Source: Thiothrix sp. (GTDB taxonomy: Bacteria; Pseudomonadota; Gammaproteobacteria; Thiotrichales; Thiotrichaceae). From it: a DNA stretch of 64,000 bases. Both the position numbers and the translations under genes were made by a program. A model generated the notes under the pieces. It searched no databases and was not told where the DNA came from. It saw only the letters and a list, made by a program, of their open reading frames with translations. Shown piece by piece: positions 1 through 64,000 of the stretch (position 1 is its first letter; every line of letters starts with the position of its first letter). Location of the stretch: positions 124,001-188,000 of the forward strand of contig NZ_JAQTLS010000008.1 of assembly GCF_028714775.1 (NCBI RefSeq), read 5' to 3'.

Positions 1-3000
1 GATTCCAGCCACAGCAGCAAATTGCAGCAATCCATCGTCAGCACCACCAATGGCAAGGGCGAATGGAAATTCCAGATCAAATACCCTGAATGGGGGCGTT
101 ATTTGATCCGCGCTTGCGACTTGCAGGGCAAACATTGCACTGGGAAAACCTTATACGTCGATTGGCCCGGTTGGGCAGGGCGTGCGCAGGAAGAGGGCAG
201 TGGTGCTGCCGCGATGTTGCGTTTCAGCAGTGACAAAACCAGCTATCAGGTTGGCGAAACCGCGCAAATCCAATTGCCGGAAGCGCAAGCCGGACGTGCC
301 TTGTTCACCGTCGAAACCAGCAGCCAGATTCTGGAACAACGCTGGATCGACTTTAACGGGCAACGTACCCAAATTCCGTTGCCGATTACCGCAAACATGG
401 CTCCGAACGCCTACGTCAGCGTGACCTTGTTGCAAGCGCACCAGAACAAGCAGAATGACCGCCCGATCCGTTTGTACGGCATCATTCCGCTATTGGTCGA
501 AGACCCGGCAACCAAACTGCAACCCGTGCTGAAAGCGGCGGAAGAATGGAAACCAGAAAGCACGCAAACCTTCAGCATCAGTGAACAATCTGGGCGGGCA
601 ATGGATTACACCCTTGCCGTGGTGGACGAAGGTTTACTCGGCTTGACCCGCTTTGAAGCCCCCGATTTGCACAAAGCCTTCTACCGCAAAGAAGCGCTCG
701 GCATTAAAACGTGGGACTTGTTCGACAGTGTAATCGGTGCATACAGCGGCAATCTGGAACGCATTCTCGCTATCGGTGGTGGCGACGAAGCGCAAATCGA
801 CGATGCTGCCAACAAGCCGAAACGCTTCCCACCCGTGGTACGTTTCCTCGGCGCATTCCATCTGGATGCGGGGCAAACCAAGGAGCACAGTGTTGAGCTG
901 CCGTCTTACCTCGGCGCGGTACGCATTATGGCGGTTGCCTCGGACGGTACAGCTTACGGCAAGGCGGAACAGCCTGTGTTCGTGCGCCAACCGTTGATGT
1001 TGCTGTCGTCTTTGCCGCGTACTTTGAAAGTCGGCGAACGTATCGAAGTGCCGCTGACCGTGTTTGTTTCCGACCCAGCAGTGAAATCGGTACAAGTGAA
1101 GGTGGAAGCCGATGGTGCATTCGCCAGCGTTGGCCCCGCACTCACCGTACCCTTCACGCAAGCGGGCGAAAAAGTCGTGACCCTGTTCCTCAAAGCGGGC
1201 GACAAGCCGATGCAAGGCAAGCTGAAATTTACCGCTACCAGCGGCAAACTCAGCAGCAGCCACGAAGTGAACTTAGCGGTGCAAGCCCCGAACTTGCCAA
1301 GCCTGCGCACGGTCAGCACCACGCTCGAACCCAAAGCAGACTGGCAATCCGCCATTACCCCGCACGGCATGGTCGGCACGAACCAGAGCACTTTGGAGCT
1401 TTCCAGCCTGCCGAACCTGAATCTGGAACAGCATCTGGATTACTTGGTGAACTACCCGCACGGCTGCTTGGAGCAAACCACTTCGGCGGTGTTCCCGCAG
1501 TTGTACTTGCCCAAGCTGCTCAAGCTTGACCCGGAACGCCAGAAACAGGTGGAACACCACATCAAACGTGCCATCGCCAAACTGGGCGATTTCCAGAGCA
1601 GCAATGGCAACCTGATGTACTGGCCCGGTTCAACCGAAGCCAATGATTGGGCGAGTTTGTACGCTGGGCATTTCCTGATTGAAGCGCAAAAGCAAGGCTA
1701 TAGCGTGCCGCTGGGCATGATGACTGCATGGCAAGCCTATCAGGCCAAACAGTCGCAAGACTGGACGCCAGTCGCCAGTGGTACGGAAGACACCAGTTCC
1801 ACCCAAGCCTACCGCTTGTACGTGTTGGCTGTGGCAGGCAAACCGCAGATGGGCGCAATGAACCGTTTGCGCGAATCCGGCAAAGCCAACCCGCAAGCCC
1901 GCTGGTTACTCGCCGCCGCTTACCTGTTGTCAGGGCAAGCCGAAGCTGCGCAGCAAACCACGCAAGGTTTAGTGGCTACCGAGCTGAATACGCCGACTTC
2001 CGAGCAAACCTTCAGCCAGAAACTGGGGCAACTCGGTTTGCAACTGGAAACCTTGCTGGCACTGCAAAAAATGCAGGATGCCGATCTGGTGGTACAGCAA
2101 ATTGCCACGGAACTGGGCAGCACTACTGCGCAGAATACCCACGACATTAGCTGGGCATTGCTGTCGGTCGCGCATTACCTCAGCAGCAGCAAGCAACCGT
2201 TGGCCGCGAGTTTCACCCTCGACCAAGCTGCCGCTACGCCGTTGAACAGCGCACAACCGCTGATCAGCCAGTTGCTCACCGCGCAGGATAAAGCCTTCCA
2301 GCTTGCCCTGCACAATGACGGCGACCGCAAGCTCTACGCCACAGTGACCCAGCGCGGCATTGCTCCGGCTGGCAACGAACAGGCGGAAGCGCAAGGCATG
2401 ACCCTGCAAGCCGAACTGCTCGACAAGCAAGGCAACAAGGTTTGGGACACCGCCACGCCATTGGCAGAAGCACTGAAATTGCAGCAAGGCCAAGACTACG
2501 ACCTGAACGTCAATGTCACCAACAGCGGAACGGCAGCGCTTAAGCATGTAGCACTTTCCACCTTGCTGCCATCCGGTGTGGAACTCGGCACGACCGTGAC
2601 CGAAACGGCTCCCGAAGCTAAACCTGCCAAAAAAGAGGACGGTGCAGCAACGGAAGGCGACGGCGAGGGTGAAGGGGAGGCTGCGGCTGCAACCACGGCA
2701 GCAGCAAATATCGCTACTACCCCTGCGCCAGCGGAAAAACCAGCCGCTAACCCTACTGGGCTGAGTTATCAGGACGTGCGTGACGACCGCGTGTTGAGCT
2801 ATTTTGATCTGGCAGCAGGTGAAACCAAAACCGTCAAGGTCAAACTCAATGCCGCGTTCTTGGGCGAGTTTTACTTCCCGGCAATCAGCAGCGAAGCGAT
2901 GTACCAGCCTGCGACACGGGCGCGGACAGCGGGTTTGCCAGTGAAAATCATGAGGGTTGTGCCAGTGGCGGCAGCAGCGGCGGAGGTTAAGCCGGAGCCG

Positions 3001-3009
3001 ACCAACTGA
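1..3009 (+). CDS. Alpha-2-macroglobulin family protein (5' end truncated by window edge)
   Basis: Frame is open to base 1; thioester-domain signature YPHGCLEQTTSAVFPQLYLPKL; followed by pbpC as in the known yfhM-pbpC pairing. Confidence 0.93.
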   Translation, partial: DSSHSSKLQQSIVSTTNGKGEWKFQIKYPEWGRYLIRACDLQGKHCTGKTLYVDWPGWAGRAQEEGSGAAAMLRFSSDKTSYQVGETAQIQLPEAQAGRALFTVETSSQILEQRWIDFNGQRTQIPLPITANMAPNAYVSVTLLQAHQNKQNDRPIRLYGIIPLLVEDPATKLQPVLKAAEEWKPESTQTFSISEQSGRAMDYTLAVVDEGLLGLTRFEAPDLHKAFYRKEALGIKTWDLFDSVIGAYSGNLERILAIGGGDEAQIDDAANKPKRFPPVVRFLGAFHLDAGQTKEHSVELPSYLGAVRIMAVASDGTAYGKAEQPVFVRQPLMLLSSLPRTLKVGERIEVPLTVFVSDPAVKSVQVKVEADGAFASVGPALTVPFTQAGEKVVTLFLKAGDKPMQGKLKFTATSGKLSSSHEVNLAVQAPNLPSLRTVSTTLEPKADWQSAITPHGMVGTNQSTLELSSLPNLNLEQHLDYLVNYPHGCLEQTTSAVFPQLYLPKLLKLDPERQKQVEHHIKRAIAKLGDFQSSNGNLMYWPGSTEANDWASLYAGHFLIEAQKQGYSVPLGMMTAWQAYQAKQSQDWTPVASGTEDTSSTQAYRLYVLAVAGKPQMGAMNRLRESGKANPQARWLLAAAYLLSGQAEAAQQTTQGLVATELNTPTSEQTFSQKLGQLGLQLETLLALQKMQDADLVVQQIATELGSTTAQNTHDISWALLSVAHYLSSSKQPLAASFTLDQAAATPLNSAQPLISQLLTAQDKAFQLALHNDGDRKLYATVTQRGIAPAGNEQAEAQGMTLQAELLDKQGNKVWDTATPLAEALKLQQGQDYDLNVNVTNSGTAALKHVALSTLLPSGVELGTTVTETAPEAKPAKKEDGAATEGDGEGEGEAAAATTAAANIATTPAPAEKPAANPTGLSYQDVRDDRVLSYFDLAAGETKTVKVKLNAAFLGEFYFPAISSEAMYQPATRARTAGLPVKIMRVVPVAAAAAEVKPEPTN

Positions 3010-3017
3010 AAAGGGTA

Positions 3018-5357
3018 TTGAGGGGGATATTCCCCCTCCTGTTGGTGGCATTCGTGGGGTGGTGGTATTTCTACAGCCTCCCCACGACGCTCTTCGCCAC
3101 CACTCATTCCCACCTGCTGTTAGACCGCAACGGCAGGCTGTTGAGTGCACACATTGCCGCCGACGGGCAATGGCGTTTCCCCGAACTCGAAAGCGTGCCG
3201 GATAAATTCGCTACCGCCCTAATCCAGTTTGAAGACAAGCGTTTCCAGCAACACAGCGGCGTGGATTTTCTCGCCCTTGCCCGCGCTACCTATGACAACC
3301 TGCGAGAACAGCGCATAGTCAGCGGTGCAAGTACCTTGAGTATGCAAGTCATCCGTCTATCACGCGGCAATCCACCCCGTACTTTGACCGAAAAGGGTGT
3401 GGAACTGCTTCGGGCATGGCGGTTGGAAAGCCGTTACAGCAAAGATGAAATCCTTAAACGCTACGCCAGCCACGCGCCGTTTGGTGGCAATGTGGTGGGT
3501 TTGGAAGCGGCCGCTTGGCGTTATTTTGCGCGTAGCCCCGAACAATTGTCGTGGGCAGAAAGCGCCATGCTGGCGGTGTTGCCCAACAATCCCGCGCTGA
3601 TCCACCCCGGACGCAACCGCGAGCGTTTGCTAGCGAAGCGCAACCGTTTGCTCAACCAGCTTTTCACCCAGAATGTGCTGTCGAAGCTGGAATACGAGTT
3701 GGCAGTTGCTGAACCCTTGCCCGAAGCGCCGCATCTGTTGCCCCGCCTTGTGCCACATTTGCTGGATACGTTGGCAGCGCAACACCCTGACGGGCAACGT
3801 TTCCGCACCACGCTGGATGCCAATTTGCAGCAGCAACTCAATACCTTGGCGCAACGCAGCGGTGAACAACTGGCTCTGGAAGGTGTGCAAAATCTGGCAA
3901 TTCTGGTGCTGGATAACCGCACGTTTGAGGTGATGGCGTATGTGGGCAATCGTCCCGACATGGCTTACAACGTGGAACAGGGTCACGCGATTGACATGAT
4001 CCAGCGTCCGCGCAGTACCGGCAGCACCCTCAAGCCCTTGTTGTTTGCGGATATGATTGAGCAAGGGCTGATCTTGCCGGATTCGCTGGTGGCGGATGTG
4101 CCGGTGAATTACAGCGGTTTTTCCCCGCAAAATTACAACCGCCATTACCACGGCGCGGTGAGTGCGCGGGAAGCTTTGGCGCGGTCGCTGAATATTCCGA
4201 TGGTGAATCTGCTGAGTGTGCGCGGGGTCGAGCCGTTTTTGATGCAATTGCGCCAACTGGGTTTCAGCCACTTGACCCGTTCGGCACGGGATTACGGTTT
4301 GAGCCTGATTCTGGGCGGGGCGGAAGCGTCGTTGTGGGATTTGAGCGTGGCCTACGCCAACCTTGCCAACCGTGCCGCGCAAGATCAGCAGCACCAGCAA
4401 ACCTTTTGGCAACAAGGCCGGATGCTGCTGGCGGACAATGCCAATACTCAGCAGATTGCTACACTTTCCACGGCTTCCGCATGGCTGACGATTGATTCCT
4501 TGCTGGAAGTCGCCCGCCCCGGCGACGACGGTTACTGGGAGAAATTCAGCAGCAGCCGCAAAGTCGCGTGGAAAACCGGCACGAGTTACGGGCAGCGCGA
4601 TGCGTGGGCGATAGGCACTACCCCGGATTACACCGTGGGCGTGTGGGTCGGGAATGCCGCTGGCGAAGGGCGAGCCGGACTGACCGGGACGCAAAGTGCC
4701 GCGCCGATCTTGTTCAATACCTTCAGTCTGTTGCCGTCGAATCGCGGCTGGTTCCAACGCCCCGATTGGCAAATGAGCAAGGTGGAGGTATGCCGTGATG
4801 ATGGCTATCTAAGCAATGGCGCGTGCGAAACCAAAACGGTGTATATGCCGCTCAGCAGCCACTTTGCGCGGATTACGCCTTACCATCAGCGTATCCATCT
4901 GGATGCCAGCGGGCAATGGCGCGTCACCAGCGATTGCGAAGCGGTGGCGAACATGCAAACCCGCAACTGGTTTGTGTTGCCACCGGATCAGGCCGATTAT
5001 TACCAGCAATTTCATGCCGATTACCTACCGCTGCCGCCGTGGCGTGCCGATTGCCAAAGCGATATCGACAGCCAGCAGGACGCGCTTACGCTGGTGTACC
5101 CGCAAGACCATACGCAGATTTACCTGCCGCGTGAACTTGACGGTAAGTTGGGGCAAACGATTTTCCGCGCCGTGCCTAGCCGCCCGGAAACACTGCTGTA
5201 CTGGCATTTGGATAACCAGTTTATCGGTACGACCCAGACGTTCCACCAGCAGGCAGTGCAACCCGCAGCGGGCAAGCATCGGCTGACGGTGGTGGATGAG
5301 GCGGGCAATCGGGTGGAGCGCGAGTTTGAGGTGTTGGTCACGGCGCAGGAGAAGTAG
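3018..5357 (+). CDS. pbpC: Penicillin-binding protein 1C (transglycosylase/transpeptidase)
   Basis: FEDKRFQQHSGVD glycosyltransferase motif, RPRSTGSTLKP and KTGTSYGQRDAW transpeptidase motifs, C-terminal PBP1C domain. Confidence 0.95.
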   Translation: MRGIFPLLLVAFVGWWYFYSLPTTLFATTHSHLLLDRNGRLLSAHIAADGQWRFPELESVPDKFATALIQFEDKRFQQHSGVDFLALARATYDNLREQRIVSGASTLSMQVIRLSRGNPPRTLTEKGVELLRAWRLESRYSKDEILKRYASHAPFGGNVVGLEAAAWRYFARSPEQLSWAESAMLAVLPNNPALIHPGRNRERLLAKRNRLLNQLFTQNVLSKLEYELAVAEPLPEAPHLLPRLVPHLLDTLAAQHPDGQRFRTTLDANLQQQLNTLAQRSGEQLALEGVQNLAILVLDNRTFEVMAYVGNRPDMAYNVEQGHAIDMIQRPRSTGSTLKPLLFADMIEQGLILPDSLVADVPVNYSGFSPQNYNRHYHGAVSAREALARSLNIPMVNLLSVRGVEPFLMQLRQLGFSHLTRSARDYGLSLILGGAEASLWDLSVAYANLANRAAQDQQHQQTFWQQGRMLLADNANTQQIATLSTASAWLTIDSLLEVARPGDDGYWEKFSSSRKVAWKTGTSYGQRDAWAIGTTPDYTVGVWVGNAAGEGRAGLTGTQSAAPILFNTFSLLPSNRGWFQRPDWQMSKVEVCRDDGYLSNGACETKTVYMPLSSHFARITPYHQRIHLDASGQWRVTSDCEAVANMQTRNWFVLPPDQADYYQQFHADYLPLPPWRADCQSDIDSQQDALTLVYPQDHTQIYLPRELDGKLGQTIFRAVPSRPETLLYWHLDNQFIGTTQTFHQQAVQPAAGKHRLTVVDEAGNRVEREFEVLVTAQEK

Positions 5358-5375
5358 CCTGATAAGCTGCTGGGG

Positions 5376-6305
5376 CTAGGCGCTATATGGATTAGATTGT
5401 CCCGGCGGTGTATTTTTATAGCGCTTGTAAGACCACATATATTGTGCTGGGGCAATGGCAATGCACTGTTCAACGCCTTCATTCAGCGCCCGTGCAGCCA
5501 GTAATTCATCAGGCGAAGTAAACTCTGGGTTCACGGGCAGAAAATGGATGCGGTATCCGCGTCCTTTGGGGAGCCGTTCTGCAATTCCCCACAATACGGC
5601 TGCTTGGGCGGTTTGTGCCAAGCGTGAGGCTAAAGTCATGGTTTTGGCAGGATGCCCGAAAAAATCTGCATAAACCCCTGATGACTTGCCGGGGTCTTGG
5701 TCGGGTAGAATGACGCTGACCTGATTTTCGGCGAAGGCTTTGCGCAATGCCTTGACGCCACGGGCATTGGTCGGCACTAAGGTTGCCCCAGTGCGTTCAC
5801 GGGCGCGAACGGTAAAGGCTTCAAGGCTGCTCAAGCGGGGAGGGCGGTACAGCGCAGTCATCGCTGATTTGCTGGCAAGGTAGGGCGAAAATAATTCCCA
5901 AGCGCCCAAGTGAGGGGTCAGGATCATGACGCCTTTGCCATGTTGCTGTGCCTGCTCGAAAAGCGCTAGCCCCCGAACTTCCACGATCTTTTTCAGTAAG
6001 GTGGTAGGTTGCCATAACCATAACGGGGCAATTTCAGTGGTGGTTTTACCCAATTCGATCAGGCTTTGTTTAGCAAGGAGCAAGCGTTCGGCTTCACTCA
6101 ACTGTGGGTAGGCAATTTGCAGATTCTGTAAGGTGACGCTGCGTAGCTTATTGGGTAAGTACCAACTTAGTAGACCTAGCGCCGCACCCAGTGCATGATT
6201 TATCTGTAGCGGCAAAGTGCTAAGAATATGCATAAGACCAATAAAAAGACTGCCACGAAGCCGGTCTTTTACAGGGATGGTTTGGGTGGGGGGTAATGCT
6301 GTCAT
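5376..6305 (-). CDS. Lysophospholipid/lauroyl acyltransferase family (LpxL/HtrB-like)
   Basis: LTPHLGAWELFSPYLA HxxxxD/E-type motif, PDQDPGKSSGVYADFFG. Confidence 0.9.
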   Translation of the reverse strand: MTALPPTQTIPVKDRLRGSLFIGLMHILSTLPLQINHALGAALGLLSWYLPNKLRSVTLQNLQIAYPQLSEAERLLLAKQSLIELGKTTTEIAPLWLWQPTTLLKKIVEVRGLALFEQAQQHGKGVMILTPHLGAWELFSPYLASKSAMTALYRPPRLSSLEAFTVRARERTGATLVPTNARGVKALRKAFAENQVSVILPDQDPGKSSGVYADFFGHPAKTMTLASRLAQTAQAAVLWGIAERLPKGRGYRIHFLPVNPEFTSPDELLAARALNEGVEQCIAIAPAQYMWSYKRYKNTPPGQSNPYSA

Positions 6306-6357
6306 TGGCTGTGGATGCTACCATCATGCGTTTGAATCTTCCATTCAGGTTTTGAGC

Positions 6358-6915
6358 ATGAGGCAAGGTATTGCACGCATTGGCATTTTGACAATTTCCG
6401 ACCGCGCTAGCCGTGGCGAGTATGAAGACAAGGGTGGCCCGGCGATCCATGCGTGGTTTGCCCGTGTCTTGAGCAGCCCGTGGGAAGCGGTTGCCCGCGT
6501 GATCCCTGACGAACAGCCGTTAATCGAAGTTGCCCTGCGCGAGTTGAGCGATGTGGAAAAGTGCAGCCTGATCGTCACCACCGGCGGTACGGGGCCTGCT
6601 TTGCGTGACGTGACCCCGGAAGCTACCGAAGCCGTATGCAGCAAGATGATGCCGGGTTTTGGCGAGTTGATGCGCACGGCTTCGCTGAAGTTTGTGCCGA
6701 CCGCGATCCTGTCGCGCCAAACCGCAGGCATTCGTGGGCAAAGCCTGATCGTTAACCTGCCGGGAAAACCCTCGGCGATTGACGACTGTTTGCAGGCGGT
6801 GTTCCCGGCAATCCCTTACTGCATTGATTTGATTGAAGGTGCGTGGCTGGAATCTGACCCGGCACAGTGCAAGGCATTCCGCCCTGCCCATGCCAAAGTA
6901 CAGTCACCAGCTTAA
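6358..6915 (+). CDS. mog: Molybdopterin adenylyltransferase
   Basis: IGILTISDRASRGEYEDKGGPAI, TTGGTGPALRDVTPEAT, NLPGKPSAI; start chosen at internal Met. Confidence 0.92.
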   Translation: MRQGIARIGILTISDRASRGEYEDKGGPAIHAWFARVLSSPWEAVARVIPDEQPLIEVALRELSDVEKCSLIVTTGGTGPALRDVTPEATEAVCSKMMPGFGELMRTASLKFVPTAILSRQTAGIRGQSLIVNLPGKPSAIDDCLQAVFPAIPYCIDLIEGAWLESDPAQCKAFRPAHAKVQSPA

Positions 6916-7265
6916 ACCAGCACTTGGCGCGTTTCTGTGAGGAAAAGCTGGATTTGCCGCTCAATGCGCGGGTTAACCATCACCGCAGGATGCTTGCCAT
7001 TCGGGCAGGCCAGTCGTGGGGTCGTGCCAAACAGACGGCAGATCAGCGGGCGTTCCGCATAGACTTGACAGCCTTTTTCACCAAGGTGCGGGCAGCGTAG
7101 GTCAGCGAGCGCCTCTTCGTGCTCCGCATCAGTTTTGACCGGCAGCCGCGCCATCTCTTCGCTGGAAGTGGTGACGGGGCCGCAGCAGTCGTGGCAACCG
7201 GGTTCGCAGGCAAACGCGGGAATGTGTTTGCGGAAAAACCGGATTTTCTGGCTATTGGTGGTCAT
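6912..7265 (-). CDS. YkgJ-family cysteine cluster protein
   Basis: Cys pattern FACEPGCHDCCGPV ... CPHLGEKGCQVYAERPLICRLFG. Confidence 0.8.
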   Translation of the reverse strand: MTTNSQKIRFFRKHIPAFACEPGCHDCCGPVTTSSEEMARLPVKTDAEHEEALADLRCPHLGEKGCQVYAERPLICRLFGTTPRLACPNGKHPAVMVNPRIERQIQLFLTETRQVLV

Positions 7266-7281
7266 TGCGGTGTTGCAAGCC

Positions 7282-7560
7282 TTAGCAGCACTTGCCGCCG
7301 CTGCAACAATTACCCACGCTGATTTTTGATCCCAGCAACCAGCCTTCCACACTGGCTTTGGATGGAATCCCACCCGCGTGAACCACCTTGCCATCCACCA
7401 CGACACCGGGCGTCGACATCACGCCGTAACCCATGATGGTGGGTAGGTCTTCGACCTTTTCCAATTCCAGCGTCACGCCTTTGGCTTTGGCAGTGTCTTC
7501 GATCAGCTTGTAAGTGGTGTTGCAGCTAGCACAACCCGTGCCGAGTACTTTGATTTCCAT
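7282..7560 (-). CDS. Small thioredoxin-family redox protein (TM0996-like) with Cys-rich C-terminal tail
   Basis: GTGCASCNTTYKLIEDTAKAKG, MSTPGVVVDGKVVHAGGIPS; ends GNCCSGGKCC. Confidence 0.88.
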   Translation of the reverse strand: MEIKVLGTGCASCNTTYKLIEDTAKAKGVTLELEKVEDLPTIMGYGVMSTPGVVVDGKVVHAGGIPSKASVEGWLLGSKISVGNCCSGGKCC

Positions 7561-7580
7561 AAAAACTCCTGAATGAAACG

Positions 7581-8600
7581 TTATAAAACCAGATTAAATA
7601 CATAACCGACCAGCAAGATGCCGAGTGCCACAATGCCCACGAATGTAGCAATCAGTCGCGGTTTCAGCACCTTGCGCAGGATGATCATTTCGGGCGCTGA
7701 CAGGGCAATCACGCTCATCATGAATGCCAGTACCGTGCCCAGTGCTGCGCCTTTCGCCAACAATGCCTGCACGACGGGTATCACACCAGCGGCGTTGCTG
7801 TACATCGGCACACCCAGCAATACTGCTGCGGGAACTGCCCACCATACATCTTTGCCCATGAAAGACGCCATGAAATCTTGCGGCACGTAACCGTGGATCA
7901 ACGCGCCCAGTGCGACCCCCGCGATGATATAAGGCCAGACTTTGCCGACGATTTCACGCACATGTTGGAAACCGTGGTTGATGCGTTCCGCCCACGCCAT
8001 GCGACCACCCGGCACATCAGCGGAGCGCGTGTTTTGCATGGCACGTACCCAGTCTTCGAGGTATTGCTCCATCCCCAGCTTGCCGATCAGCATTCCGGCA
8101 ACGATGGCAATCAGCAAGCCCATCGCCAGATACAGCGCTGCCACCTGCCAGCCAAACAGCCCGAACAGCAATACCAACGCCACTTCATTTACCATCGGCG
8201 CAGCAATCAGGAACGAGAACGTCACTCCCAACGGTACGCCCGCTTGCAGAAAGCCAATGAACAGCGGCACGGCGGAACAGGAGCAAAACGGTGTAACAAT
8301 GCCCAGCGTTGCCGCCATCACATTACCCACACCGAGGCGCTTGCCGGAGAGCATCGCACGGGTACGTTCCGGCGACACGAAGGTGTGGATGATGCCCATC
8401 ACGAACACGATGCCAGTGAGTAACAGCAACACTTTGGGGGTGTCGTACAAAAAGAACTGCAACGCACTACCCAGATGGCTGTCACGGTTGAGGGGCAGGG
8501 CGGCAACCAGCGCTTCCGAAACGGGGATCAGCGATTGGTAGAGTAAAAACCAGACCACCGCCGCTAACGGTAAAAACCAGCGTTTTTCTGAAATGACCAT
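7581..8600 (-). CDS. Permease, ArsP/YraQ (DUF318/UPF0718) family
   Basis: Multi-TM; TPFCSCSAVPLFIGFLQAGVPLGVTFSFLIAAPMVNEVA signature; start overlaps upstream gene stop (ATGA). Confidence 0.9.
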   Translation of the reverse strand: MVISEKRWFLPLAAVVWFLLYQSLIPVSEALVAALPLNRDSHLGSALQFFLYDTPKVLLLLTGIVFVMGIIHTFVSPERTRAMLSGKRLGVGNVMAATLGIVTPFCSCSAVPLFIGFLQAGVPLGVTFSFLIAAPMVNEVALVLLFGLFGWQVAALYLAMGLLIAIVAGMLIGKLGMEQYLEDWVRAMQNTRSADVPGGRMAWAERINHGFQHVREIVGKVWPYIIAGVALGALIHGYVPQDFMASFMGKDVWWAVPAAVLLGVPMYSNAAGVIPVVQALLAKGAALGTVLAFMMSVIALSAPEMIILRKVLKPRLIATFVGIVALGILLVGYVFNLVL

Positions 8601-8887
8601 CAGCAGCACGCCTGCCCGGAAGCGGTTGGGGTGCAGCAAGCGCCACCCACAGTGACCACAGGTGCGGCAACGGACTGTTCATCGAATGCAACATCCAGCT
8701 TTTGCGCCGCTTCATCGCGGATGTGGCGGGCGATTTCCACCGCTGTGTTGATATGGTCTTCCGACACACCTAAGGAGCGCAGCCGCTGGACTTGGCATAA
8801 GCCCATGCTGGGGTGTTTGGCGGCAATCCCCGCTGCTAGCGAAATCAGCGCGACAATGGAAGAATGTAAAGGGGGTTGATCATTCAT
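8600..8887 (-). CDS. Small AhpD/CMD-like or uncharacterised protein with Cys-rich C-terminus
   Basis: SLAAGIAAKHPSMGLCQVQRLRSLGVSEDHINTAVEIARHIRDEAAQKL; tail GGACCTPTASGQACC; coupled to permease. Confidence 0.6.
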   Translation of the reverse strand: MNDQPPLHSSIVALISLAAGIAAKHPSMGLCQVQRLRSLGVSEDHINTAVEIARHIRDEAAQKLDVAFDEQSVAAPVVTVGGACCTPTASGQACC

Positions 8888-8902
8888 ATTTTAAGCTCCA
8901 AG

Positions 8903-9814
8903 TTAAGGGGTGTGAGATACAGGAAAATGTTGATGACAACCACACTCCGCCGCGACCGTTTCAATCTGCACGGTCGGGTGGTGGATGCCAAACTGTTCTC
9001 GCAGCGCAGCCGCCAAGTCGGTCAGGAATTGATCCCCCGGACTGTCGGCGGGCATCAGCAAATGCGCCGTCAACGCCACTTCTGACGTTCCCAGCGCCCA
9101 GATGTGCAGGTCATGCACCTGTTCCACACCGGGCAAGGCTTCCAGATGGGCTTTCACCGCTGGCAAGCTGATATGGTGTGGCACGCCATCAAACAGTAAG
9201 TGCAACGATTGGTGGAACAAACCCCATGTTCCCAGCACGATGATGATGGCAATCGCCAGACTCACCAAAGGATCAAGCCAGCCCCAGCCAAACCACAACG
9301 CCAATGCCCCGGAAATGACCACGCCGATCGACACCAGCGCATCCGCCGCCATGTGCAGGAACGCACCCCGGATGTTCAAATCCTCTGAACCACGCATAAA
9401 CAGCAACGCCGTCAAAGTATTGATCACCACCCCCACACTTGCCACCCACATGATGGTGTAGCCATCGGGCGGAATACTTGACCCAACGCGCCCGACCGAT
9501 TCCCACATCAACGAACCCATTACTACCAGCAATAACAGCGCGTTAGTGAATGCCGCTAAAATCGAGGCACGCTTCCAGCCGTAGGTATGGCGCACATCGG
9601 CGGCTAACCCACCTGCCAGCATCCCGCCCCATGCTACCACCAGCCCCGCCACATCACTCAGGTTGTGGCCTGCATCCGCCAGTAATGCCAGTGAATTGAT
9701 TTTCCAGCCGAAAAAAGCCTCAATGCCGACGAAACCAAGATTCAGGGCAATACCCAAGCCGAATGCTAGATTGAAAGAAGAAGGGGCATGATGGTGGTCA
9801 TGAGAGTGTTCCAT
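8903..9814 (-). CDS. Cation diffusion facilitator (CDF) family metal efflux transporter
   Basis: LADAGHNLSDV and HMAADALVSIGVVISG motifs, His-rich N-terminus. Confidence 0.93.
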   Translation of the reverse strand: MEHSHDHHHAPSSFNLAFGLGIALNLGFVGIEAFFGWKINSLALLADAGHNLSDVAGLVVAWGGMLAGGLAADVRHTYGWKRASILAAFTNALLLLVVMGSLMWESVGRVGSSIPPDGYTIMWVASVGVVINTLTALLFMRGSEDLNIRGAFLHMAADALVSIGVVISGALALWFGWGWLDPLVSLAIAIIIVLGTWGLFHQSLHLLFDGVPHHISLPAVKAHLEALPGVEQVHDLHIWALGTSEVALTAHLLMPADSPGDQFLTDLAAALREQFGIHHPTVQIETVAAECGCHQHFPVSHTP

Positions 9815-9829
9815 GGTGTTCCCGTTGTA

Positions 9830-10510
9830 TTAACGTTGGACAATGCCCTGCCAAACCCACCACGAACCCGCCAGCAACAGGATCATGGCGAAAGTGCGCC
9901 GCCCCGGTAGCCAGTGGTCGTACTGGGCAATCTGGCGGATCAGGGTATTTGCCGTCGCAGGCATTGCCCCTGCGACAAACAGCAAGATACTGTGACCGAT
10001 GCCGTAAACCAGCAGCAGTAACATACCCCACCACAAAGACGCGCCCAGCCATGAGCCAGTGCTAACCAGCGTCAACACCGCCGCCAACGCGGGCGTGGCA
10101 CACGGGCTAAGTACCGTACCGATCAGCCCACCCAACACAATTGCCCCCCATGTCCCTGAATGGGCGAACTTTTGCTGGATACCGACGGGGAGGCTTAAAC
10201 CACAGGATTGGGCAGGGCGCAAGCCCAACCACAATGCTGCTGCTACCAGCAATGCCCCGACTAAGATTGACCAAGTGCCGGAGACATTACCGAACAGCAG
10301 CCCCATCCGCGCCGCCAGCAAACCAAAGCCCAACAACGTCAAGTTCATCCCCAGCACAAAGGCAAACGACAACCACCAAGCACGGCGCGGGGTGTCGGCA
10401 CGACTACCGACATAACCGACCGTTACGGGAATGGCTGCCAACGCGCACGGTGAGGTCGAAGTCAGGATACCGCCCAGCAATGCAACGAGCAGCCCTTCCC
10501 ACCCCGACAT
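9830..10510 (-). CDS. Cytochrome c biogenesis/thiol-disulfide transmembrane protein (CcdA/DsbD-beta-like)
   Basis: TSTSPCALAAIPVTVGYVGSRA and GTVLSPCATPALAAVLTL paired Cys-Pro helices; start overlaps thioredoxin stop. Confidence 0.88.
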   Translation of the reverse strand: MSGWEGLLVALLGGILTSTSPCALAAIPVTVGYVGSRADTPRRAWWLSFAFVLGMNLTLLGFGLLAARMGLLFGNVSGTWSILVGALLVAAALWLGLRPAQSCGLSLPVGIQQKFAHSGTWGAIVLGGLIGTVLSPCATPALAAVLTLVSTGSWLGASLWWGMLLLLVYGIGHSILLFVAGAMPATANTLIRQIAQYDHWLPGRRTFAMILLLAGSWWVWQGIVQR

Positions 10511-10938
10511 CAGGATTTGCCTGCCGGAATGCCTAAAGCATCCAGAATTTCCTGTTGGGTAAGTGGCCCCATGTGCCGCCAGGTTTCCTGCCCATTGGCA
10601 TCGAAGAACACTTGGGTAGGCATCAGCATGATGTGGTACTGCTTGGCATAATCCGGTTCTTTGACAATATTGACGTGCGCCACTGACAACTGCGTGGCGT
10701 AGTCTTGTTCTAACTGATTCAGCACTTTCGACATTTCTTGGCAGGTGCGGCAACTGTCAGAACCGAACTCTGCGATGGTAGGTTTACCCTGCTGCAAGGC
10801 TTGCGCAACCATGTCACCTTCGATTGCGTGTGCTTTGGTGGATAGTTGCACCGTGCTTAAGCCCAGTATCCCCACTAGCGCCAGCAGCATCAGCCACGTC
10901 ATGATGGGCAGTTGGAACTTGCCTGATTGCCATTTCAT
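10510..10938 (-). CDS. Thioredoxin-family protein, membrane-anchored/exported
   Basis: FGSDSCRTCQEMSKVLNQLEQDY CxxC; N-terminal TM; cis-Pro LMPTQVFFDANG. Confidence 0.88.
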   Translation of the reverse strand: MKWQSGKFQLPIMTWLMLLALVGILGLSTVQLSTKAHAIEGDMVAQALQQGKPTIAEFGSDSCRTCQEMSKVLNQLEQDYATQLSVAHVNIVKEPDYAKQYHIMLMPTQVFFDANGQETWRHMGPLTQQEILDALGIPAGKS

Positions 10939-11876
10939 AATGCGTATTCTTCATCATAGGCGTTGTCGCCTTGTACCACTGGCAAGGTCATTGCCCTATC
11001 CCATACACCCCAGCCACCGTTGAGGAAGCGCACATCTTTGTAACCTAAATTCTTGAGTTGCAGCCAGCCTAAACTCATACGGAAACCGTCGTGGCAGTAG
11101 ATGTACACCGTTTTGTCGTTGGGGATGTCCTTGTACAAGGCAGCAATGTCTTCAGCCGATTTCCACAGTTGGGTTTGCCCATCCGTGCCGTCAATGCTGA
11201 CGATGTTGATCGCACCGGGAATATGCCCACCCTGCACGGCATGTTTGATGACTTTGCCTGTATACATATCAGCCGGACGGGCATCAACTAGCACCACGTT
11301 AGGGGCACGGCGGGAAACCACATCGTCGTACACAGCCATCCATTCCACCAGCATCTTGGGGTTGGCATCTTTTAGGGTGACGTTGCCTTCTTTTGGCGTG
11401 GGAGTGGATTCTTTGGTGAGTTCGTTGAAACCAGTCCAGCCAATCGTGCCACCATCAAGGATTTTCACCTTGCTCATGTCATAGCCAAACAATTCCAGCG
11501 TGCCATACAGCCTAGAAGCCAAAGCCGTACTGGAATCGTCATAAATCACCACTGTAGAGCTGTTGTTGATGCCCCATGAACGTAAGGTTTTCTCAAACAC
11601 ATTTTTTGCCGGGAAGCGCATGATTGGACTGCCCAGATTATCGCCCAAATCCTTGAAACGCTTTACCTGCACCGCACCTTCAATATGCCCGACAGTGTTA
11701 TAACGGTGCGGATGATAACGGACTTCAAGAATCACCAAATCTTTATTGCTTTGCTTTTCGGCTGCCAGCCAATCGGCATCAACCAAAAAGTCGCGGCCTT
11801 CTGCCCATGCAGGCGACAGCAAAAACATACTCAGCAGTAACAGGGCTGCACCCATGCGTTTTAACCGTAATGCCAT
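10935..11876 (-). CDS. Secreted tandem-rhodanese sulfurtransferase
   Basis: Signal peptide; two rhodanese domains; active-site loop YCHDGFRMS. Confidence 0.88.
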   Translation of the reverse strand: MALRLKRMGAALLLLSMFLLSPAWAEGRDFLVDADWLAAEKQSNKDLVILEVRYHPHRYNTVGHIEGAVQVKRFKDLGDNLGSPIMRFPAKNVFEKTLRSWGINNSSTVVIYDDSSTALASRLYGTLELFGYDMSKVKILDGGTIGWTGFNELTKESTPTPKEGNVTLKDANPKMLVEWMAVYDDVVSRRAPNVVLVDARPADMYTGKVIKHAVQGGHIPGAINIVSIDGTDGQTQLWKSAEDIAALYKDIPNDKTVYIYCHDGFRMSLGWLQLKNLGYKDVRFLNGGWGVWDRAMTLPVVQGDNAYDEEYAL

Positions 11877-11899
11877 TCTATTTTTTCCTCTCCTAACGT

Positions 11900-12973
11900 T
11901 TAAGAACCTTCTGCCCCCGCTTCATACCAGCCGCGTGTACGATTGACGATAGCAACGACGGACAGCATTACCGGCACTTCCACCAATACCCCGACCACGG
12001 TAGCCAGCGCAGCACCCGAATTGAAGCCAAACAACACAATCGCCGTTGCTACCGCCAGTTCAAAGAAATTGCTTGCCCCAATCAGCGCGGAAGGGGCTGC
12101 CACACAATGCGCCACCCCAAACCGACGATTGAGCCAATACGCCAGCATCGAGTTGAAATACACCTGAATCAGAATCGGGATCGCCAGCAATAAAATGATC
12201 AGTGGCTGCGCCAACACCTGTTGCCCCTGAAAGCCAAACAGCAATGCCAGCGTTGCCAGCAATGCCCCCAACGACCACGGTTGCAGCGTTTTTAACGCAG
12301 CTTCCAGCTTGCCGGATGCGAGCAACCACTGCCGCAAACCTTGACTAATCAGCACTGGAATCACGATATAAATCACTACCGACAAAAACAGCGTCGCCCA
12401 CGGCACACTGATAGCCGACATTCCCAACAGCAAGCCCACCAACGGCGCAAACGCAAAAATCATAATGGCATCATTCAACGCCACTTGTGACAAGGTGAAA
12501 TGCGGTTCGCCATCCGTCAGATTGCTCCATACGAACACCATCGCGGTACACGGTGCAGCCGCCAACAAAATCAACCCAGCAATGTAACTATCGAGTTGTT
12601 CAGCAGGCAACCATTCCGCAAACAGCACGCGGATGAACAACCAGCCCAGCAACGCCATCGAAAACGGTTTCACCAGCCAGTTGATGAACAGCGTTACCCC
12701 AATGCCTTTCCAGTGCTGCCCGACCTCATGCAAGGCGCGGAAGTCGATTTTCAGCAACATTGGAATGACCATCAACCAGATCAGCACGGCTACGGGCAGG
12801 TTGACTTGCGCCACCTCCATTTGCCCGATGCCTTGGAATGCGCTGGGGAACACACTGCCCAAGCCGATCCCGGCGAAAATGCACAGCAACACCCACACGG
12901 TTAGGTAGCGTTCAAATACACCCATTGCCGCTTTGGTGGCACGTTTGGCAGTGACTTCACACTGGGCGCTCAT
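11900..12973 (-). CDS. acr3: Arsenite efflux transporter, ACR3 family
   Basis: LLAAAPCTAMVFVWSNLTDGEPHFTLSQVALND signature. Confidence 0.95.
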   Translation of the reverse strand: MSAQCEVTAKRATKAAMGVFERYLTVWVLLCIFAGIGLGSVFPSAFQGIGQMEVAQVNLPVAVLIWLMVIPMLLKIDFRALHEVGQHWKGIGVTLFINWLVKPFSMALLGWLFIRVLFAEWLPAEQLDSYIAGLILLAAAPCTAMVFVWSNLTDGEPHFTLSQVALNDAIMIFAFAPLVGLLLGMSAISVPWATLFLSVVIYIVIPVLISQGLRQWLLASGKLEAALKTLQPWSLGALLATLALLFGFQGQQVLAQPLIILLLAIPILIQVYFNSMLAYWLNRRFGVAHCVAAPSALIGASNFFELAVATAIVLFGFNSGAALATVVGVLVEVPVMLSVVAIVNRTRGWYEAGAEGS

Positions 12974-12974
12974 C

Positions 12975-13481
12975 TCACGCATCCTTGGTGGGTGGCAGGG
13001 TGGTTTGCCCGATGTCTTGCAACTGCTGTTGCAGGGAAAGTTCATCCAGCGAACCCATCGGCAGGTTGACGAAAATATCAATGCGGTTGTAAAGCTGGCG
13101 GTAGGCTTCGCGGAAAGCGGCTAAACGGGTGATTTCGTCACCTTCAACATCCGCCGGATCAGGCACACCCCAATGGGCGCTCATGGGTTGACCCGGCCAG
13201 ATGGGACACATTTCAGCCGCCGCTTTATCGCACACGGTAAAAACAAAATCCAACTTGGGCGCATCAGGTGCGGCAAATTCAGCCCAGTCCTTGCTACGCA
13301 AATCCGCCGTGACATAATTCAGGCGATCCAGCAAGCTGGTGGTCATGGGGTTGACTGCACCACGTGGATGGCTGCCTGCGCTATAAGCCTTGAATTTGCC
13401 CATGCCCAAACGGTTCAGGATGGCTTCTGCGATAATGCTGCGGGCAGAATTACCCGTGCAAAGAAACAGGACGTTGAACAT
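12975..13481 (-). CDS. arsC: Arsenate reductase, low-MW tyrosine phosphatase type
   Basis: VLFLCTGNSARS P-loop; DFVFTVCDKAAAEMCPIWPG. Confidence 0.95.
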   Translation of the reverse strand: MFNVLFLCTGNSARSIIAEAILNRLGMGKFKAYSAGSHPRGAVNPMTTSLLDRLNYVTADLRSKDWAEFAAPDAPKLDFVFTVCDKAAAEMCPIWPGQPMSAHWGVPDPADVEGDEITRLAAFREAYRQLYNRIDIFVNLPMGSLDELSLQQQLQDIGQTTLPPTKDA

Positions 13482-13557
13482 AAAATTATCCTTCTTCAAG
13501 CAGTTGTTAAAGAGGATAACATATACGTCAAATCGAATATATGGAATGGACTAAGTA

Positions 13558-14760
13558 TTATGTCACAAAAGATTCATGTTTTTCAGGCAAGCGTAACGAC
13601 AGCAACAACGCCGCCAACACAAATCCCGCCGACAGCCACAAACAACCTTCCAACCCGTATTGCTGGTATGACCAACCCGACAACACCGTACCCGCCAGCC
13701 GCCCACCTGCATTCGCCATGTAATAAAACCCGACCTTTAACGCCACCTTATCATGATCCGCGTAAGCCAGAATCAGGTAAGAATGCAGCGCGGAATTGAT
13801 GGCAAACACCACGCCGAAAATCAGCAAACCCGCGACCAACACAGACCCGGCATCCCAGCCCTGTCCTAATACCAGCGCAATACCTGCGGGAATCAACAAC
13901 AACACCAACGCCCAGAATTGGGCAGCGCCCGCCCCCGGCGCATGTTGTTTCAAGCCCAGCAATGCAGGCGCACTCGCTTGCACCACCCCGTAGCCGATTA
14001 CCCACACCGCCATGAAACCTCCGACCTGCATGAAGCTCCAGCCCAATACCGCGTGCATGAATACTGGCACTGCCACCACGAACCACACATCCCGCGCCCC
14101 AAACAGGAAAAACCGCGCTGCCGACAGCCAGTTAATCGCCGCATTATTGGAAAACACTTGGGTAAATTTCGGTTTGGATTTCGCTTTGCCAAGCTCATCC
14201 GGCAACAGCAGCAGGGTCAATAGTGTCACCACGAACAACCCACCCGCGAGGATCAGCAGTGCATTCTGGAAACCAGCGACTTGCAACAAAGCCGCACCGA
14301 GGAAAAAGCCCACGCCTTTCAGCGCATTTTTCGAGCCGGTGAGGATCGCCACCCACTTGAATAGCTTCGCATCCGCATCTTTCGGCACGAGGGTTTTGAC
14401 ACTCGCTTTCGCCGACATCTTGTTCAGGTCTTTGGCAATGCCGGACAGGGCTTGCGCCGCCATCACATAGGGCACAGACAGCCATGCGGTGGGTAGCAAC
14501 ATCCCCAACGCGGCAATTTGCAATACCATGCCGAGGTGCATCGTGACATTCAGCCCCAGCCGCGCTGCCAACCAGCCGCCGACCAGATTGGTGACAATGC
14601 CGAAAAATTCGTAGAACAAGAACAGCATCGCCACCTGAAACGGCGAATAGCCGAGCTGGTGAAAATACAGCACCACCAGCATCCGCAGTGCGCCATCAGT
14701 GAGGGTGAATGCCCAGTAGCCACCCGTGACAGTGAGGTAATTGCGCAGGTCAAGGGTCAT
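13558..14760 (-). CDS. arsJ: Organoarsenical efflux MFS transporter ArsJ
   Basis: MFS topology; LSGIAKDLNKMSAKASVKTLVP; adjacent to ArsJ-type GAPDH. Confidence 0.92.
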   Translation of the reverse strand: MTLDLRNYLTVTGGYWAFTLTDGALRMLVVLYFHQLGYSPFQVAMLFLFYEFFGIVTNLVGGWLAARLGLNVTMHLGMVLQIAALGMLLPTAWLSVPYVMAAQALSGIAKDLNKMSAKASVKTLVPKDADAKLFKWVAILTGSKNALKGVGFFLGAALLQVAGFQNALLILAGGLFVVTLLTLLLLPDELGKAKSKPKFTQVFSNNAAINWLSAARFFLFGARDVWFVVAVPVFMHAVLGWSFMQVGGFMAVWVIGYGVVQASAPALLGLKQHAPGAGAAQFWALVLLLIPAGIALVLGQGWDAGSVLVAGLLIFGVVFAINSALHSYLILAYADHDKVALKVGFYYMANAGGRLAGTVLSGWSYQQYGLEGCLWLSAGFVLAALLLSLRLPEKHESFVT

Positions 14761-14762
14761 GC

Positions 14763-15758
14763 TTACAAACTCGCCACAACTTTCGCCGTCAACTCCATCA
14801 TGCGGTTCATATAGCCCCACTCGTTGTCATACCACGCATAGATTTTCACCTGCGTACCGTCGATGACCATTGTGGAAGGCGCGTCGATGATGGACGAACG
14901 CGGGTCATGCTTGTAATCCACCGATACCAGCGGGCGTTCTTCGTAACCCAAAATGCCTTTGAGGTAGGTGTCCGCCGCTTCCTTGAAATAGCCATTCAGC
15001 TCTTCCGCCGTCACCTCACGCGCTGCTTCAAACACAAAGTCGGTGAGGGAGGCATTCAACAAGGGGATGCGCACCGCATGACCGTTCAATTTTCCCGCGA
15101 GTTCGGGGAAGATTTTGGTGATGGCTTTGGCAGAACCCGTGGTGGTGGGGATCATGGATTCGCCACACGCCCGTGCCCGGCGCAAGTCCTTATGCCCCTT
15201 GTCGATGATAGTTTGGGTGTTGGTGATATTGTGCAAGGTGGTCATGCAGCCGTGTTTGATGCCGACCTTTTCGTGCATGACTTTGACCACGGGTGCGAGG
15301 CAGTTGGTGGTGCAAGAAGCGGCAGTGATTAAATGATGCTCATCCGGCTTGTACCAATCGTCATTCACGCCATACACGATATTCAACGCGCCTTCCACAG
15401 GAGCGGCAACGATCACTTTTTTCACGCCTTGGTCGAAATACGCCTGTAACTGCTCAATTTTGCGGAACTTGCCGCTGCATTCCAGCACGATGTCGCAGCC
15501 AGACCAATCCGTGTCTTCGATAGCTTTATTGGAGGTGTAGGAAATGGTTTGACCATCAACGGTCATAGTGCGGTCATCGGCACTGCATTCCGGCGACCAG
15601 ATGCCGTGGATGGAATCGAACTTCAGCAAATGCGCGGATGTAACCGCATTGCCCGCGATTTCATTGACTTGCGTGAAGGTGAACGCCGGGTTGCCCCATG
15701 CTGCGCGGATGCCCAAGCGCCCCATGCGCCCGAAGCCGTTGATGCCGATGATTGCCAT
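14763..15758 (-). CDS. ArsJ-associated glyceraldehyde-3-phosphate dehydrogenase
   Basis: [34 protein letters not shown] active site; next to arsJ. Confidence 0.95.
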
Positions 15759-15847
15759 GAGCTGCTCCTGAACCTATATTAACGTGCGGCTCATTATATT
15801 CGCCAAATCAAATATAGCGATATTTTTTATTATTTTTAACAAAAGGT

Positions 15848-16198
15848 TCATGCGCAGGGTAAGCATACCTCACTTTGCCGTTCCGCTCCTGTCAGGCGTT
15901 GGCGGTCAGTGTGGAAAGGCTCCTCACCTTCGCTGCCCAGTCGCAAACTTTCCAGCGTATCCAGCAACCAGCACGGCAGGTCGGGATGCAGGCGGTAATA
16001 CACCCACAACCCGGCCTTACGGTCTAGCAACAAACCGCCTTCGCGCAACACGGCAAGGTGGCGGGAAATCTTCGGTTGCGCCAGTTCCAGTGCTTGCGTG
16101 AGTTCGCACACGCACAGTTCCGCCTTGCCCACCAACAGCAGCAGGATGCGCAGGCGGGTCTGGTCGGCAAGGGCTTTGGTGAAAGTTTCCAGTTGCAT
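15848..16198 (-). CDS. arsR: ArsR/SmtB family transcriptional regulator
   Basis: ADQTRLRILLLLVGKAELCVCELTQALELAQPKISRHLAVLREGGLL; ELCVCEL metal-binding loop. Confidence 0.95.
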   Translation of the reverse strand: MQLETFTKALADQTRLRILLLLVGKAELCVCELTQALELAQPKISRHLAVLREGGLLLDRKAGLWVYYRLHPDLPCWLLDTLESLRLGSEGEEPFHTDRQRLTGAERQSEVCLPCA

Positions 16199-16241
16199 TG
16201 TCGTTTGGTCAGTTAACAGGGTACTGCCGAGTATAGCGCGG

Positions 16242-16262
16242 TTAAAGCTGGCTGCGCACCCA
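16242..16262. repeat. 21-bp direct repeat copy 1 (matches 3' end of trxC)
   Basis: ttaaagctggctgcgcaccca, identical to 17158..17178. Confidence 0.95.
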
Positions 16263-16347
16263 GTGGTTGCCATTTTGTACCGATTGTCAGTAAATGCTTT
16301 TATTTATTCTGAGTATTGTGTTTGTTGGCTTTTAGCATTAATTGATA

Positions 16348-16365
16348 GTTACAATAATTTGTAAC
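16348..16365. promoter_or_regulatory. Inverted repeat GTTACA-N6-TGTAAC (operator candidate), followed by extended -10 TGGTATAAT at 16373..16381
   Basis: gttaca ataatt tgtaac; same IR and spacer length as 17702..17719. Confidence 0.6.
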
Positions 16366-16483
16366 TTGTCTTTGGTATAATGAAGCGTTAAGTTTATAAC
16401 CTAAGTATCAGCCCGCGCTATTTGTTTGGCGCAAGATAATATTTTCACCTATACGATATAACAGTTTAAGAAAGATACGTAAT

Positions 16484-16633
16484 ATGCCTTTAGCATCTGG
16501 TGTCAATGTCACAACCTGCCCGTACTGTCGGGCACGCGCCCATCAGGCACGCCCCGCTTGGTGGATGCGCTGGCTCTTGGATAGCAGGCTAGTGTATGTC
16601 TGCTATGTTTGTAAACGCCATTTTCGGCAGTGA
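16484..16633 (+). CDS. 49-aa zinc-ribbon-like protein with two CxxC motifs
   Basis: MPLASGVNVTTCPYCRARAHQARPAWWMRWLLDSRLVYVCYVCKRHFRQ; below the ORF-track length cutoff; preceded by promoter-like sequence. Confidence 0.6.
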   Translation: MPLASGVNVTTCPYCRARAHQARPAWWMRWLLDSRLVYVCYVCKRHFRQ

Positions 16634-16770
16634 TTGGGTGGATAGTCGTGAGGTGTAATTGGTTTTTTTTATGAGTTGCGGATGATAAGGTTTCATTTCC
16701 CTTTGCTTAAGTTTGATTTGCCGTAATAAGATTATCATGTAAAATAATGTTCACTCCCTCGCAAGTGTAA

Positions 16771-16808
16771 AGCCACATTGTTTTCCGGCAATGTGGCTTC
16801 TTTTTTGT
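16771..16808 (+). terminator. Rho-independent terminator
   Basis: agccacattg ttttccgg caatgtggct tctttttt. Confidence 0.88.
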
Positions 16809-16941
16809 AGCTCAATATGCGTTTCAAGGTCTTAATATCCCTGCTTGCCATCGGTAAGTAATTACCTAAAATCAGCCAAGGAGCGGCATAGATGAGCAAG
16901 CTGATACATCAGTGTGCATCACCCGTAACCATCTGGGGGTA

Positions 16942-17091
16942 ATGAGCAAGTCCGCACTGGCATTTGCCAGTGATACCACGCAGTTGGTTGATTTCACCTT
17001 GCCAGCGACGGATGTGTACGGCAGTTACGCACGTCTGGATAATGCCAGTTTCGCGGCTAACTACATCGTCAACGGCGGTGTCCCGAAATAA
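16942..17091 (+). pseudogene. 49-aa ORF, probable gene remnant (unknown)
   Basis: MSKSALAFASDTTQLVDFTLPATDVYGSYARLDNASFAANYIVNGGVPK; no recognised family. Confidence 0.35.
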
Positions 17092-17114
17092 CTGGCACAG
17101 GGATGGAAACGGAT

Positions 17115-17147
17115 AGCCTCAGCCGGGCGACTGGCTGGGGCTTTTTC
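17115..17147 (+). terminator. Rho-independent terminator
   Basis: agcctcagcc gggcgact ggctggggct ttttc. Confidence 0.75.
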
Positions 17148-17157
17148 GTATTCGTGT

Positions 17158-17178
17158 TTAAAGCTGGCTGCGCACCCA
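17158..17178. repeat. 21-bp direct repeat copy 2 (native 3' end of trxC including stop codon)
   Basis: ttaaagctggctgcgcaccca, identical to 16242..16262. Confidence 0.95.
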
Positions 17179-17592
17179 ACGTACAATATCTGCCGCACCC
17201 ATCGCCCCGGATTGGCGGGAGATTTCCTGCCCGTTACGGAACAGCACCATCGTTGGGATACTGCGAATATTGTATTGCGCCCCCACCATCTGGTGGGCTT
17301 CGGTGTTGAGTTTCGCTAGCCGTACCTGCGGTTCCAGTTGCCCTGCGGCTTGCTCGAATGCCGGAGCCATCTGGCGGCAAGGCCCACACCACGGAGCCCA
17401 GAAGTCGACCAGCACCGGAATGTCATTACGGCTGACGTGTTTGGCGAAATTCGCCCCGCTCAGTTCAACCGGGTGCGCGTTGAACAGGGCGCTGTGGCAC
17501 TTGCCGCACTTGGGTTGGTCTTTGGTGCGGTCAGCGGGGATGCGGTTGGTTACGTCGCAGGCAGGGCAAACCAAATTCAGTACATCGCTCAT
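17158..17592 (-). CDS. trxC: Thioredoxin 2 (TrxC) with N-terminal zinc ribbon
   Basis: VCPACDVTNRIP...PKCGKCHSALF zinc ribbon; FWAPWCGPCRQMAPAFEQ. Confidence 0.95.
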   Translation of the reverse strand: MSDVLNLVCPACDVTNRIPADRTKDQPKCGKCHSALFNAHPVELSGANFAKHVSRNDIPVLVDFWAPWCGPCRQMAPAFEQAAGQLEPQVRLAKLNTEAHQMVGAQYNIRSIPTMVLFRNGQEISRQSGAMGAADIVRWVRSQL

Positions 17593-17701
17593 GTGATTTC
17601 CTTGTGAAATTTTTACAGAATGCGCTGAATATGGGGGCAAATCTATCGACTTTCTACCCCAGATTCGTTGATGGAATGAAATTTAATGTCCGGTCATCGA
17701 C

Positions 17702-17719
17702 GTTACACGGATGTGTAAC
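17702..17719. promoter_or_regulatory. Inverted repeat GTTACA-N6-TGTAAC (operator candidate)
   Basis: gttaca cggatg tgtaac; matches 16348..16365. Confidence 0.6.
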
Positions 17720-17737
17720 TATGGGTGTATACGTTCC

Positions 17738-17821
17738 AATGCTACAGTTCAAGCCAGTGAGTTAGGAGCTTCATTTAAATGAAGCGGGGGTTGCCAGATT
17801 ACTCTTGCGGCAACCATTTTT
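17738..17821 (+). ncRNA. Candidate small RNA with two hairpins ending in an intrinsic terminator
   Basis: 18-bp perfect palindrome gcttcatttaaatgaagc (17768..17785), then ggttgcc...ggcaacc-ATTTTT (17789..17821), not attached to an upstream coding gene. Confidence 0.35.
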
Positions 17822-17969
17822 AGCAAAAAAAGAAAATGGATCGCCACTTAATGTGTAAAAATATACGTCATGCCTGTGGCAGATGTTTCTGGAGAGAGGA
17901 CTAGCTTAGGCACGCTACCCCGCATACAGCTATACTGTGTGCTGTGGTATGCCAAAGCCCAAATATCTT

Positions 17970-19511
17970 ATGGAAATTGATGCCCTCACCATACAAAAGG
18001 AGTTGGAAAGTATTCTTTCTAGCCGTTGCTTCCGCTCCCGCAAAGCTTCAAAAAAACTCCTGCGTTACATTGTTACGGCAAGTATTACCGGAAACCCTCA
18101 GCCTCTCACCCAACATGCGATTGCTGTTGAAGGGCTGGGCAGGCAACCTGATTTTAATGACATTTACAACCCTCTAGTGCGTGTCCAAGCGGGGCGTTTG
18201 CGTAAACAATTGGAAGAGTATTATGCAACGGAAGGGCTTCTGAATCAGGTGCGTATCGAGCTTCCACTTGGCAGTTACCAACCTGTTTTTACACGTCATG
18301 AGCATGAACTCCGCAATCCGTTACCTGTACCAGCAGATGAGTCCTTCAGTATTTCCCAAGGCCCCAGTATTGCTTGTGTGCCGCGTAACTTTTTAGCAGA
18401 TGAAACGGTCGGTTGGCCTTTCATCACTCACGTGACCCGTGAATACGTCAATGCCTTGACCCGTTTTAATTTTTGTCAGGTCATGTTTACTGAGGATACG
18501 CCTGCCCGCGTACCGATAGAACGGACGGATTTTATCCTTTTCTTTGACTTGCACAGCAGCGGGGAGAGCTACAGCCTCAAGTGCAGCTTGGTGCAAAACC
18601 AGACCCTCCAGATTATCTGGGCAGAAAGCTTTGCATTAGGTAGCCACGACCCCACCCCAGCGTTACTAAACCCAATTTTCAAACGCATTGCCAACGACAC
18701 CGTTAGCCTCGAATGTGGCCTCACGCACGATGTTTGGGTGCGGCAATTACTGGATTCAGGCAAGCCTATCGCTGCCCACCATCAAGTCATGGTGGCAACT
18801 CGCCAGCAACTCTGGGAATTGTCCCCCGTCAACTTCCGCAACCTGCGGCTGGTGTGTGAACAACGCTTGGAACAATTCCCACATGATGTGCAAGCAACAC
18901 TGATATACGCTGACCTGTGCCGTTCGGAATATTTGCTGAAATACCGTGAATTTGATTCATTGAAAACCCACTGGGCACAAGTTGCGGACACCCTCATGCA
19001 ACTGGCTCCCGGCAATGCCCATTCTCACCTGTACGCTGCCGGTGCTTACTTGTTGGATGAGGAATACGAACTGTGCTTGGAAGCATTGGCAAGAGCGCAG
19101 TCCATGAATCCACTGGATACACACTTAAACACCATCAGTGGGCTGATTCACATCGGGATGGGCGACTGGCGAACGGGGGCGCAACTGATTCAGGATTGCG
19201 TCGACATCAGCCCGATTTACCCGGACTGGTATCACATTCCCTTGTGCCTTTCCCATTACCGGGAAGGCCGTTTTCGGGTAGCCATGCAGGAAGCTAAAAA
19301 AATCCGGCTTAAACATTGCTGGGGGCCCATGTTGCGGGCTGCCCTCTATCAGCACAATGACTTATGGGAAAAAGCGGGGGTCGAATACCAACGATTGGCG
19401 AATAACCACCCCGATTTTATCCAGACTGGCAAAAACCTCGCGCAAGGTTTCACCAGTAAAGCCAATCGGGTGATTGGCAAGATATTATCGGATTTCCCCC
19501 CCAAGCCTTAA
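17970..19511 (+). CDS. Winged-helix-like N-terminal domain plus TPR-like protein (regulator-like)
   Basis: [38 protein letters not shown] resembles the N-terminal domain of cyclase/TolB-type TPR regulators; C-terminal TPR-like helices. Confidence 0.7.
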
Positions 19512-21109
19512 CGCGACTCCACTCCATGTTCGCGGGTGGAATGGAATTTAACGTCCGGCCATTTTTCCTGTGCCATTTGCAGGTTGATGCGTGTCGGGGC
19601 GATGTAAACCAATTCCCCCGCATGGTCGTAAGCCAAGTTTTGCGCGGCCTTGGTTTTGAACTCTTCAAACTTTTTCTCGTTGGTGGATGTGACCCAACGC
19701 GCGGTTTGCACGTTCACGCCTTCAAACAGCGCGTCGACTTTGTATTCGTCTTTCAGGCGCTGCGCCACCACGTCGAACTGCAATACTCCGACCGCGCCGA
19801 GGATCAGGTCGTTGTTATTGAGCGGTTTGAAAAGCTGGGTTGCGCCTTCTTCGCACAACTCCGCCAAACCTTTTTGCAACTGCTTCATTTTCAGCGGGTC
19901 ACGGAGTTGCGCACGGCGGAACAATTCCGGTGCGAAATTGGGGATGCCGGTGAATTGCAGGTTTTCGCCTTGCGTAAACGTATCGCCGATGCGGATGCTG
20001 CCGTGGTTGTGCAGGCCGATGATGTCACCGGGGTAAGCGTCTTCCACATGCTCGCGGTCAGATGCCATGAAAGTCAGCGCGTCAGGGATTTTGACATCCT
20101 TACCGATGCGCACGTGCTTGGCTTTCATGCCCTTTTCAAACTTGCCGGAACACACCCGCAGGAAGGCCATGCGGTCGCGGTGTTGCGGATCCATATTGGC
20201 TTGGATTTTGAAAACGAAACCCGTGAACGGCTCTTCGCCAGCTTCCACTTTGCGCGTGGTGGTGGGGCGGGCTTGTGGTGCGGGGGCGTTTTCCACGAAA
20301 TCGTCCAGCAATTCGCGGATACCGAAGCTGTTTAATGCCGTGCCGAAATACACCGGGGTCATTTTGCCGTCGAGGTAGGCTTGCAGGCTGAATTCGTGGC
20401 TTGCACCTTTTACCAATTCGATTTCTTCGCGTAATTCGTCGGCTTGTGTGCCGAGTTTTTCGTCCAATTCGGGGTTATCCAGCCCTTGGATTTCGTCGTA
20501 GTCGAGTTTGCGTTCGGTGCTGGGTTTGTAGAGGATTACTTTATCCTGATACAGGTGGTAAATGCCTTTGAGGCGTTTGCCCATGCCGATAGGCCAAGTG
20601 ATCGGAGCACATTGGATATTGAGGACGGTTTCGACTTCATCCAGCAATTCAATCGGCTCTTTGCCTTCGCGGTCGAGCTTGTTGATGAAGGTCATGATCG
20701 GTGTATCGCGCAGGCGGCAAACTTCCATCAGCTTGATGGTGCGTTCTTCGACCCCTTTCGCCACGTCGATAACCATCAGCGCGGAGTCAACTGCGGTCAA
20801 AACGCGGTAGGTATCTTCCGAGAAATCCTCATGCCCCGGCGTGTCGAGCAAGTTGACGATGCGCCCGTTGTAGGGGAACTGCATGACGGATGAGGTGACG
20901 GAAATCCCACGTTCCTTTTCCATCGTCATCCAGTCGGAAGTCGCATGGCGGGCAGCTTTGCGCCCCTTGACTGTACCCGCAAGCTGGATCGCTCCCCCGA
21001 ACAGCAACACCTTTTCGGTCATGGTGGTTTTCCCCGCATCCGGGTGGGAAATGATCGCGAAAGTGCGGCGGCGGGCGGTTTCTTGTAGGCGGTCGGTCAT
21101 GGTGTTCAC
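19508..21109 (-). CDS. prfC: Peptide chain release factor 3
   Basis: [31 protein letters not shown]1 motif; full-length match to RF3 layout. Confidence 0.97.
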
Positions 21110-21183
21110 GGGGTCAAGGAGTTGGAAAGAGGGCGATTATAGCGGAAAGGGAGTGATTGCTACAGCATTCCAAGATTGCGTAT

Positions 21184-21360
21184 TTACGTCCACGGATTCA
21201 CTAACACTAACCCCGGCAGAAAATCAAAATCCGTCACGTTCCGCGTTGCCAGTACGCAATCATTTGCCTGTGCCACCGCCGCAATCAACATATCCTCAAC
21301 ACTCATCGGCGGCTTGCTTGCCGGTAACTCGGAAATGACGTTGGTATCCAGCAAGATCAT
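21184..21360 (-). pseudogene. Miniaturised VapC-like PIN domain (58 aa, in-frame internal deletion)
   Basis: MILLDTNVISELPASKPPMSVEDMLIAAVAQANDCVLATRNVTDFDFLPGLVLVNPWT; both ends align with VapC at 47394..47804. Confidence 0.75.
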
Positions 21361-21685
21361 GTAGCATCCCCGGAAAAGTCGGGGGCAGGGCGGGGAAGGG
21401 AGCGTGCGGGTAAGGGCAAATCAATCCCGTGCGTCAATACAACGACCTGTTGGTGTACGCGAGTTCCAAAGCCTTTTTGAGGGTTTTGCGGGGATAGGAT
21501 TTGTTGCGGAGTGCGCAACGGTGGCTTGCGGGTGTCCTTTCGATTACGGATTTTCAGCATTACCATCGCCAGTACTACCTAGTGCAGTGAGATTGCTATG
21601 TATTGTAGGCAACACGCCCACTGAGTGCAAAGGCTGCGATATTCCCACCGATAAGCTACCATTGCCCCACAAATGGAGGTTTTTC

Positions 21686-22069
21686 ATGGGTAAAGCAATG
21701 TTGGCTATCGCCTTGGGCGCGAGTGCAGGAGCCGTGTTACGTTGGCTGCTGGGGGTAAAGCTCAATGGCCTGTTTCCAGCAATTCCGTTGGGCACATTAT
21801 CGGCGAATCTGGTGGGGGGCTATATTATAGGTTTCGCCATCGCGTATTTCGCACAGATGCCGAACCTTGCCCCGGAATGGCGCTTGCTGATTATCACCGG
21901 ATTTTGCGGCGGATTGACCACGTTTTCCACCTTTTCGGCGGAAGTAGTGACGTTGCTCCAGCAGGGTAGGCTAACATGGGCAATGGGCGCGATCAGCATC
22001 CATGTGGCGGGGTCGTTGCTGATGACTTTGGTTGGGATGGCGACGTGGCAGTGGTTGAAAATGCGTTAA
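21686..22069 (+). CDS. crcB: Fluoride efflux channel CrcB/Fluc
   Basis: [43 protein letters not shown]. Confidence 0.95.
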
Positions 22070-22081
22070 GGAGGCAGGCGT

Positions 22082-22405
22082 ATGGATGGTTATCAAGTTA
22101 CTTTTTTCACCCAGCAGAGCCGTAGTCATCAAGGTAAGCCGTTGGTCGATTGGTTGGTGCATTTGTCCGGGGAATTGGGCTTGCGTGGCGTGACCGTGAT
22201 TCCGGCGAGTATTGGGATTGGGCATGACCACCAACTGCATTCGGCGCATTTTTTCGAGCTGAGCGACCAGCCAGTGCTGGTGATTATGGTGGTGACGGCA
22301 GAGGAGTGCGCCCGCCTGTTTGTGCGATTGGAAACCGAAACCGTGAAAATTTGTTACACCAAAGCGGCGGTGACGTTTGGTACAGTGGGGAAAGCCCCTA
22401 ACTGA
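22082..22405 (+). CDS. DUF190 family protein
   Basis: [53 protein letters not shown]; next to crcB. Confidence 0.85.
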
Positions 22406-24246
22406 TGCAACGCGCCTACCATTTCCTCAACACCGTCTACGGTTACAACGATTTCCGCCTTAACCAGCGCGATATTATTGAATCACTGCTGCAAGGCCGT
22501 GACGTGCTTGCGCTCATGCCCACGGGCGGTGGTAAGTCTTTGTGCTACCAGATTCCAGCCTTGGCGCGGGACGGTGTGGGCATCGTGGTTTCGCCGCTGA
22601 TTGCCTTGATGCAAGATCAAGTGGATGCGCTGCAACAGTTGGGCATCCGTGCTGCTTACCTCAATTCGACCTTGGATTTCGCCAGTGTGCAGCAGGTGGA
22701 ACGCGATTTGCTGGCAGGCACGTTGGACATGCTTTATGTCGCGCCCGAACGTTTGCTCAGCGACAAAATGCTGAGCCTGCTCGACCGTGTGCATGAAACC
22801 GTGGGTGTGGCGCTGTTTGCCATTGATGAAGCGCATTGCGTGTCGCAGTGGGGGCATGATTTTCGCCCGGAATACCAGCAACTGTCGGTATTGGTAGAAC
22901 GTTACCCCGGCGTGCCGCGCATTGCTTTGACGGCGACTGCTGACCTGCGTACCCGCGAAGAAATTATCCAGCAACTGCGGCTGCAACAGGCGGATGTTTT
23001 CGTCAACAGTTTTGACCGCCCCAATATCCACTACGCGATTACGCAGGGGCAAAACGCCCGCCAGCAATTGTGGCATTTCATCGAAGCCAACCACCCGCAG
23101 GATGCAGGCATTGTTTACTGCCTGTCGCGCAATAAAGTCGAAGACATTGCTGCGTGGTTGTGTGACCAAGAGCGTGTGGCTCTGGCCTACCACGCGGGGA
23201 TGGATGCTGCCACCCGCCGCGACCACCAGCAACGTTTCCTGCGCGAAGAGGGCGTCATCATGGTCGCCACCATCGCGTTTGGGATGGGCATCGACAAGCC
23301 GGATGTGCGTTTCGTCGCCCATTTGAGCTTGCCCAAAAGCATCGAAGCCTATTATCAGGAAACCGGACGTGCCGGGCGCGACGGCCTGCCCGCGAATGCG
23401 TGGATGGCGTATGGCCTGCAAGATGTCATTTCCCTGCGGCAAATGATGGCGCAATCGACCGCCAGTGAACAGCAAAAGCGCATCGAACACCACAAGCTCG
23501 AAGCCATGCTCGGCCTGTGCGAAATGACCGCCTGCCGCCGCCAAGCCTTACTGGAATATTTCGGCGAAGCTGCCCCCGAACCGTGCGGCAACTGCGATAA
23601 CTGCCAACATCCGCCGGAAGCGTGGGAAGCCTCCCTCGCCGCACAAAAGGCATTGTCTTGCGTCTACCGCACCGGGCAACGTTTCGGCGTGAATTACGTG
23701 GTGGATGTCTTACTGGGCAAGGACGATTCGCGCATCAGTCAATTCCGCCACGATTTGCTCACCACTTACGGCATCGGCAAGGAATATTCCTCCCCCGAAT
23801 GGCGCAATATTTTCCGCCAATTGATTGCCTTGGGGTATTTGAGTGTGGATGTTGACGGGCACGGCGGTTTGCGCCTGACCGATAAATCCCGCCCATTGTT
23901 GCGCGGCGAGCAGGAGTTGCACTTACGCAAGGAGCAAAAGCCAGAAAAGCGCCGCAAGGAACGCAACCGCACCGAACGCGCCGACAAACCGCGTTTCGAC
24001 CGCGAAACCTTGCCCGCCGAGGCTGAAGCGTTATGGGAAGCCTTGCGTACCTTGCGCCTGCAATTGGCGCGGGAACAGGGTGTGCCGCCTTACGTCATTT
24101 TCCACGATTCGACCCTGCTGCACATGGCAACTGAACGCCCGTCCACGCTGGAAGCCATGCGCGGCATCACCGGCGTGGGTGAAAGCAAGCTGGAAAAATA
24201 CGGGCAGGCGTTTTTGGATGTGGTTACAGCAAATTTGCCAACTTGA
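22405..24246 (+). CDS. recQ: ATP-dependent DNA helicase RecQ
   Basis: [36 protein letters not shown], zinc site, HRDC domain. Confidence 0.97.
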
Positions 24247-25006
24247 CGAAATCTTCAACGGCAAGGGTTTCTGCCCGCCGTGTCGGGTCGATGCCGATGC
24301 TTTCCATTTGTTCCACCGTCACCAAACCTTTCAGGGTATTGCGTAAGGTTTTGCGCCGTTGTGCAAACGCTTGTTTCACCAGCTTTTCAAACTGTTCCAC
24401 GTCGTTGGCGATGTGCGGTTGGATTGCCCACGGTTTGAGGTAAACCACGGCGGAATCCACTTTCGGCGGTGGGGTAAATGCGCCGGGGCCGATTTTCAGC
24501 AGGTAATGCGGTTCGCAGAAATATTGCACCATCACGGAAAGCCGCCCGTAATCGGCGCTGTCCGGTTCGGCGGTGATGCGGTCGACCACTTCCTTTTGCA
24601 GCATGAACAGCATGTCGCGGATGTGTTCGCGGTGGTGCAGGAAATGGAAAATCAGTGGGGTGGAAATGTTGTAGGGCAGGTTGCCAATGATGCGCAGTTT
24701 CTCACCTTCGCCGTGCAAGGTCGCGATGTCGAGCTTGAGCGCGTCTTGGGCGTGGATATTGAGTTTGCCTTGCGCTTGCGGCTGTTGTTGCCACCACGCA
24801 ATTACATCGCGGTCGATTTCTACCACGTCCAGTTGCGGGAGTAGTTCCAGTAAAGGGAACGTGAGTGCGCCGGGGCCGGGGCCGATTTCGACGACATGAT
24901 CAGTCGCTTGCAAATTGAGGGCGCGGAGCATTTTGTCGATGACATTGCGGTCGTGCAAGAAATGCTGACCGAAGCGTTTTTTGGCTTGGTGTTCGTAACG
25001 GGACAT
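24224..25006 (-). CDS. rsmA: 16S rRNA (adenine1518/1519-N6) dimethyltransferase
   Basis: [40 protein letters not shown]; 3' end overlaps recQ 3' end. Confidence 0.97.
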
Positions 25007-25024
25007 AGGTTTCCGGGGAGTAAT

Positions 25025-25063
25025 GCCCTCCCCAGATAAGGGGAGGGCTAGAGTGGGGGCTTC
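25025..25063. repeat. GC-rich intergenic palindrome (ccctccccagataaggggaggg)
   Basis: Same core as the repeat at 48776..48895. Confidence 0.6.
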
Positions 25064-27043
25064 TTACGGTAGGATTTTCAATTCAACCCGGCGGTTTTGC
25101 GCTTTGCCTTCTGGCGTGGCGTTATCCGCAATCGGTTGGTTGGGGCCGTAACCTTTGGCACTGAGCAGCTCGGCTTTCGCACCTTTTTCAACCAGATATT
25201 TCATCACGGTTTCCGCGCGGGATTGCGAGAGTTTTTCGTTCGCCGCTTTGTCGCCGCTGCTGTCCGTGTGCCCGCCGACTTCGATTTTTAGGTCGGGGTA
25301 CTTTTTCAGGGTGTTGGCAGCTTCATCCAAAATCGGCAAGGAAGTGGCGGTCAGGATGGATGAACCTGTTTCAAAGTTCACGCCTTTGAGGTTGATGTTC
25401 TCAGTTTTGGCGCAACCGACCTGATTGACTTCGCTGCCAGCGGCAGTGCCGGGGCAAAGGTCAGCATCGTCGGCTACGCCGTCTTTGTCGGCATCAGCAA
25501 TCGCATCGCAGCCTTTGTCGTCGACTTTCGCACCTTCTTTGCTGTCTAGGCACTTGTCAGCGTCATCCGCAACGCCGTCTTTGTCGCCATCAGGCGGAGG
25601 CAGGTCACAGCCTTTATCATCGACTTTCACGCCTTCTTTGGTATCAAGACATTTGTCCGCGTCGTTAGGCACGCCGTCTTTGTCGTCATCAGCCGGAGGC
25701 GGAGGAGGCAGGTCGCAGCCTTTGTCGTCGACTTTCACACCTTCTTTGGTATCAATGCATTTATCCGCATCGTTAGGCACGCCGTCTTTATCGTCATCAG
25801 CCGGAGGAGGCGGAGGCAGGTCGCAACCTTTTTCATCGACTTTCACACCAGCCGCAGTGGTTGGGCATTTATCCGCATCGTTAGGCACACCGTCTTTGTC
25901 GTCATCAGCCGGAGGCGGTGGCGGTAAGTCACAACCTGTGGCATCAACTTGCACACCTGCTGCGGTGGTGGGGCATTTGTCGAGCTTGTCAGGGATGCCG
26001 TCTTTGTCGTTGTCCTTGGTTTCGGTTTCAAGGGTGCTGGCGAGACGCTGCTTTTCGCTTTCCAATGCCGCGTAGTTTTCACGCAATTTGGCAAACTCTT
26101 GGGAAACTTCGGCGATGGCACTGACCTTGGTGTTCATTTCAGTGACTTTGCCTTCCAGCTCGCCTTTTTCAGCTTTGCAGCTTTCCAACTCGGCTTTTTT
26201 GACGCTTGCTGCCAATTCACCTTGCAGGCTGTCGAGCTTTTGTTGGAGGTTGGATTTGCCGCTGCTGGCTTCTTCGAGCTGCTTTTTCAGGTCGGCAATG
26301 GTCTTTTCTTGCACGGACAGGGTTTCTTGGGTTTTGCTGACCAAATCAGTTTGCTGTTGGCGCAACGTACCAAGGGTTTTGTTGAGGCTGTCGATTTGCT
26401 GGACAGTACCGCTTTGGTTGGCGGTATTTGTCTGTGTACCAGTTAGGTATTGGTTTGCCGTGGTGTTGTAAGCATTGCTGTAACCCATGCTAGGCCATGA
26501 AAAAGTGGGCATGGGCGGCAACATGAGCGGTGGTGGTGCAGGCGGAACCATCATCGAACCGGGCATGAAATACCCCGGATTGTAATAAGAGTTGCTACCT
26601 GTGTACCCCCGGTTCATGTAGGGATACTGGTAAGTGTTGCCCCACGTTGAGGTGCTTTGCGGCATGGTGTAGCCGTAAGTGTAAGTGCTCGGGCTTAAGG
26701 CATACGTGCCGGGGCTAACCGTGGTTGCCGTGCCGGTGGTTGCCGCTGTTGCGCCCGCTTGGGGGTAAACATACGTACCGGATGTTGCGGTAGCTGCCGG
26801 TGTTGTTGCGCTGCTGGCTGCTTCGGTTCCACTGGTTGTGGTCGTTGTTGCCGTCGGCTGGCTGGCGGTGTAACTCCATTGGGTAGACGTGGTGTTGCTG
26901 GAGCCGTCATTACTGGTCGTGGTTTCTGTCTTTGCTGTGGCGTCTGGCGGAAGCGTGCTGGGGTCAGGGAACTTCGGCGTTTCCGCATACGCGGACACGG
27001 TGAGTACCGAAGTCATAGTCAGGCAGGCGATGAGTTTGTACAT
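25064..27043 (-). CDS. OmpA family protein with thrombospondin type-3 (TSP3) calcium-binding repeats and coiled coil
   Basis: Signal peptide; six D-x-D-x-DG-type repeats; C-terminal OmpA domain VNFETGSSILT...EVGGHTDSSGD...NRRVELKIL. Confidence 0.9.
   Translation of the reverse strand: MYKLIACLTMTSVLTVSAYAETPKFPDPSTLPPDATAKTETTTSNDGSSNTTSTQWSYTASQPTATTTTTSGTEAASSATTPAATATSGTYVYPQAGATAATTGTATTVSPGTYALSPSTYTYGYTMPQSTSTWGNTYQYPYMNRGYTGSNSYYNPGYFMPGSMMVPPAPPPLMLPPMPTFSWPSMGYSNAYNTTANQYLTGTQTNTANQSGTVQQIDSLNKTLGTLRQQQTDLVSKTQETLSVQEKTIADLKKQLEEASSGKSNLQQKLDSLQGELAASVKKAELESCKAEKGELEGKVTEMNTKVSAIAEVSQEFAKLRENYAALESEKQRLASTLETETKDNDKDGIPDKLDKCPTTAAGVQVDATGCDLPPPPPADDDKDGVPNDADKCPTTAAGVKVDEKGCDLPPPPPADDDKDGVPNDADKCIDTKEGVKVDDKGCDLPPPPPADDDKDGVPNDADKCLDTKEGVKVDDKGCDLPPPDGDKDGVADDADKCLDSKEGAKVDDKGCDAIADADKDGVADDADLCPGTAAGSEVNQVGCAKTENINLKGVNFETGSSILTATSLPILDEAANTLKKYPDLKIEVGGHTDSSGDKAANEKLSQSRAETVMKYLVEKGAKAELLSAKGYGPNQPIADNATPEGKAQNRRVELKILP
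25415..26025. repeat. Intragenic tandem repeats encoding TSP3 units (about 110 bp each)
   Basis: Recurring DDDKDGVPNDADKC...GVKVDDKGCDLPPPPPA. Confidence 0.85.
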
Positions 27044-27091
27044 GTTGGAACCTTCCTCTCTAAAACAATGAAATAGTTAACGTTGTGCTTG

Positions 27092-27511
27092 TCACGTTTT
27101 GCCGCCAACGGACAGGTCGCGGCGTGCGGCGGATATGGTAATGGTAAAACCAGCAATGACATCCAAAAATGACATAGCCGTCAGAATCAGGAATACGGAA
27201 TTTCCACCCCAATCATAAATGAGCCATGCGGTCAGGTAGGCTATCAGCACAAAAGTGGAAAATAAATGGTCAATGATGGTGGCTTCCGATGTACGGGTAG
27301 ACTTAAACAGCTCCAAGTACAGTGTGCCAACCCCGAGCAGGATCATAATATCGCCCCACGTCGGTTTCCACCAAGCGTTGGAGGGCAGGTGCATGTGGAA
27401 CAGTACATGGTCTAATTTTTCAGGAAAAAAGCCGATTTTTACCGCAAGCCAGTAAAAGACGAACAGCACGCCAAACAGCGGGACAACTTGTAGGACTCGA
27501 AACATCATCAT
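27092..27511 (-). CDS. Conserved hypothetical membrane protein (about 4 TM)
   Basis: Hydrophobic helices; ILLGVGTLYLELFKSTRTSEATIIDHLFSTFVL. Confidence 0.6.
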   Translation of the reverse strand: MMMFRVLQVVPLFGVLFVFYWLAVKIGFFPEKLDHVLFHMHLPSNAWWKPTWGDIMILLGVGTLYLELFKSTRTSEATIIDHLFSTFVLIAYLTAWLIYDWGGNSVFLILTAMSFLDVIAGFTITISAARRDLSVGGKT

Positions 27512-27694
27512 GGCAGTAATCGGTTAGTTACATGGTTAGGAGTATAAAACAAAGGCTTGCCGCCGTCAGGCATAACAAATGAAATGTTCGTTCGTCGGGT
27601 GAATTTGTGGTGTTCGGGCGACACACAATATAGTTGCTCGCAAGTGTCATTGGATACATAAAAATAAAGACACACAACAGAAGAGATAACAATC

Positions 27695-30322
27695 ATGAAC
27701 AACAAAAAATTCCGTATTTCCCGAAGGGCTCTTTTGCCATTGCTGTTTTGCTCCGCTGCTGTGCTGGCGGGTGACGGTGGTGTCGAAGCACCGTATGGGC
27801 AAATGCCTCCTGCCTCCCAAAATGCTTTAACCCTCGAAGATGAAGCTGCGGTTGCTCCTTGTGACAGCGGTGATCCTGCGCGTGGTGACTGCCCAGAAAT
27901 GGCTGCTGAAGCGCCAGCGATGGTAGCAAGTGCCGAGGCAGCGCCAGCACCAGATACCATGCAGCAAGCCCAACAATTGGGTAAAGAAAGCGATGGTTTC
28001 GTCGATGATGCTAGCCAAACGGGCGCACCTAGCCTCAATACTGGCTATGTCGGTGGGCAAACCCGCATCGGCGTGGGCATTGATTCCGAATTCAAGGGTA
28101 AAGCCGATTTGAGCCATGTCTTTACTGAAAACGAAGACAGCGCGGTTATCGGGCAAGGTTACGTCGGTGTAGACCCAAGAAAAGGCACTTCAACTGGGCA
28201 TATCACGGGTGCTGGTGCTAAGTTGAACTACCATTGGGTTTCTAAAGATGGCGCTGGGCAAGTCAGCCATGTTAATAAAGTATACGGTGCTTACGACCAA
28301 AACGGCGCATCCGATAAAGACGGTAAGCAAGGCAAAAAAGTAACCGTTGGTTACGGTCAAGAACGTGAAAACATGTTCTGGTCGGGCAGCGTGATGAAAG
28401 GCTTGTCTAGCAAGGCCGACACTGGCATGAAAGACGCTAACGGCAACACCATTTATGAAAAAGCCTACGATTGGGGTGTTGGTGGGCGCGTGGGTACGTT
28501 CATTTCCGAACAGCAAATGCGGGTACAAGGTGGTTTGGATTACGAATGGGGCAGTGAACATGCCGCCAACGAAAGCAAAGCCAAACAGTTAACACTGACT
28601 GGCGGCGTGGAAAAATTTATTCCAGATTCACCGCATAGCGTGAATGCCAACGTTGATGTGTACAAAAAATCCGGTGGTTATGAAGACGGCAGCCAAAAAA
28701 CCCAAGTCCGTGGTGGCGTAGGCTACCGCTATGACATCGCCAGCGAAGCGGGCATTTGGCAAGCGGACAAAATGTACCGCCGTGTGCGCACAGAAATTCC
28801 GGGTGAATCCGTCAAGCAGCCGCCTAAAATTGAGCGCAAGCTGGTCAAGCACACCATGGAACTGGAAGCGGATACCTTCTTCAAAGTGGACAGCGCCAAG
28901 CTGACACCAGAAGCACAGGATCGCCTGAAAGCCGTTATCGCGCAAATGCGTGCATCTGGGCATGAAGGTAACATCCGTATTTCCGGCAATACCTGTGACA
29001 TCGGTTCAACAGCACATAACCAATCGCTTTCCGAACGTCGTGCGAAAAGTGTGCGCGAATTCTTGGTCAAGCAAGGTTTTACGGCAGATGAGCTGATCGC
29101 CGAAGGTTTGGGTGAAACTCATCCGAAATACCCGAATACCAAAGCGGAACGGCACAAAAACCGCCGTGTAGACATTGAGTACGTGTCTTACCAAAGCGAG
29201 TACAAAGACCAAGTTATCGAGCAAGGCGGCACAACTGCGACCGACCCGAAAGTGGTTTGGAAGCAAGAGCTGATTCCATCTCCGCCACTGTGGGTACGTC
29301 AGGCATTGCATAATGTGGCTGATCACAAGCAACGTGTTGATACCTATAAGACCACAGCGGGTGGTGCACCAGCGGTTTGTAGTATCGCGGCAGACAATGA
29401 TGACTATCCTGTTGCTAAGGATAGTACGGATAACCCACTCAATGTATTGGATGGAGATGAGGGATGCGATAGCACCATTACCATCACTGCGGTAGGTACA
29501 CCAGAGCATGGTACTGTCACTATTCATCCTGATGGGGAGTGGGTGGTCTATACGCCAACAACGGGTTACACCGGGTCAGATACCTTTACCTATACCATTA
29601 CGGATGCTGATGGTCACACCAGTACTGCGACGGTTACTGTTACTGTTGGTAGTGGCGCTTGTAGCATCGCGGCAGATGATGATGATTACGGAAATATTAA
29701 AAACGGCGACTCTGCAACCCCGATGAACGTCTTTGATGGTGATACGGATTGTGGTGGTAGTCCAATCACTGATCCAAAATCCGTAACAGTTAATATTGTG
29801 GCTCCACCAACACACGGTACTGTAGACATTGGCACTGATGGCTATCCATTTTACACGCCGGGTGCTTCCTATGTGGATAGTGATAGCTTCACTTACACGA
29901 TTACGGCAAATGGTCATACATCGAATGTGGCGACAGTGACTATTGGAGCGTGTCCATCAACAGGCAGTTGCAGTTGTGCAGCAGATAAAGTAGGCAGTTT
30001 CAGCTATGCCTACAATAACGTAACACCTGCGGTGGGTTCTATTAATCCAGCAAGCTATTTGGATTCCGCTGATGTGATTGAGTCTGTATCTTTTGATGCA
30101 GCAAGTAGTCTTGCTTCCAAGCAGTTCTACGCGACAACAGTATCTGGAACTCCAATTTATGCGGGGGTATTCGCTGTTCAGTCTGATAACACCATTAAGT
30201 TTACGCAAAGCTCTAATGGATATTGCCAGAATGGTACGCTTGTCTTCTACATTAAGAAGCAAGGTTGCGATGCACCCATTAAAGTAACTATTGACGTTAC
30301 ACAGACTGCGCCAGCGCCATAA
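27695..30322 (+). CDS. Outer membrane protein: barrel-like N-terminus, OmpA domain in the middle, C-terminal cadherin/Ig-like repeats
   Basis: Signal peptide; FFKVDSAKLTPEAQDRLK...NRRVDIEYV OmpA motif; GEWVVYTPTTGYTGSDTFTYTITDADGHTSTATVTVTVG. Confidence 0.82.
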   Translation: MNNKKFRISRRALLPLLFCSAAVLAGDGGVEAPYGQMPPASQNALTLEDEAAVAPCDSGDPARGDCPEMAAEAPAMVASAEAAPAPDTMQQAQQLGKESDGFVDDASQTGAPSLNTGYVGGQTRIGVGIDSEFKGKADLSHVFTENEDSAVIGQGYVGVDPRKGTSTGHITGAGAKLNYHWVSKDGAGQVSHVNKVYGAYDQNGASDKDGKQGKKVTVGYGQERENMFWSGSVMKGLSSKADTGMKDANGNTIYEKAYDWGVGGRVGTFISEQQMRVQGGLDYEWGSEHAANESKAKQLTLTGGVEKFIPDSPHSVNANVDVYKKSGGYEDGSQKTQVRGGVGYRYDIASEAGIWQADKMYRRVRTEIPGESVKQPPKIERKLVKHTMELEADTFFKVDSAKLTPEAQDRLKAVIAQMRASGHEGNIRISGNTCDIGSTAHNQSLSERRAKSVREFLVKQGFTADELIAEGLGETHPKYPNTKAERHKNRRVDIEYVSYQSEYKDQVIEQGGTTATDPKVVWKQELIPSPPLWVRQALHNVADHKQRVDTYKTTAGGAPAVCSIAADNDDYPVAKDSTDNPLNVLDGDEGCDSTITITAVGTPEHGTVTIHPDGEWVVYTPTTGYTGSDTFTYTITDADGHTSTATVTVTVGSGACSIAADDDDYGNIKNGDSATPMNVFDGDTDCGGSPITDPKSVTVNIVAPPTHGTVDIGTDGYPFYTPGASYVDSDSFTYTITANGHTSNVATVTIGACPSTGSCSCAADKVGSFSYAYNNVTPAVGSINPASYLDSADVIESVSFDAASSLASKQFYATTVSGTPIYAGVFAVQSDNTIKFTQSSNGYCQNGTLVFYIKKQGCDAPIKVTIDVTQTAPAP

Positions 30323-30341
30323 AATGACTTTTGCGCAATGA

Positions 30342-30373
30342 AAAAAGCCGCCGGGGAAACTCGGCGGCTTTTT
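30342..30373 (+). terminator. Rho-independent terminator
   Basis: aaaaagccgccggggaaactcggcggcttttt. Confidence 0.92.
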
Positions 30374-30385
30374 ATTTGGGTAGGA

Positions 30386-30652
30386 TTAATTGTCAGGCAT
30401 TCCCGCCATCATCCATTGGGCAAACAGACGTACTTTGTCGATGTCCCAGCGTGGGCCATCGTCCCGAGGCATATTGCCGCTGGTGACTTCCAGTAAGATT
30501 TTATCTGCATGTTCACGTACTGCATCGAAAAGGTGCAGGTCAAAACTGACATCTTCGGCAAGTCGATTAGGTTGCGGTTTGCGGGCGCGGAGCATACAGC
30601 CCCGGTTTAGGTCAGTGAATAACGGACGGATGTTTGTTTTCCAAGAAACCAT
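30386..30652 (-). CDS. Small conserved protein (IRPLF...NMPRDDGPRWDIDKVRLFAQWMMAGMP)
   Basis: Conserved-looking motif order; C-terminal motif shared with the neighbouring 160-aa protein. Confidence 0.6.
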   Translation of the reverse strand: MVSWKTNIRPLFTDLNRGCMLRARKPQPNRLAEDVSFDLHLFDAVREHADKILLEVTSGNMPRDDGPRWDIDKVRLFAQWMMAGMPDN

Positions 30653-30670
30653 GGTTTACTCCTTCAATCT

Positions 30671-31153
30671 TTAATCGTGGTGGATGTAGTTTCTCAGCCT
30701 GAAATGCCGATGCTCCTCTGTCGAGTCATCAACCCCACGGGTATGTACAGTGGCATTGTAAGGAACATCCTTATGTTCAAGGCGGTCACTGTCCAGCCAA
30801 CGGGCAAACATGCGGATTTGGTCGATATTCCATAAAACACCTGCCGGGACATTCCCTGCTGACACTTCCATCAATACCTGTGGGGAAATGATGGGTTGTG
30901 GCAAGGTCTCCATGATTTTTGCGTCGAAGGGCAGTAACTCATACGTCAACAATTCATAAAGTGTTGGCTCATACTTGGTGGGCGGTTCTTTCCCGTAGTA
31001 TTTTTTATAGCCTTTATTGAGGACAGGTAGGATCAGTTTCTGGAAAAAGGGTGCGTACTTTGTTTTAAGGTAGGTTTGTTGAGCCTTGCTCATCATGGGC
31101 AAGATGTGGTCGTCAAAATAGATAGTGTTAGGAAAGTCTGCAATTGCTTTCAT
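30671..31153 (-). CDS. Hypothetical protein sharing the C-terminal W-x-ID-x-(I/V)R-x-FA-x-W motif with its neighbour
   Basis: VLMEVSAGNVPAGVLWNIDQIRMFARWLDSDRL. Confidence 0.55.
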   Translation of the reverse strand: MKAIADFPNTIYFDDHILPMMSKAQQTYLKTKYAPFFQKLILPVLNKGYKKYYGKEPPTKYEPTLYELLTYELLPFDAKIMETLPQPIISPQVLMEVSAGNVPAGVLWNIDQIRMFARWLDSDRLEHKDVPYNATVHTRGVDDSTEEHRHFRLRNYIHHD

Positions 31154-31251
31154 CGTGTTATCCTCTCGCTGTAACTCAAAGAGGATAGTACATGAATGAA
31201 AAATTGGCAGTGCCGTTAGTCAGGAATAACCCTAGTTTTTATCAGAAGCGT

Positions 31252-32910
31252 TCATCGGCGCAGCAATGAATATCCCAACAATCCCATACCGCTTATACCC
31301 ATTCCCCAGCTCAACAGCGAAATTCCCAATGCTGCCGGAAGCAGTGCCGAGCTGGCAGTTAATGTCGCGGTAATCAGTAACGCACCGCCGACAATTGCCA
31401 GCCGGTTGCTGCGTTGGGAATACTGCATTTCCTTACGTAAGGTTTCCAGTTGCTGCGATTCCCACTGCATTTTGAGCTTTTGTTGGGCAGTTTGCTGCAT
31501 GATGTCGTGCAGCAGGTTGGGCATGTACGGCAAGTTTTCCAGAAACTTCGGCAGGTTGACTTTCGCGCCATTGATCAGCGCCCGCACGCCGACTTGCTCA
31601 TCCATCCAGCGTTCGATGAACGGTTTGGCGGTTGACCACAAATCCAAATCGGGGTAAAGCTGGCGTCCTAGCCCTTCGATGTTCAGTAGGGTCTTTTGCA
31701 GCAGCACCAATTGCGGTTGCACTTCCATATTGAAACGCCGCGCAGTTTGGAATAGCCGCAGCAGGAAATGCCCGAAGGAAATGTCCTTGATCGGCAGGTT
31801 TAGGATCGGCTCACACACCGAGCGGATGGCGGATTCAAATTCATCCACGCGGGTAGCAGGCGGAACCCAACCGGATTCGACGTGCAATTCCGCGACCCGT
31901 TTGTAATCGCGGTTGAAAAAAGCGTAAAAGTTTTCCGCCAGATAACGCTTATCGGCGGGGGCAAGCGTACCAACGATGCCGAAATCCACCGCCATGTATT
32001 GCGGTTCATTGGGGTTCTTGGCATTGACGAAAATATTGCCGGGATGCATGTCGGCATGGAAGAAATTGTGGCGGAACACTTGAGTGAAAAACACTTCCAC
32101 ACCCAATTCGCCCAGCCGTTTGAAATTAACGCCGAGTGCCTGTAAGCGAGGGATGTCGCCGACCGGAATGCCGTAAATGCGCTCCATCACCATCACGTTG
32201 GGGTGGGTGTAATCCCAGTAAATTTCCGGCACATACAGGGTGGTTGTCCCCTCGAAATTGCGCCGTATTTGGCTGGCATTGGCGGCTTCACGCACCAGAT
32301 CAAGTTCGTCGAAAATGGTTTTTTCGTATTCGGCGACCACCTCGACCGGGCGCAAGCGGCGGGCATCCTTCCAGTAACGCTGCACCAAACTGGCGATCAG
32401 GTACATCAACTCCACGTCTTTGCGGATGGTTTTTTCGATGCCGGGGCGCAGCACTTTGACCACTACTTCCTTGCCGTTCCACAATTGTGCGGCGTGGACT
32501 TGGGCGATGGAAGCTGAGGCCATCGGTTCGGTTTCAAACTGTTTGAACACTTCCGTGACGGGTTTGCCGTAAGCCTTTTCCACCATATTGCGGGCTTCGA
32601 TGCCACAGAAAGGCGGAACCCGGTCTTGCAGTTTGGTCAATTCATCCGCGATGTCATCCGCCAGTAGGTCGCGGCGAGTGGAAAGCATTTGCCCGAACTT
32701 GATGAAAATCGGCCCCAAATCTTCCAGCGCACGGCGGATGCGCACACCGCGTGGGCGGGTTTCCTGTTTGCCCCAATTCCACGGCGACAGGTGGTAAATG
32801 AAGGCAATTGGGCGCAGGAAGGGGATGGTGAAGACGAGCTCATCCAGACCGTGGCGGATAAAGACACGGTTGATTGTCCACAGGCGTAGCAGGCGGGTGA
32901 AGGGTTTCAT
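31252..32910 (-). CDS. ubiB: ABC1/AarF/UbiB family atypical kinase
   Basis: [47 protein letters not shown]. Confidence 0.92.
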
Positions 32911-32949
32911 GCACTTAAAGCCAAACAGTCAGGGTGAAAGCCGGGCAGT

Positions 32950-33513
32950 TTACCACATCAAATCGTCCGGGATTTTGTAATCCGCGTAAGGATCGTCTTC
33001 TTCCGCCACTTGTTGGGTGCTGCCGGTGTTTTGCACCAGAATGCAAGCGGCATCACGTTGGGCGATTTTCTCGGCAATTTGTTTGGGCACGAGTTCGTAA
33101 CCGTCACCGAATTTGACCAGCGCAATCACGCCGTAAGCAAGTTGGTCTTGCAGCTTGTCGGTAACGTAGATGTTTTTAATCTTGCTGCCGTCAGCGAATT
33201 GGTAGGAAAGGTTGCCGTGCTTGCGGTCGATGCGGTTCATGCTGATCAGTTGCTTGATCTGCGCTTGGATGGCTTTTTGCTCAGCTTGCTCGCGTTGGAT
33301 GCGGTTCAGCTCTTTGGAGCGTTCGGCCTTTTCTTGCAAGGCTTTTTTCGCCAGCAGTTTGGTTTCGTCCACGATGACTTCACCACTTTTTTTGGCCTGT
33401 TTCTGCGCCTTGGCGGTTTTCTGATGGGCTTGCTTGCGCTGTTCCTGTTCGGCTTTTTGTGCCTTGGACTGGTCGATCAGGCCAGCCTTGAGGAGTTGGT
33501 CTTTGAGTGACAT
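32950..33513 (-). CDS. DUF2058 family protein (YaiL-like)
   Basis: MSLKDQLLKAGLIDQSKAQKAEQEQRKQ; Lys/Gln/Ala-rich. Confidence 0.85.
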   Translation of the reverse strand: MSLKDQLLKAGLIDQSKAQKAEQEQRKQAHQKTAKAQKQAKKSGEVIVDETKLLAKKALQEKAERSKELNRIQREQAEQKAIQAQIKQLISMNRIDRKHGNLSYQFADGSKIKNIYVTDKLQDQLAYGVIALVKFGDGYELVPKQIAEKIAQRDAACILVQNTGSTQQVAEEDDPYADYKIPDDLMW

Positions 33514-33524
33514 GAAAGTATCCG

Positions 33525-33968
33525 TCATGTCTCCAAAATGGAAACGTTAGTAAGGAATGGGTTAATGATGGTCATGTTACCGATTTGTTGCCCGTGTTGC
33601 ATGTCTTCGCTCAAGATGTAGGTGCAATCCTGAACCTGCGCAGCCGACAGGATCAGCGAATCCCACCACGAAAAGCCGTAGCGTTCCTGAATCAACCACG
33701 CATTTTCGATGACCGTGCTATCGACTGCAATAGGGTTCCACAGTAACAGGCTGCGAATATCCGCTTGTGCTTCGGGACGGGGCAGTCCCGGTTTGAGCCG
33801 TTGCGTTACGGTGACGTAAAACTCATTCAGGGTTTGGAAGCTAATCCTGCCCGAACGGTTTTGCCATAAAATGCTGAGCCAATCGAGTGCAATAGCTTGT
33901 TTGGCTTCTTCCGATTTATCCCGTGAGTAAACCAGAATATTGGTGTCAACGAATGTCCTAACGCTCAT
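33525..33968 (-). CDS. PIN-domain toxin (VapC family)
   Basis: FVDTNILVYSRD ... GFSWWDSLILSAAQVQDCTYILSEDMQHGQ. Confidence 0.9.
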   Translation of the reverse strand: MSVRTFVDTNILVYSRDKSEEAKQAIALDWLSILWQNRSGRISFQTLNEFYVTVTQRLKPGLPRPEAQADIRSLLLWNPIAVDSTVIENAWLIQERYGFSWWDSLILSAAQVQDCTYILSEDMQHGQQIGNMTIINPFLTNVSILET

Positions 33969-34188
33969 AGAGCGATTCCCGGCCGGGGTAACGTTCGGCT
34001 TTGGGCTTCAATGCCTTGGGTGTACGCGCAAGGAATTGTTGCATGGCTGCTTGGTAGCCATTTTCTTCCCGCATTCTGTTGCGCAATAGGTTGCCCAGCA
34101 ATTGTGAGATACTGGTGTTCTGCTTGGCAGCCCAAACGCGAACCCATTGGGCGACTTCATCTTCGAGTGAAACCGTTACATTTTTCAT
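33958..34188 (-). CDS. VapB-type ribbon-helix-helix-like antitoxin
   Basis: KNVTVSLEDEVAQWVRVWAAKQNTSISQLLGNLLRNRM; overlaps toxin start. Confidence 0.8.
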   Translation of the reverse strand: MKNVTVSLEDEVAQWVRVWAAKQNTSISQLLGNLLRNRMREENGYQAAMQQFLARTPKALKPKAERYPGRESLYER

Positions 34189-34316
34189 AACACAAACTCC
34201 GTGCTACACGAATTTAGTGTTAATTGTAGCGTGATTGGCCTGAGTGGGGTAGCGCTATATTCTGTTTGTGGCATGGTGCGTATACTGATGCTGCTATCTG
34301 TTTGCGAGACTGATTT

Positions 34317-34962
34317 ATGAGCGAACTATTACCATCAGCGCCTTTACTGGCAGCTTTTCCTGGCCGCCAGTTTCCTACTCGCTATCACGCCCGACCCCGG
34401 CGTTTTCTACATCGTTATCCGCAGTCTTACCCAAGGCCGCCGTTGCGGTCTCGCTTCGGTTGCAGGTGTGGCACTGGGTAATCTTGGCAATGCCATCGGT
34501 GCGTCCATCGGATTGGCGGCATTGTTTGCGGTGTCGTCACTGGCTTTTACCCTCATCAAATATGCTGGGGCAGCCTATCTGGCGTATCTCGGCATTCAGG
34601 TCTTGCGTGCGCCCAGTGAACCGCTACCCGGTAGCGTGCCTGAGCCTGCAAAGTGGGGGCGGATTTTCCGCGATGGTTTTATCGTGGCGCTGTTTAACCC
34701 GAAAACCACGGTCTTTTTCGCTGCTTTCCTGCCGCAATTCATGGAGGTTGGGGCAGCCTCCACGCAGGGAATAATGTTGAGCATTTTGTTTGTTGTCATT
34801 GCTGGCGTGACCGATAGCGCCTACGCTCTTGCTGCTGGTACGGTTGCGCCGCTGTTGGGGCAGGGCATAGGAATCCGGCGGTTTGGGCGTTACCTCAGTG
34901 GCAGTGCCTTCATTGGACTAGGAATTTTCACGGCTTTTGCTGGAGCGCGTACCACCCAGTAA
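34317..34962 (+). pseudogene. LysE family amino acid exporter with apparent +1 frameshift near 34341
   Basis: Removing one C at 34341/34342 joins MSELLPSA to LYWQLFLAASFLLAITPDPGVFYIVIRSLTQGRRCGLASVAGVALGNLG. Confidence 0.75.
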
Positions 34963-34994
34963 GATGACCAGAACGGAACCAACGAGGAGCAGAT

Positions 34995-35405
34995 ATGAAC
35001 CCCAGAATCAGCATGATCACCTTGGGCGTGCGCGATATGGTGAAAGCGGTCACTTTTTATCGTGATGGGTTGGGTTTTCCGCAGATGGAATCACCGCCGT
35101 CTGTAGCGTTTTTTACCCTCAATGGCAGTTGGTTGGGGCTGTATGGGCATGACGAACTGGCGGAAGATGCCAGCGTTTCTGCCGCAGGCAGCGGTTTCAA
35201 GGGTTTTGCGCTTGCCCATAATGTTGCTTCGGAAACGGAAGTCGATCAGGTATTGGCGCAAGCGGTTGCCGCAGGCGCGACCCTGACCAAACCCGCGCAG
35301 AAAACCTTTTGGGGCGGCTATTCCGGTTATTTTCAAGACCCGGATGGGCATTTGTGGGAAGTTGCCCATAACCCGTTTTTCTGGGTGGGGCCTGCGGATA
35401 AATAA
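34995..35405 (+). CDS. VOC (glyoxalase/bleomycin resistance) family protein
   Basis: MVKAVTFYRDGLGFP...GYSGYFQDPDGHLWEVAHNP. Confidence 0.88.
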   Translation: MNPRISMITLGVRDMVKAVTFYRDGLGFPQMESPPSVAFFTLNGSWLGLYGHDELAEDASVSAAGSGFKGFALAHNVASETEVDQVLAQAVAAGATLTKPAQKTFWGGYSGYFQDPDGHLWEVAHNPFFWVGPADK

Positions 35406-35435
35406 GTATCATCAGCAATGTAGGAAGACGGTTAT

Positions 35436-36116
35436 ATGCAACAAGAAGACATACGTTACGTGCCGATCTGGTCGGGTTGGGTACGTTTGACCCACTGGCT
35501 GATGGCGTTGGGGGTGCTGTTCCAGATCATGAGTGCGTGGGCGATCCAACTCGGTAGCAGTGATTACGAATTCTGGCGTGATTGGCACATGATCAGCGGG
35601 CAATTGCTATTGCTGGCGGTAGTCGGGCGTGTAATTTTGATGTTCATACTGCCGGGTACGGGTAGTTGGCGGGCATTTCTGCCTGACCGGGTGCAAGGGG
35701 AGGGCGTGTTGCAGATGCTGCGTTTTTACTTCAGTTTTGCGCGTTTTTCATTGCCCAATTGGTTTGCGCACAACCCATTCTGGCGGCAACTTTACCCGCT
35801 GATATTGTTGGTGCTGATTGGCTGTGGCATCAGCGGGCTGGTGTATAACGCGCCGTATACCTTTGCGGGCGTGGTGATGCATCAATGGCACAGCGTGTTG
35901 GCGGAGGTCATTGTCTTTTTCAGCGTGGCGCATGTGCTGGCGGCCTTTTTGCATGATTTGAAAGGCAAAGGTGCGGCGATTTCCGGGATGATCAGCGGTT
36001 TCCGTTATTTCCATGTGCCTGCCGCTGCCAAGAAGCCGGAACAGGCCAGCCCGTTCAAGGGCAGTACGCCGCCTGTTTATGTGTCGGTGGACAGCATCAA
36101 GCGGCGTGAACCATGA
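35436..36116 (+). CDS. Cytochrome b561-like integral membrane protein
   Basis: VRLTHWLMALGVLFQIMS, WHMISGQLLLLAVVGR; TM His pattern. Confidence 0.82.
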   Translation: MQQEDIRYVPIWSGWVRLTHWLMALGVLFQIMSAWAIQLGSSDYEFWRDWHMISGQLLLLAVVGRVILMFILPGTGSWRAFLPDRVQGEGVLQMLRFYFSFARFSLPNWFAHNPFWRQLYPLILLVLIGCGISGLVYNAPYTFAGVVMHQWHSVLAEVIVFFSVAHVLAAFLHDLKGKGAAISGMISGFRYFHVPAAAKKPEQASPFKGSTPPVYVSVDSIKRREP

Positions 36117-37261
36117 CCCCCATCCCGCTTTCCCTCTACATCCACATCCCGTGGTGTATCCGCAAATGCCCGTATTGTGATTTCAATTCCCACGCTGCCC
36201 CCAGCGGCTTGCCGGAAAAGCAGTATGTGCAAGCCTTACTCGCCGACTTTGCCAGCGAATTGCCATCCATTTGGGGGCGCAAACTGGAATCCATCTTCAT
36301 CGGTGGCGGTACGCCCAGCTTGTTTTCGGCGGAAAGTATTGATGAATTGCTGTGTGGAATCCGTGCGCTGTTGCCGTTCCGCCCCAACATTGAAGTGACG
36401 ATGGAAGCCAACCCCGGCACGTTTGAGCAGGAAAAATTCAAGGGTTTCCGTGAGGCCGGGATCAACCGCTTGTCGGTCGGCATCCAGAGTTTCAGTGACA
36501 CGCAATTGCAGGCATTGGGGCGGGTACACAACCGCGATGAGGCATTACGTGCGGCGGAAATTGCCCGCACTGCCGGGTTCGATAATTTCAACCTTGACCT
36601 GATGTTTGGCTTGCCCAACCAGACCTTGGAAGAGGCGATGCAGGACTTGCAACAAGCGATTGCCCTGCAACCCACGCACCTGTCGTGGTATCAATTGACC
36701 CTCGAACCCAACACGCTGTTCTACCAACAACCGCCAATGTTGCCCGATGATGATCTAGTCGCAGAAATTCAGTTTTCTGGGCAACATTTAATCAATGCGT
36801 CGTGTTACACTCAATATGAAGTTTCCGCCTATGCCAGACCGGGTTTCCAATGTCGACATAACCGGAACTACTGGGAATTTGGTGATTACGTAGGCTTAGG
36901 TGCTGGCGCACATGGAAAAATAACGAACCCTTGCGATGCCACTATCACCCGCTATCACAAATACCGGCAACCGGCAGAATACATGCAGCAGGTAAGCCAA
37001 AGCAAAACCCGCAGCGGGGAACAAACCCTTACCCCGGCGGATTTGAGCTTTGAATTCATGTTGAATGCTTTGCGCTTGCGTGACGGTTTCCCACTGCCTT
37101 TGTTCACTGAACGTACCGGTCTGGCATCCCATCACCTCAAGGCGGGGCTGGATCAGGCATTGCGGCGTGGTTTGCTGGTAGTTGAGGGCGGGCATATCCG
37201 CGCAAGTGAAACCGGCTGGCAATTCCTGAATGAGGTTATACAACTCTTTTTGGAGGATTGA
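36113..37261 (+). CDS. hemW: Radical SAM heme chaperone HemW
   Basis: YIHIPWCIRKCPYCDFNSH; FIGGGTPSLFS; GLPNQTLEEAMQDL. Confidence 0.95.
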   Translation: MTPIPLSLYIHIPWCIRKCPYCDFNSHAAPSGLPEKQYVQALLADFASELPSIWGRKLESIFIGGGTPSLFSAESIDELLCGIRALLPFRPNIEVTMEANPGTFEQEKFKGFREAGINRLSVGIQSFSDTQLQALGRVHNRDEALRAAEIARTAGFDNFNLDLMFGLPNQTLEEAMQDLQQAIALQPTHLSWYQLTLEPNTLFYQQPPMLPDDDLVAEIQFSGQHLINASCYTQYEVSAYARPGFQCRHNRNYWEFGDYVGLGAGAHGKITNPCDATITRYHKYRQPAEYMQQVSQSKTRSGEQTLTPADLSFEFMLNALRLRDGFPLPLFTERTGLASHHLKAGLDQALRRGLLVVEGGHIRASETGWQFLNEVIQLFLED

Positions 37262-37263
37262 TC

Positions 37264-37461
37264 ATGTCGCAGGCGTTAACTTACACCAACATTACCTGCC
37301 CTTACTGCTATTCAAATTTCGCGACGGAAATCGACATTACCGCTGGCAGCCAAGACTATTACGAAGACTGTCAGGTGTGTTGTAACCCGATTGAGCTGTT
37401 CATCCACATTGATGCTGACGGGGAAATTACCCGGATTGATGTGAAACCGGGGAATAGTTGA
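37264..37461 (+). CDS. CPXCG motif-containing cysteine-rich protein
   Basis: ITCPYCYSNFATEIDITAGSQDYYEDCQVCCNPIEL. Confidence 0.88.
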   Translation: MSQALTYTNITCPYCYSNFATEIDITAGSQDYYEDCQVCCNPIELFIHIDADGEITRIDVKPGNS

Positions 37462-37596
37462 GCAGTCATTGACCTTATCACCGTAGCGCCATGCAAGTTA
37501 CGGTGTGTTAATGAATGATGACGTGCGGGGTGTGGATGTTGCCCCGTGCGTTAGCCAGCACATACAATGTCGCTAGGTATGTATTAGCGGTATAGT

Positions 37597-39207
37597 ATGA
37601 AAATGAGATTTTCCCCTCCGACACTGATTGTGCTGGTCGCAGTATTTATTGCCGCTACGCACAATCAGGCGCTCTTCAAGTTACTCTCCGAACGTCTCGA
37701 TGCGCTGTCATGGCAAGGTTTCGGCTATGCCGCGTTTGTCGGTATGCTGGTGACAACCTTGCTGAGTTGGTTGTTGCTGGTGGTTGCCCAACATTTTTGG
37801 CTGAAACCCACGTTGATGTTGGTATTGCTGGTGTCAGCGGTACTGAGCTATTTCACCCAGAGTCTTGGTGTCCTGTTTGATGTCGATATGATCCGTAATA
37901 TGGCTGAAACGGTACGCGACAATAATCGGGCAGAGGCACAGGAGTTGATTTCTTGGCCGTTGATTAGCCATGTTTTGCTGTGGGGAGTGATGCCGGGGAT
38001 TGTTGTTGTATTGTTCCCGCTAGCCAGTTCGGGCAGTTGGTGGCGCGGGGGGCTGCGGCGGCTTGCTTATGCAGTGGTGTTGTTTGCGGTAACAGCAGCT
38101 TTACTGCTGGTTAACTACAAATACGCCACGTATTTCTCGCGAGAGAATCGCGATGTGCGCAATTACGTGACCCCGCTGTTTGCTTTCAACTCTGTATATA
38201 AATATATCAATAGCTTAAGGGCGCAGGATAAGATGCAGTTTGTTGAGTTGGGAACTGACGCCAAGCAGCATAAAACGACGCCAGCACGTACTATTGGCAT
38301 TATGGTGGTGGGTGAAACCGCCCGTGCAGACCATTTCTCGCTCAACGGCTACGGTAGGGATACCAATCCTTTGCTTGCTAAGGAAAAAATCACCAGCTTT
38401 AAGCAGGCCAACGCTTGCGGTACATCAACGGCTTTTTCAGTCCCCTGCATGTTTTCCTTTTTGGGACGGGAAAATTACAGCCCAGAAAAAGCGGGGGCAG
38501 AGTCTAATGTGCTGGATGTTTTACAGCGTGCAGGTGTGAAAGTCTTATGGCTCGACAATAATTCCAGTTGCAAAGGCGTGTGTGAGCGGGTTGAAAATAT
38601 CAACCTAAGGGGTACGCCAGATGAGAAGCATGAATTTTACAGTGATGGTGGTTATTACGACGAGGCGATGCTAGATTATTTGGCGGATGCGGTCAAAAGT
38701 TCGCAGGATGTGCTAATCGTCTTGCATACCCTTGGCAGCCACGGGCCTACTTACCACAAACGTTTTCCTGCCGCCTTTGCCCAATTTAAGCCGTATTGCC
38801 AGCAAGATACGCCCCAAGCCTGTGGGGATCAGGAAGTGATCAACGCCTACGATAATACCTTGCTGTATACGGATTATGTGCTGGAACGGTTTATTACTTG
38901 GCTCAAGCAGCAAACCGCGCAGGATGACACTTTCCTGTTGTACGCATCTGATCATGGCGAGTCGTTAGGGGAAAACGGGGTTTACTTGCACGGTTTGCCG
39001 TATTTCATTGCGCCCGCCGCGCAGACGCATATCCCTATGTTGTTGTGGTTGTCGGACGGTTATTTACAACATAGCCCGACAGCGTGGTCAACCGCACAAG
39101 GGAAGGTTGACCAGCCATTATCCCACGACAATTTGTCTCACACGCTGTTAGGGATGTTTGGTGTGCAAACAACGCTTTATCAGTCGCAACTCGATTTATT
39201 GCGCTGA
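37597..39207 (+). CDS. eptA: Phosphoethanolamine-lipid A transferase
   Basis: VVGETARADHFSLNGYGRDTNP, ACGTSTAFSVPCMFS, YASDHGESLGENGVYLHGLPY. Confidence 0.95.
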   Translation: MKMRFSPPTLIVLVAVFIAATHNQALFKLLSERLDALSWQGFGYAAFVGMLVTTLLSWLLLVVAQHFWLKPTLMLVLLVSAVLSYFTQSLGVLFDVDMIRNMAETVRDNNRAEAQELISWPLISHVLLWGVMPGIVVVLFPLASSGSWWRGGLRRLAYAVVLFAVTAALLLVNYKYATYFSRENRDVRNYVTPLFAFNSVYKYINSLRAQDKMQFVELGTDAKQHKTTPARTIGIMVVGETARADHFSLNGYGRDTNPLLAKEKITSFKQANACGTSTAFSVPCMFSFLGRENYSPEKAGAESNVLDVLQRAGVKVLWLDNNSSCKGVCERVENINLRGTPDEKHEFYSDGGYYDEAMLDYLADAVKSSQDVLIVLHTLGSHGPTYHKRFPAAFAQFKPYCQQDTPQACGDQEVINAYDNTLLYTDYVLERFITWLKQQTAQDDTFLLYASDHGESLGENGVYLHGLPYFIAPAAQTHIPMLLWLSDGYLQHSPTAWSTAQGKVDQPLSHDNLSHTLLGMFGVQTTLYQSQLDLLR

Positions 39208-40146
39208 AGTTGGGGGCGTTGCTTGCTGTTTGATTGGAATCAACCAGCCGAATAAGCCGCCCAGCAACGATGAGCCAAGGATGAATAAATGCGCATTGAC
39301 CGCGCCAATGGTGGCGGTATGCACATCCACAATCCGCGACAGTGGGGCAATAATCCCCGCCTCATAGGTGCCGAAACCACCGGGGGCGTGGATGGGCAAT
39401 ACGCTGGTCAGTTCCCCGCCGACCACGCTGGTCAGCAGCAAATTCCAGCTTGCGGCGGGTACAAACTGTTGCAGTAACCACGCAATCGTTACCAGCTTGA
39501 CCAGCCAGTTTGCCCAAGTCATTGCCCAACTGCGCCAGAATTCACCCCAATTGTCCGGTAAGCCGTACATTGCCTGCTGCGCCAGTTCGCTGAATTTGCC
39601 GTCTTTGCCTGCAAACCAGATTTCAATGCGGTTGTGTAACAGGTAAGCAACGAGCGGCACCGTCATCCACAGCAATAGCAGCGGTGTTGCCAGCTTTTTC
39701 AACGGGGTAATCATCAGCAGTGGGAATACTGCAAACGTCAGGATCGCGTGCAAATCCAGCAAGCGGAACCACAGCAATGCCGACACCGAATGCGCGTAAC
39801 TGACCCCGAAATAGCGTTTCATCAGCAGTGGGAAACTCGCTTCCCCGGTGCGGGCAGGCAGCAAATTATTCAGTGCGTTATGGATCAGCATTAGCCGCCA
39901 GGTTGCAAACCATTGCCCCGTCAGGTATTGCGGAAAATAGTCATACATCCGCCACGCCCGCAGCGCATAGCTCAACACCAGCAGTGCCAGCGCGATTAAA
40001 CCTTGCGCCCAACTAAACTGTGCCCACGGTGCAAGAACCGTTTTCCAGCCAATCCAGTGCTCAACTGCGGCAATAAATAGCAATAGGACTAACCATGAAA
40101 CGATCAGTCTCCAGCGTTGGCCTGATGTATTGTTCTGTTCTGTCAT
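39196..40146 (-). CDS. Lysylphosphatidylglycerol synthase TM region (UPF0104) family protein
   Basis: LLPARTGEASFPLLMKRYFG; IHAPGGFGTYEAGIIAPL; 3' overlap with eptA. Confidence 0.8.
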   Translation of the reverse strand: MTEQNNTSGQRWRLIVSWLVLLLFIAAVEHWIGWKTVLAPWAQFSWAQGLIALALLVLSYALRAWRMYDYFPQYLTGQWFATWRLMLIHNALNNLLPARTGEASFPLLMKRYFGVSYAHSVSALLWFRLLDLHAILTFAVFPLLMITPLKKLATPLLLLWMTVPLVAYLLHNRIEIWFAGKDGKFSELAQQAMYGLPDNWGEFWRSWAMTWANWLVKLVTIAWLLQQFVPAASWNLLLTSVVGGELTSVLPIHAPGGFGTYEAGIIAPLSRIVDVHTATIGAVNAHLFILGSSLLGGLFGWLIPIKQQATPPTSAQ

Positions 40147-40204
40147 CCTTCACCTGCTTTACCGTATAATCCGTGCCAATTGTAGCCTAAGTGGGTCGTT
40201 ACAC

Positions 40205-41203
40205 ATGACAAATTCTGTTGATACCGTCAGCATCATCGTGCCTTTTTACAACGAGGAAGGTAATGTTCTGCCGCTGGTGGAGCGCGTGAATGCGGCGTTG
40301 GCAGACTTTGCGCTGTCGTGGGAATTGGTGTTGGTTGATGATGGAAGTTCCGACCAAACCTTGAAGCGCCTCAACGAGGCAGCAAAAACGTTTGGTGCAT
40401 ACGTGCATGTGGTCGAGTTGCAGCGCAATTTCGGGCAAACTGCCGCTATGCAGGCGGGCATTGACCAAGCGCGTGGTTCGTTACTGGTCACGCTGGACGG
40501 GGATTTGCAAAATGACCCCGCCGATATTCCCGCCATGATTAAAGATTTGCAAGAGCGTGACCTTGACCTGTTGGTAGGTTGGCGTAAAAATCGCAAAGAT
40601 ACCTTGGTCATGCGCAAAATCCCTTCACGTATTGCCAATAAGTTGATCCGCAAAGTTACCGGCGTACACCTGCACGATTACGGTTGTAGCCTCAAGGTCT
40701 ACCGCGCCTCGGTGATGAAACGGGTGCGTTTGTATGGCGAAATGCACCGCTTTATTCCCGCATGGGTCGCCACTGCCGTGCCGCCATCACGCATTGGGGA
40801 ATGCGTGGTGAACCACAATGAACGCTTAAGCGGTGAATCCAAATACGGCATTTCGCGCACCTTTCGGGTGATTATCGACTTGTTGTTCATGTGGTTCTTC
40901 ATGCGTTTCCGGGCGCGTCCGGGGCATTTGTTTGGCACGATGGGCTTGGCGTTTGGTTTGGCAGGTTCACTCATCTTGTCATGGTTGGGTGTCGATAAAT
41001 TCTTGCTGGGTAATGACATTGGTGGTCGCCCTTTGTTGTTGGTTGGAGTAATGCTGGTGATAACCTCCATCCAGTTTCTGACCACCGGCATTATCGCAGA
41101 GATGCTGTCGCGGATTTATTTTGAATCGTCCAGCCGTAACGCTTACGTCATCCGTCCACCCCGCCATGAAGTGGATTCGCGGGCTTGGCATAAGGACGTT
41201 TAA
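40205..41203 (+). CDS. Family 2 glycosyltransferase (ArnC/DPM-like polyprenyl-phosphate transferase)
   Basis: VSIIVPFYNEEGNVLPLVERV; LVTLDGDLQNDPADIP; C-terminal two TM. Confidence 0.93.
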   Translation: MTNSVDTVSIIVPFYNEEGNVLPLVERVNAALADFALSWELVLVDDGSSDQTLKRLNEAAKTFGAYVHVVELQRNFGQTAAMQAGIDQARGSLLVTLDGDLQNDPADIPAMIKDLQERDLDLLVGWRKNRKDTLVMRKIPSRIANKLIRKVTGVHLHDYGCSLKVYRASVMKRVRLYGEMHRFIPAWVATAVPPSRIGECVVNHNERLSGESKYGISRTFRVIIDLLFMWFFMRFRARPGHLFGTMGLAFGLAGSLILSWLGVDKFLLGNDIGGRPLLLVGVMLVITSIQFLTTGIIAEMLSRIYFESSSRNAYVIRPPRHEVDSRAWHKDV

Positions 41204-42778
41204 ATGCGTGTCAGTACGAGTTTGCGTTATTGGTTACTGCAAAGCGGTGACGGTTTCCTGTTGCCCTTGGTGGTGTTGGCATTTTTCTGGCAATTGGGTA
41301 CACCTGCGCTGTTTGACCTTGATGAAGGTGCATTCAGTGCGGCAACGTGGGAAATGCTCCAGCGCGGTGATTTCATCACCACCTTCCTCAATGGCGAGCC
41401 GCGTTTTGATAAGCCGATCCTGATTTACTGGGCGCAAGCCCTGAGTGTGTGGCTGTTTGGCTTGCACGAATGGACATTACGCTTGCCCTCCGCATTGGCG
41501 GCGAGTACGTGGGTGATGGCAACCTATTATTTCGCCAAACCACGTTTGCCACACAGAAGTGCGCTGATGGCTGCGCTGATGGTGGCGACTTCCGCTGCTA
41601 TCGTGTTGATTGGACGGGCAGCGACTGCCGATGCCTTGCTGAATATGCTGATTGTGTTAAGCCTGTTTGACATTTGGCGCTATTGGGAAAAACCGACGCG
41701 CATGGTGTTGTTCCGGGTGTTTTTCTGGTTGGGTTTGGGCTTTCTGTGCAAAGGCCCGGTTGCGGTTGCCATTCCTTTGGTTGTCAGTGGCTTTTTGTTT
41801 ATCGGCACGGGGCAGTGGAAAAGCTGGTTGAAAACGGTTTTCAATCCCTACGGCCTAGTGGTCTTTCTGGCAGTGGCGTTGCCGTGGTATGTGTTGGAAT
41901 ATCAAGCGCAAGGGCAAGCATTCATCGACGGGTTTTTCTTTAAGCACAATGTCAGCCGTTTTTCCGACACGATGGAAGGGCATGGCGGGCATTGGTGGTA
42001 TTACGCGCTGGTGTTGCCTTTTATTATTATGCCGTTTGCGGGTTTGTTGGGGCAATTGGCAAGGCGCGTGGGGAAGGAAACCGATATTTTCGAGCGATTT
42101 TTGTGGTTCTGGTTCTTGGCAGTGTTTGTGTTGTTTTCATTTTCAAACACCCAATTGCCACATTATTTGCTGTATGGCATCACGCCTTTGCTGCTGCTAT
42201 TGGCGAAGCATTGTGGGGAAAACCCTAACCGTTGGTTGGCGGTAATGCCTGCGATTTTATTGGCAGGTGTGTTGTTGTTTTTACCGGAATTGCTGAGTAA
42301 TGCAGTGGCGAAAAATCCTGAAGCCTATTTACAGGGTCTACTAGAACAGTCGCAAAAAGTGACAGGTATGTATTACCGTGTGGCGGCTGGAGTTTATTTG
42401 GCGGCATTGGTTCTGCTGTTGTTGTGGCCACGGGTACAAAACTTTTGGCGTTTGGTGGGTGTCGCCTTGTTACAAACCGTGTTCCTGACCAGTGTGTTGA
42501 TTCCAGTCATCGCTTATACCCAGCAAACACCCGTAAAAGAAGCTGCACGCTTTGCACAGCGTTATTTAAGTGCCAACGATCAGCGGGTCGGGTCTACGGT
42601 GGTGATGGATGGGGTGAATATGCCCAGTTTCACCGTCTACCGAGAAGCGTTGACTCCGCGCCGTTCGCCTGAAGTGGGGGAATATGTCTTTTCTAAAGCT
42701 GGGGCATTACAACCAGTGGAAAATTATATGGTGGTATTTGAACAAGGCGGTATCGTGCTTGCCAGACGGATGTGGTGA
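41204..42778 (+). CDS. Family 39 glycosyltransferase (ArnT-like)
   Basis: LFDLDEGAFSAATWEMLQRGDFITTFLNGEPRFDKPILIYW. Confidence 0.92.
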   Translation: MRVSTSLRYWLLQSGDGFLLPLVVLAFFWQLGTPALFDLDEGAFSAATWEMLQRGDFITTFLNGEPRFDKPILIYWAQALSVWLFGLHEWTLRLPSALAASTWVMATYYFAKPRLPHRSALMAALMVATSAAIVLIGRAATADALLNMLIVLSLFDIWRYWEKPTRMVLFRVFFWLGLGFLCKGPVAVAIPLVVSGFLFIGTGQWKSWLKTVFNPYGLVVFLAVALPWYVLEYQAQGQAFIDGFFFKHNVSRFSDTMEGHGGHWWYYALVLPFIIMPFAGLLGQLARRVGKETDIFERFLWFWFLAVFVLFSFSNTQLPHYLLYGITPLLLLLAKHCGENPNRWLAVMPAILLAGVLLFLPELLSNAVAKNPEAYLQGLLEQSQKVTGMYYRVAAGVYLAALVLLLLWPRVQNFWRLVGVALLQTVFLTSVLIPVIAYTQQTPVKEAARFAQRYLSANDQRVGSTVVMDGVNMPSFTVYREALTPRRSPEVGEYVFSKAGALQPVENYMVVFEQGGIVLARRMW

Positions 42779-42780
42779 TT

Positions 42781-43530
42781 ATGCGGGATATAACGGAAAC
42801 GATAGGGGTGCTTGCCCTGCTATTGTTACTGATGGCGGCGGTGATTGCTGCGGCTGGGCTTAATACTGGACTGTTTTTGGAGATGCAGCCAGTGTTTGCC
42901 TTGTTGCCAGCGGCTTTTTGGGAAAATGTCACGGTATTGGGGGATGCGTTGGTGGCTCTGGCGTTGCTGGGAATGTTGGCATTCCGCTATCCGCAATTGC
43001 TTCCGGCAGGTTTGTTGGCAGGTTTGTTGGCTACGTTGATTACCCGCAGTTTAAAGCCGTTATTGGCGGTGGAACGTCCACTGTCAGTGTTGGGGGAACA
43101 GGTGCAGGTGATCGGTGTTGACCTACATAATTTCAGTTTCCCCTCGGGGCATACTACGGCAGTGTTTGTGTTAGCGGGGGTGTATGCACTGGTATTGCAA
43201 CGTGAACGCATCACCGCGTTGTTGTTCTGTGGGGCGGCACTGGTAGGTTTAAGCCGGATTGCTGTCGGTGCGCATTGGCCGCTTGATGTCATTGCAGCAG
43301 CGGCAATTGGCTGGGGATGTGCGTGGGCAGGCTGGCGGCTGGCGGACTCGTGGCAATGGTCGCGGACGAGGCAGGGGCAACGGATATTGGCTGCTATCTT
43401 CCTGCTGTTTTCCTTGTTATTGTTTGAGTTGCAGACGGGCTATCCGCACGCATTCTGGTTGCAAATGGGGATAGCAACGTTGGCTACGTTTGCTTGCTTA
43501 CTAACATTGTGGAAAAGCTGGCGTAACTGA
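42781..43530 (+). CDS. PAP2 superfamily phosphatase
   Basis: KPLLAVERPLSV, FPSGHTTAVFVLAGV, GLSRIAVGAHWPLDVIAAAAIGW. Confidence 0.93.
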   Translation: MRDITETIGVLALLLLLMAAVIAAAGLNTGLFLEMQPVFALLPAAFWENVTVLGDALVALALLGMLAFRYPQLLPAGLLAGLLATLITRSLKPLLAVERPLSVLGEQVQVIGVDLHNFSFPSGHTTAVFVLAGVYALVLQRERITALLFCGAALVGLSRIAVGAHWPLDVIAAAAIGWGCAWAGWRLADSWQWSRTRQGQRILAAIFLLFSLLLFELQTGYPHAFWLQMGIATLATFACLLTLWKSWRN

Positions 43531-43534
43531 CATC

Positions 43535-44602
43535 ATGATTATTAACCGTTATCTGTTTAAGGAAATTGCCCTCAGTTTCTTGGCGGCTTTGCTAGTGTTG
43601 ACACTGATTATCGTGGGTAATGTGTTAGTGCGCTTGTTATCGGAAGCCAGTACGGGGGAGCTGCCTGCCGACCTTGTGGGTAGCCTGTTATGGATTGTCT
43701 CGTTGAAGCAATTGATCCGGCTCATTCCGGTGGCGTTGTTGATCGGCATGATGTTGGCGTTCAGCCGTTTATACCGCGACTCGGAAATGTCCGCCTTGCG
43801 GGCCGCTGGAGTCGCGCCTTGGCATTTTTACCGCGCTATTTTCAGTTTTGTCCTGCCGTTAAGTGTTTTACTGGCAGTTATGGTTATTTTTGTTTCCCCT
43901 TGGTTGGAAGCCCACAATTTGGATTTGCGTCGTGAAATTAACCAACGCCCAGAAGCATCCGGCATCCCTTCGGGGGAATTCATCACGTCCAGCTCTGGCA
44001 CTGGTAATTATACGGCGTTGGCGGAAAATATTGATCCGTCTCATACCGTGATGGAACGCTTTTTTATCCATGCGCAGGATGGGGTAAAGGACGTTCTTAT
44101 TTGGGCAAAGTCGGCAGTGCTATTCATTGATTCCGCCAATGGTGAACGGGTACTGCAAATCCGTGATGGCTACCGTTATGAGTCAGACCCGCAACAAGGG
44201 GGTATGACGGTGGCAAAATTTACCGAGCATGGTGTCCGTATTCCTTTGCGAAATTATACGGCGATGAACACGGTAGGGACGATACCAACATTGAGGCTGA
44301 TCCAGCAAGCCGATGCTTCTTCACAAGCAGAGCTCCAATGGCGGGTGGGGATTATTCTTTCTGCCCCAATACTGGCATTGTTAGCGTTTCCGCTCAGTTA
44401 CACTGCTCCACGGCAAGGGCGCTATAGCAAGGTCACATTCGCAATCCTGATTTACGCCATTTATGCCAATGTATTGGCAACCGTGAGGGGGATGATCGAA
44501 CGGGGGGATTTCCCGTTATTTCCGGGCTTGTGGTGGATACATTTGGTGATGCTTGCCCTGATTTTCTGGTTGCTGCGTAAATATTATGGGAAACCGGCAT
44601 GA
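43535..44602 (+). CDS. lptF: LPS export ABC transporter permease LptF
   Basis: MIINRYLFKEIALSFLAALLVL; LSYTAPRQGRYSKV. Confidence 0.95.
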   Translation: MIINRYLFKEIALSFLAALLVLTLIIVGNVLVRLLSEASTGELPADLVGSLLWIVSLKQLIRLIPVALLIGMMLAFSRLYRDSEMSALRAAGVAPWHFYRAIFSFVLPLSVLLAVMVIFVSPWLEAHNLDLRREINQRPEASGIPSGEFITSSSGTGNYTALAENIDPSHTVMERFFIHAQDGVKDVLIWAKSAVLFIDSANGERVLQIRDGYRYESDPQQGGMTVAKFTEHGVRIPLRNYTAMNTVGTIPTLRLIQQADASSQAELQWRVGIILSAPILALLAFPLSYTAPRQGRYSKVTFAILIYAIYANVLATVRGMIERGDFPLFPGLWWIHLVMLALIFWLLRKYYGKPA

Positions 44603-45666
44603 GCATTATTGAGCGTTACATCTGGCAAAGCGTGCTGTTCAGTATTTTGGTGACGTGGCTGTCATTGACTATGCTGGATGGTTTTTTTGCTTTTCTGAGT
44701 GAGCTTGGTGATGTTAGCCAAACCACCCACTACGGCAACCTGCAAGCCTTCTATTACATCCTGCTGGGAACGCCGAAACGTCTCTACGATTACTTCCCCA
44801 CAGCTACGCTGATCGGCAGTTTGCTGGGCTTGGGCAACCTCGCCGCTAACAGCGAACTGACGGCAATGCGTGCGGCTGGCGTTGCTATCCGCCAAATTGT
44901 CAGTATGACGCTGAAACTGGGGCTGATGTTGGCACTGGTCGTTTTTGTGCTGGGTGAGTGGGTTGCCCCTCATGCTGAGCAAGCCGCCAACAGTTTCAAA
45001 GTGCAAATGCAGCAAAAGCAATTAGCGGTTAGTGAGCAAGGGGTGTGGATCAAAGACGGCAACCGCATCCTCAATGTTGCCAAACTGTGGTCGGAAAAAA
45101 AGCTGGAAGGGCTTTCGATCTATCAAATTAACCCGCAGGAAGGCCGCATCGAAAGCATTACCCGTGCCGCCAATGCCGAACGTGATGCGCAGGGCTGGGT
45201 GATGCACGACATTAAACGCCAGATTATCCGTAGCGATGGCATTACGCATGAAAGTTTCGCCGAAATCCGCGATGACAAGCTGATTCCCGAACACGTCCTG
45301 ACCATTGCGGCGGTTAAGCCCAACCAGTTGGCTGCTCGTGAGTTGGCGGAATTCATCCAGCATCAGCGCAGCAATGATTTGAGCAGTGACCGTTTCGAGC
45401 AGGCATTCTGGCAGCATTTCACCACGCCGCTGTCGACGCTGGTGATGTTGATTATTGCCGCGCCTTTCGTGTTCAGTTTCCAGCGTAATGCCGGGGCAGG
45501 GCAGCGCATTTTCATTGGCATCATTATCGGGATTGTGTTTTTCCTGTTTAACCGCATTCTCGGCAATATGGGTATTGTGTATGGGATTCCGCCGTTGTTG
45601 GCGGCGACCTTACCGTTGCTGGTGTTTTTATCCGGCGGATTGTGGATGTTGCGCCGGGTACGCTAG
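44599..45666 (+). CDS. lptG: LPS export ABC transporter permease LptG
   Basis: MSIIERYIWQSVLFSILVTWLSL; SELTAMRAAGVAIRQI. Confidence 0.95.
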   Translation: MSIIERYIWQSVLFSILVTWLSLTMLDGFFAFLSELGDVSQTTHYGNLQAFYYILLGTPKRLYDYFPTATLIGSLLGLGNLAANSELTAMRAAGVAIRQIVSMTLKLGLMLALVVFVLGEWVAPHAEQAANSFKVQMQQKQLAVSEQGVWIKDGNRILNVAKLWSEKKLEGLSIYQINPQEGRIESITRAANAERDAQGWVMHDIKRQIIRSDGITHESFAEIRDDKLIPEHVLTIAAVKPNQLAARELAEFIQHQRSNDLSSDRFEQAFWQHFTTPLSTLVMLIIAAPFVFSFQRNAGAGQRIFIGIIIGIVFFLFNRILGNMGIVYGIPPLLAATLPLLVFLSGGLWMLRRVR

Positions 45667-45692
45667 AACTGACCGGCTTTCCTCACAGACTA

Positions 45693-45934
45693 ATGCATCA
45701 GTCGTTTTTTCTTTGGTTGGTTTTGTCGCGTTGGTTCCGATGGTGTTTGCCACTTACAAGGCACAGCAAGCCGCTAACCTTGCTTGTGATGATCCTGCCG
45801 GAGCGCAGAACTGTAGCATCACCCCGATCAATATTTTCTGGATTATTCTGGGGCTGTTGATTTGGGCGATGGCCTTGCTGGGTTTTTATGTCGAACTTTT
45901 CGGTCTGCCACCTGCACTAATGCCGGTAGACTGA
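45693..45934 (+). pseudogene. Small two-TM membrane protein with apparent 1-nt deletion in a T-run (frameshift at about 45705-45710)
   Basis: One extra T gives MHQSFFSLVGFVALVPMVFATYKAQQAANLACDDPAGAQNCSITPINIFWIILGLLIWAMALLGFYVELFGLPPALMPVD. Confidence 0.6.
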
Positions 45935-45978
45935 CCACTGTGATAAAGCGCTGAAAGTACCAGCGCGAGGGCTTTTAC

Positions 45979-47061
45979 ATGAAACTGGGTTTTTGGGGCG
46001 GAACACTTGCCGTCATACTGTTTTTTGCGGGAAACAGCACTGCTTTCGCACAGTTTTTCTTTAGTCAGCCACGCGAATTTGTGCTGGATCGCTCGTGCGA
46101 GGCTTACACCTCCCTGAAAAAGAAAACCAACCCGACTGCGTTGGAAGTGGGTAAAACCTATACGGCACTGGGCGAAAACAAGCAACCGGGCGGCACACAC
46201 GCTTTCCTTAAGCTTGCTGGCGACAGCAAATGGGTGGAACTGGGTTGTGGGCATTATGTTGGTGGCAGTGCTGCTGAAAGCACAGGCAATGTGCCTGCAC
46301 CGCCTGCTGAGGCAACGGCGACCTGTTTGCCGTTTTTCGACAATGAAAATAATCCGGTCAAAATCAAGGTGGGCGGTATGGCAGACATTACCCCGCCTGC
46401 TCCTGTCCTCAATGCTTTCGACCAAGCGGTTAACACCACCTGCGGCGCGGCGGGTAAAGTGGTTTCTCCAGAAGAATTCAAAACCTTATTGCAGGCTAAC
46501 CCGGATGTGCTGCAACGCTTGATGGCATTTACTAAACAGCACGTCTACGCGGATCGTCCGGCACGCGAGTCTGGTGATGCTTATTTGGCGGATTTGACGG
46601 AAGCGTGGTTTTTCCTCAAAGCTTTCGACCACATTTTCTGCGGTCAGCCGGAAACGGGCAAAGCCATCGGTGGCCTGCATTTCTACGGGCGCTACGTGCA
46701 ATTGCAGCAAAGCGGCGAAGCTTGCCGCATGGATAACTATCGCCAGAATGAAGTCGTACCGGGCGTGCTGTATTCAATGGGGGCTGTGATGAAAGCGGAG
46801 AATGGCGGTTCTGCGCGTTCCTCGATCAAGGGTTACGGCCTGACCTTGAATGCCGAAGACATCCTCAAAGCAGCAACCCGTGCGTTCAGCGAAAATCCCA
46901 CGACCAGCAGCGAAAGCACCGCTTGTATGTTGCCTGTAACCGATGATGGCAAAAATTTCACGGTCGTATTTGTGCGGCGGGCGACGGGCATCCGCACGTT
47001 CTACCCTGATGCTACGCCTGCGCCGAATGATCCGGCGTGTACCGCGCCGATTGGTTTGTAG
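45979..47061 (+). CDS. Secreted protein, possible EndoU-like nuclease domain
   Basis: Signal peptide; FDHIFCGQPETGKAIGGLHFYGRYVQLQQSGEA resembles bacterial EndoU-type sequences. Confidence 0.5.
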   Translation: MKLGFWGGTLAVILFFAGNSTAFAQFFFSQPREFVLDRSCEAYTSLKKKTNPTALEVGKTYTALGENKQPGGTHAFLKLAGDSKWVELGCGHYVGGSAAESTGNVPAPPAEATATCLPFFDNENNPVKIKVGGMADITPPAPVLNAFDQAVNTTCGAAGKVVSPEEFKTLLQANPDVLQRLMAFTKQHVYADRPARESGDAYLADLTEAWFFLKAFDHIFCGQPETGKAIGGLHFYGRYVQLQQSGEACRMDNYRQNEVVPGVLYSMGAVMKAENGGSARSSIKGYGLTLNAEDILKAATRAFSENPTTSSESTACMLPVTDDGKNFTVVFVRRATGIRTFYPDATPAPNDPACTAPIGL

Positions 47062-47132
47062 TGGATTGATTTGTCCTCTGGGAGAAAAATAGATAGACTG
47101 GTCAGGTAACTAGTCATTTCGAGGTGTGCTTT

Positions 47133-47390
47133 ATGCAAACTTGGGCTGTCCAAGACGCAAAGTCTCGGTTTAGTGAATTTTTGGATGCGTGTCTGGCAAA
47201 AGGGCCGCAAATAGTCACCCGGCGTGGTGCTGAGGCGGCGGTGCTTGTCCCCGTTGATGTCTGGCGGCGGCTGCAAGCAGCAGCAAAACCATCACTCAAA
47301 GACCTGTTGTTGTCAGATGCGGGACGCGGCGATCTTGTCCTGCCAGAGCGCGGGCAAGCCCGCAGACGGCGTGTACAAGAGGTTCTGTAA
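47133..47390 (+). CDS. Phd/YefM family antitoxin
   Basis: MQTWAVQDAKSRFSEFLDACLAKGPQIVTRRGAEAAVLVPVDVWRRL. Confidence 0.92.
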   Translation: MQTWAVQDAKSRFSEFLDACLAKGPQIVTRRGAEAAVLVPVDVWRRLQAAAKPSLKDLLLSDAGRGDLVLPERGQARRRRVQEVL

Positions 47391-47393
47391 ATC

Positions 47394-47804
47394 ATGTATT
47401 TGTTGGATACCAATGTTGTCTCTGAATTGAGGCGGCAGAAACCGCATGGTGCAGTTGTCGCATGGCTTCAGTCCGTCGATGATAAGGATTTGTATCTCTC
47501 ATCGGTAACATTAGCCGAAATTCAGGCTGGTATAGAAATAACACGGGATCAGGATATACAGCGTGCAGCAGAATTGGAGGAGTGGCTTGATATGGTCGCC
47601 GCCACCTATAACATCTTGGCTTTGGATGGTGAGGCTTTTCGGGCTTGGGCAAAGCTGATGCACAAAAAATCCGACACCTTATATGAAGATGCAATGATTG
47701 CCGCAATCGCCAAAGTGAATAAGCTCGTTGTGGTCACTAGGAATATCACGGATTTTGAATCTTTTGACGTTAAGTTGTTAAATCCATTTGAGTATAAAAC
47801 CTAA
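47394..47804 (+). CDS. VapC/FitB-type PIN-domain toxin
   Basis: MYLLDTNVVSELRR; SSVTLAEIQAGIE; YEDAMIAAIAKVNKLVVVTRNITDF. Confidence 0.93.
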   Translation: MYLLDTNVVSELRRQKPHGAVVAWLQSVDDKDLYLSSVTLAEIQAGIEITRDQDIQRAAELEEWLDMVAATYNILALDGEAFRAWAKLMHKKSDTLYEDAMIAAIAKVNKLVVVTRNITDFESFDVKLLNPFEYKT

Positions 47805-47877
47805 TGTCCAGTTGACAGGCGCGGCGTGGAAATTAAGAGTCACGGACATGTTACCATGTCTGTCGTCGATGTTCTTG

Positions 47878-48528
47878 TTATGCATTCTCATTCCATTCTT
47901 TTTTGATGTAGTTTAATTCTCTTAATCTTCCATAAGGTATTCGATATTTGCGTTGATAGTACTTGTACATTGCATTTGTAGAAGATATTTTATTGTGCGC
48001 TTCAGTATATAATCTAATTTGATTTAAATGACCTGCTGCAATGGCAAGTGCTGCATGTAGAGTCACATTTTGATCGGTTTTTTTGAGTTTGTTATTATCT
48101 TGTAAGGCTTTTTTTAGATAGTCGCCATCTGGTAATGCTGTAGCATAACTATCAAATGTAATATCATTTATCATATCCAATCCAGAGCATGTGCTTGTCT
48201 CTGAACCTATAAGATAAGTAATAGGAACATTTGTGAGCACCTTCTCGAAGTCTAGTTCGATTTTTTCTATGGCCTTAAGAATATCTTCTCTCTCAGATTG
48301 CTTGTGCAATACATCAATTTGATCTTGTTGTTGGTTTACGGTTTTAATTAATGAAAATAGTGCTAGTCCAGCAACAAGAGGAGAAAGGATACCACCCATA
48401 TATGAGCCAAATGATGACCAGTCGGCAGTATTCGTAGATAATTCGCCATAAAACGTATATACCCACGGCAAAGCAACGCCAATTATTAGAAGTAATAAAA
48501 CAAAACTTGTGATTAATAGAGATTTCAT
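47878..48528 (-). CDS. Membrane protein resembling putative phage abortive-infection proteins
   Basis: Two N-terminal TM segments; DWSSFGSYMGGILSPLVAGLALFSLIKTVNQQQDQIDVLHKQ; locally AT-rich DNA. Confidence 0.5.
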   Translation of the reverse strand: MKSLLITSFVLLLLIIGVALPWVYTFYGELSTNTADWSSFGSYMGGILSPLVAGLALFSLIKTVNQQQDQIDVLHKQSEREDILKAIEKIELDFEKVLTNVPITYLIGSETSTCSGLDMINDITFDSYATALPDGDYLKKALQDNNKLKKTDQNVTLHAALAIAAGHLNQIRLYTEAHNKISSTNAMYKYYQRKYRIPYGRLRELNYIKKEWNENA

Positions 48529-48546
48529 TTTGATTGTTTGTCAGTG

Positions 48547-48574
48547 GTGGCTATGTCGTGGCTATGTCGTGGCA
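48547..48574. repeat. 11-bp tandem repeat (gtggctatgtc, about 2.5 copies)
   Basis: gtggctatgtc gtggctatgtc gtggca. Confidence 0.85.
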
Positions 48575-48775
48575 TAATAGTAGGATATACAGCTCCTATT
48601 GATCTAGTATCTAGAGGTGACCAAGCAGGATATGCTACCTTCTTCTTTCGCTGGTAACGTATTGTCAACATGGCATTTTCTCCGTTCTGACGATTGATTG
48701 CCCACGATTATAGAGCCGATAAACGATGTTTGTGTAGCATTTTTTCGTAATTTTTCAGTCACCCATCACTGTTTT

Positions 48776-48895
48776 GAAGAAACCCCCTCTAACTCCCCCT
48801 TATCAGGGGGAGGACTGGAGATGCGTACTTTCTTGTTCCTCCCCTGATAAGGGGAGGTTAGGAGGGGTTTCTTCAAGCTTGATAAGGGGAGGGCA
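48776..48895. repeat. Imperfect long inverted repeat (about 37-nt arms), REP/MITE-like
   Basis: gaagaaaccccctctaactcccccttatcagggggagg ... cctcccctgataaggggaggttaggaggggtttcttc. Confidence 0.8.
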
Positions 48896-48908
48896 CAGGG
48901 AATTATTT

Positions 48909-50453
48909 TTACTCGACTTTTAATTCCCGCCCGACCAGCCACACCAACACCATCACTGGCACACCAATCAGCGAGGTAAAGGTAAAGAACCCCGGATAGC
49001 CAATGCCATCCACAATCGTGCCGGAATACCCGCCGATGACTTTCGGGAATAAGGTCATGAGTGAGCTAAAGATCGCGTATTGCACTGCCGTAAACGACAC
49101 GCTGGTTAAACTCGACAGGAAGGCAATGAATGCAGCCCCCGCTAAGCCCGCTTCAAAGTTGTCGAAACCGACCGCCAAATACATCAGCAGTACATTGTGC
49201 CCGGATAAAGCCAGCAGGATGAATACCGCATTCGCCGCGACTGCCAATGCCGCGCCCAGCATTAAAATACGCATGACCCCAAAGCGCGTCACCAATAGCC
49301 CACCAAAGAAGCCGCCCGCAATGCTCACAATCACTCCGAAGGTTTTCACCGCTGTAGCGATTTCAATTTTGGAAAAGCCCATGTCTTGATAGAACACATT
49401 GGAAATGACCCCGAGTACAATGTCGGAAATGCGGTAAAAACCAATCAGCGCCAGCAGCAGCAACGCTGTTTTCAGCCCGTAACGGCGGAAGAAATCAGCA
49501 ATCGGCTCAACCCACGTATCCCGCGCCATCTCGCGGTTAACCAGCCCCAACAGCACGAGTCCCCAGCCAATCAGTACCGCTACGCCAATCGCCATGAAGA
49601 AATGCAGCGCTTCCAGCAGGAAGCCAGTAAATACGCCATCGCCCACGGCTTGTTTCAGCCACACGAAGGCATCCGAACCTAAGAAAAATGCCCCGATGAA
49701 CCCCGCAACCCCCGCCGCAAACACAGCCAGCAAGCGTGCGTAATCGGTCGCGGCGTAATGGTGTTTGTCCACTTGCTTGCGTTCCGGTTCTGGCATCAGC
49801 AGGGTAGTGATGACCCCGACCAAAACCGTCCCCGCCATGATCAGGTAGGTGGATTGCCACGCGCTGTACACATAATGGCCTTTTTCCGAACCAAACGAAG
49901 CGGCAAGGAACAACGCACCCGCACCCGATACCACCATCCCCAAGCGATAGCCCGCGATGTAGGTGGACGACATCATCGCCTGCAAGCGCGTTTCCGCCGA
50001 TTCAATCCGGTAAGCGTCGATCACGATGTCTTGTGTGGCGGCGGAAAAACCCAGCAGGATGGCTGCCAGCGCCATTTGCACCAGACTGTCTTGCCCCGTG
50101 GTCGGGTCAATCATCCCCATCAGCACAATCGCCAGCATGATGAAACACTGCGCAACCAGCAGCCACGCCCGCCGCCTTCCCAGCAATGCCGTCAGCAGCG
50201 GCAATGGCAGTTTGTCGATCAGCGGAGCCCACACGAACTTGAAGGAATACGCCAACGCCGCCCAACTGAAAAACGTTACCGCCTTGCGTTCAATGCCCGC
50301 TTCCCCCAGCCACAACGACAGCGAAGAAAAGATCAGCAGCAGCGGAATCCCCGCCGAAAAGCCGAGGAACAACATGGTAATGACACGTGGGTGCAAAAAG
50401 TTGCGGAGCGATTCGCCCCAGCCCTGTGGCTGGTTGGGTGCGGATTCAGTCAT
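48909..50453 (-). CDS. ampG: AmpG-family muropeptide MFS transporter
   Basis: LFLGFSAGIPLLLIFSSLSLWL; AATQDIVIDAYRIE. Confidence 0.9.
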   Translation of the reverse strand: MTESAPNQPQGWGESLRNFLHPRVITMLFLGFSAGIPLLLIFSSLSLWLGEAGIERKAVTFFSWAALAYSFKFVWAPLIDKLPLPLLTALLGRRRAWLLVAQCFIMLAIVLMGMIDPTTGQDSLVQMALAAILLGFSAATQDIVIDAYRIESAETRLQAMMSSTYIAGYRLGMVVSGAGALFLAASFGSEKGHYVYSAWQSTYLIMAGTVLVGVITTLLMPEPERKQVDKHHYAATDYARLLAVFAAGVAGFIGAFFLGSDAFVWLKQAVGDGVFTGFLLEALHFFMAIGVAVLIGWGLVLLGLVNREMARDTWVEPIADFFRRYGLKTALLLLALIGFYRISDIVLGVISNVFYQDMGFSKIEIATAVKTFGVIVSIAGGFFGGLLVTRFGVMRILMLGAALAVAANAVFILLALSGHNVLLMYLAVGFDNFEAGLAGAAFIAFLSSLTSVSFTAVQYAIFSSLMTLFPKVIGGYSGTIVDGIGYPGFFTFTSLIGVPVMVLVWLVGRELKVE

Positions 50454-50621
50454 GCGGCGGTACTCGTGATGGTGTTATGGATTAAAAGTATAGGACTGAA
50501 TCATCAGCGAATCGTTCGGCGATGTAAACGGAAATTGCAGCCATGCGCAAGGTTTGCCTGCTACCCGTCTGGCGAAACCTGCTATCCTAAACCCATCACT
50601 TTAAGACCGCAGGGCATCGCC

Positions 50622-52163
50622 ATGTTGCAACGCTTACCCGTTGGCATCCAGACCTTTTCCGAGTTACGCGGGCGTAACTGCCTGTATGTGGATAAAACCG
50701 AAACCATTGCACAATTGCTGAATACCGGGAAATATTTCTTCCTCTCGCGCCCGCGCCGCTTCGGGAAATCCCTGCTGCTCTCCACCATCAAGGAAATTTA
50801 CCAAGGCAACCGCGCCCTGTTCGACGGATTGTGGATTGCCGACCAGTGGGATTGGGGTAAAGTGCATCCTGTCATCCATCTGTCGTTTGCCAGCATGGGC
50901 TACCGCGAATTGGGGTTGGAAACGGCTATCCGCTTGCGGTTACAAAGCTACGCCAACGATTATGGCATTTGCATTGATACCATCGGCAGCATTGCCCGCA
51001 TCTTTGCCGAATTGTTGGAAAAAATCGCCAACCAACACGGCAAGGTTGTGTTGCTGATCGACGAATACGACAAGCCGCTGATTGACTACCTTGATGACAT
51101 CCCGTTGGCGCGAACTAACCAGCAGGTGATGAAAACCTTTTACTCGGTCATCAAGGACAGCGACCCCTACTTGGAATTCCTGCTGATTACGGGCGTGTCA
51201 AAATTTAGCCGCGTGTCGATTTTTTCCGACCTGAATAACCTCTATGACCTGACCTTAGATCGCAGTACTGCCACCCTGTTGGGCTATACCCAAACAGAAC
51301 TGGAGCATTATTTCACCCCCTACATGCCGGAAACCGAACAGTATCTTGAAATTACCCGTCCAGCATTGTTGGAAAAAATCCGTGAATGGTATAACGGCTA
51401 TACGTGGGATTTGCGCACCTCAGTCTATAACCCGTATTCGATCTTGAGCTTTTTCCAAGCGCAGGCATTCCGTAATTTCTGGTTTGAATCCGGCACACCC
51501 ACCTTCTTGCCCAAGCTGATGCGCCGCGATAAGGTGTATCGGCTGGACAAGTTTAAGATAGATGACTTGGGGTTGGGCAATTATGACCTCGACAGGTTGC
51601 AACTGATCCCGGTGATGTTCCAGACGGGTTATTTGACCCTGCAAAGCCAAGACAAGTACGGTATGTATTGGCTGGATTACCCCAACCGTGAAGTGCGCCG
51701 TTCGATGCTGATGTTCCTGATGGCGGAATGGGCGCACGTCGAACCTGCCTATACCACGCCAATGGTGCTGCAACTCAGCGAAGCCTTTGACAACAATGAT
51801 GTGCCTGCGGTGATTGAGGCGATCAAGACCGTGTTCCAGAAAATCCCTTACCAGATATTCTTGCAAGACCGCGAAGCCTATTACCACAGCCTGATTTACC
51901 TGACGTTTTTCTATCTGGGGCAATACGCTGAAGCGGAGGTTAATGAAAACAACGGGCGGGTGGATTGCGTGGTAAAGACGCCAACCCACCTCTATATCAT
52001 TGAATTCAAGCTCGACAAGACCGCCAAGATTGCGATGGAACAGATCAAAAGCCGCGATTACGCCGGGGCATTCCGCGCTGACCCGCGTCCGAAGGTGCTG
52101 GTAGGCATCAACTTCAGCAGCAAGTTGAAGGGTGTGGATGATTGGGTGATGGAGGCGGGCTGA
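50622..52163 (+). CDS. AAA-ATPase-like protein with C-terminal PD-(D/E)XK nuclease domain
   Basis: LPVGIQTFSELRGRNCLYVDKTETIAQLL, FFLSRPRRFGKSLLLSTI; C-terminal NGRVDCVVKTPTHLYIIEFKLDK. Confidence 0.9.
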   Translation: MLQRLPVGIQTFSELRGRNCLYVDKTETIAQLLNTGKYFFLSRPRRFGKSLLLSTIKEIYQGNRALFDGLWIADQWDWGKVHPVIHLSFASMGYRELGLETAIRLRLQSYANDYGICIDTIGSIARIFAELLEKIANQHGKVVLLIDEYDKPLIDYLDDIPLARTNQQVMKTFYSVIKDSDPYLEFLLITGVSKFSRVSIFSDLNNLYDLTLDRSTATLLGYTQTELEHYFTPYMPETEQYLEITRPALLEKIREWYNGYTWDLRTSVYNPYSILSFFQAQAFRNFWFESGTPTFLPKLMRRDKVYRLDKFKIDDLGLGNYDLDRLQLIPVMFQTGYLTLQSQDKYGMYWLDYPNREVRRSMLMFLMAEWAHVEPAYTTPMVLQLSEAFDNNDVPAVIEAIKTVFQKIPYQIFLQDREAYYHSLIYLTFFYLGQYAEAEVNENNGRVDCVVKTPTHLYIIEFKLDKTAKIAMEQIKSRDYAGAFRADPRPKVLVGINFSSKLKGVDDWVMEAG

Positions 52164-52165
52164 AC

Positions 52166-52945
52166 TTACAGCGGGTAATCGTAATCCAAAATCAGCGGCG
52201 CATGGTCGGAAAAGCGTTCCTCTTTATAGATGGAAGTCGCTTTCACCTTGCCTTTGAGCGAAGGGGTCAAAATATGGTAATCAATCCGCCAACCGACGTT
52301 TTTCGCCCATGCCTGCCCGCGATTTGACCACCATGTATACTGGTCGGCTTCCTGATTGATTTCGCGGAAGCCGTCGACAAAACCGACTTCACCGAATAAC
52401 TTATCCAGCCATGCGCGTTCTTCGGGCAGGAAACCGGAGTTTTTCAGGTTGCCTTTCCAGTTTTTGATGTCGATGTTTTGGTGGGCAATGTTCCAGTCGC
52501 CACAAATCACGTAGTCGCGCCCGGAGGCTTTCATTTGCTCCATTGCGGGCAGGAAATGCTCCATGCAGCGGTATTTGGCTTGCTGGCGTTCTTCGCTGGA
52601 CGAGCCAGAGGGCAGGTACAAGGAAACCACGCTCAGGTTGCCGAAACGCGCCTCAATGTAACGCCCTTCCGCGTCGAATTCGGCATTGCCCATGCCAGTA
52701 ATGACTTCATCAGGTTCAGTACGGCAGTAAAGCGCCACACCGCTGTAGCCCTTTTTTTCCGCATCATGGTAATAGCAGTGGTAGCCAGCCGGGAAGAAAA
52801 GCTCGCGGTTTTCTTCCAGTTGGTGGATTTGTGCTTTGGTTTCTTGGATGCAAACGACATCCGCCGCTTGCTGTTTCATCCAATCGAAGAAACCTTTTTT
52901 CGCCGCAGAACGGATGCCGTTGGTGTTGGCAGAGATTATCCTCAT
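52166..52945 (-). CDS. xthA: Exodeoxyribonuclease III
   Basis: [63 protein letters not shown]. Confidence 0.95.
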
Positions 52946-53877
52946 GCCGCGTCAGAAGTACCGGCGGGGAAACCGCACACCAGTGCTTCCAGCAACGCTT
53001 TTTGCGCGTGCAGGCGGTTTTCAGCCTCATCCCACACCACGCTTTGCGCACCATCCATGACTTCGGCGGAAACTTCTAAGCCACGGTAAGCAGGCAGGCA
53101 GTGCATGAAAATCGCATCCGGTGCTGCCAATTGCATCATCGCGCTATCGACTTGATAGCCTGCGAAGGCTTTTTCGCGCAGTTTTTTCTCAGCTTCTTGT
53201 CCCATGCTTGCCCAAGTGTCGGTGACAACGACTTCCGCGCCTTTAGCCGCTTCCTGCGGGTCGCGGAAATAGCTGACCGAACCTTCGGTGCTGGCAACCA
53301 TGTCGGCGTCCGGGTCATAGCCTTCCGGGCACGCCACGTTCAGGTGGAAACCAAACAGTTTCGCGGCTTGCATCCACGAATGGCACATATTATTGCCGTC
53401 ACCAATCCACGCCACGGTTTTGCCGTTAGGTAGGCCACGCTGTTCCATCCACGTCATCATGTCCGCCAACAATTGGCAGGGGTGATGCTTGTCGGTTAGG
53501 GCATTGATCACCGGAACGCGGGAATATTCGGCGAAACGCTCAACTTTTTCCTGCTCAAAGGTGCGGATCATCACCACATCGACCATGCGTGAAATCACCC
53601 GTGCCGCATCTTCAATCGGCTCACCGCGCCCAAGCTGGGTATCGTTGGGGGAAAGGAACATCGAATGCCCACCGAGTTGGGTCATACCTGCTTCAAACGA
53701 CACGCGGGTGCGGGTGGATGATTTCTCGAAAATCATTGCCAAGGTGCGCAAATGCAGCGGTTCATGAATATCGCCACGTTTCCACATGGCCTTCAACTGG
53801 ATTGCCCGCCCAATCAGCGCGTGCAATTCCACGGGGGTAAAATCAGCCAGTGTCAAAAAGTGTCTGACAGTATTCAT
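52942..53877 (-). CDS. argF: Ornithine carbamoyltransferase
   Basis: [45 protein letters not shown]. Confidence 0.96.
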
Positions 53878-53932
53878 TTATTGTTCCTCTCTCCTGCCGC
53901 CACATTTTGGCAGCAACACTCCAACGGCAGGC

Positions 53933-55099
53933 TTATAAAAAAGCCCGCACCAATTCGGTTACGGTTGTTATTATCTGGTCAGCTTGCGCCGGGGTAATAA
54001 CTAATGGTGGCAGCAAGCGGATAACATTACCTGCTGTTACATTAATTAATAGACCTTTTGCCAGTGCTTGCTTAACTAATTCAGCACAATCTTTTTCCAG
54101 TTCAATGCCCAGCATCAAACCTTTGCCGCGAATCTCGCGTACCCCGGCGATACCCGCCAGTGATTGACGGAATTGCGTGAGGAAATACTCGCCTAGCGCG
54201 GTGGCTTGCGCCGCCAACTGTTCGTTTTCCATCACTTCAATCACGGCTAACGCTGCACGGCACGCCAGTGGGTTGCCGCCAAACGTAGAGCCGTGGTTGC
54301 CGGGGCCGAATACGCTTGCGGCTTTGCCGCCCGCCAGACACGCGCCAATCGGCACGCCATTGCCCAAGGCTTTCGCCAGCGTCATTACATCCGGCTTGAT
54401 GGCGGTATGTTGGAAGGCGAACCACTTGCCAGTACGGCACATGCCCGCTTGGATTTCATCCAGCATCAACAGCCAATCGTGTTGGTCGCAAATGCTGCGC
54501 AAGCGTGGCAGGTAATCGTCCGCTGGGATGCGGATGCCGCCTTCGCCTTGGATCGGTTCAACCAGTATCGCCACGATATTCGGGTTGCTTGCCAGTGCTT
54601 CCACCGCGTCGGCATCGCCGTATTCGACCCGCACGAAACCTTCCAGCAGGGGGCCGAAACCGGCTTGTGCTTTGGGGTTGCCGGTGGCGGTCACGGTTGC
54701 CATCGTGCGCCCGTGGAAGGAGTTGGTCATGACGATAATCGTGGGCGTTTCCACACCTTTGTTATGACCGTACAGGCGGGCAATCTTGATCGCGGCTTCG
54801 TTGGCTTCCGCACCGGAATTGCCGAAGAAAACATTGTCCAGCCCAGCCAGCGCACACAGCTTTTCGCCCAGTGCGGTTTGGTGTTCGATTTGGTAAAGGT
54901 TGGACGTGTGCAACAAAGTGTGCGCTTGCGCACAAATGGCATCTGCCACTTCGCGGCGGGCATGACCCACGTTGCAGACGGAAATGCCGCTCAGGGCATC
55001 CAGATATTGCTTTCCGTCGGTGTCCCACAAGAGAGCGCCTTCACCTTTAGTGAACGTAACGGGCAAACGTGCATACGTTGGCATCAGTGCATTAGTCAC
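53933..55099 (-). CDS. argD: Acetylornithine aminotransferase
   Basis: NSFHGRTMATVTATGNPKAQAGFGPLLEGF; LMLDEIQAGMCRTGKWFAFQH; start GTG or the ATG at 55084. Confidence 0.95.
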   Translation of the reverse strand: MTNALMPTYARLPVTFTKGEGALLWDTDGKQYLDALSGISVCNVGHARREVADAICAQAHTLLHTSNLYQIEHQTALGEKLCALAGLDNVFFGNSGAEANEAAIKIARLYGHNKGVETPTIIVMTNSFHGRTMATVTATGNPKAQAGFGPLLEGFVRVEYGDADAVEALASNPNIVAILVEPIQGEGGIRIPADDYLPRLRSICDQHDWLLMLDEIQAGMCRTGKWFAFQHTAIKPDVMTLAKALGNGVPIGACLAGGKAASVFGPGNHGSTFGGNPLACRAALAVIEVMENEQLAAQATALGEYFLTQFRQSLAGIAGVREIRGKGLMLGIELEKDCAELVKQALAKGLLINVTAGNVIRLLPPLVITPAQADQIITTVTELVRAFL

Positions 55100-55141
55100 G
55101 GCAAAACCTCCAAAAATCTGCCACAACAGCCATAAAATGCG

Positions 55142-55170
55142 AAAGGCAGCCCCAAGAAAGGCTGCCTTTT
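55142..55170. terminator. Terminator-like hairpin downstream of sodB, possibly bidirectional
   Basis: aaaggcagcc ccaagaaa ggctgccttt. Confidence 0.7.
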
Positions 55171-55267
55171 GCAAGAAAGCGGAAGACTATATGCAATCAG
55201 ATTCCGCTTGTCAATCACCACTTTAGTGCATTGTCAAGAGCTTTTTGCGCAAAACTGCGCTGGCTAC

Positions 55268-55855
55268 TTATGCAGCGTAGTTGCTGGCTGCAAAATCCCA
55301 GTTCGCTAAGCTGTTCAGGAAAGTCTCAACGAATTTAGGGCGCAGGTTGCGGTAGTCAACATAATAAGCGTGTTCCCACACGTCAACGCACAGCAGCGCG
55401 GTGTCGCCGGTGGTCAGTGGTGTGCCAGCAGCGCCCATGTTTACGATGTCGACAGAACCGTCAGCTTTTTTCACCAGCCAAGTCCAGCCAGAACCGAAGT
55501 TACCAACAGCGGAAGTTTGGAACGCGGTTTTGAATGCGTCGAAAGTGCCCCATTTGGCATTGATTGCATCAGCCAATGCGCCAGTTGGAGTGCCGCCGCC
55601 GTTAGGGGACAGGCAGTTCCAGAAGAATGTGTGGTTCCAGACTTGCGCTGCATTGTTGTAAACGCCGCCAGCCGGAGCCGCTTTGACGATTTCTTCCAAG
55701 CTCATGGCTTCAAACTGTGTGCCCGGAATCAGGTTATTCAGGTTGGTCACGTAAGCGTTGTGGTGCTTACCGTGGTGGAATTCCAGCGTTTCGGCTGACA
55801 TGTGTGGGGCAAGGGCGTCTTTGGCGAATGGCAATTCTGGCAAAGTATGGGTCAT
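55268..55855 (-). CDS. sodB: Superoxide dismutase (Fe)
   Basis: LEFHHGKHHNAYVTNLN; CVDVWEHAYYVDYRN. Confidence 0.96.
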   Translation of the reverse strand: MTHTLPELPFAKDALAPHMSAETLEFHHGKHHNAYVTNLNNLIPGTQFEAMSLEEIVKAAPAGGVYNNAAQVWNHTFFWNCLSPNGGGTPTGALADAINAKWGTFDAFKTAFQTSAVGNFGSGWTWLVKKADGSVDIVNMGAAGTPLTTGDTALLCVDVWEHAYYVDYRNLRPKFVETFLNSLANWDFAASNYAA

Positions 55856-55971
55856 GGGTTCGTTACCTCTAAAGTCTATTGATTATGTTCAGCGCGTAAG
55901 ATAGGCCATTTCAGGGTGGGCGTGCAATAAGCCCATTTTTGATTGATGGATTATCACGGCAAGTTCACGCT

Positions 55972-56406
55972 TTACGACTCATTCAACAAATGCAGCAGAC
56001 CTACCAAGAACATGAGCCGGTCACGGGTTATACCGCCAAACTTACCGCGTAACTTATCGAGTATATTGGCAGCGACCCGGTAGGACGCCACATCGACGGA
56101 ATATTCAATGCGTTTGAACGGTTCGCCCCGCGCCAAGTGCCGCAGGATGTCGATTTCCTTTTGGTTCAAGCTGGCAAGGAAAGGCCGCAGGAATTGTTTC
56201 GATAGTTGCTGTTCGGCAAGTACACAGGAATGGAACGCCCTAGTTATCAGGAACAGTGTGTCCAGCTTTTCCTGCTTGAGCAAAGCGAACGGGGCGTCGT
56301 GTTCGGAACTGATGATGCTCGCGCCCGCAATACCATCTTTGTTGGTCATGGTGGGGATAGTCAGCGCATTACGGATGCCATAGTCGGCACGCGCCAGCGC
56401 AATCAC
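55972..56406 (-). CDS. LuxR-type regulator, C-terminal part (end of ligand domain plus GerE-type HTH); continues 56403..56735 after a -1 shift
   Basis: IALARADYGIRNALTIPT...LNQKEIDILRHLARGEPFKRIEYSVDVASYRVAANILDKLRGKFGGITRDRL. Confidence 0.75.
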   Translation of the reverse strand: MIALARADYGIRNALTIPTMTNKDGIAGASIISSEHDAPFALLKQEKLDTLFLITRAFHSCVLAEQQLSKQFLRPFLASLNQKEIDILRHLARGEPFKRIEYSVDVASYRVAANILDKLRGKFGGITRDRLMFLVGLLHLLNES

Positions 56407-56735
56407 CGTGGTTTCTGCCTTGCTACTTCGTGCTCACGCCAATCCAAAGGCAGCATATAACCGCTATTCACTTTTCTGATGGTGAAATCCCGCTCGTCAA
56501 GCCGTTCCGCTTGGTAGTGCTCCAAAAAATCCATCGGGTATTCGGTCGTAGCGGCGAATACGGGTGGTGTAGAAAACTTCGTGTTTAATTGGATATTGGG
56601 GATGAAGGTATAAGTTGCCCCATCAAATCCCATACCTACAACAAATTGGTCGTAAAGACGAAAACGCGCATCCAACGACTCGGCGGCATAAAGTTCAGCC
56701 ACAAAGCGCCCTAGCAGCGTGTGGTCAACGTGCAT
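56403..56735 (-). CDS. LuxR-type regulator, N-terminal part (autoinducer-binding-like)
   Basis: FAATTEYPMDFLEHYQAERLDERDFTIRKVNSGYMLPLDWRE; ends GTGA, overlapping the next ORF. Confidence 0.72.
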   Translation of the reverse strand: MHVDHTLLGRFVAELYAAESLDARFRLYDQFVVGMGFDGATYTFIPNIQLNTKFSTPPVFAATTEYPMDFLEHYQAERLDERDFTIRKVNSGYMLPLDWREHEVARQKPR

Positions 56736-56816
56736 GAAACATAACCTCGCTCCCTATGGACAAGTAGCAGACTCCCTAACCTAACCCCGCTACCATACCA
56801 TTAACGCTAGGTATTA

Positions 56817-57500
56817 CTATGCCTCCTTGTGTAATACCAGAAAATTAACCCCCCCACTAAAATGCCGTTGGTGGCATTCCAGTACCCGAAACCCGACTTC
56901 TTGCGCCTGCCGGATCAAGCCATCCATGCTAATGAAATTGGCTTGCGGGTTATCTCCTAACTTAAGATTATAGTGCTTAAACGCGGCAAAGTCTGGGTGC
57001 GCGACCAACTCTTTTTCCGCATCGCGCAATAATTTTTCCAAGCATAACCGTTGGTTAGGCGTCGCCAGAACGAAGCTCGCACCCTCCGTCAGCATTGTGA
57101 AGATATGCTTTAAGGTTAGCACCGGATCAGGCCACGAGTAATAACTCTGGATGGATACCCCAGAATCAAAACGGGCGTCTACTGCCTCAATCATGCTGTG
57201 CGCAATGGTGAAAGAGGGGCGTTGGAGGGTTTGCACTACCTGCCGCGCCACCGTGACCATTTCCTGCGCATAATCCACGCCGGTGTAAGCGGTAATGTGC
57301 GGGTTGTCTGCCAGCAATGGTGCGATTTTCGCGCTGCCACAACCACAATCCACCACGCTGCCTTGCAGGTAAGTGCAGGCTTCCTGATACAAATTCAGTT
57401 GCACCGAGGTGGTGACGGAGGCGTGTAAGCGGGCGTAATGTTCCCATTCGGTAACGGCGTAAGCGGCTTCCCCCGCTGGGCTATGTTCATGCAAGCTCAT
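56817..57500 (-). CDS. SAM-dependent class I methyltransferase
   Basis: GSVVDCGCGSAKIAPLLADNPHITAYTGVDYAQEMVTVARQ; start overlaps synthase stop. Confidence 0.85.
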   Translation of the reverse strand: MSLHEHSPAGEAAYAVTEWEHYARLHASVTTSVQLNLYQEACTYLQGSVVDCGCGSAKIAPLLADNPHITAYTGVDYAQEMVTVARQVVQTLQRPSFTIAHSMIEAVDARFDSGVSIQSYYSWPDPVLTLKHIFTMLTEGASFVLATPNQRLCLEKLLRDAEKELVAHPDFAAFKHYNLKLGDNPQANFISMDGLIRQAQEVGFRVLECHQRHFSGGVNFLVLHKEA

Positions 57501-58084
57501 GGTAATTTCTCCCCAATAAATTTTTCTAAAAAAGGTTTGCTACGTTTCACATCCCACTCAAGGAAGGAAAACGGTTCGTTGGTTCCGTAGGAATAGCCGA
57601 TGTCTTTAACCAGCACGTTAGCGCCGACCGCTTTCTCATAAAAACGGTTGCTTTTGCTGCGGCAAATGAACACCAGCGAATCTATCGAATGGGTGATGCC
57701 GATTTCGTAGTAGGTCAGCAGGTAACTGGGTAATGCCCCCTGAGCCTCCCGCGAAATGGCAAACTTGCTGGGTTCGGCGATGACTTTGCCGCTAGCCCGC
57801 AACTGGTCTACTGCCGGTTTGATGAGTTCATCGGCGGGTAAACCCAATTCCCCGTCGAAAGCAACCCGCCCGGTGCTGATCACTTCCCCCGTTTCCTTTG
57901 CGCTGTACAGCACGCAGGCTTCTTGGTCGTACACGTCGTCCTGAAAGCAGGTCACTTCGGGATAAAGTTTGCTGTATTCCACCTCCCGGAGTTCCCAGAT
58001 TTTGTGCAGCGTATCCTCTGATGTGGCAATGTTTAAAAGCCCCGGCACTCGTGACAGTGCCAGTGATGGTTTCAATTCGTACAT
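57497..58084 (-). CDS. N-acyltransferase of the FeeM / LuxI-like GNAT superfamily (candidate signal synthase)
   Basis: GEVISTGRVAFDGELGLPADELI; VIAEPSKFAISREAQG; ITHSIDSLVFICRSKSNRFYEKAVGANVLVKDIGYSY. Confidence 0.65.
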   Translation of the reverse strand: MYELKPSLALSRVPGLLNIATSEDTLHKIWELREVEYSKLYPEVTCFQDDVYDQEACVLYSAKETGEVISTGRVAFDGELGLPADELIKPAVDQLRASGKVIAEPSKFAISREAQGALPSYLLTYYEIGITHSIDSLVFICRSKSNRFYEKAVGANVLVKDIGYSYGTNEPFSFLEWDVKRSKPFLEKFIGEKLP

Positions 58085-58108
58085 TTGGATCCCCTTATTT
58101 ATTAAGTT

Positions 58109-58128
58109 GATCCCAAGCGCTTGGTATC
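58109..58128. promoter_or_regulatory. 20-bp near-perfect palindrome upstream of the synthase (lux-box-like)
   Basis: GATCCCAAGC|GCTTGGTATC, 9 of 10 positions paired. Confidence 0.5.
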
Positions 58129-58301
58129 GGTTTCTGCATGATGCGGGATGAAGTATGCCTATAATTTCCACACTATTTCTGTGAAAAAATCACATTTTGC
58201 TTAATTAGTGCTCATGCTGGTAGGGATGCCATTTCCGTAACTGACGGCGGGTGCAACAGCCTGCTAAACTCCACGCAGTCCATTAGCAAGGGAACACAGA
58301 C

Positions 58302-59384
58302 ATGGGTGGAAATGTGAAATTGATGGTCGGCGGCATCCTGCTGGGTGTGGTGGTGCTGTTCGCCCTCGTGGGTATCAAGAGCATGTTGGGAAGCAGTGAC
58401 CCAACGTTGGTCGATGGTCAAACGCCAGTGATAGGCACGCCTTACCCCAGTGCGAATACGCCGATTTTGGGGTTGCCCTCAGACAATGCAGGCGTCTCTT
58501 CCTTGGGTGATAAGCCGCTAAGCCAAATTGATGCTGGGCAAAAAGTGGAGCTGGTGAATGAGCCGGATACCACGAAACCCGCTACCGAAGACAGGCCGCT
58601 GACCACCTCAAGGCCAACGCCAGCGCCAACTCCAAGCCTTGGCTCAAGCGTATTACCGGGTGTGCAAACGCCAGCGCCCGTAGCCCCGCCAGTTGCCAAT
58701 GTCGGCAAGCTGACAGTGGTGGTGCAAGAAGAGGAAAGCGGGCGGGCGCTCAATGCCAACATTTATGTGCAACGCCCCAACGGTATGCAGGTCAACCAAG
58801 TGGATTACATTTCCACCGCAGCGTTTAACCTCAAGCCGGGCACGTACCGGATTACTGCACGGGCGGAAGGCCGCGCCAGCGTATCGCGTAACATCAGTGT
58901 GGCGGCGAATACGGCAGTGAATGAAGTTTTCGCATTGCCTGTCAGCACCCCTGTGGCTTCCCCTGAGCCAGCCCAGCCGATGCAACCGTGGTCGTCCGTG
59001 GTTGGGCAAAACCCCGCGATAGAGCCGCAAGTGGTTCCTGTCCCAGAGCCTCTCCGTCCGGCTCCTCCTGCGCAAAATGCTGAAAAAGGTAAGCTGCGCT
59101 TGGTTGCGCTCAGTGCCGACGATGGCAGTCCGGTGGCGGTCAATTTCACCATTACCCGTTTGGATGGCAGCGTTGTGAACCAAATCAATGATGTGCCAGT
59201 GGCGGAACTCACTTTGCCTGCGGAAGAGTTTGTGGTGAGTTTCAATTACCAAGGCAAGCAGGGCTACAAATCCCTGACCGTGGAGCCGGGGCAAACCCAT
59301 ACACATACCTTCAACATCCAAGGGGGGCAGCAAAGCGACCCGTCTGCGATGGGGATGAGTGATATGCTCCAGCGGATGCGTTAA
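58302..59384 (+). CDS. Membrane-anchored Pro-rich protein with carboxypeptidase-regulatory-like segments
   Basis: N-terminal TM; Pro-rich linkers; two segments of the type NANIYVQRPNGMQVNQ.../VNFTITRLDGSVVNQ... Confidence 0.6.
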   Translation: MGGNVKLMVGGILLGVVVLFALVGIKSMLGSSDPTLVDGQTPVIGTPYPSANTPILGLPSDNAGVSSLGDKPLSQIDAGQKVELVNEPDTTKPATEDRPLTTSRPTPAPTPSLGSSVLPGVQTPAPVAPPVANVGKLTVVVQEEESGRALNANIYVQRPNGMQVNQVDYISTAAFNLKPGTYRITARAEGRASVSRNISVAANTAVNEVFALPVSTPVASPEPAQPMQPWSSVVGQNPAIEPQVVPVPEPLRPAPPAQNAEKGKLRLVALSADDGSPVAVNFTITRLDGSVVNQINDVPVAELTLPAEEFVVSFNYQGKQGYKSLTVEPGQTHTHTFNIQGGQQSDPSAMGMSDMLQRMR

Positions 59385-59391
59385 TGCGTTT

Positions 59392-60573
59392 TCAAATACC
59401 GCAAACGCCGCCGTCGTAAACGTCCATGATGGCTTTCAGTTCTTGGTAAACGTGTTCGCGTTCCGTTTCGGACAGGGATTGTAAGCATTCTGGCACTTCG
59501 CCGTTTTCCACTGCGTACAGCAGTTTATTGACCTGTACGCAGCCCCGGCACGCAATCCTTTCAATCATTTCATCCAATTTGGCGTGATCCAGCGGATCGG
59601 CGGGCACAACCGCCTGTGGGAAACTGCCGCTACCGAACCAAAACTCTAAGCCTTGCGCAAGAAACTCATCGTGGTTGAGGTAATGGCTTCCGTCACAGGA
59701 AAAATTTAGCCCTATCTTGCCGTTGACGATATTCAGCGAGGCTGAACGCAGGTAGATGGTTTCATCGGCAAAACGCAATGCTTTGAACTGGCGGAGAATC
59801 TTGCCCACATCGGCTGGCGGCACAATGGCGCGTTCAAAATACGGGCGGCGCGGGTAAGCGAGGCAGATATTGGGGTCGGAGAGTTCATCCATCGTCAGAA
59901 TGCGGTACACATACGGGTCATCCATGTGCCAGATGGTGGAACGGCTGCTGGAAAAGTGTATCTGGAAATGGTACACGCCCTGATCAAGCATTAATGCTTC
60001 GTGGACGGACAGCACGTTGTCCATGTGCTGATCCATCAGGCTTTCCACGCGCTGCTGGTAAAATAGCCCGCTGCGGATGGCAGGGTCGCCCTTGATCTGC
60101 CGCCACTGGCTGGGTTCCTCGTAAATCACGTCGGAATGCGGTAATTCCCGCAAGTCGTAATCCACCCCCAGAAAGCCGAGCCGTTTCCCCTCAGGATCGC
60201 GGATGGTCTGCACGGCAGTGACGGAAGGGCGCTTTTTGTTGCGGCTGATATAGGCTTCCGACAGGTTGAAGTCGATGCTGTCGTCCTGAATGTGCTGCAT
60301 GTACGGGCGTTCGGTGCGGTCACGTCCCCGCGCCTCATCATCCGGGCCGAAACGGTTGATGGTTGAGCTGATTTGCACACCATCCGCCCCCAACACGTAT
60401 ACATATTTGCAATGGTCGATGGAGCGGAAAATATCACGCAGGTGGGTATCCAGCGCATCCGCGTCACCAATGAACGGAATAATTTCGCCTGCATACTGAC
60501 CCAAGGCATGACTCAGCAAGTTCGCCAGCCGTTGGCGATGGGCGTTGATGGAGTTTTGTAACGTATCGCTCAT
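59392..60573 (-). CDS. PDC/Cache sensor-domain protein without recognised output domain
   Basis: CKYVYVLGADGVQISSTINR...GRDRTERPYMQ...GKRLGFLGVDYDLREL; no evident TM segments. Confidence 0.65.
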   Translation of the reverse strand: MSDTLQNSINAHRQRLANLLSHALGQYAGEIIPFIGDADALDTHLRDIFRSIDHCKYVYVLGADGVQISSTINRFGPDDEARGRDRTERPYMQHIQDDSIDFNLSEAYISRNKKRPSVTAVQTIRDPEGKRLGFLGVDYDLRELPHSDVIYEEPSQWRQIKGDPAIRSGLFYQQRVESLMDQHMDNVLSVHEALMLDQGVYHFQIHFSSSRSTIWHMDDPYVYRILTMDELSDPNICLAYPRRPYFERAIVPPADVGKILRQFKALRFADETIYLRSASLNIVNGKIGLNFSCDGSHYLNHDEFLAQGLEFWFGSGSFPQAVVPADPLDHAKLDEMIERIACRGCVQVNKLLYAVENGEVPECLQSLSETEREHVYQELKAIMDVYDGGVCGI

Positions 60574-60678
60574 GAGTCGAGCATCCCCTGCGGCATTTCA
60601 AAAAATGCAGGTGTAACACGGAAATCAGGCGCGGTATAGTGCCTCCTGTTTTGATAAATGCGGATCCGACCACGCAGG

Positions 60679-60933
60679 TTAGTAATGGTAGCGGCACATC
60701 GCTATCAGCAAATCCTCGCCATCCACTTTGTAAACCAGCCGATGTTCATCATTGATGCGGCGCGACCAATAGCCAGACAGCCCGTGCCGCAACGGTTCGG
60801 GCTTGCCGATACCTTCAAACGGTTCTCGGGAAATGGCTTTGATTAGGTCATTGATGCGTTTGAGCATTTTCTTATCGGCTTGCTGCCAATGTACGTAGTC
60901 TTCCCACGCTTTGGATGAAAAGATTATTCGCAT
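60679..60933 (-). CDS. yoeB: Txe/YoeB family toxin
   Basis: FSSKAWEDYVHWQQADKKMLKRINDLIKAISREPFEGIGKPEPLRHGLSGYWSRRINDEHRLVY. Confidence 0.96.
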   Translation of the reverse strand: MRIIFSSKAWEDYVHWQQADKKMLKRINDLIKAISREPFEGIGKPEPLRHGLSGYWSRRINDEHRLVYKVDGEDLLIAMCRYHY

Positions 60934-61181
60934 TCAATCAACTCACGCACTTGACCCTGACCACGCTCCAATTCCGCAATGGATTCCAGCAGTCGGTTGG
61001 CATTAGCAGGGCTACGTAATAAATACGCGGTTTCTTCCATCGCCTTGTAATCTTCCAATGAAATCATCACCACGGCTTGCTCGCGGTTGCGGGTAATGAT
61101 GATGGGTTCGTGATCTTCGCAGACCCGATCCATCGTTTTGGCTAAATCCGCTCGCACGGCGGTGTAGGAAATGGCGTTCAT
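60924..61181 (-). CDS. yefM: YefM family antitoxin
   Basis: MNAISYTAVRADLAKTMDRVCEDHEPIIITRNREQAVVMISLEDYKAMEETAYLLRS. Confidence 0.95.
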   Translation of the reverse strand: MNAISYTAVRADLAKTMDRVCEDHEPIIITRNREQAVVMISLEDYKAMEETAYLLRSPANANRLLESIAELERGQGQVRELIECE

Positions 61182-61314
61182 GGCTAACAAACCTGTACGT
61201 GATAATGTACGTAAAACTATAAGCTAGCAACCCTTAACAGTGCAAGTTGAAATACATACCAGCAAACAGAATGTGGCAAACTACGCCGATTGAAGACGAT
61301 AACAAGGATCGACT

Positions 61315-63090
61315 ATGTGCGGCATTTGCGGTGAACTACGCCTCGACGGGCAACTCCCCGAACTGAAATACCTCAACAGCATGATGGCGAAGCTGGAAAA
61401 GCGCGGCCCCGACCACGCGGGCAGCTTTTCCGACGGCGGCTTGATGTTTGGGCATCGCCGCTTGGCGATCATCGACCTGTCGTACAAATCCAGCCAGCCG
61501 ATGGTGGACATCGAATCGGGGCTGGCGCTGGTGTTCAACGGCACGATCTACAACCACCCCGAATTGCGGGCGGAACTGAAGGCTCGCGGGCATCATTTCT
61601 TTTCCGAAGGCGATACCGAAGTCATCATCAAAGCCTACGCCGAATGGGGTGAAGATGCGCCCAAGCATTTGCTCGGCATGTTCGCCTTCGCTATCTGGGA
61701 TATGCGCAAGAAAACGCTGTTCGTGGCGCGTGACCGCATGGGCATCAAGCCGCTGTACTACGCCGCTGACGGTAAAAGTTTCCGCTTTGCCTCCAACACG
61801 CAAGCCTTGCTGACCACGCCGGGGATTGATACCAGCCTCGATCCGTTGGCAATCCACAACTTGTTTTCGCTGCACGCGGTTGTGCCCGCACCACGCACCG
61901 TGCTGAAGGGCATCCGCAAGCTGCAACCCGCGCACAGCCTCACCATCCACGCTGACGGGCGGCAAGAGCTGAAACGTTACTGGAATCTGGTGGCACGTCG
62001 CCCCGCCGAGCCGCGTTCCGAACAGGAATGGATTGATGCGGTACACGAATCGCTGAAAACCGCCGTGCGCCGCCGCAACAATATCGCCGACGTACCCGTG
62101 GGCGTACTGCTTTCCGGCGGCTTGGATTCGAGCCTGCTGGTTGGTTTGCTGTCTGAAATCGGTATCAAGGACATCCGCACCTTCACCATCGGTTTCGACG
62201 ACCAACCGGAGGAAAAAGGCAGCGAATACGAATATTCCGACGCGGTGGTGGAACGCTTCAGCCCCACGCACCACAAATTCCACATCCCCAACGAACACAC
62301 CCTGTCACGCCTGCCGGAAGCTGTGGCGAACATGGCAGAACCAATGTTCGGGCAGGATGCGATTGGTTTTTACCTACTCTCCGAACAGGTGTCGAAGCAT
62401 GTGAAAGTGGTGCAATCCGGGCAAGGCGCGGATGAAGTGTTCGGCGGCTATTTCTGGTATCCGCAAGCGCACGCCGACAAAAACCCCGACATGCTGCAAC
62501 GCCTCGCGCCGTATTATTTCGACCGCGACCACAGCGAGATGGCGGAAATGTTGCAAACCCCGTTCCAAACCCGCGATTACACCGGCGAATTGGTGCGCGA
62601 ATTGCTGGAGTCGGCGGATGCAGAAGAAACGCTGGATGCGGTATTACGCGCCGACGTGACCACGTTCATCGTCGATGATCCGGTCAAGCGCGTGGATAAT
62701 ATGACGATGGCTTGGGGGCTGGAAGCACGTGTGCCATTCCTTGATCATGAGCTGGTGGAACTGGCGGCGCAAATGCCGACCGAATTAAAATTGCGCGATA
62801 GCGGCAAGTATGTGCTGAAACAGATTGCACGCGGGCTAGTACCGGATAGCGTGATTGACCGCCCGAAGGGGTATTTCCCTGTGCCTGCGCTCAAATTCGT
62901 GCGTGGCGAGTTTCTGGAAATGATGCGCGATTTGTTGGATTCGCAAGCGTGTCGCGAACGGGGATTGTATCAGCGTAGCTACATCGACAAAGTGCTCGCT
63001 TCCCCCGAAGCGCATTTGACGCGGATTCAGGGGAGCAAGCTGTGGCACATGGCGGCGTTGGAGATGTGGTTGCAGAGTCAGGGCGTTTAA
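61315..63090 (+). CDS. N-acetylglutaminylglutamine amidotransferase (asparagine synthase-like)
   Basis: MCGICGELRLDG Cys2 glutaminase; LLSGGLDSSLLVGLLSE synthetase loop; match to NAGGN-type amidotransferase is from recall. Confidence 0.85.
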   Translation: MCGICGELRLDGQLPELKYLNSMMAKLEKRGPDHAGSFSDGGLMFGHRRLAIIDLSYKSSQPMVDIESGLALVFNGTIYNHPELRAELKARGHHFFSEGDTEVIIKAYAEWGEDAPKHLLGMFAFAIWDMRKKTLFVARDRMGIKPLYYAADGKSFRFASNTQALLTTPGIDTSLDPLAIHNLFSLHAVVPAPRTVLKGIRKLQPAHSLTIHADGRQELKRYWNLVARRPAEPRSEQEWIDAVHESLKTAVRRRNNIADVPVGVLLSGGLDSSLLVGLLSEIGIKDIRTFTIGFDDQPEEKGSEYEYSDAVVERFSPTHHKFHIPNEHTLSRLPEAVANMAEPMFGQDAIGFYLLSEQVSKHVKVVQSGQGADEVFGGYFWYPQAHADKNPDMLQRLAPYYFDRDHSEMAEMLQTPFQTRDYTGELVRELLESADAEETLDAVLRADVTTFIVDDPVKRVDNMTMAWGLEARVPFLDHELVELAAQMPTELKLRDSGKYVLKQIARGLVPDSVIDRPKGYFPVPALKFVRGEFLEMMRDLLDSQACRERGLYQRSYIDKVLASPEAHLTRIQGSKLWHMAALEMWLQSQGV

Positions 63091-63094
63091 TCGC

Positions 63095-63601
63095 TTATTC
63101 CCCAGCCATCACCGTAAGCTGTTCGCGCAATCGTGCCGACAGCCGATACCCAGAACGGAACAATGCATCCAGCTCCGTTGTGACGTTGGTAATGTACCCA
63201 CGCCGCTTTGCCGTCACCAACACGATACCCGTGCCGATAATGCGCACACCTTTTTGTTGCGCCACTACCCTGCCGCGCTGTTCGTCAATTAGCAGTAAAT
63301 CGGCGGGGAGATGCAGGGCAAGCGCAATGGCTTCCGCTTCGCCGGGGTCTAAACGCTGTTTTAACTCAGCGACAGCGGCGGTGGGAATAGCAGCATAATC
63401 TGCCGTTTCCAACCAACCTTCTGCTAACGCCTGCTGAAGTTCTGCACCACCCGGACGCAAACTACCTGCCTGCAATTCCGCATGAACGGCAGGAGGTATC
63501 AAGATGCGTTGGTAAAGCTGTTGAAGCAGGGTCAATCTGCCAATTTTTGCCAAGCCAATCAACGGGCTGGCATCAGCAATGATCACAGGCAGCAAGCGCA
63601 T
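63095..63601 (-). CDS. DUF3368 PIN-like toxin
   Basis: VIIADASPLIGLAKIGRLTLL; LDPGEAEAIALAL; LLLIDEQRGRVVAQQKGVRIIGTGIVLV. Confidence 0.88.
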   Translation of the reverse strand: MRLLPVIIADASPLIGLAKIGRLTLLQQLYQRILIPPAVHAELQAGSLRPGGAELQQALAEGWLETADYAAIPTAAVAELKQRLDPGEAEAIALALHLPADLLLIDEQRGRVVAQQKGVRIIGTGIVLVTAKRRGYITNVTTELDALFRSGYRLSARLREQLTVMAGE

Positions 63602-63923
63602 CCTCCAATTCGCGTTCGAGTTCTTCGGGCGGATAATCCACCGCATCAATGCCGCTTGCACCGAGCAATTCGATGAAGGATGATAAATCCATGTCTGCCA
63701 ACTTGGCGGCTTGCGCCAGCGTCAACTGATGGGATTGCACCATGTGCAAAGCGATGACACGGTGAATGCCATGCTGTAATAAATGCGCATCAAAGGGGAT
63801 TGCCAAAATGGAGGGTTTGCCGTGCTTGGTGATGATGCTGATATTACCATCGGTGGCATGTTTCAGCAGCTCACCGGAACGGTTGCGCAAATCACGCGCA
63901 GTGTAGACTTCGACAGCTTGCAT
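63573..63923 (-). CDS. Fused antitoxin: Phd/YefM-like N-terminus plus UPF0175 C-terminus
   Basis: YTARDLRNRSGELLKHATDGNISIITKHGKPSILAIPF followed by HMVQSHQLTLAQAAKLADMDLSSFIELLGASGIDAVDYPPEELERELE. Confidence 0.85.
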   Translation of the reverse strand: MQAVEVYTARDLRNRSGELLKHATDGNISIITKHGKPSILAIPFDAHLLQHGIHRVIALHMVQSHQLTLAQAAKLADMDLSSFIELLGASGIDAVDYPPEELERELEDALAACDHC

Positions 63924-64000
63924 GGTAACGACTCCTGCCTAATTGTATGCACACAGTGTAGCACTTTTCATTTGCCTAAACTGGGGGACTTTGATGCATT

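Follow-up and report, generated by a model that had tools for sequence, protein, structure and literature searches.

A candidate autoregulated signalling module of FeeM-type synthase, methyltransferase and LuxR-type receptor in Thiothrix and its relatives

An acyltransferase gene, a methyltransferase gene and a gene for a LuxR-type receptor stand in a row in the genome of a Thiothrix sp., and the locus raises the question of what the two enzymes make and whether the receptor senses it. The DNA analysed (the window) was a stretch of 64,000 nucleotides, for which an original prediction had proposed that a methylated N-acyl compound is both made and sensed at this locus. The reading favoured here, with moderate confidence, is a conserved, autoregulated module in which a FeeM-type enzyme and the methyltransferase make a methylated signal that the LuxR-type protein senses, acting at a dyad upstream of feeM. 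No description of a FeeM-methyltransferase-LuxR unit was found in the literature searched (open-licence papers); a published account elsewhere is possible.

The features of the locus are given in Table 1. All three frames were found on the minus strand in the same orientation, as originally predicted. The 4-nt overlap between the acyltransferase and methyltransferase frames is present with the sequence ATGA, and the LuxR-type frame, expected ~80 nt downstream, opens with an ATG at 56735, 81 nt past the methyltransferase stop. The predicted LuxR-type receptor was confirmed as a member of the autoinducer-binding family but not as an intact gene, being split into two frames by a deletion of 13 nt, as judged against the unbroken gene of relative G058 (L024). 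Purifying selection on the genes was evident from dN values of 0.13-0.15 against dS >1.4 (closest relative). Because the genes are under such selection and the trio recurs in relatives, the arrangement is not attributed to chance.

Table 1. Positions of the trio and its upstream elements in the window
Feature	Position	Strand	Remarks
FeeM-type N-acyl amino acid synthase (GNAT fold family), 195 aa	57497..58084	-	ATG at 58084; PF21926
Class I SAM-dependent methyltransferase, 227 aa	56817..57500	-	PF13847/PF13489/PF08241 above cut-off
luxR-type gene, N-terminal fragment, 110 aa, most of ligand-binding domain	56403..56735	-	PF03472
luxR-type gene, C-terminal fragment, 144 aa, end of ligand-binding domain + divergent HTH	55972..56406	-	PF03472
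20-bp dyad GATACCAAGCGCTTGGGATC, candidate operator, lux-box-like	58109..58128	-	just upstream of feeM
GCATAMT-like + GCATGCA-like conserved elements, candidate promoter region	58130..58160	-	footprint alignment, 8 loci

The acyltransferase scored 73 bits against the FeeM family PF21926 (cut-off 27). A FeeM match was obtained for 18/18 of its aligned relatives, and the family profile retrieved the FeeM crystal structure 2g0b with an E value of 5e-6. The suspected kinship with FeeM was thus borne out, and an unrelated GNAT family was not indicated. feeM is single-copy, the only FeeM of the window genome. LuxI (Autoind_synth, PF00765) was matched neither by the window acyltransferase nor anywhere else in the genome; the same genome-wide search was positive in 28 of 229 other genomes. 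As a FeeM-type enzyme, the acyltransferase would use acyl-ACP as donor and attach a fatty acyl chain to an amino acid at its amino group. FeeM and the methyltransferase were modelled with AlphaFold from three sequences; the models reached pLDDT values of 47 and 53 and were too poor for use.

FeeM relatives were located in 16 of the 63 genomes of the order, at 19 loci. The same methyltransferase subfamily was present at 17 of the 19, and 16 carry a LuxR, all from one subfamily; a lack of conservation in relatives, which would have counted against the original prediction, was thus not observed. The LuxR gene lies downstream, upstream or convergent to the enzyme genes. Three FeeM loci have no adjacent LuxR, two of which also have no methyltransferase. 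At L032 and L033 FeeM stands without methyltransferase or LuxR beside a protein of 128-131 aa, with a LuxR of the subfamily on another contig; the small protein falls into one sequence group with the C-terminal portion of L031 5805..6455. Protein distance matrices of the trio were correlated at r 0.89-0.90 (0 of 2000 shuffles), for which shared descent alone could suffice. Small regulators of the XRE type, present near the trio in L029-L031 and L037, are not a general feature of the loci.

Wider samples of 369 genomes of the class and 399 of the phylum were also searched. The trio was absent at FeeM relatives outside the family in both samples, and the class sample yielded no further member of the methyltransferase subfamily. 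In a plasmid collection, the methyltransferase and LuxR queries, run separately, both returned the same two Pseudoalteromonas records only, and FeeM alone returned no match. The Pseudoalteromonas replicon encodes a 412-aa protein with a trio-type methyltransferase at its C-terminus, followed 10 nt later by a gene for the same LuxR; the N-terminal region of this protein is acyltransferase-like and has no Pfam match. Among viral contigs a single weak methyltransferase fragment (L058) was found.

The methyltransferase scored ~45 bits against PF13847/PF13489. Its relatives are generic class I enzymes only, and the family is uninformative on the atom that is methylated. All 17 matches to its subfamily in the 63 genomes of the order lie at FeeM loci, either adjacent or fused, and four loci encode FeeM and methyltransferase as a single protein of 427-453 aa. 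Enzyme fusion together with strict co-occurrence argues strongly, from sequence, that the two act in one pathway. In the proposed scheme the methyltransferase would methylate the FeeM product, and a methyl ester is the likeliest chemistry because that product bears a free carboxylate. The end product would probably be a methylated N-acyl amino acid in the form of its methyl ester. Such esters are known compounds of Roseovarius and Loktanella (PMC6296433), and their synthase was still unidentified as of 2024 (PMC11580390).

Methylation may instead occur elsewhere, at a hydroxyl of the acyl chain, on an intermediate or, prior to acylation, at a carbon or nitrogen atom of the amino acid, in which case the signal would not be a methyl ester. 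The generic class I matches leave room for this, and a precedent is found in stieleriacine biosynthesis, where a methyltransferase adjoining N-acyl amino acid synthases is proposed to C-methylate tyrosine (PMC7293339). Fusion to FeeM suggests that the acceptor lies near the FeeM product, with which other atoms are still compatible. Methylation at another atom is considered rather unlikely, though it is the strongest of the alternatives, and the methyl ester is retained as the predicted product.

The autoinducer-binding domain PF03472 was detected in 16/16 relatives of the trio LuxR. In the window gene, the N-terminal frame scored 33 bits, the C-terminal frame 17 bits, and the two read as one protein 57 bits. 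At a threshold of E 0.1, 5 of the 16 members gave a GerE HTH match, and the window protein had no Pfam GerE match. The family profile aligned with RhlR over the full length, including the HTH, and with TraR in part; residues equivalent to E178, L182 and G188 of TraR are largely retained in the family.

In complexes with N-acyl homoserine lactones (AHLs), the ligand is contacted by W57, Y61, D70 and W85 (PMC3821632). Y61, D70 and W85 (TraR numbers) are invariant in 16/16 trio receptors, and W57 and P71 are replaced by F or Y in all 16. The full residue set conserved in AHL receptors (W57/Y61/D70/P71/W85) was accordingly not found in the trio receptors (n = 16). In TraR, the acyl amide lies opposite Y61 and D70, and the lactone carbonyl opposite W57. 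Since the amide-facing Y61 and D70 are kept and the lactone-facing W57 is replaced, the pocket pattern is consistent with an N-acyl ligand other than an AHL, carrying a different head group. The predicted N-acyl amino acid methyl ester would be an open-chain look-alike of an AHL, and the dedicated LuxR-type subfamily would bind this methylated product.

The dyad upstream of feeM was found in nine loci, and its footprint is conserved across an eight-locus alignment. The sequence ACCAAGNNCTTGGNATC occurs without mismatch in four copies in the 63 whole genomes, all just upstream of feeM, and the dyad core CCAAGCGCTTGG occurs as a single exact copy in the window genome. Both arms of the G054 dyad are changed symmetrically to CCAGTCGACTGG, and G016, with a FeeM only 24% identical, retains GATACCAAGTACTTGGAATC at the same place. 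The dyad has the form of a lux box, an inverted repeat of ~20 bp upstream of a synthase gene. It ends ~24 nt before the feeM start codon, downstream of the best -10-like element. A scan upstream of feeM found no sigma-70 consensus pair, so the promoter assignment in Table 1 is a guess.

An autoregulatory site for feeM is the simplest reading of the dyad. Ligand-binding LuxR would act at the palindrome, by activation or by repression, and so place the synthase operon under its own control. Repression or a roadblock is possible because the position of the dyad is unlike that of a classical activating lux box, which is centred ~42 bp upstream of the transcription start. Three further candidates were set aside. 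The third of the CCAAGCGCTTGG sites in Thiothrix eikelboomii falls within the coding sequence of a trkA-like gene and was taken as chance. A wider regulon was not adopted, as dyads with one mismatch exceeded the reversed-pattern control by a modest margin only, and several of them repeated a single sequence. A hairpin of the leader RNA, with GGATC...GATCC flanking the ribosome site, was rejected on the changes in G050, which fail to restore pairing.

A signal circuit is the simplest explanation of the locus because a LuxR is linked to the enzymes and the dyad is private to feeM. The methylated N-acyl amino acid may instead be no signal, serving as a surfactant, antimicrobial or membrane lipid, with LuxR as a local regulator of production that would respond to a precursor or to some other molecule. 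Antimicrobial and anti-algal activity has been reported for N-acyl amino acids and for their methyl esters, and AHL reporters did not show signalling by them (PMC6296433, PMC11580390). The absence of a second exact dyad from the genome means that no regulon is visible beyond feeM, and no target genes beside the trio are conserved beyond close relatives. Against this, the receptor belongs to the LuxR autoinducer-binding proteins and retains the residues in contact with the acyl amide, and in the tree the trio receptors are interspersed with solo receptors from genomes that lack the enzymes, as would fit a molecule shared between cells. A non-signal role is judged unlikely, and the signal circuit is preferred.

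The LuxR subfamily is present in 35 of the 63 genomes of the order, many of them without FeeM, so that at least the copies in FeeM-less genomes sense something from elsewhere. The F-Y-D-F-W pocket signature is common to the solo receptors, with one exception at W57. A well supported tree pair places the G057 solo beside the G058 trio receptor, and another well supported group unites the G051 solo with the trio receptors from G055 and G057. The pairing of solo receptors (L125-L144) with trio receptors of other species is suggestive of cross-species listening. That the F-Y-D-F-W subfamily reads signals, and that receptor-only relatives listen to those of other species, is put forward tentatively, as a possibility held with less assurance than the module itself.

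The frameshift in the trio receptor bears on the state of the circuit in this strain. The two luxR frames join at a GTGA overlap (window 56390..56450), and re-initiation of the C-terminal half is conceivable in principle. In both halves dN is well below dS in comparison with relatives, and the break is therefore either recent or an assembly fault. Because the trio receptor is frameshifted, this strain probably has a broken circuit at the window locus, with the synthase uncoupled from its own receptor. An intact solo LuxR with the F-Y-D-F-W pocket was located elsewhere in the window genome (G000), on contig 27 at 4714..5463 (L125); on the tree it lies near the receptors of fused FeeM-methyltransferase loci of other species.

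A more drastic interpretation is that the operon is a decaying remnant, functionless in this strain, of which the receptor is already a pseudogene. The 13-nt deletion speaks for this, as does the stop carried by the FeeM of relative G057. feeM and the methyltransferase are intact in the window, however, with dN far below dS, and the low dN/dS of both luxR halves makes any decay recent. The dyad is also intact, a receptor of the same family is intact on contig 27, and the luxR break may be an assembly error. Loss of function of the whole operon is accordingly thought improbable, and a module conserved in the family, with a probable break in the receptor of this strain, is the reading retained.

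Very improbable is a FeeM linked to exosortase and PEP-CTERM proteins, acting as a synthase for envelope or exopolysaccharide assembly: at least one FeeM locus outside the family has a PEP-CTERM-like setting (G703, L056), but no exosortase (PF09721) was found in the window genome, no PEP-CTERM genes were seen among the neighbours of the trio, and the FeeM matches in the class and phylum samples that lack the trio also lack its methyltransferase. The G703 locus, from another member of the class, is a different, PEP-CTERM-type kind of FeeM locus, with two FeeM-like genes, an E1/ThiF-like protein and a methyltransferase near a protein with a PEP-CTERM-like C-terminus.

Among known systems, LuxI/LuxR shares with the trio a GNAT-fold acyl-ACP synthase linked to an autoinducer-binding LuxR and a 20-bp palindrome near the synthase gene. 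The trio differs in having FeeM as synthase, a dedicated methyltransferase, a receptor pocket without W57 and P71, and a dyad in the presumed 5' leader. With FeeM and other N-acyl amino acid synthases it shares the PF21926 family and its invariant D, P, R and E positions; described members of this type lie in biosynthetic or exosortase-linked clusters, whereas the trio feeM is tied to LuxR and one methyltransferase subfamily. N-acyl amino acid methyl esters, the predicted product class, are suspected signals (PMC11580390) and are known from alphaproteobacteria. A methyl-ester signal made by a methyltransferase is also found in the PhcB/3-hydroxy fatty acid methyl ester quorum sensing of Ralstonia (PMC8578825), which differs in having no N-acyl amino acid, no FeeM, and the histidine kinase PhcS as sensor. 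LuxR solos of plant-associated bacteria likewise have changes at conserved pocket residues, and their ligands are not AHLs (PMC10134790). In these solos the changes are W57M and Y61W, and a linked synthase is absent (PMC10134790), whereas the trio receptor carries W57F/Y and P71F/Y, keeps Y61 and has a linked synthase.

Other genes were noted in the window. A YoeB-type toxin and Phd/YefM antitoxin pair lies on the minus strand at 60679..61190, between the neighbours of the trio, and is conserved in G058 and G054. Overlapping frames for a DUF3368 (PIN-like) protein and a UPF0175 protein at 63095..63923, also on the minus strand, resemble another toxin-antitoxin pair. A protein with AAA-ATPase-like and PD-(D/E)XK nuclease regions (PF09820/PF08011) is encoded on the plus strand at 50667..52163.

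The relatives of Thiothrix are filamentous sulfur bacteria, some of which cause sludge bulking and form streamers. A signalling system of this type was not found for them in the literature searched. If the proposed reading is correct, the locus would represent a further signal chemistry for which synthase, tailoring enzyme, receptor and operator all lie in one small unit, and the orphan N-acyl amino acid methyl ester (NAME) compounds would gain their first candidate genes. The receptor-only genomes would then be a natural set of candidate eavesdroppers.
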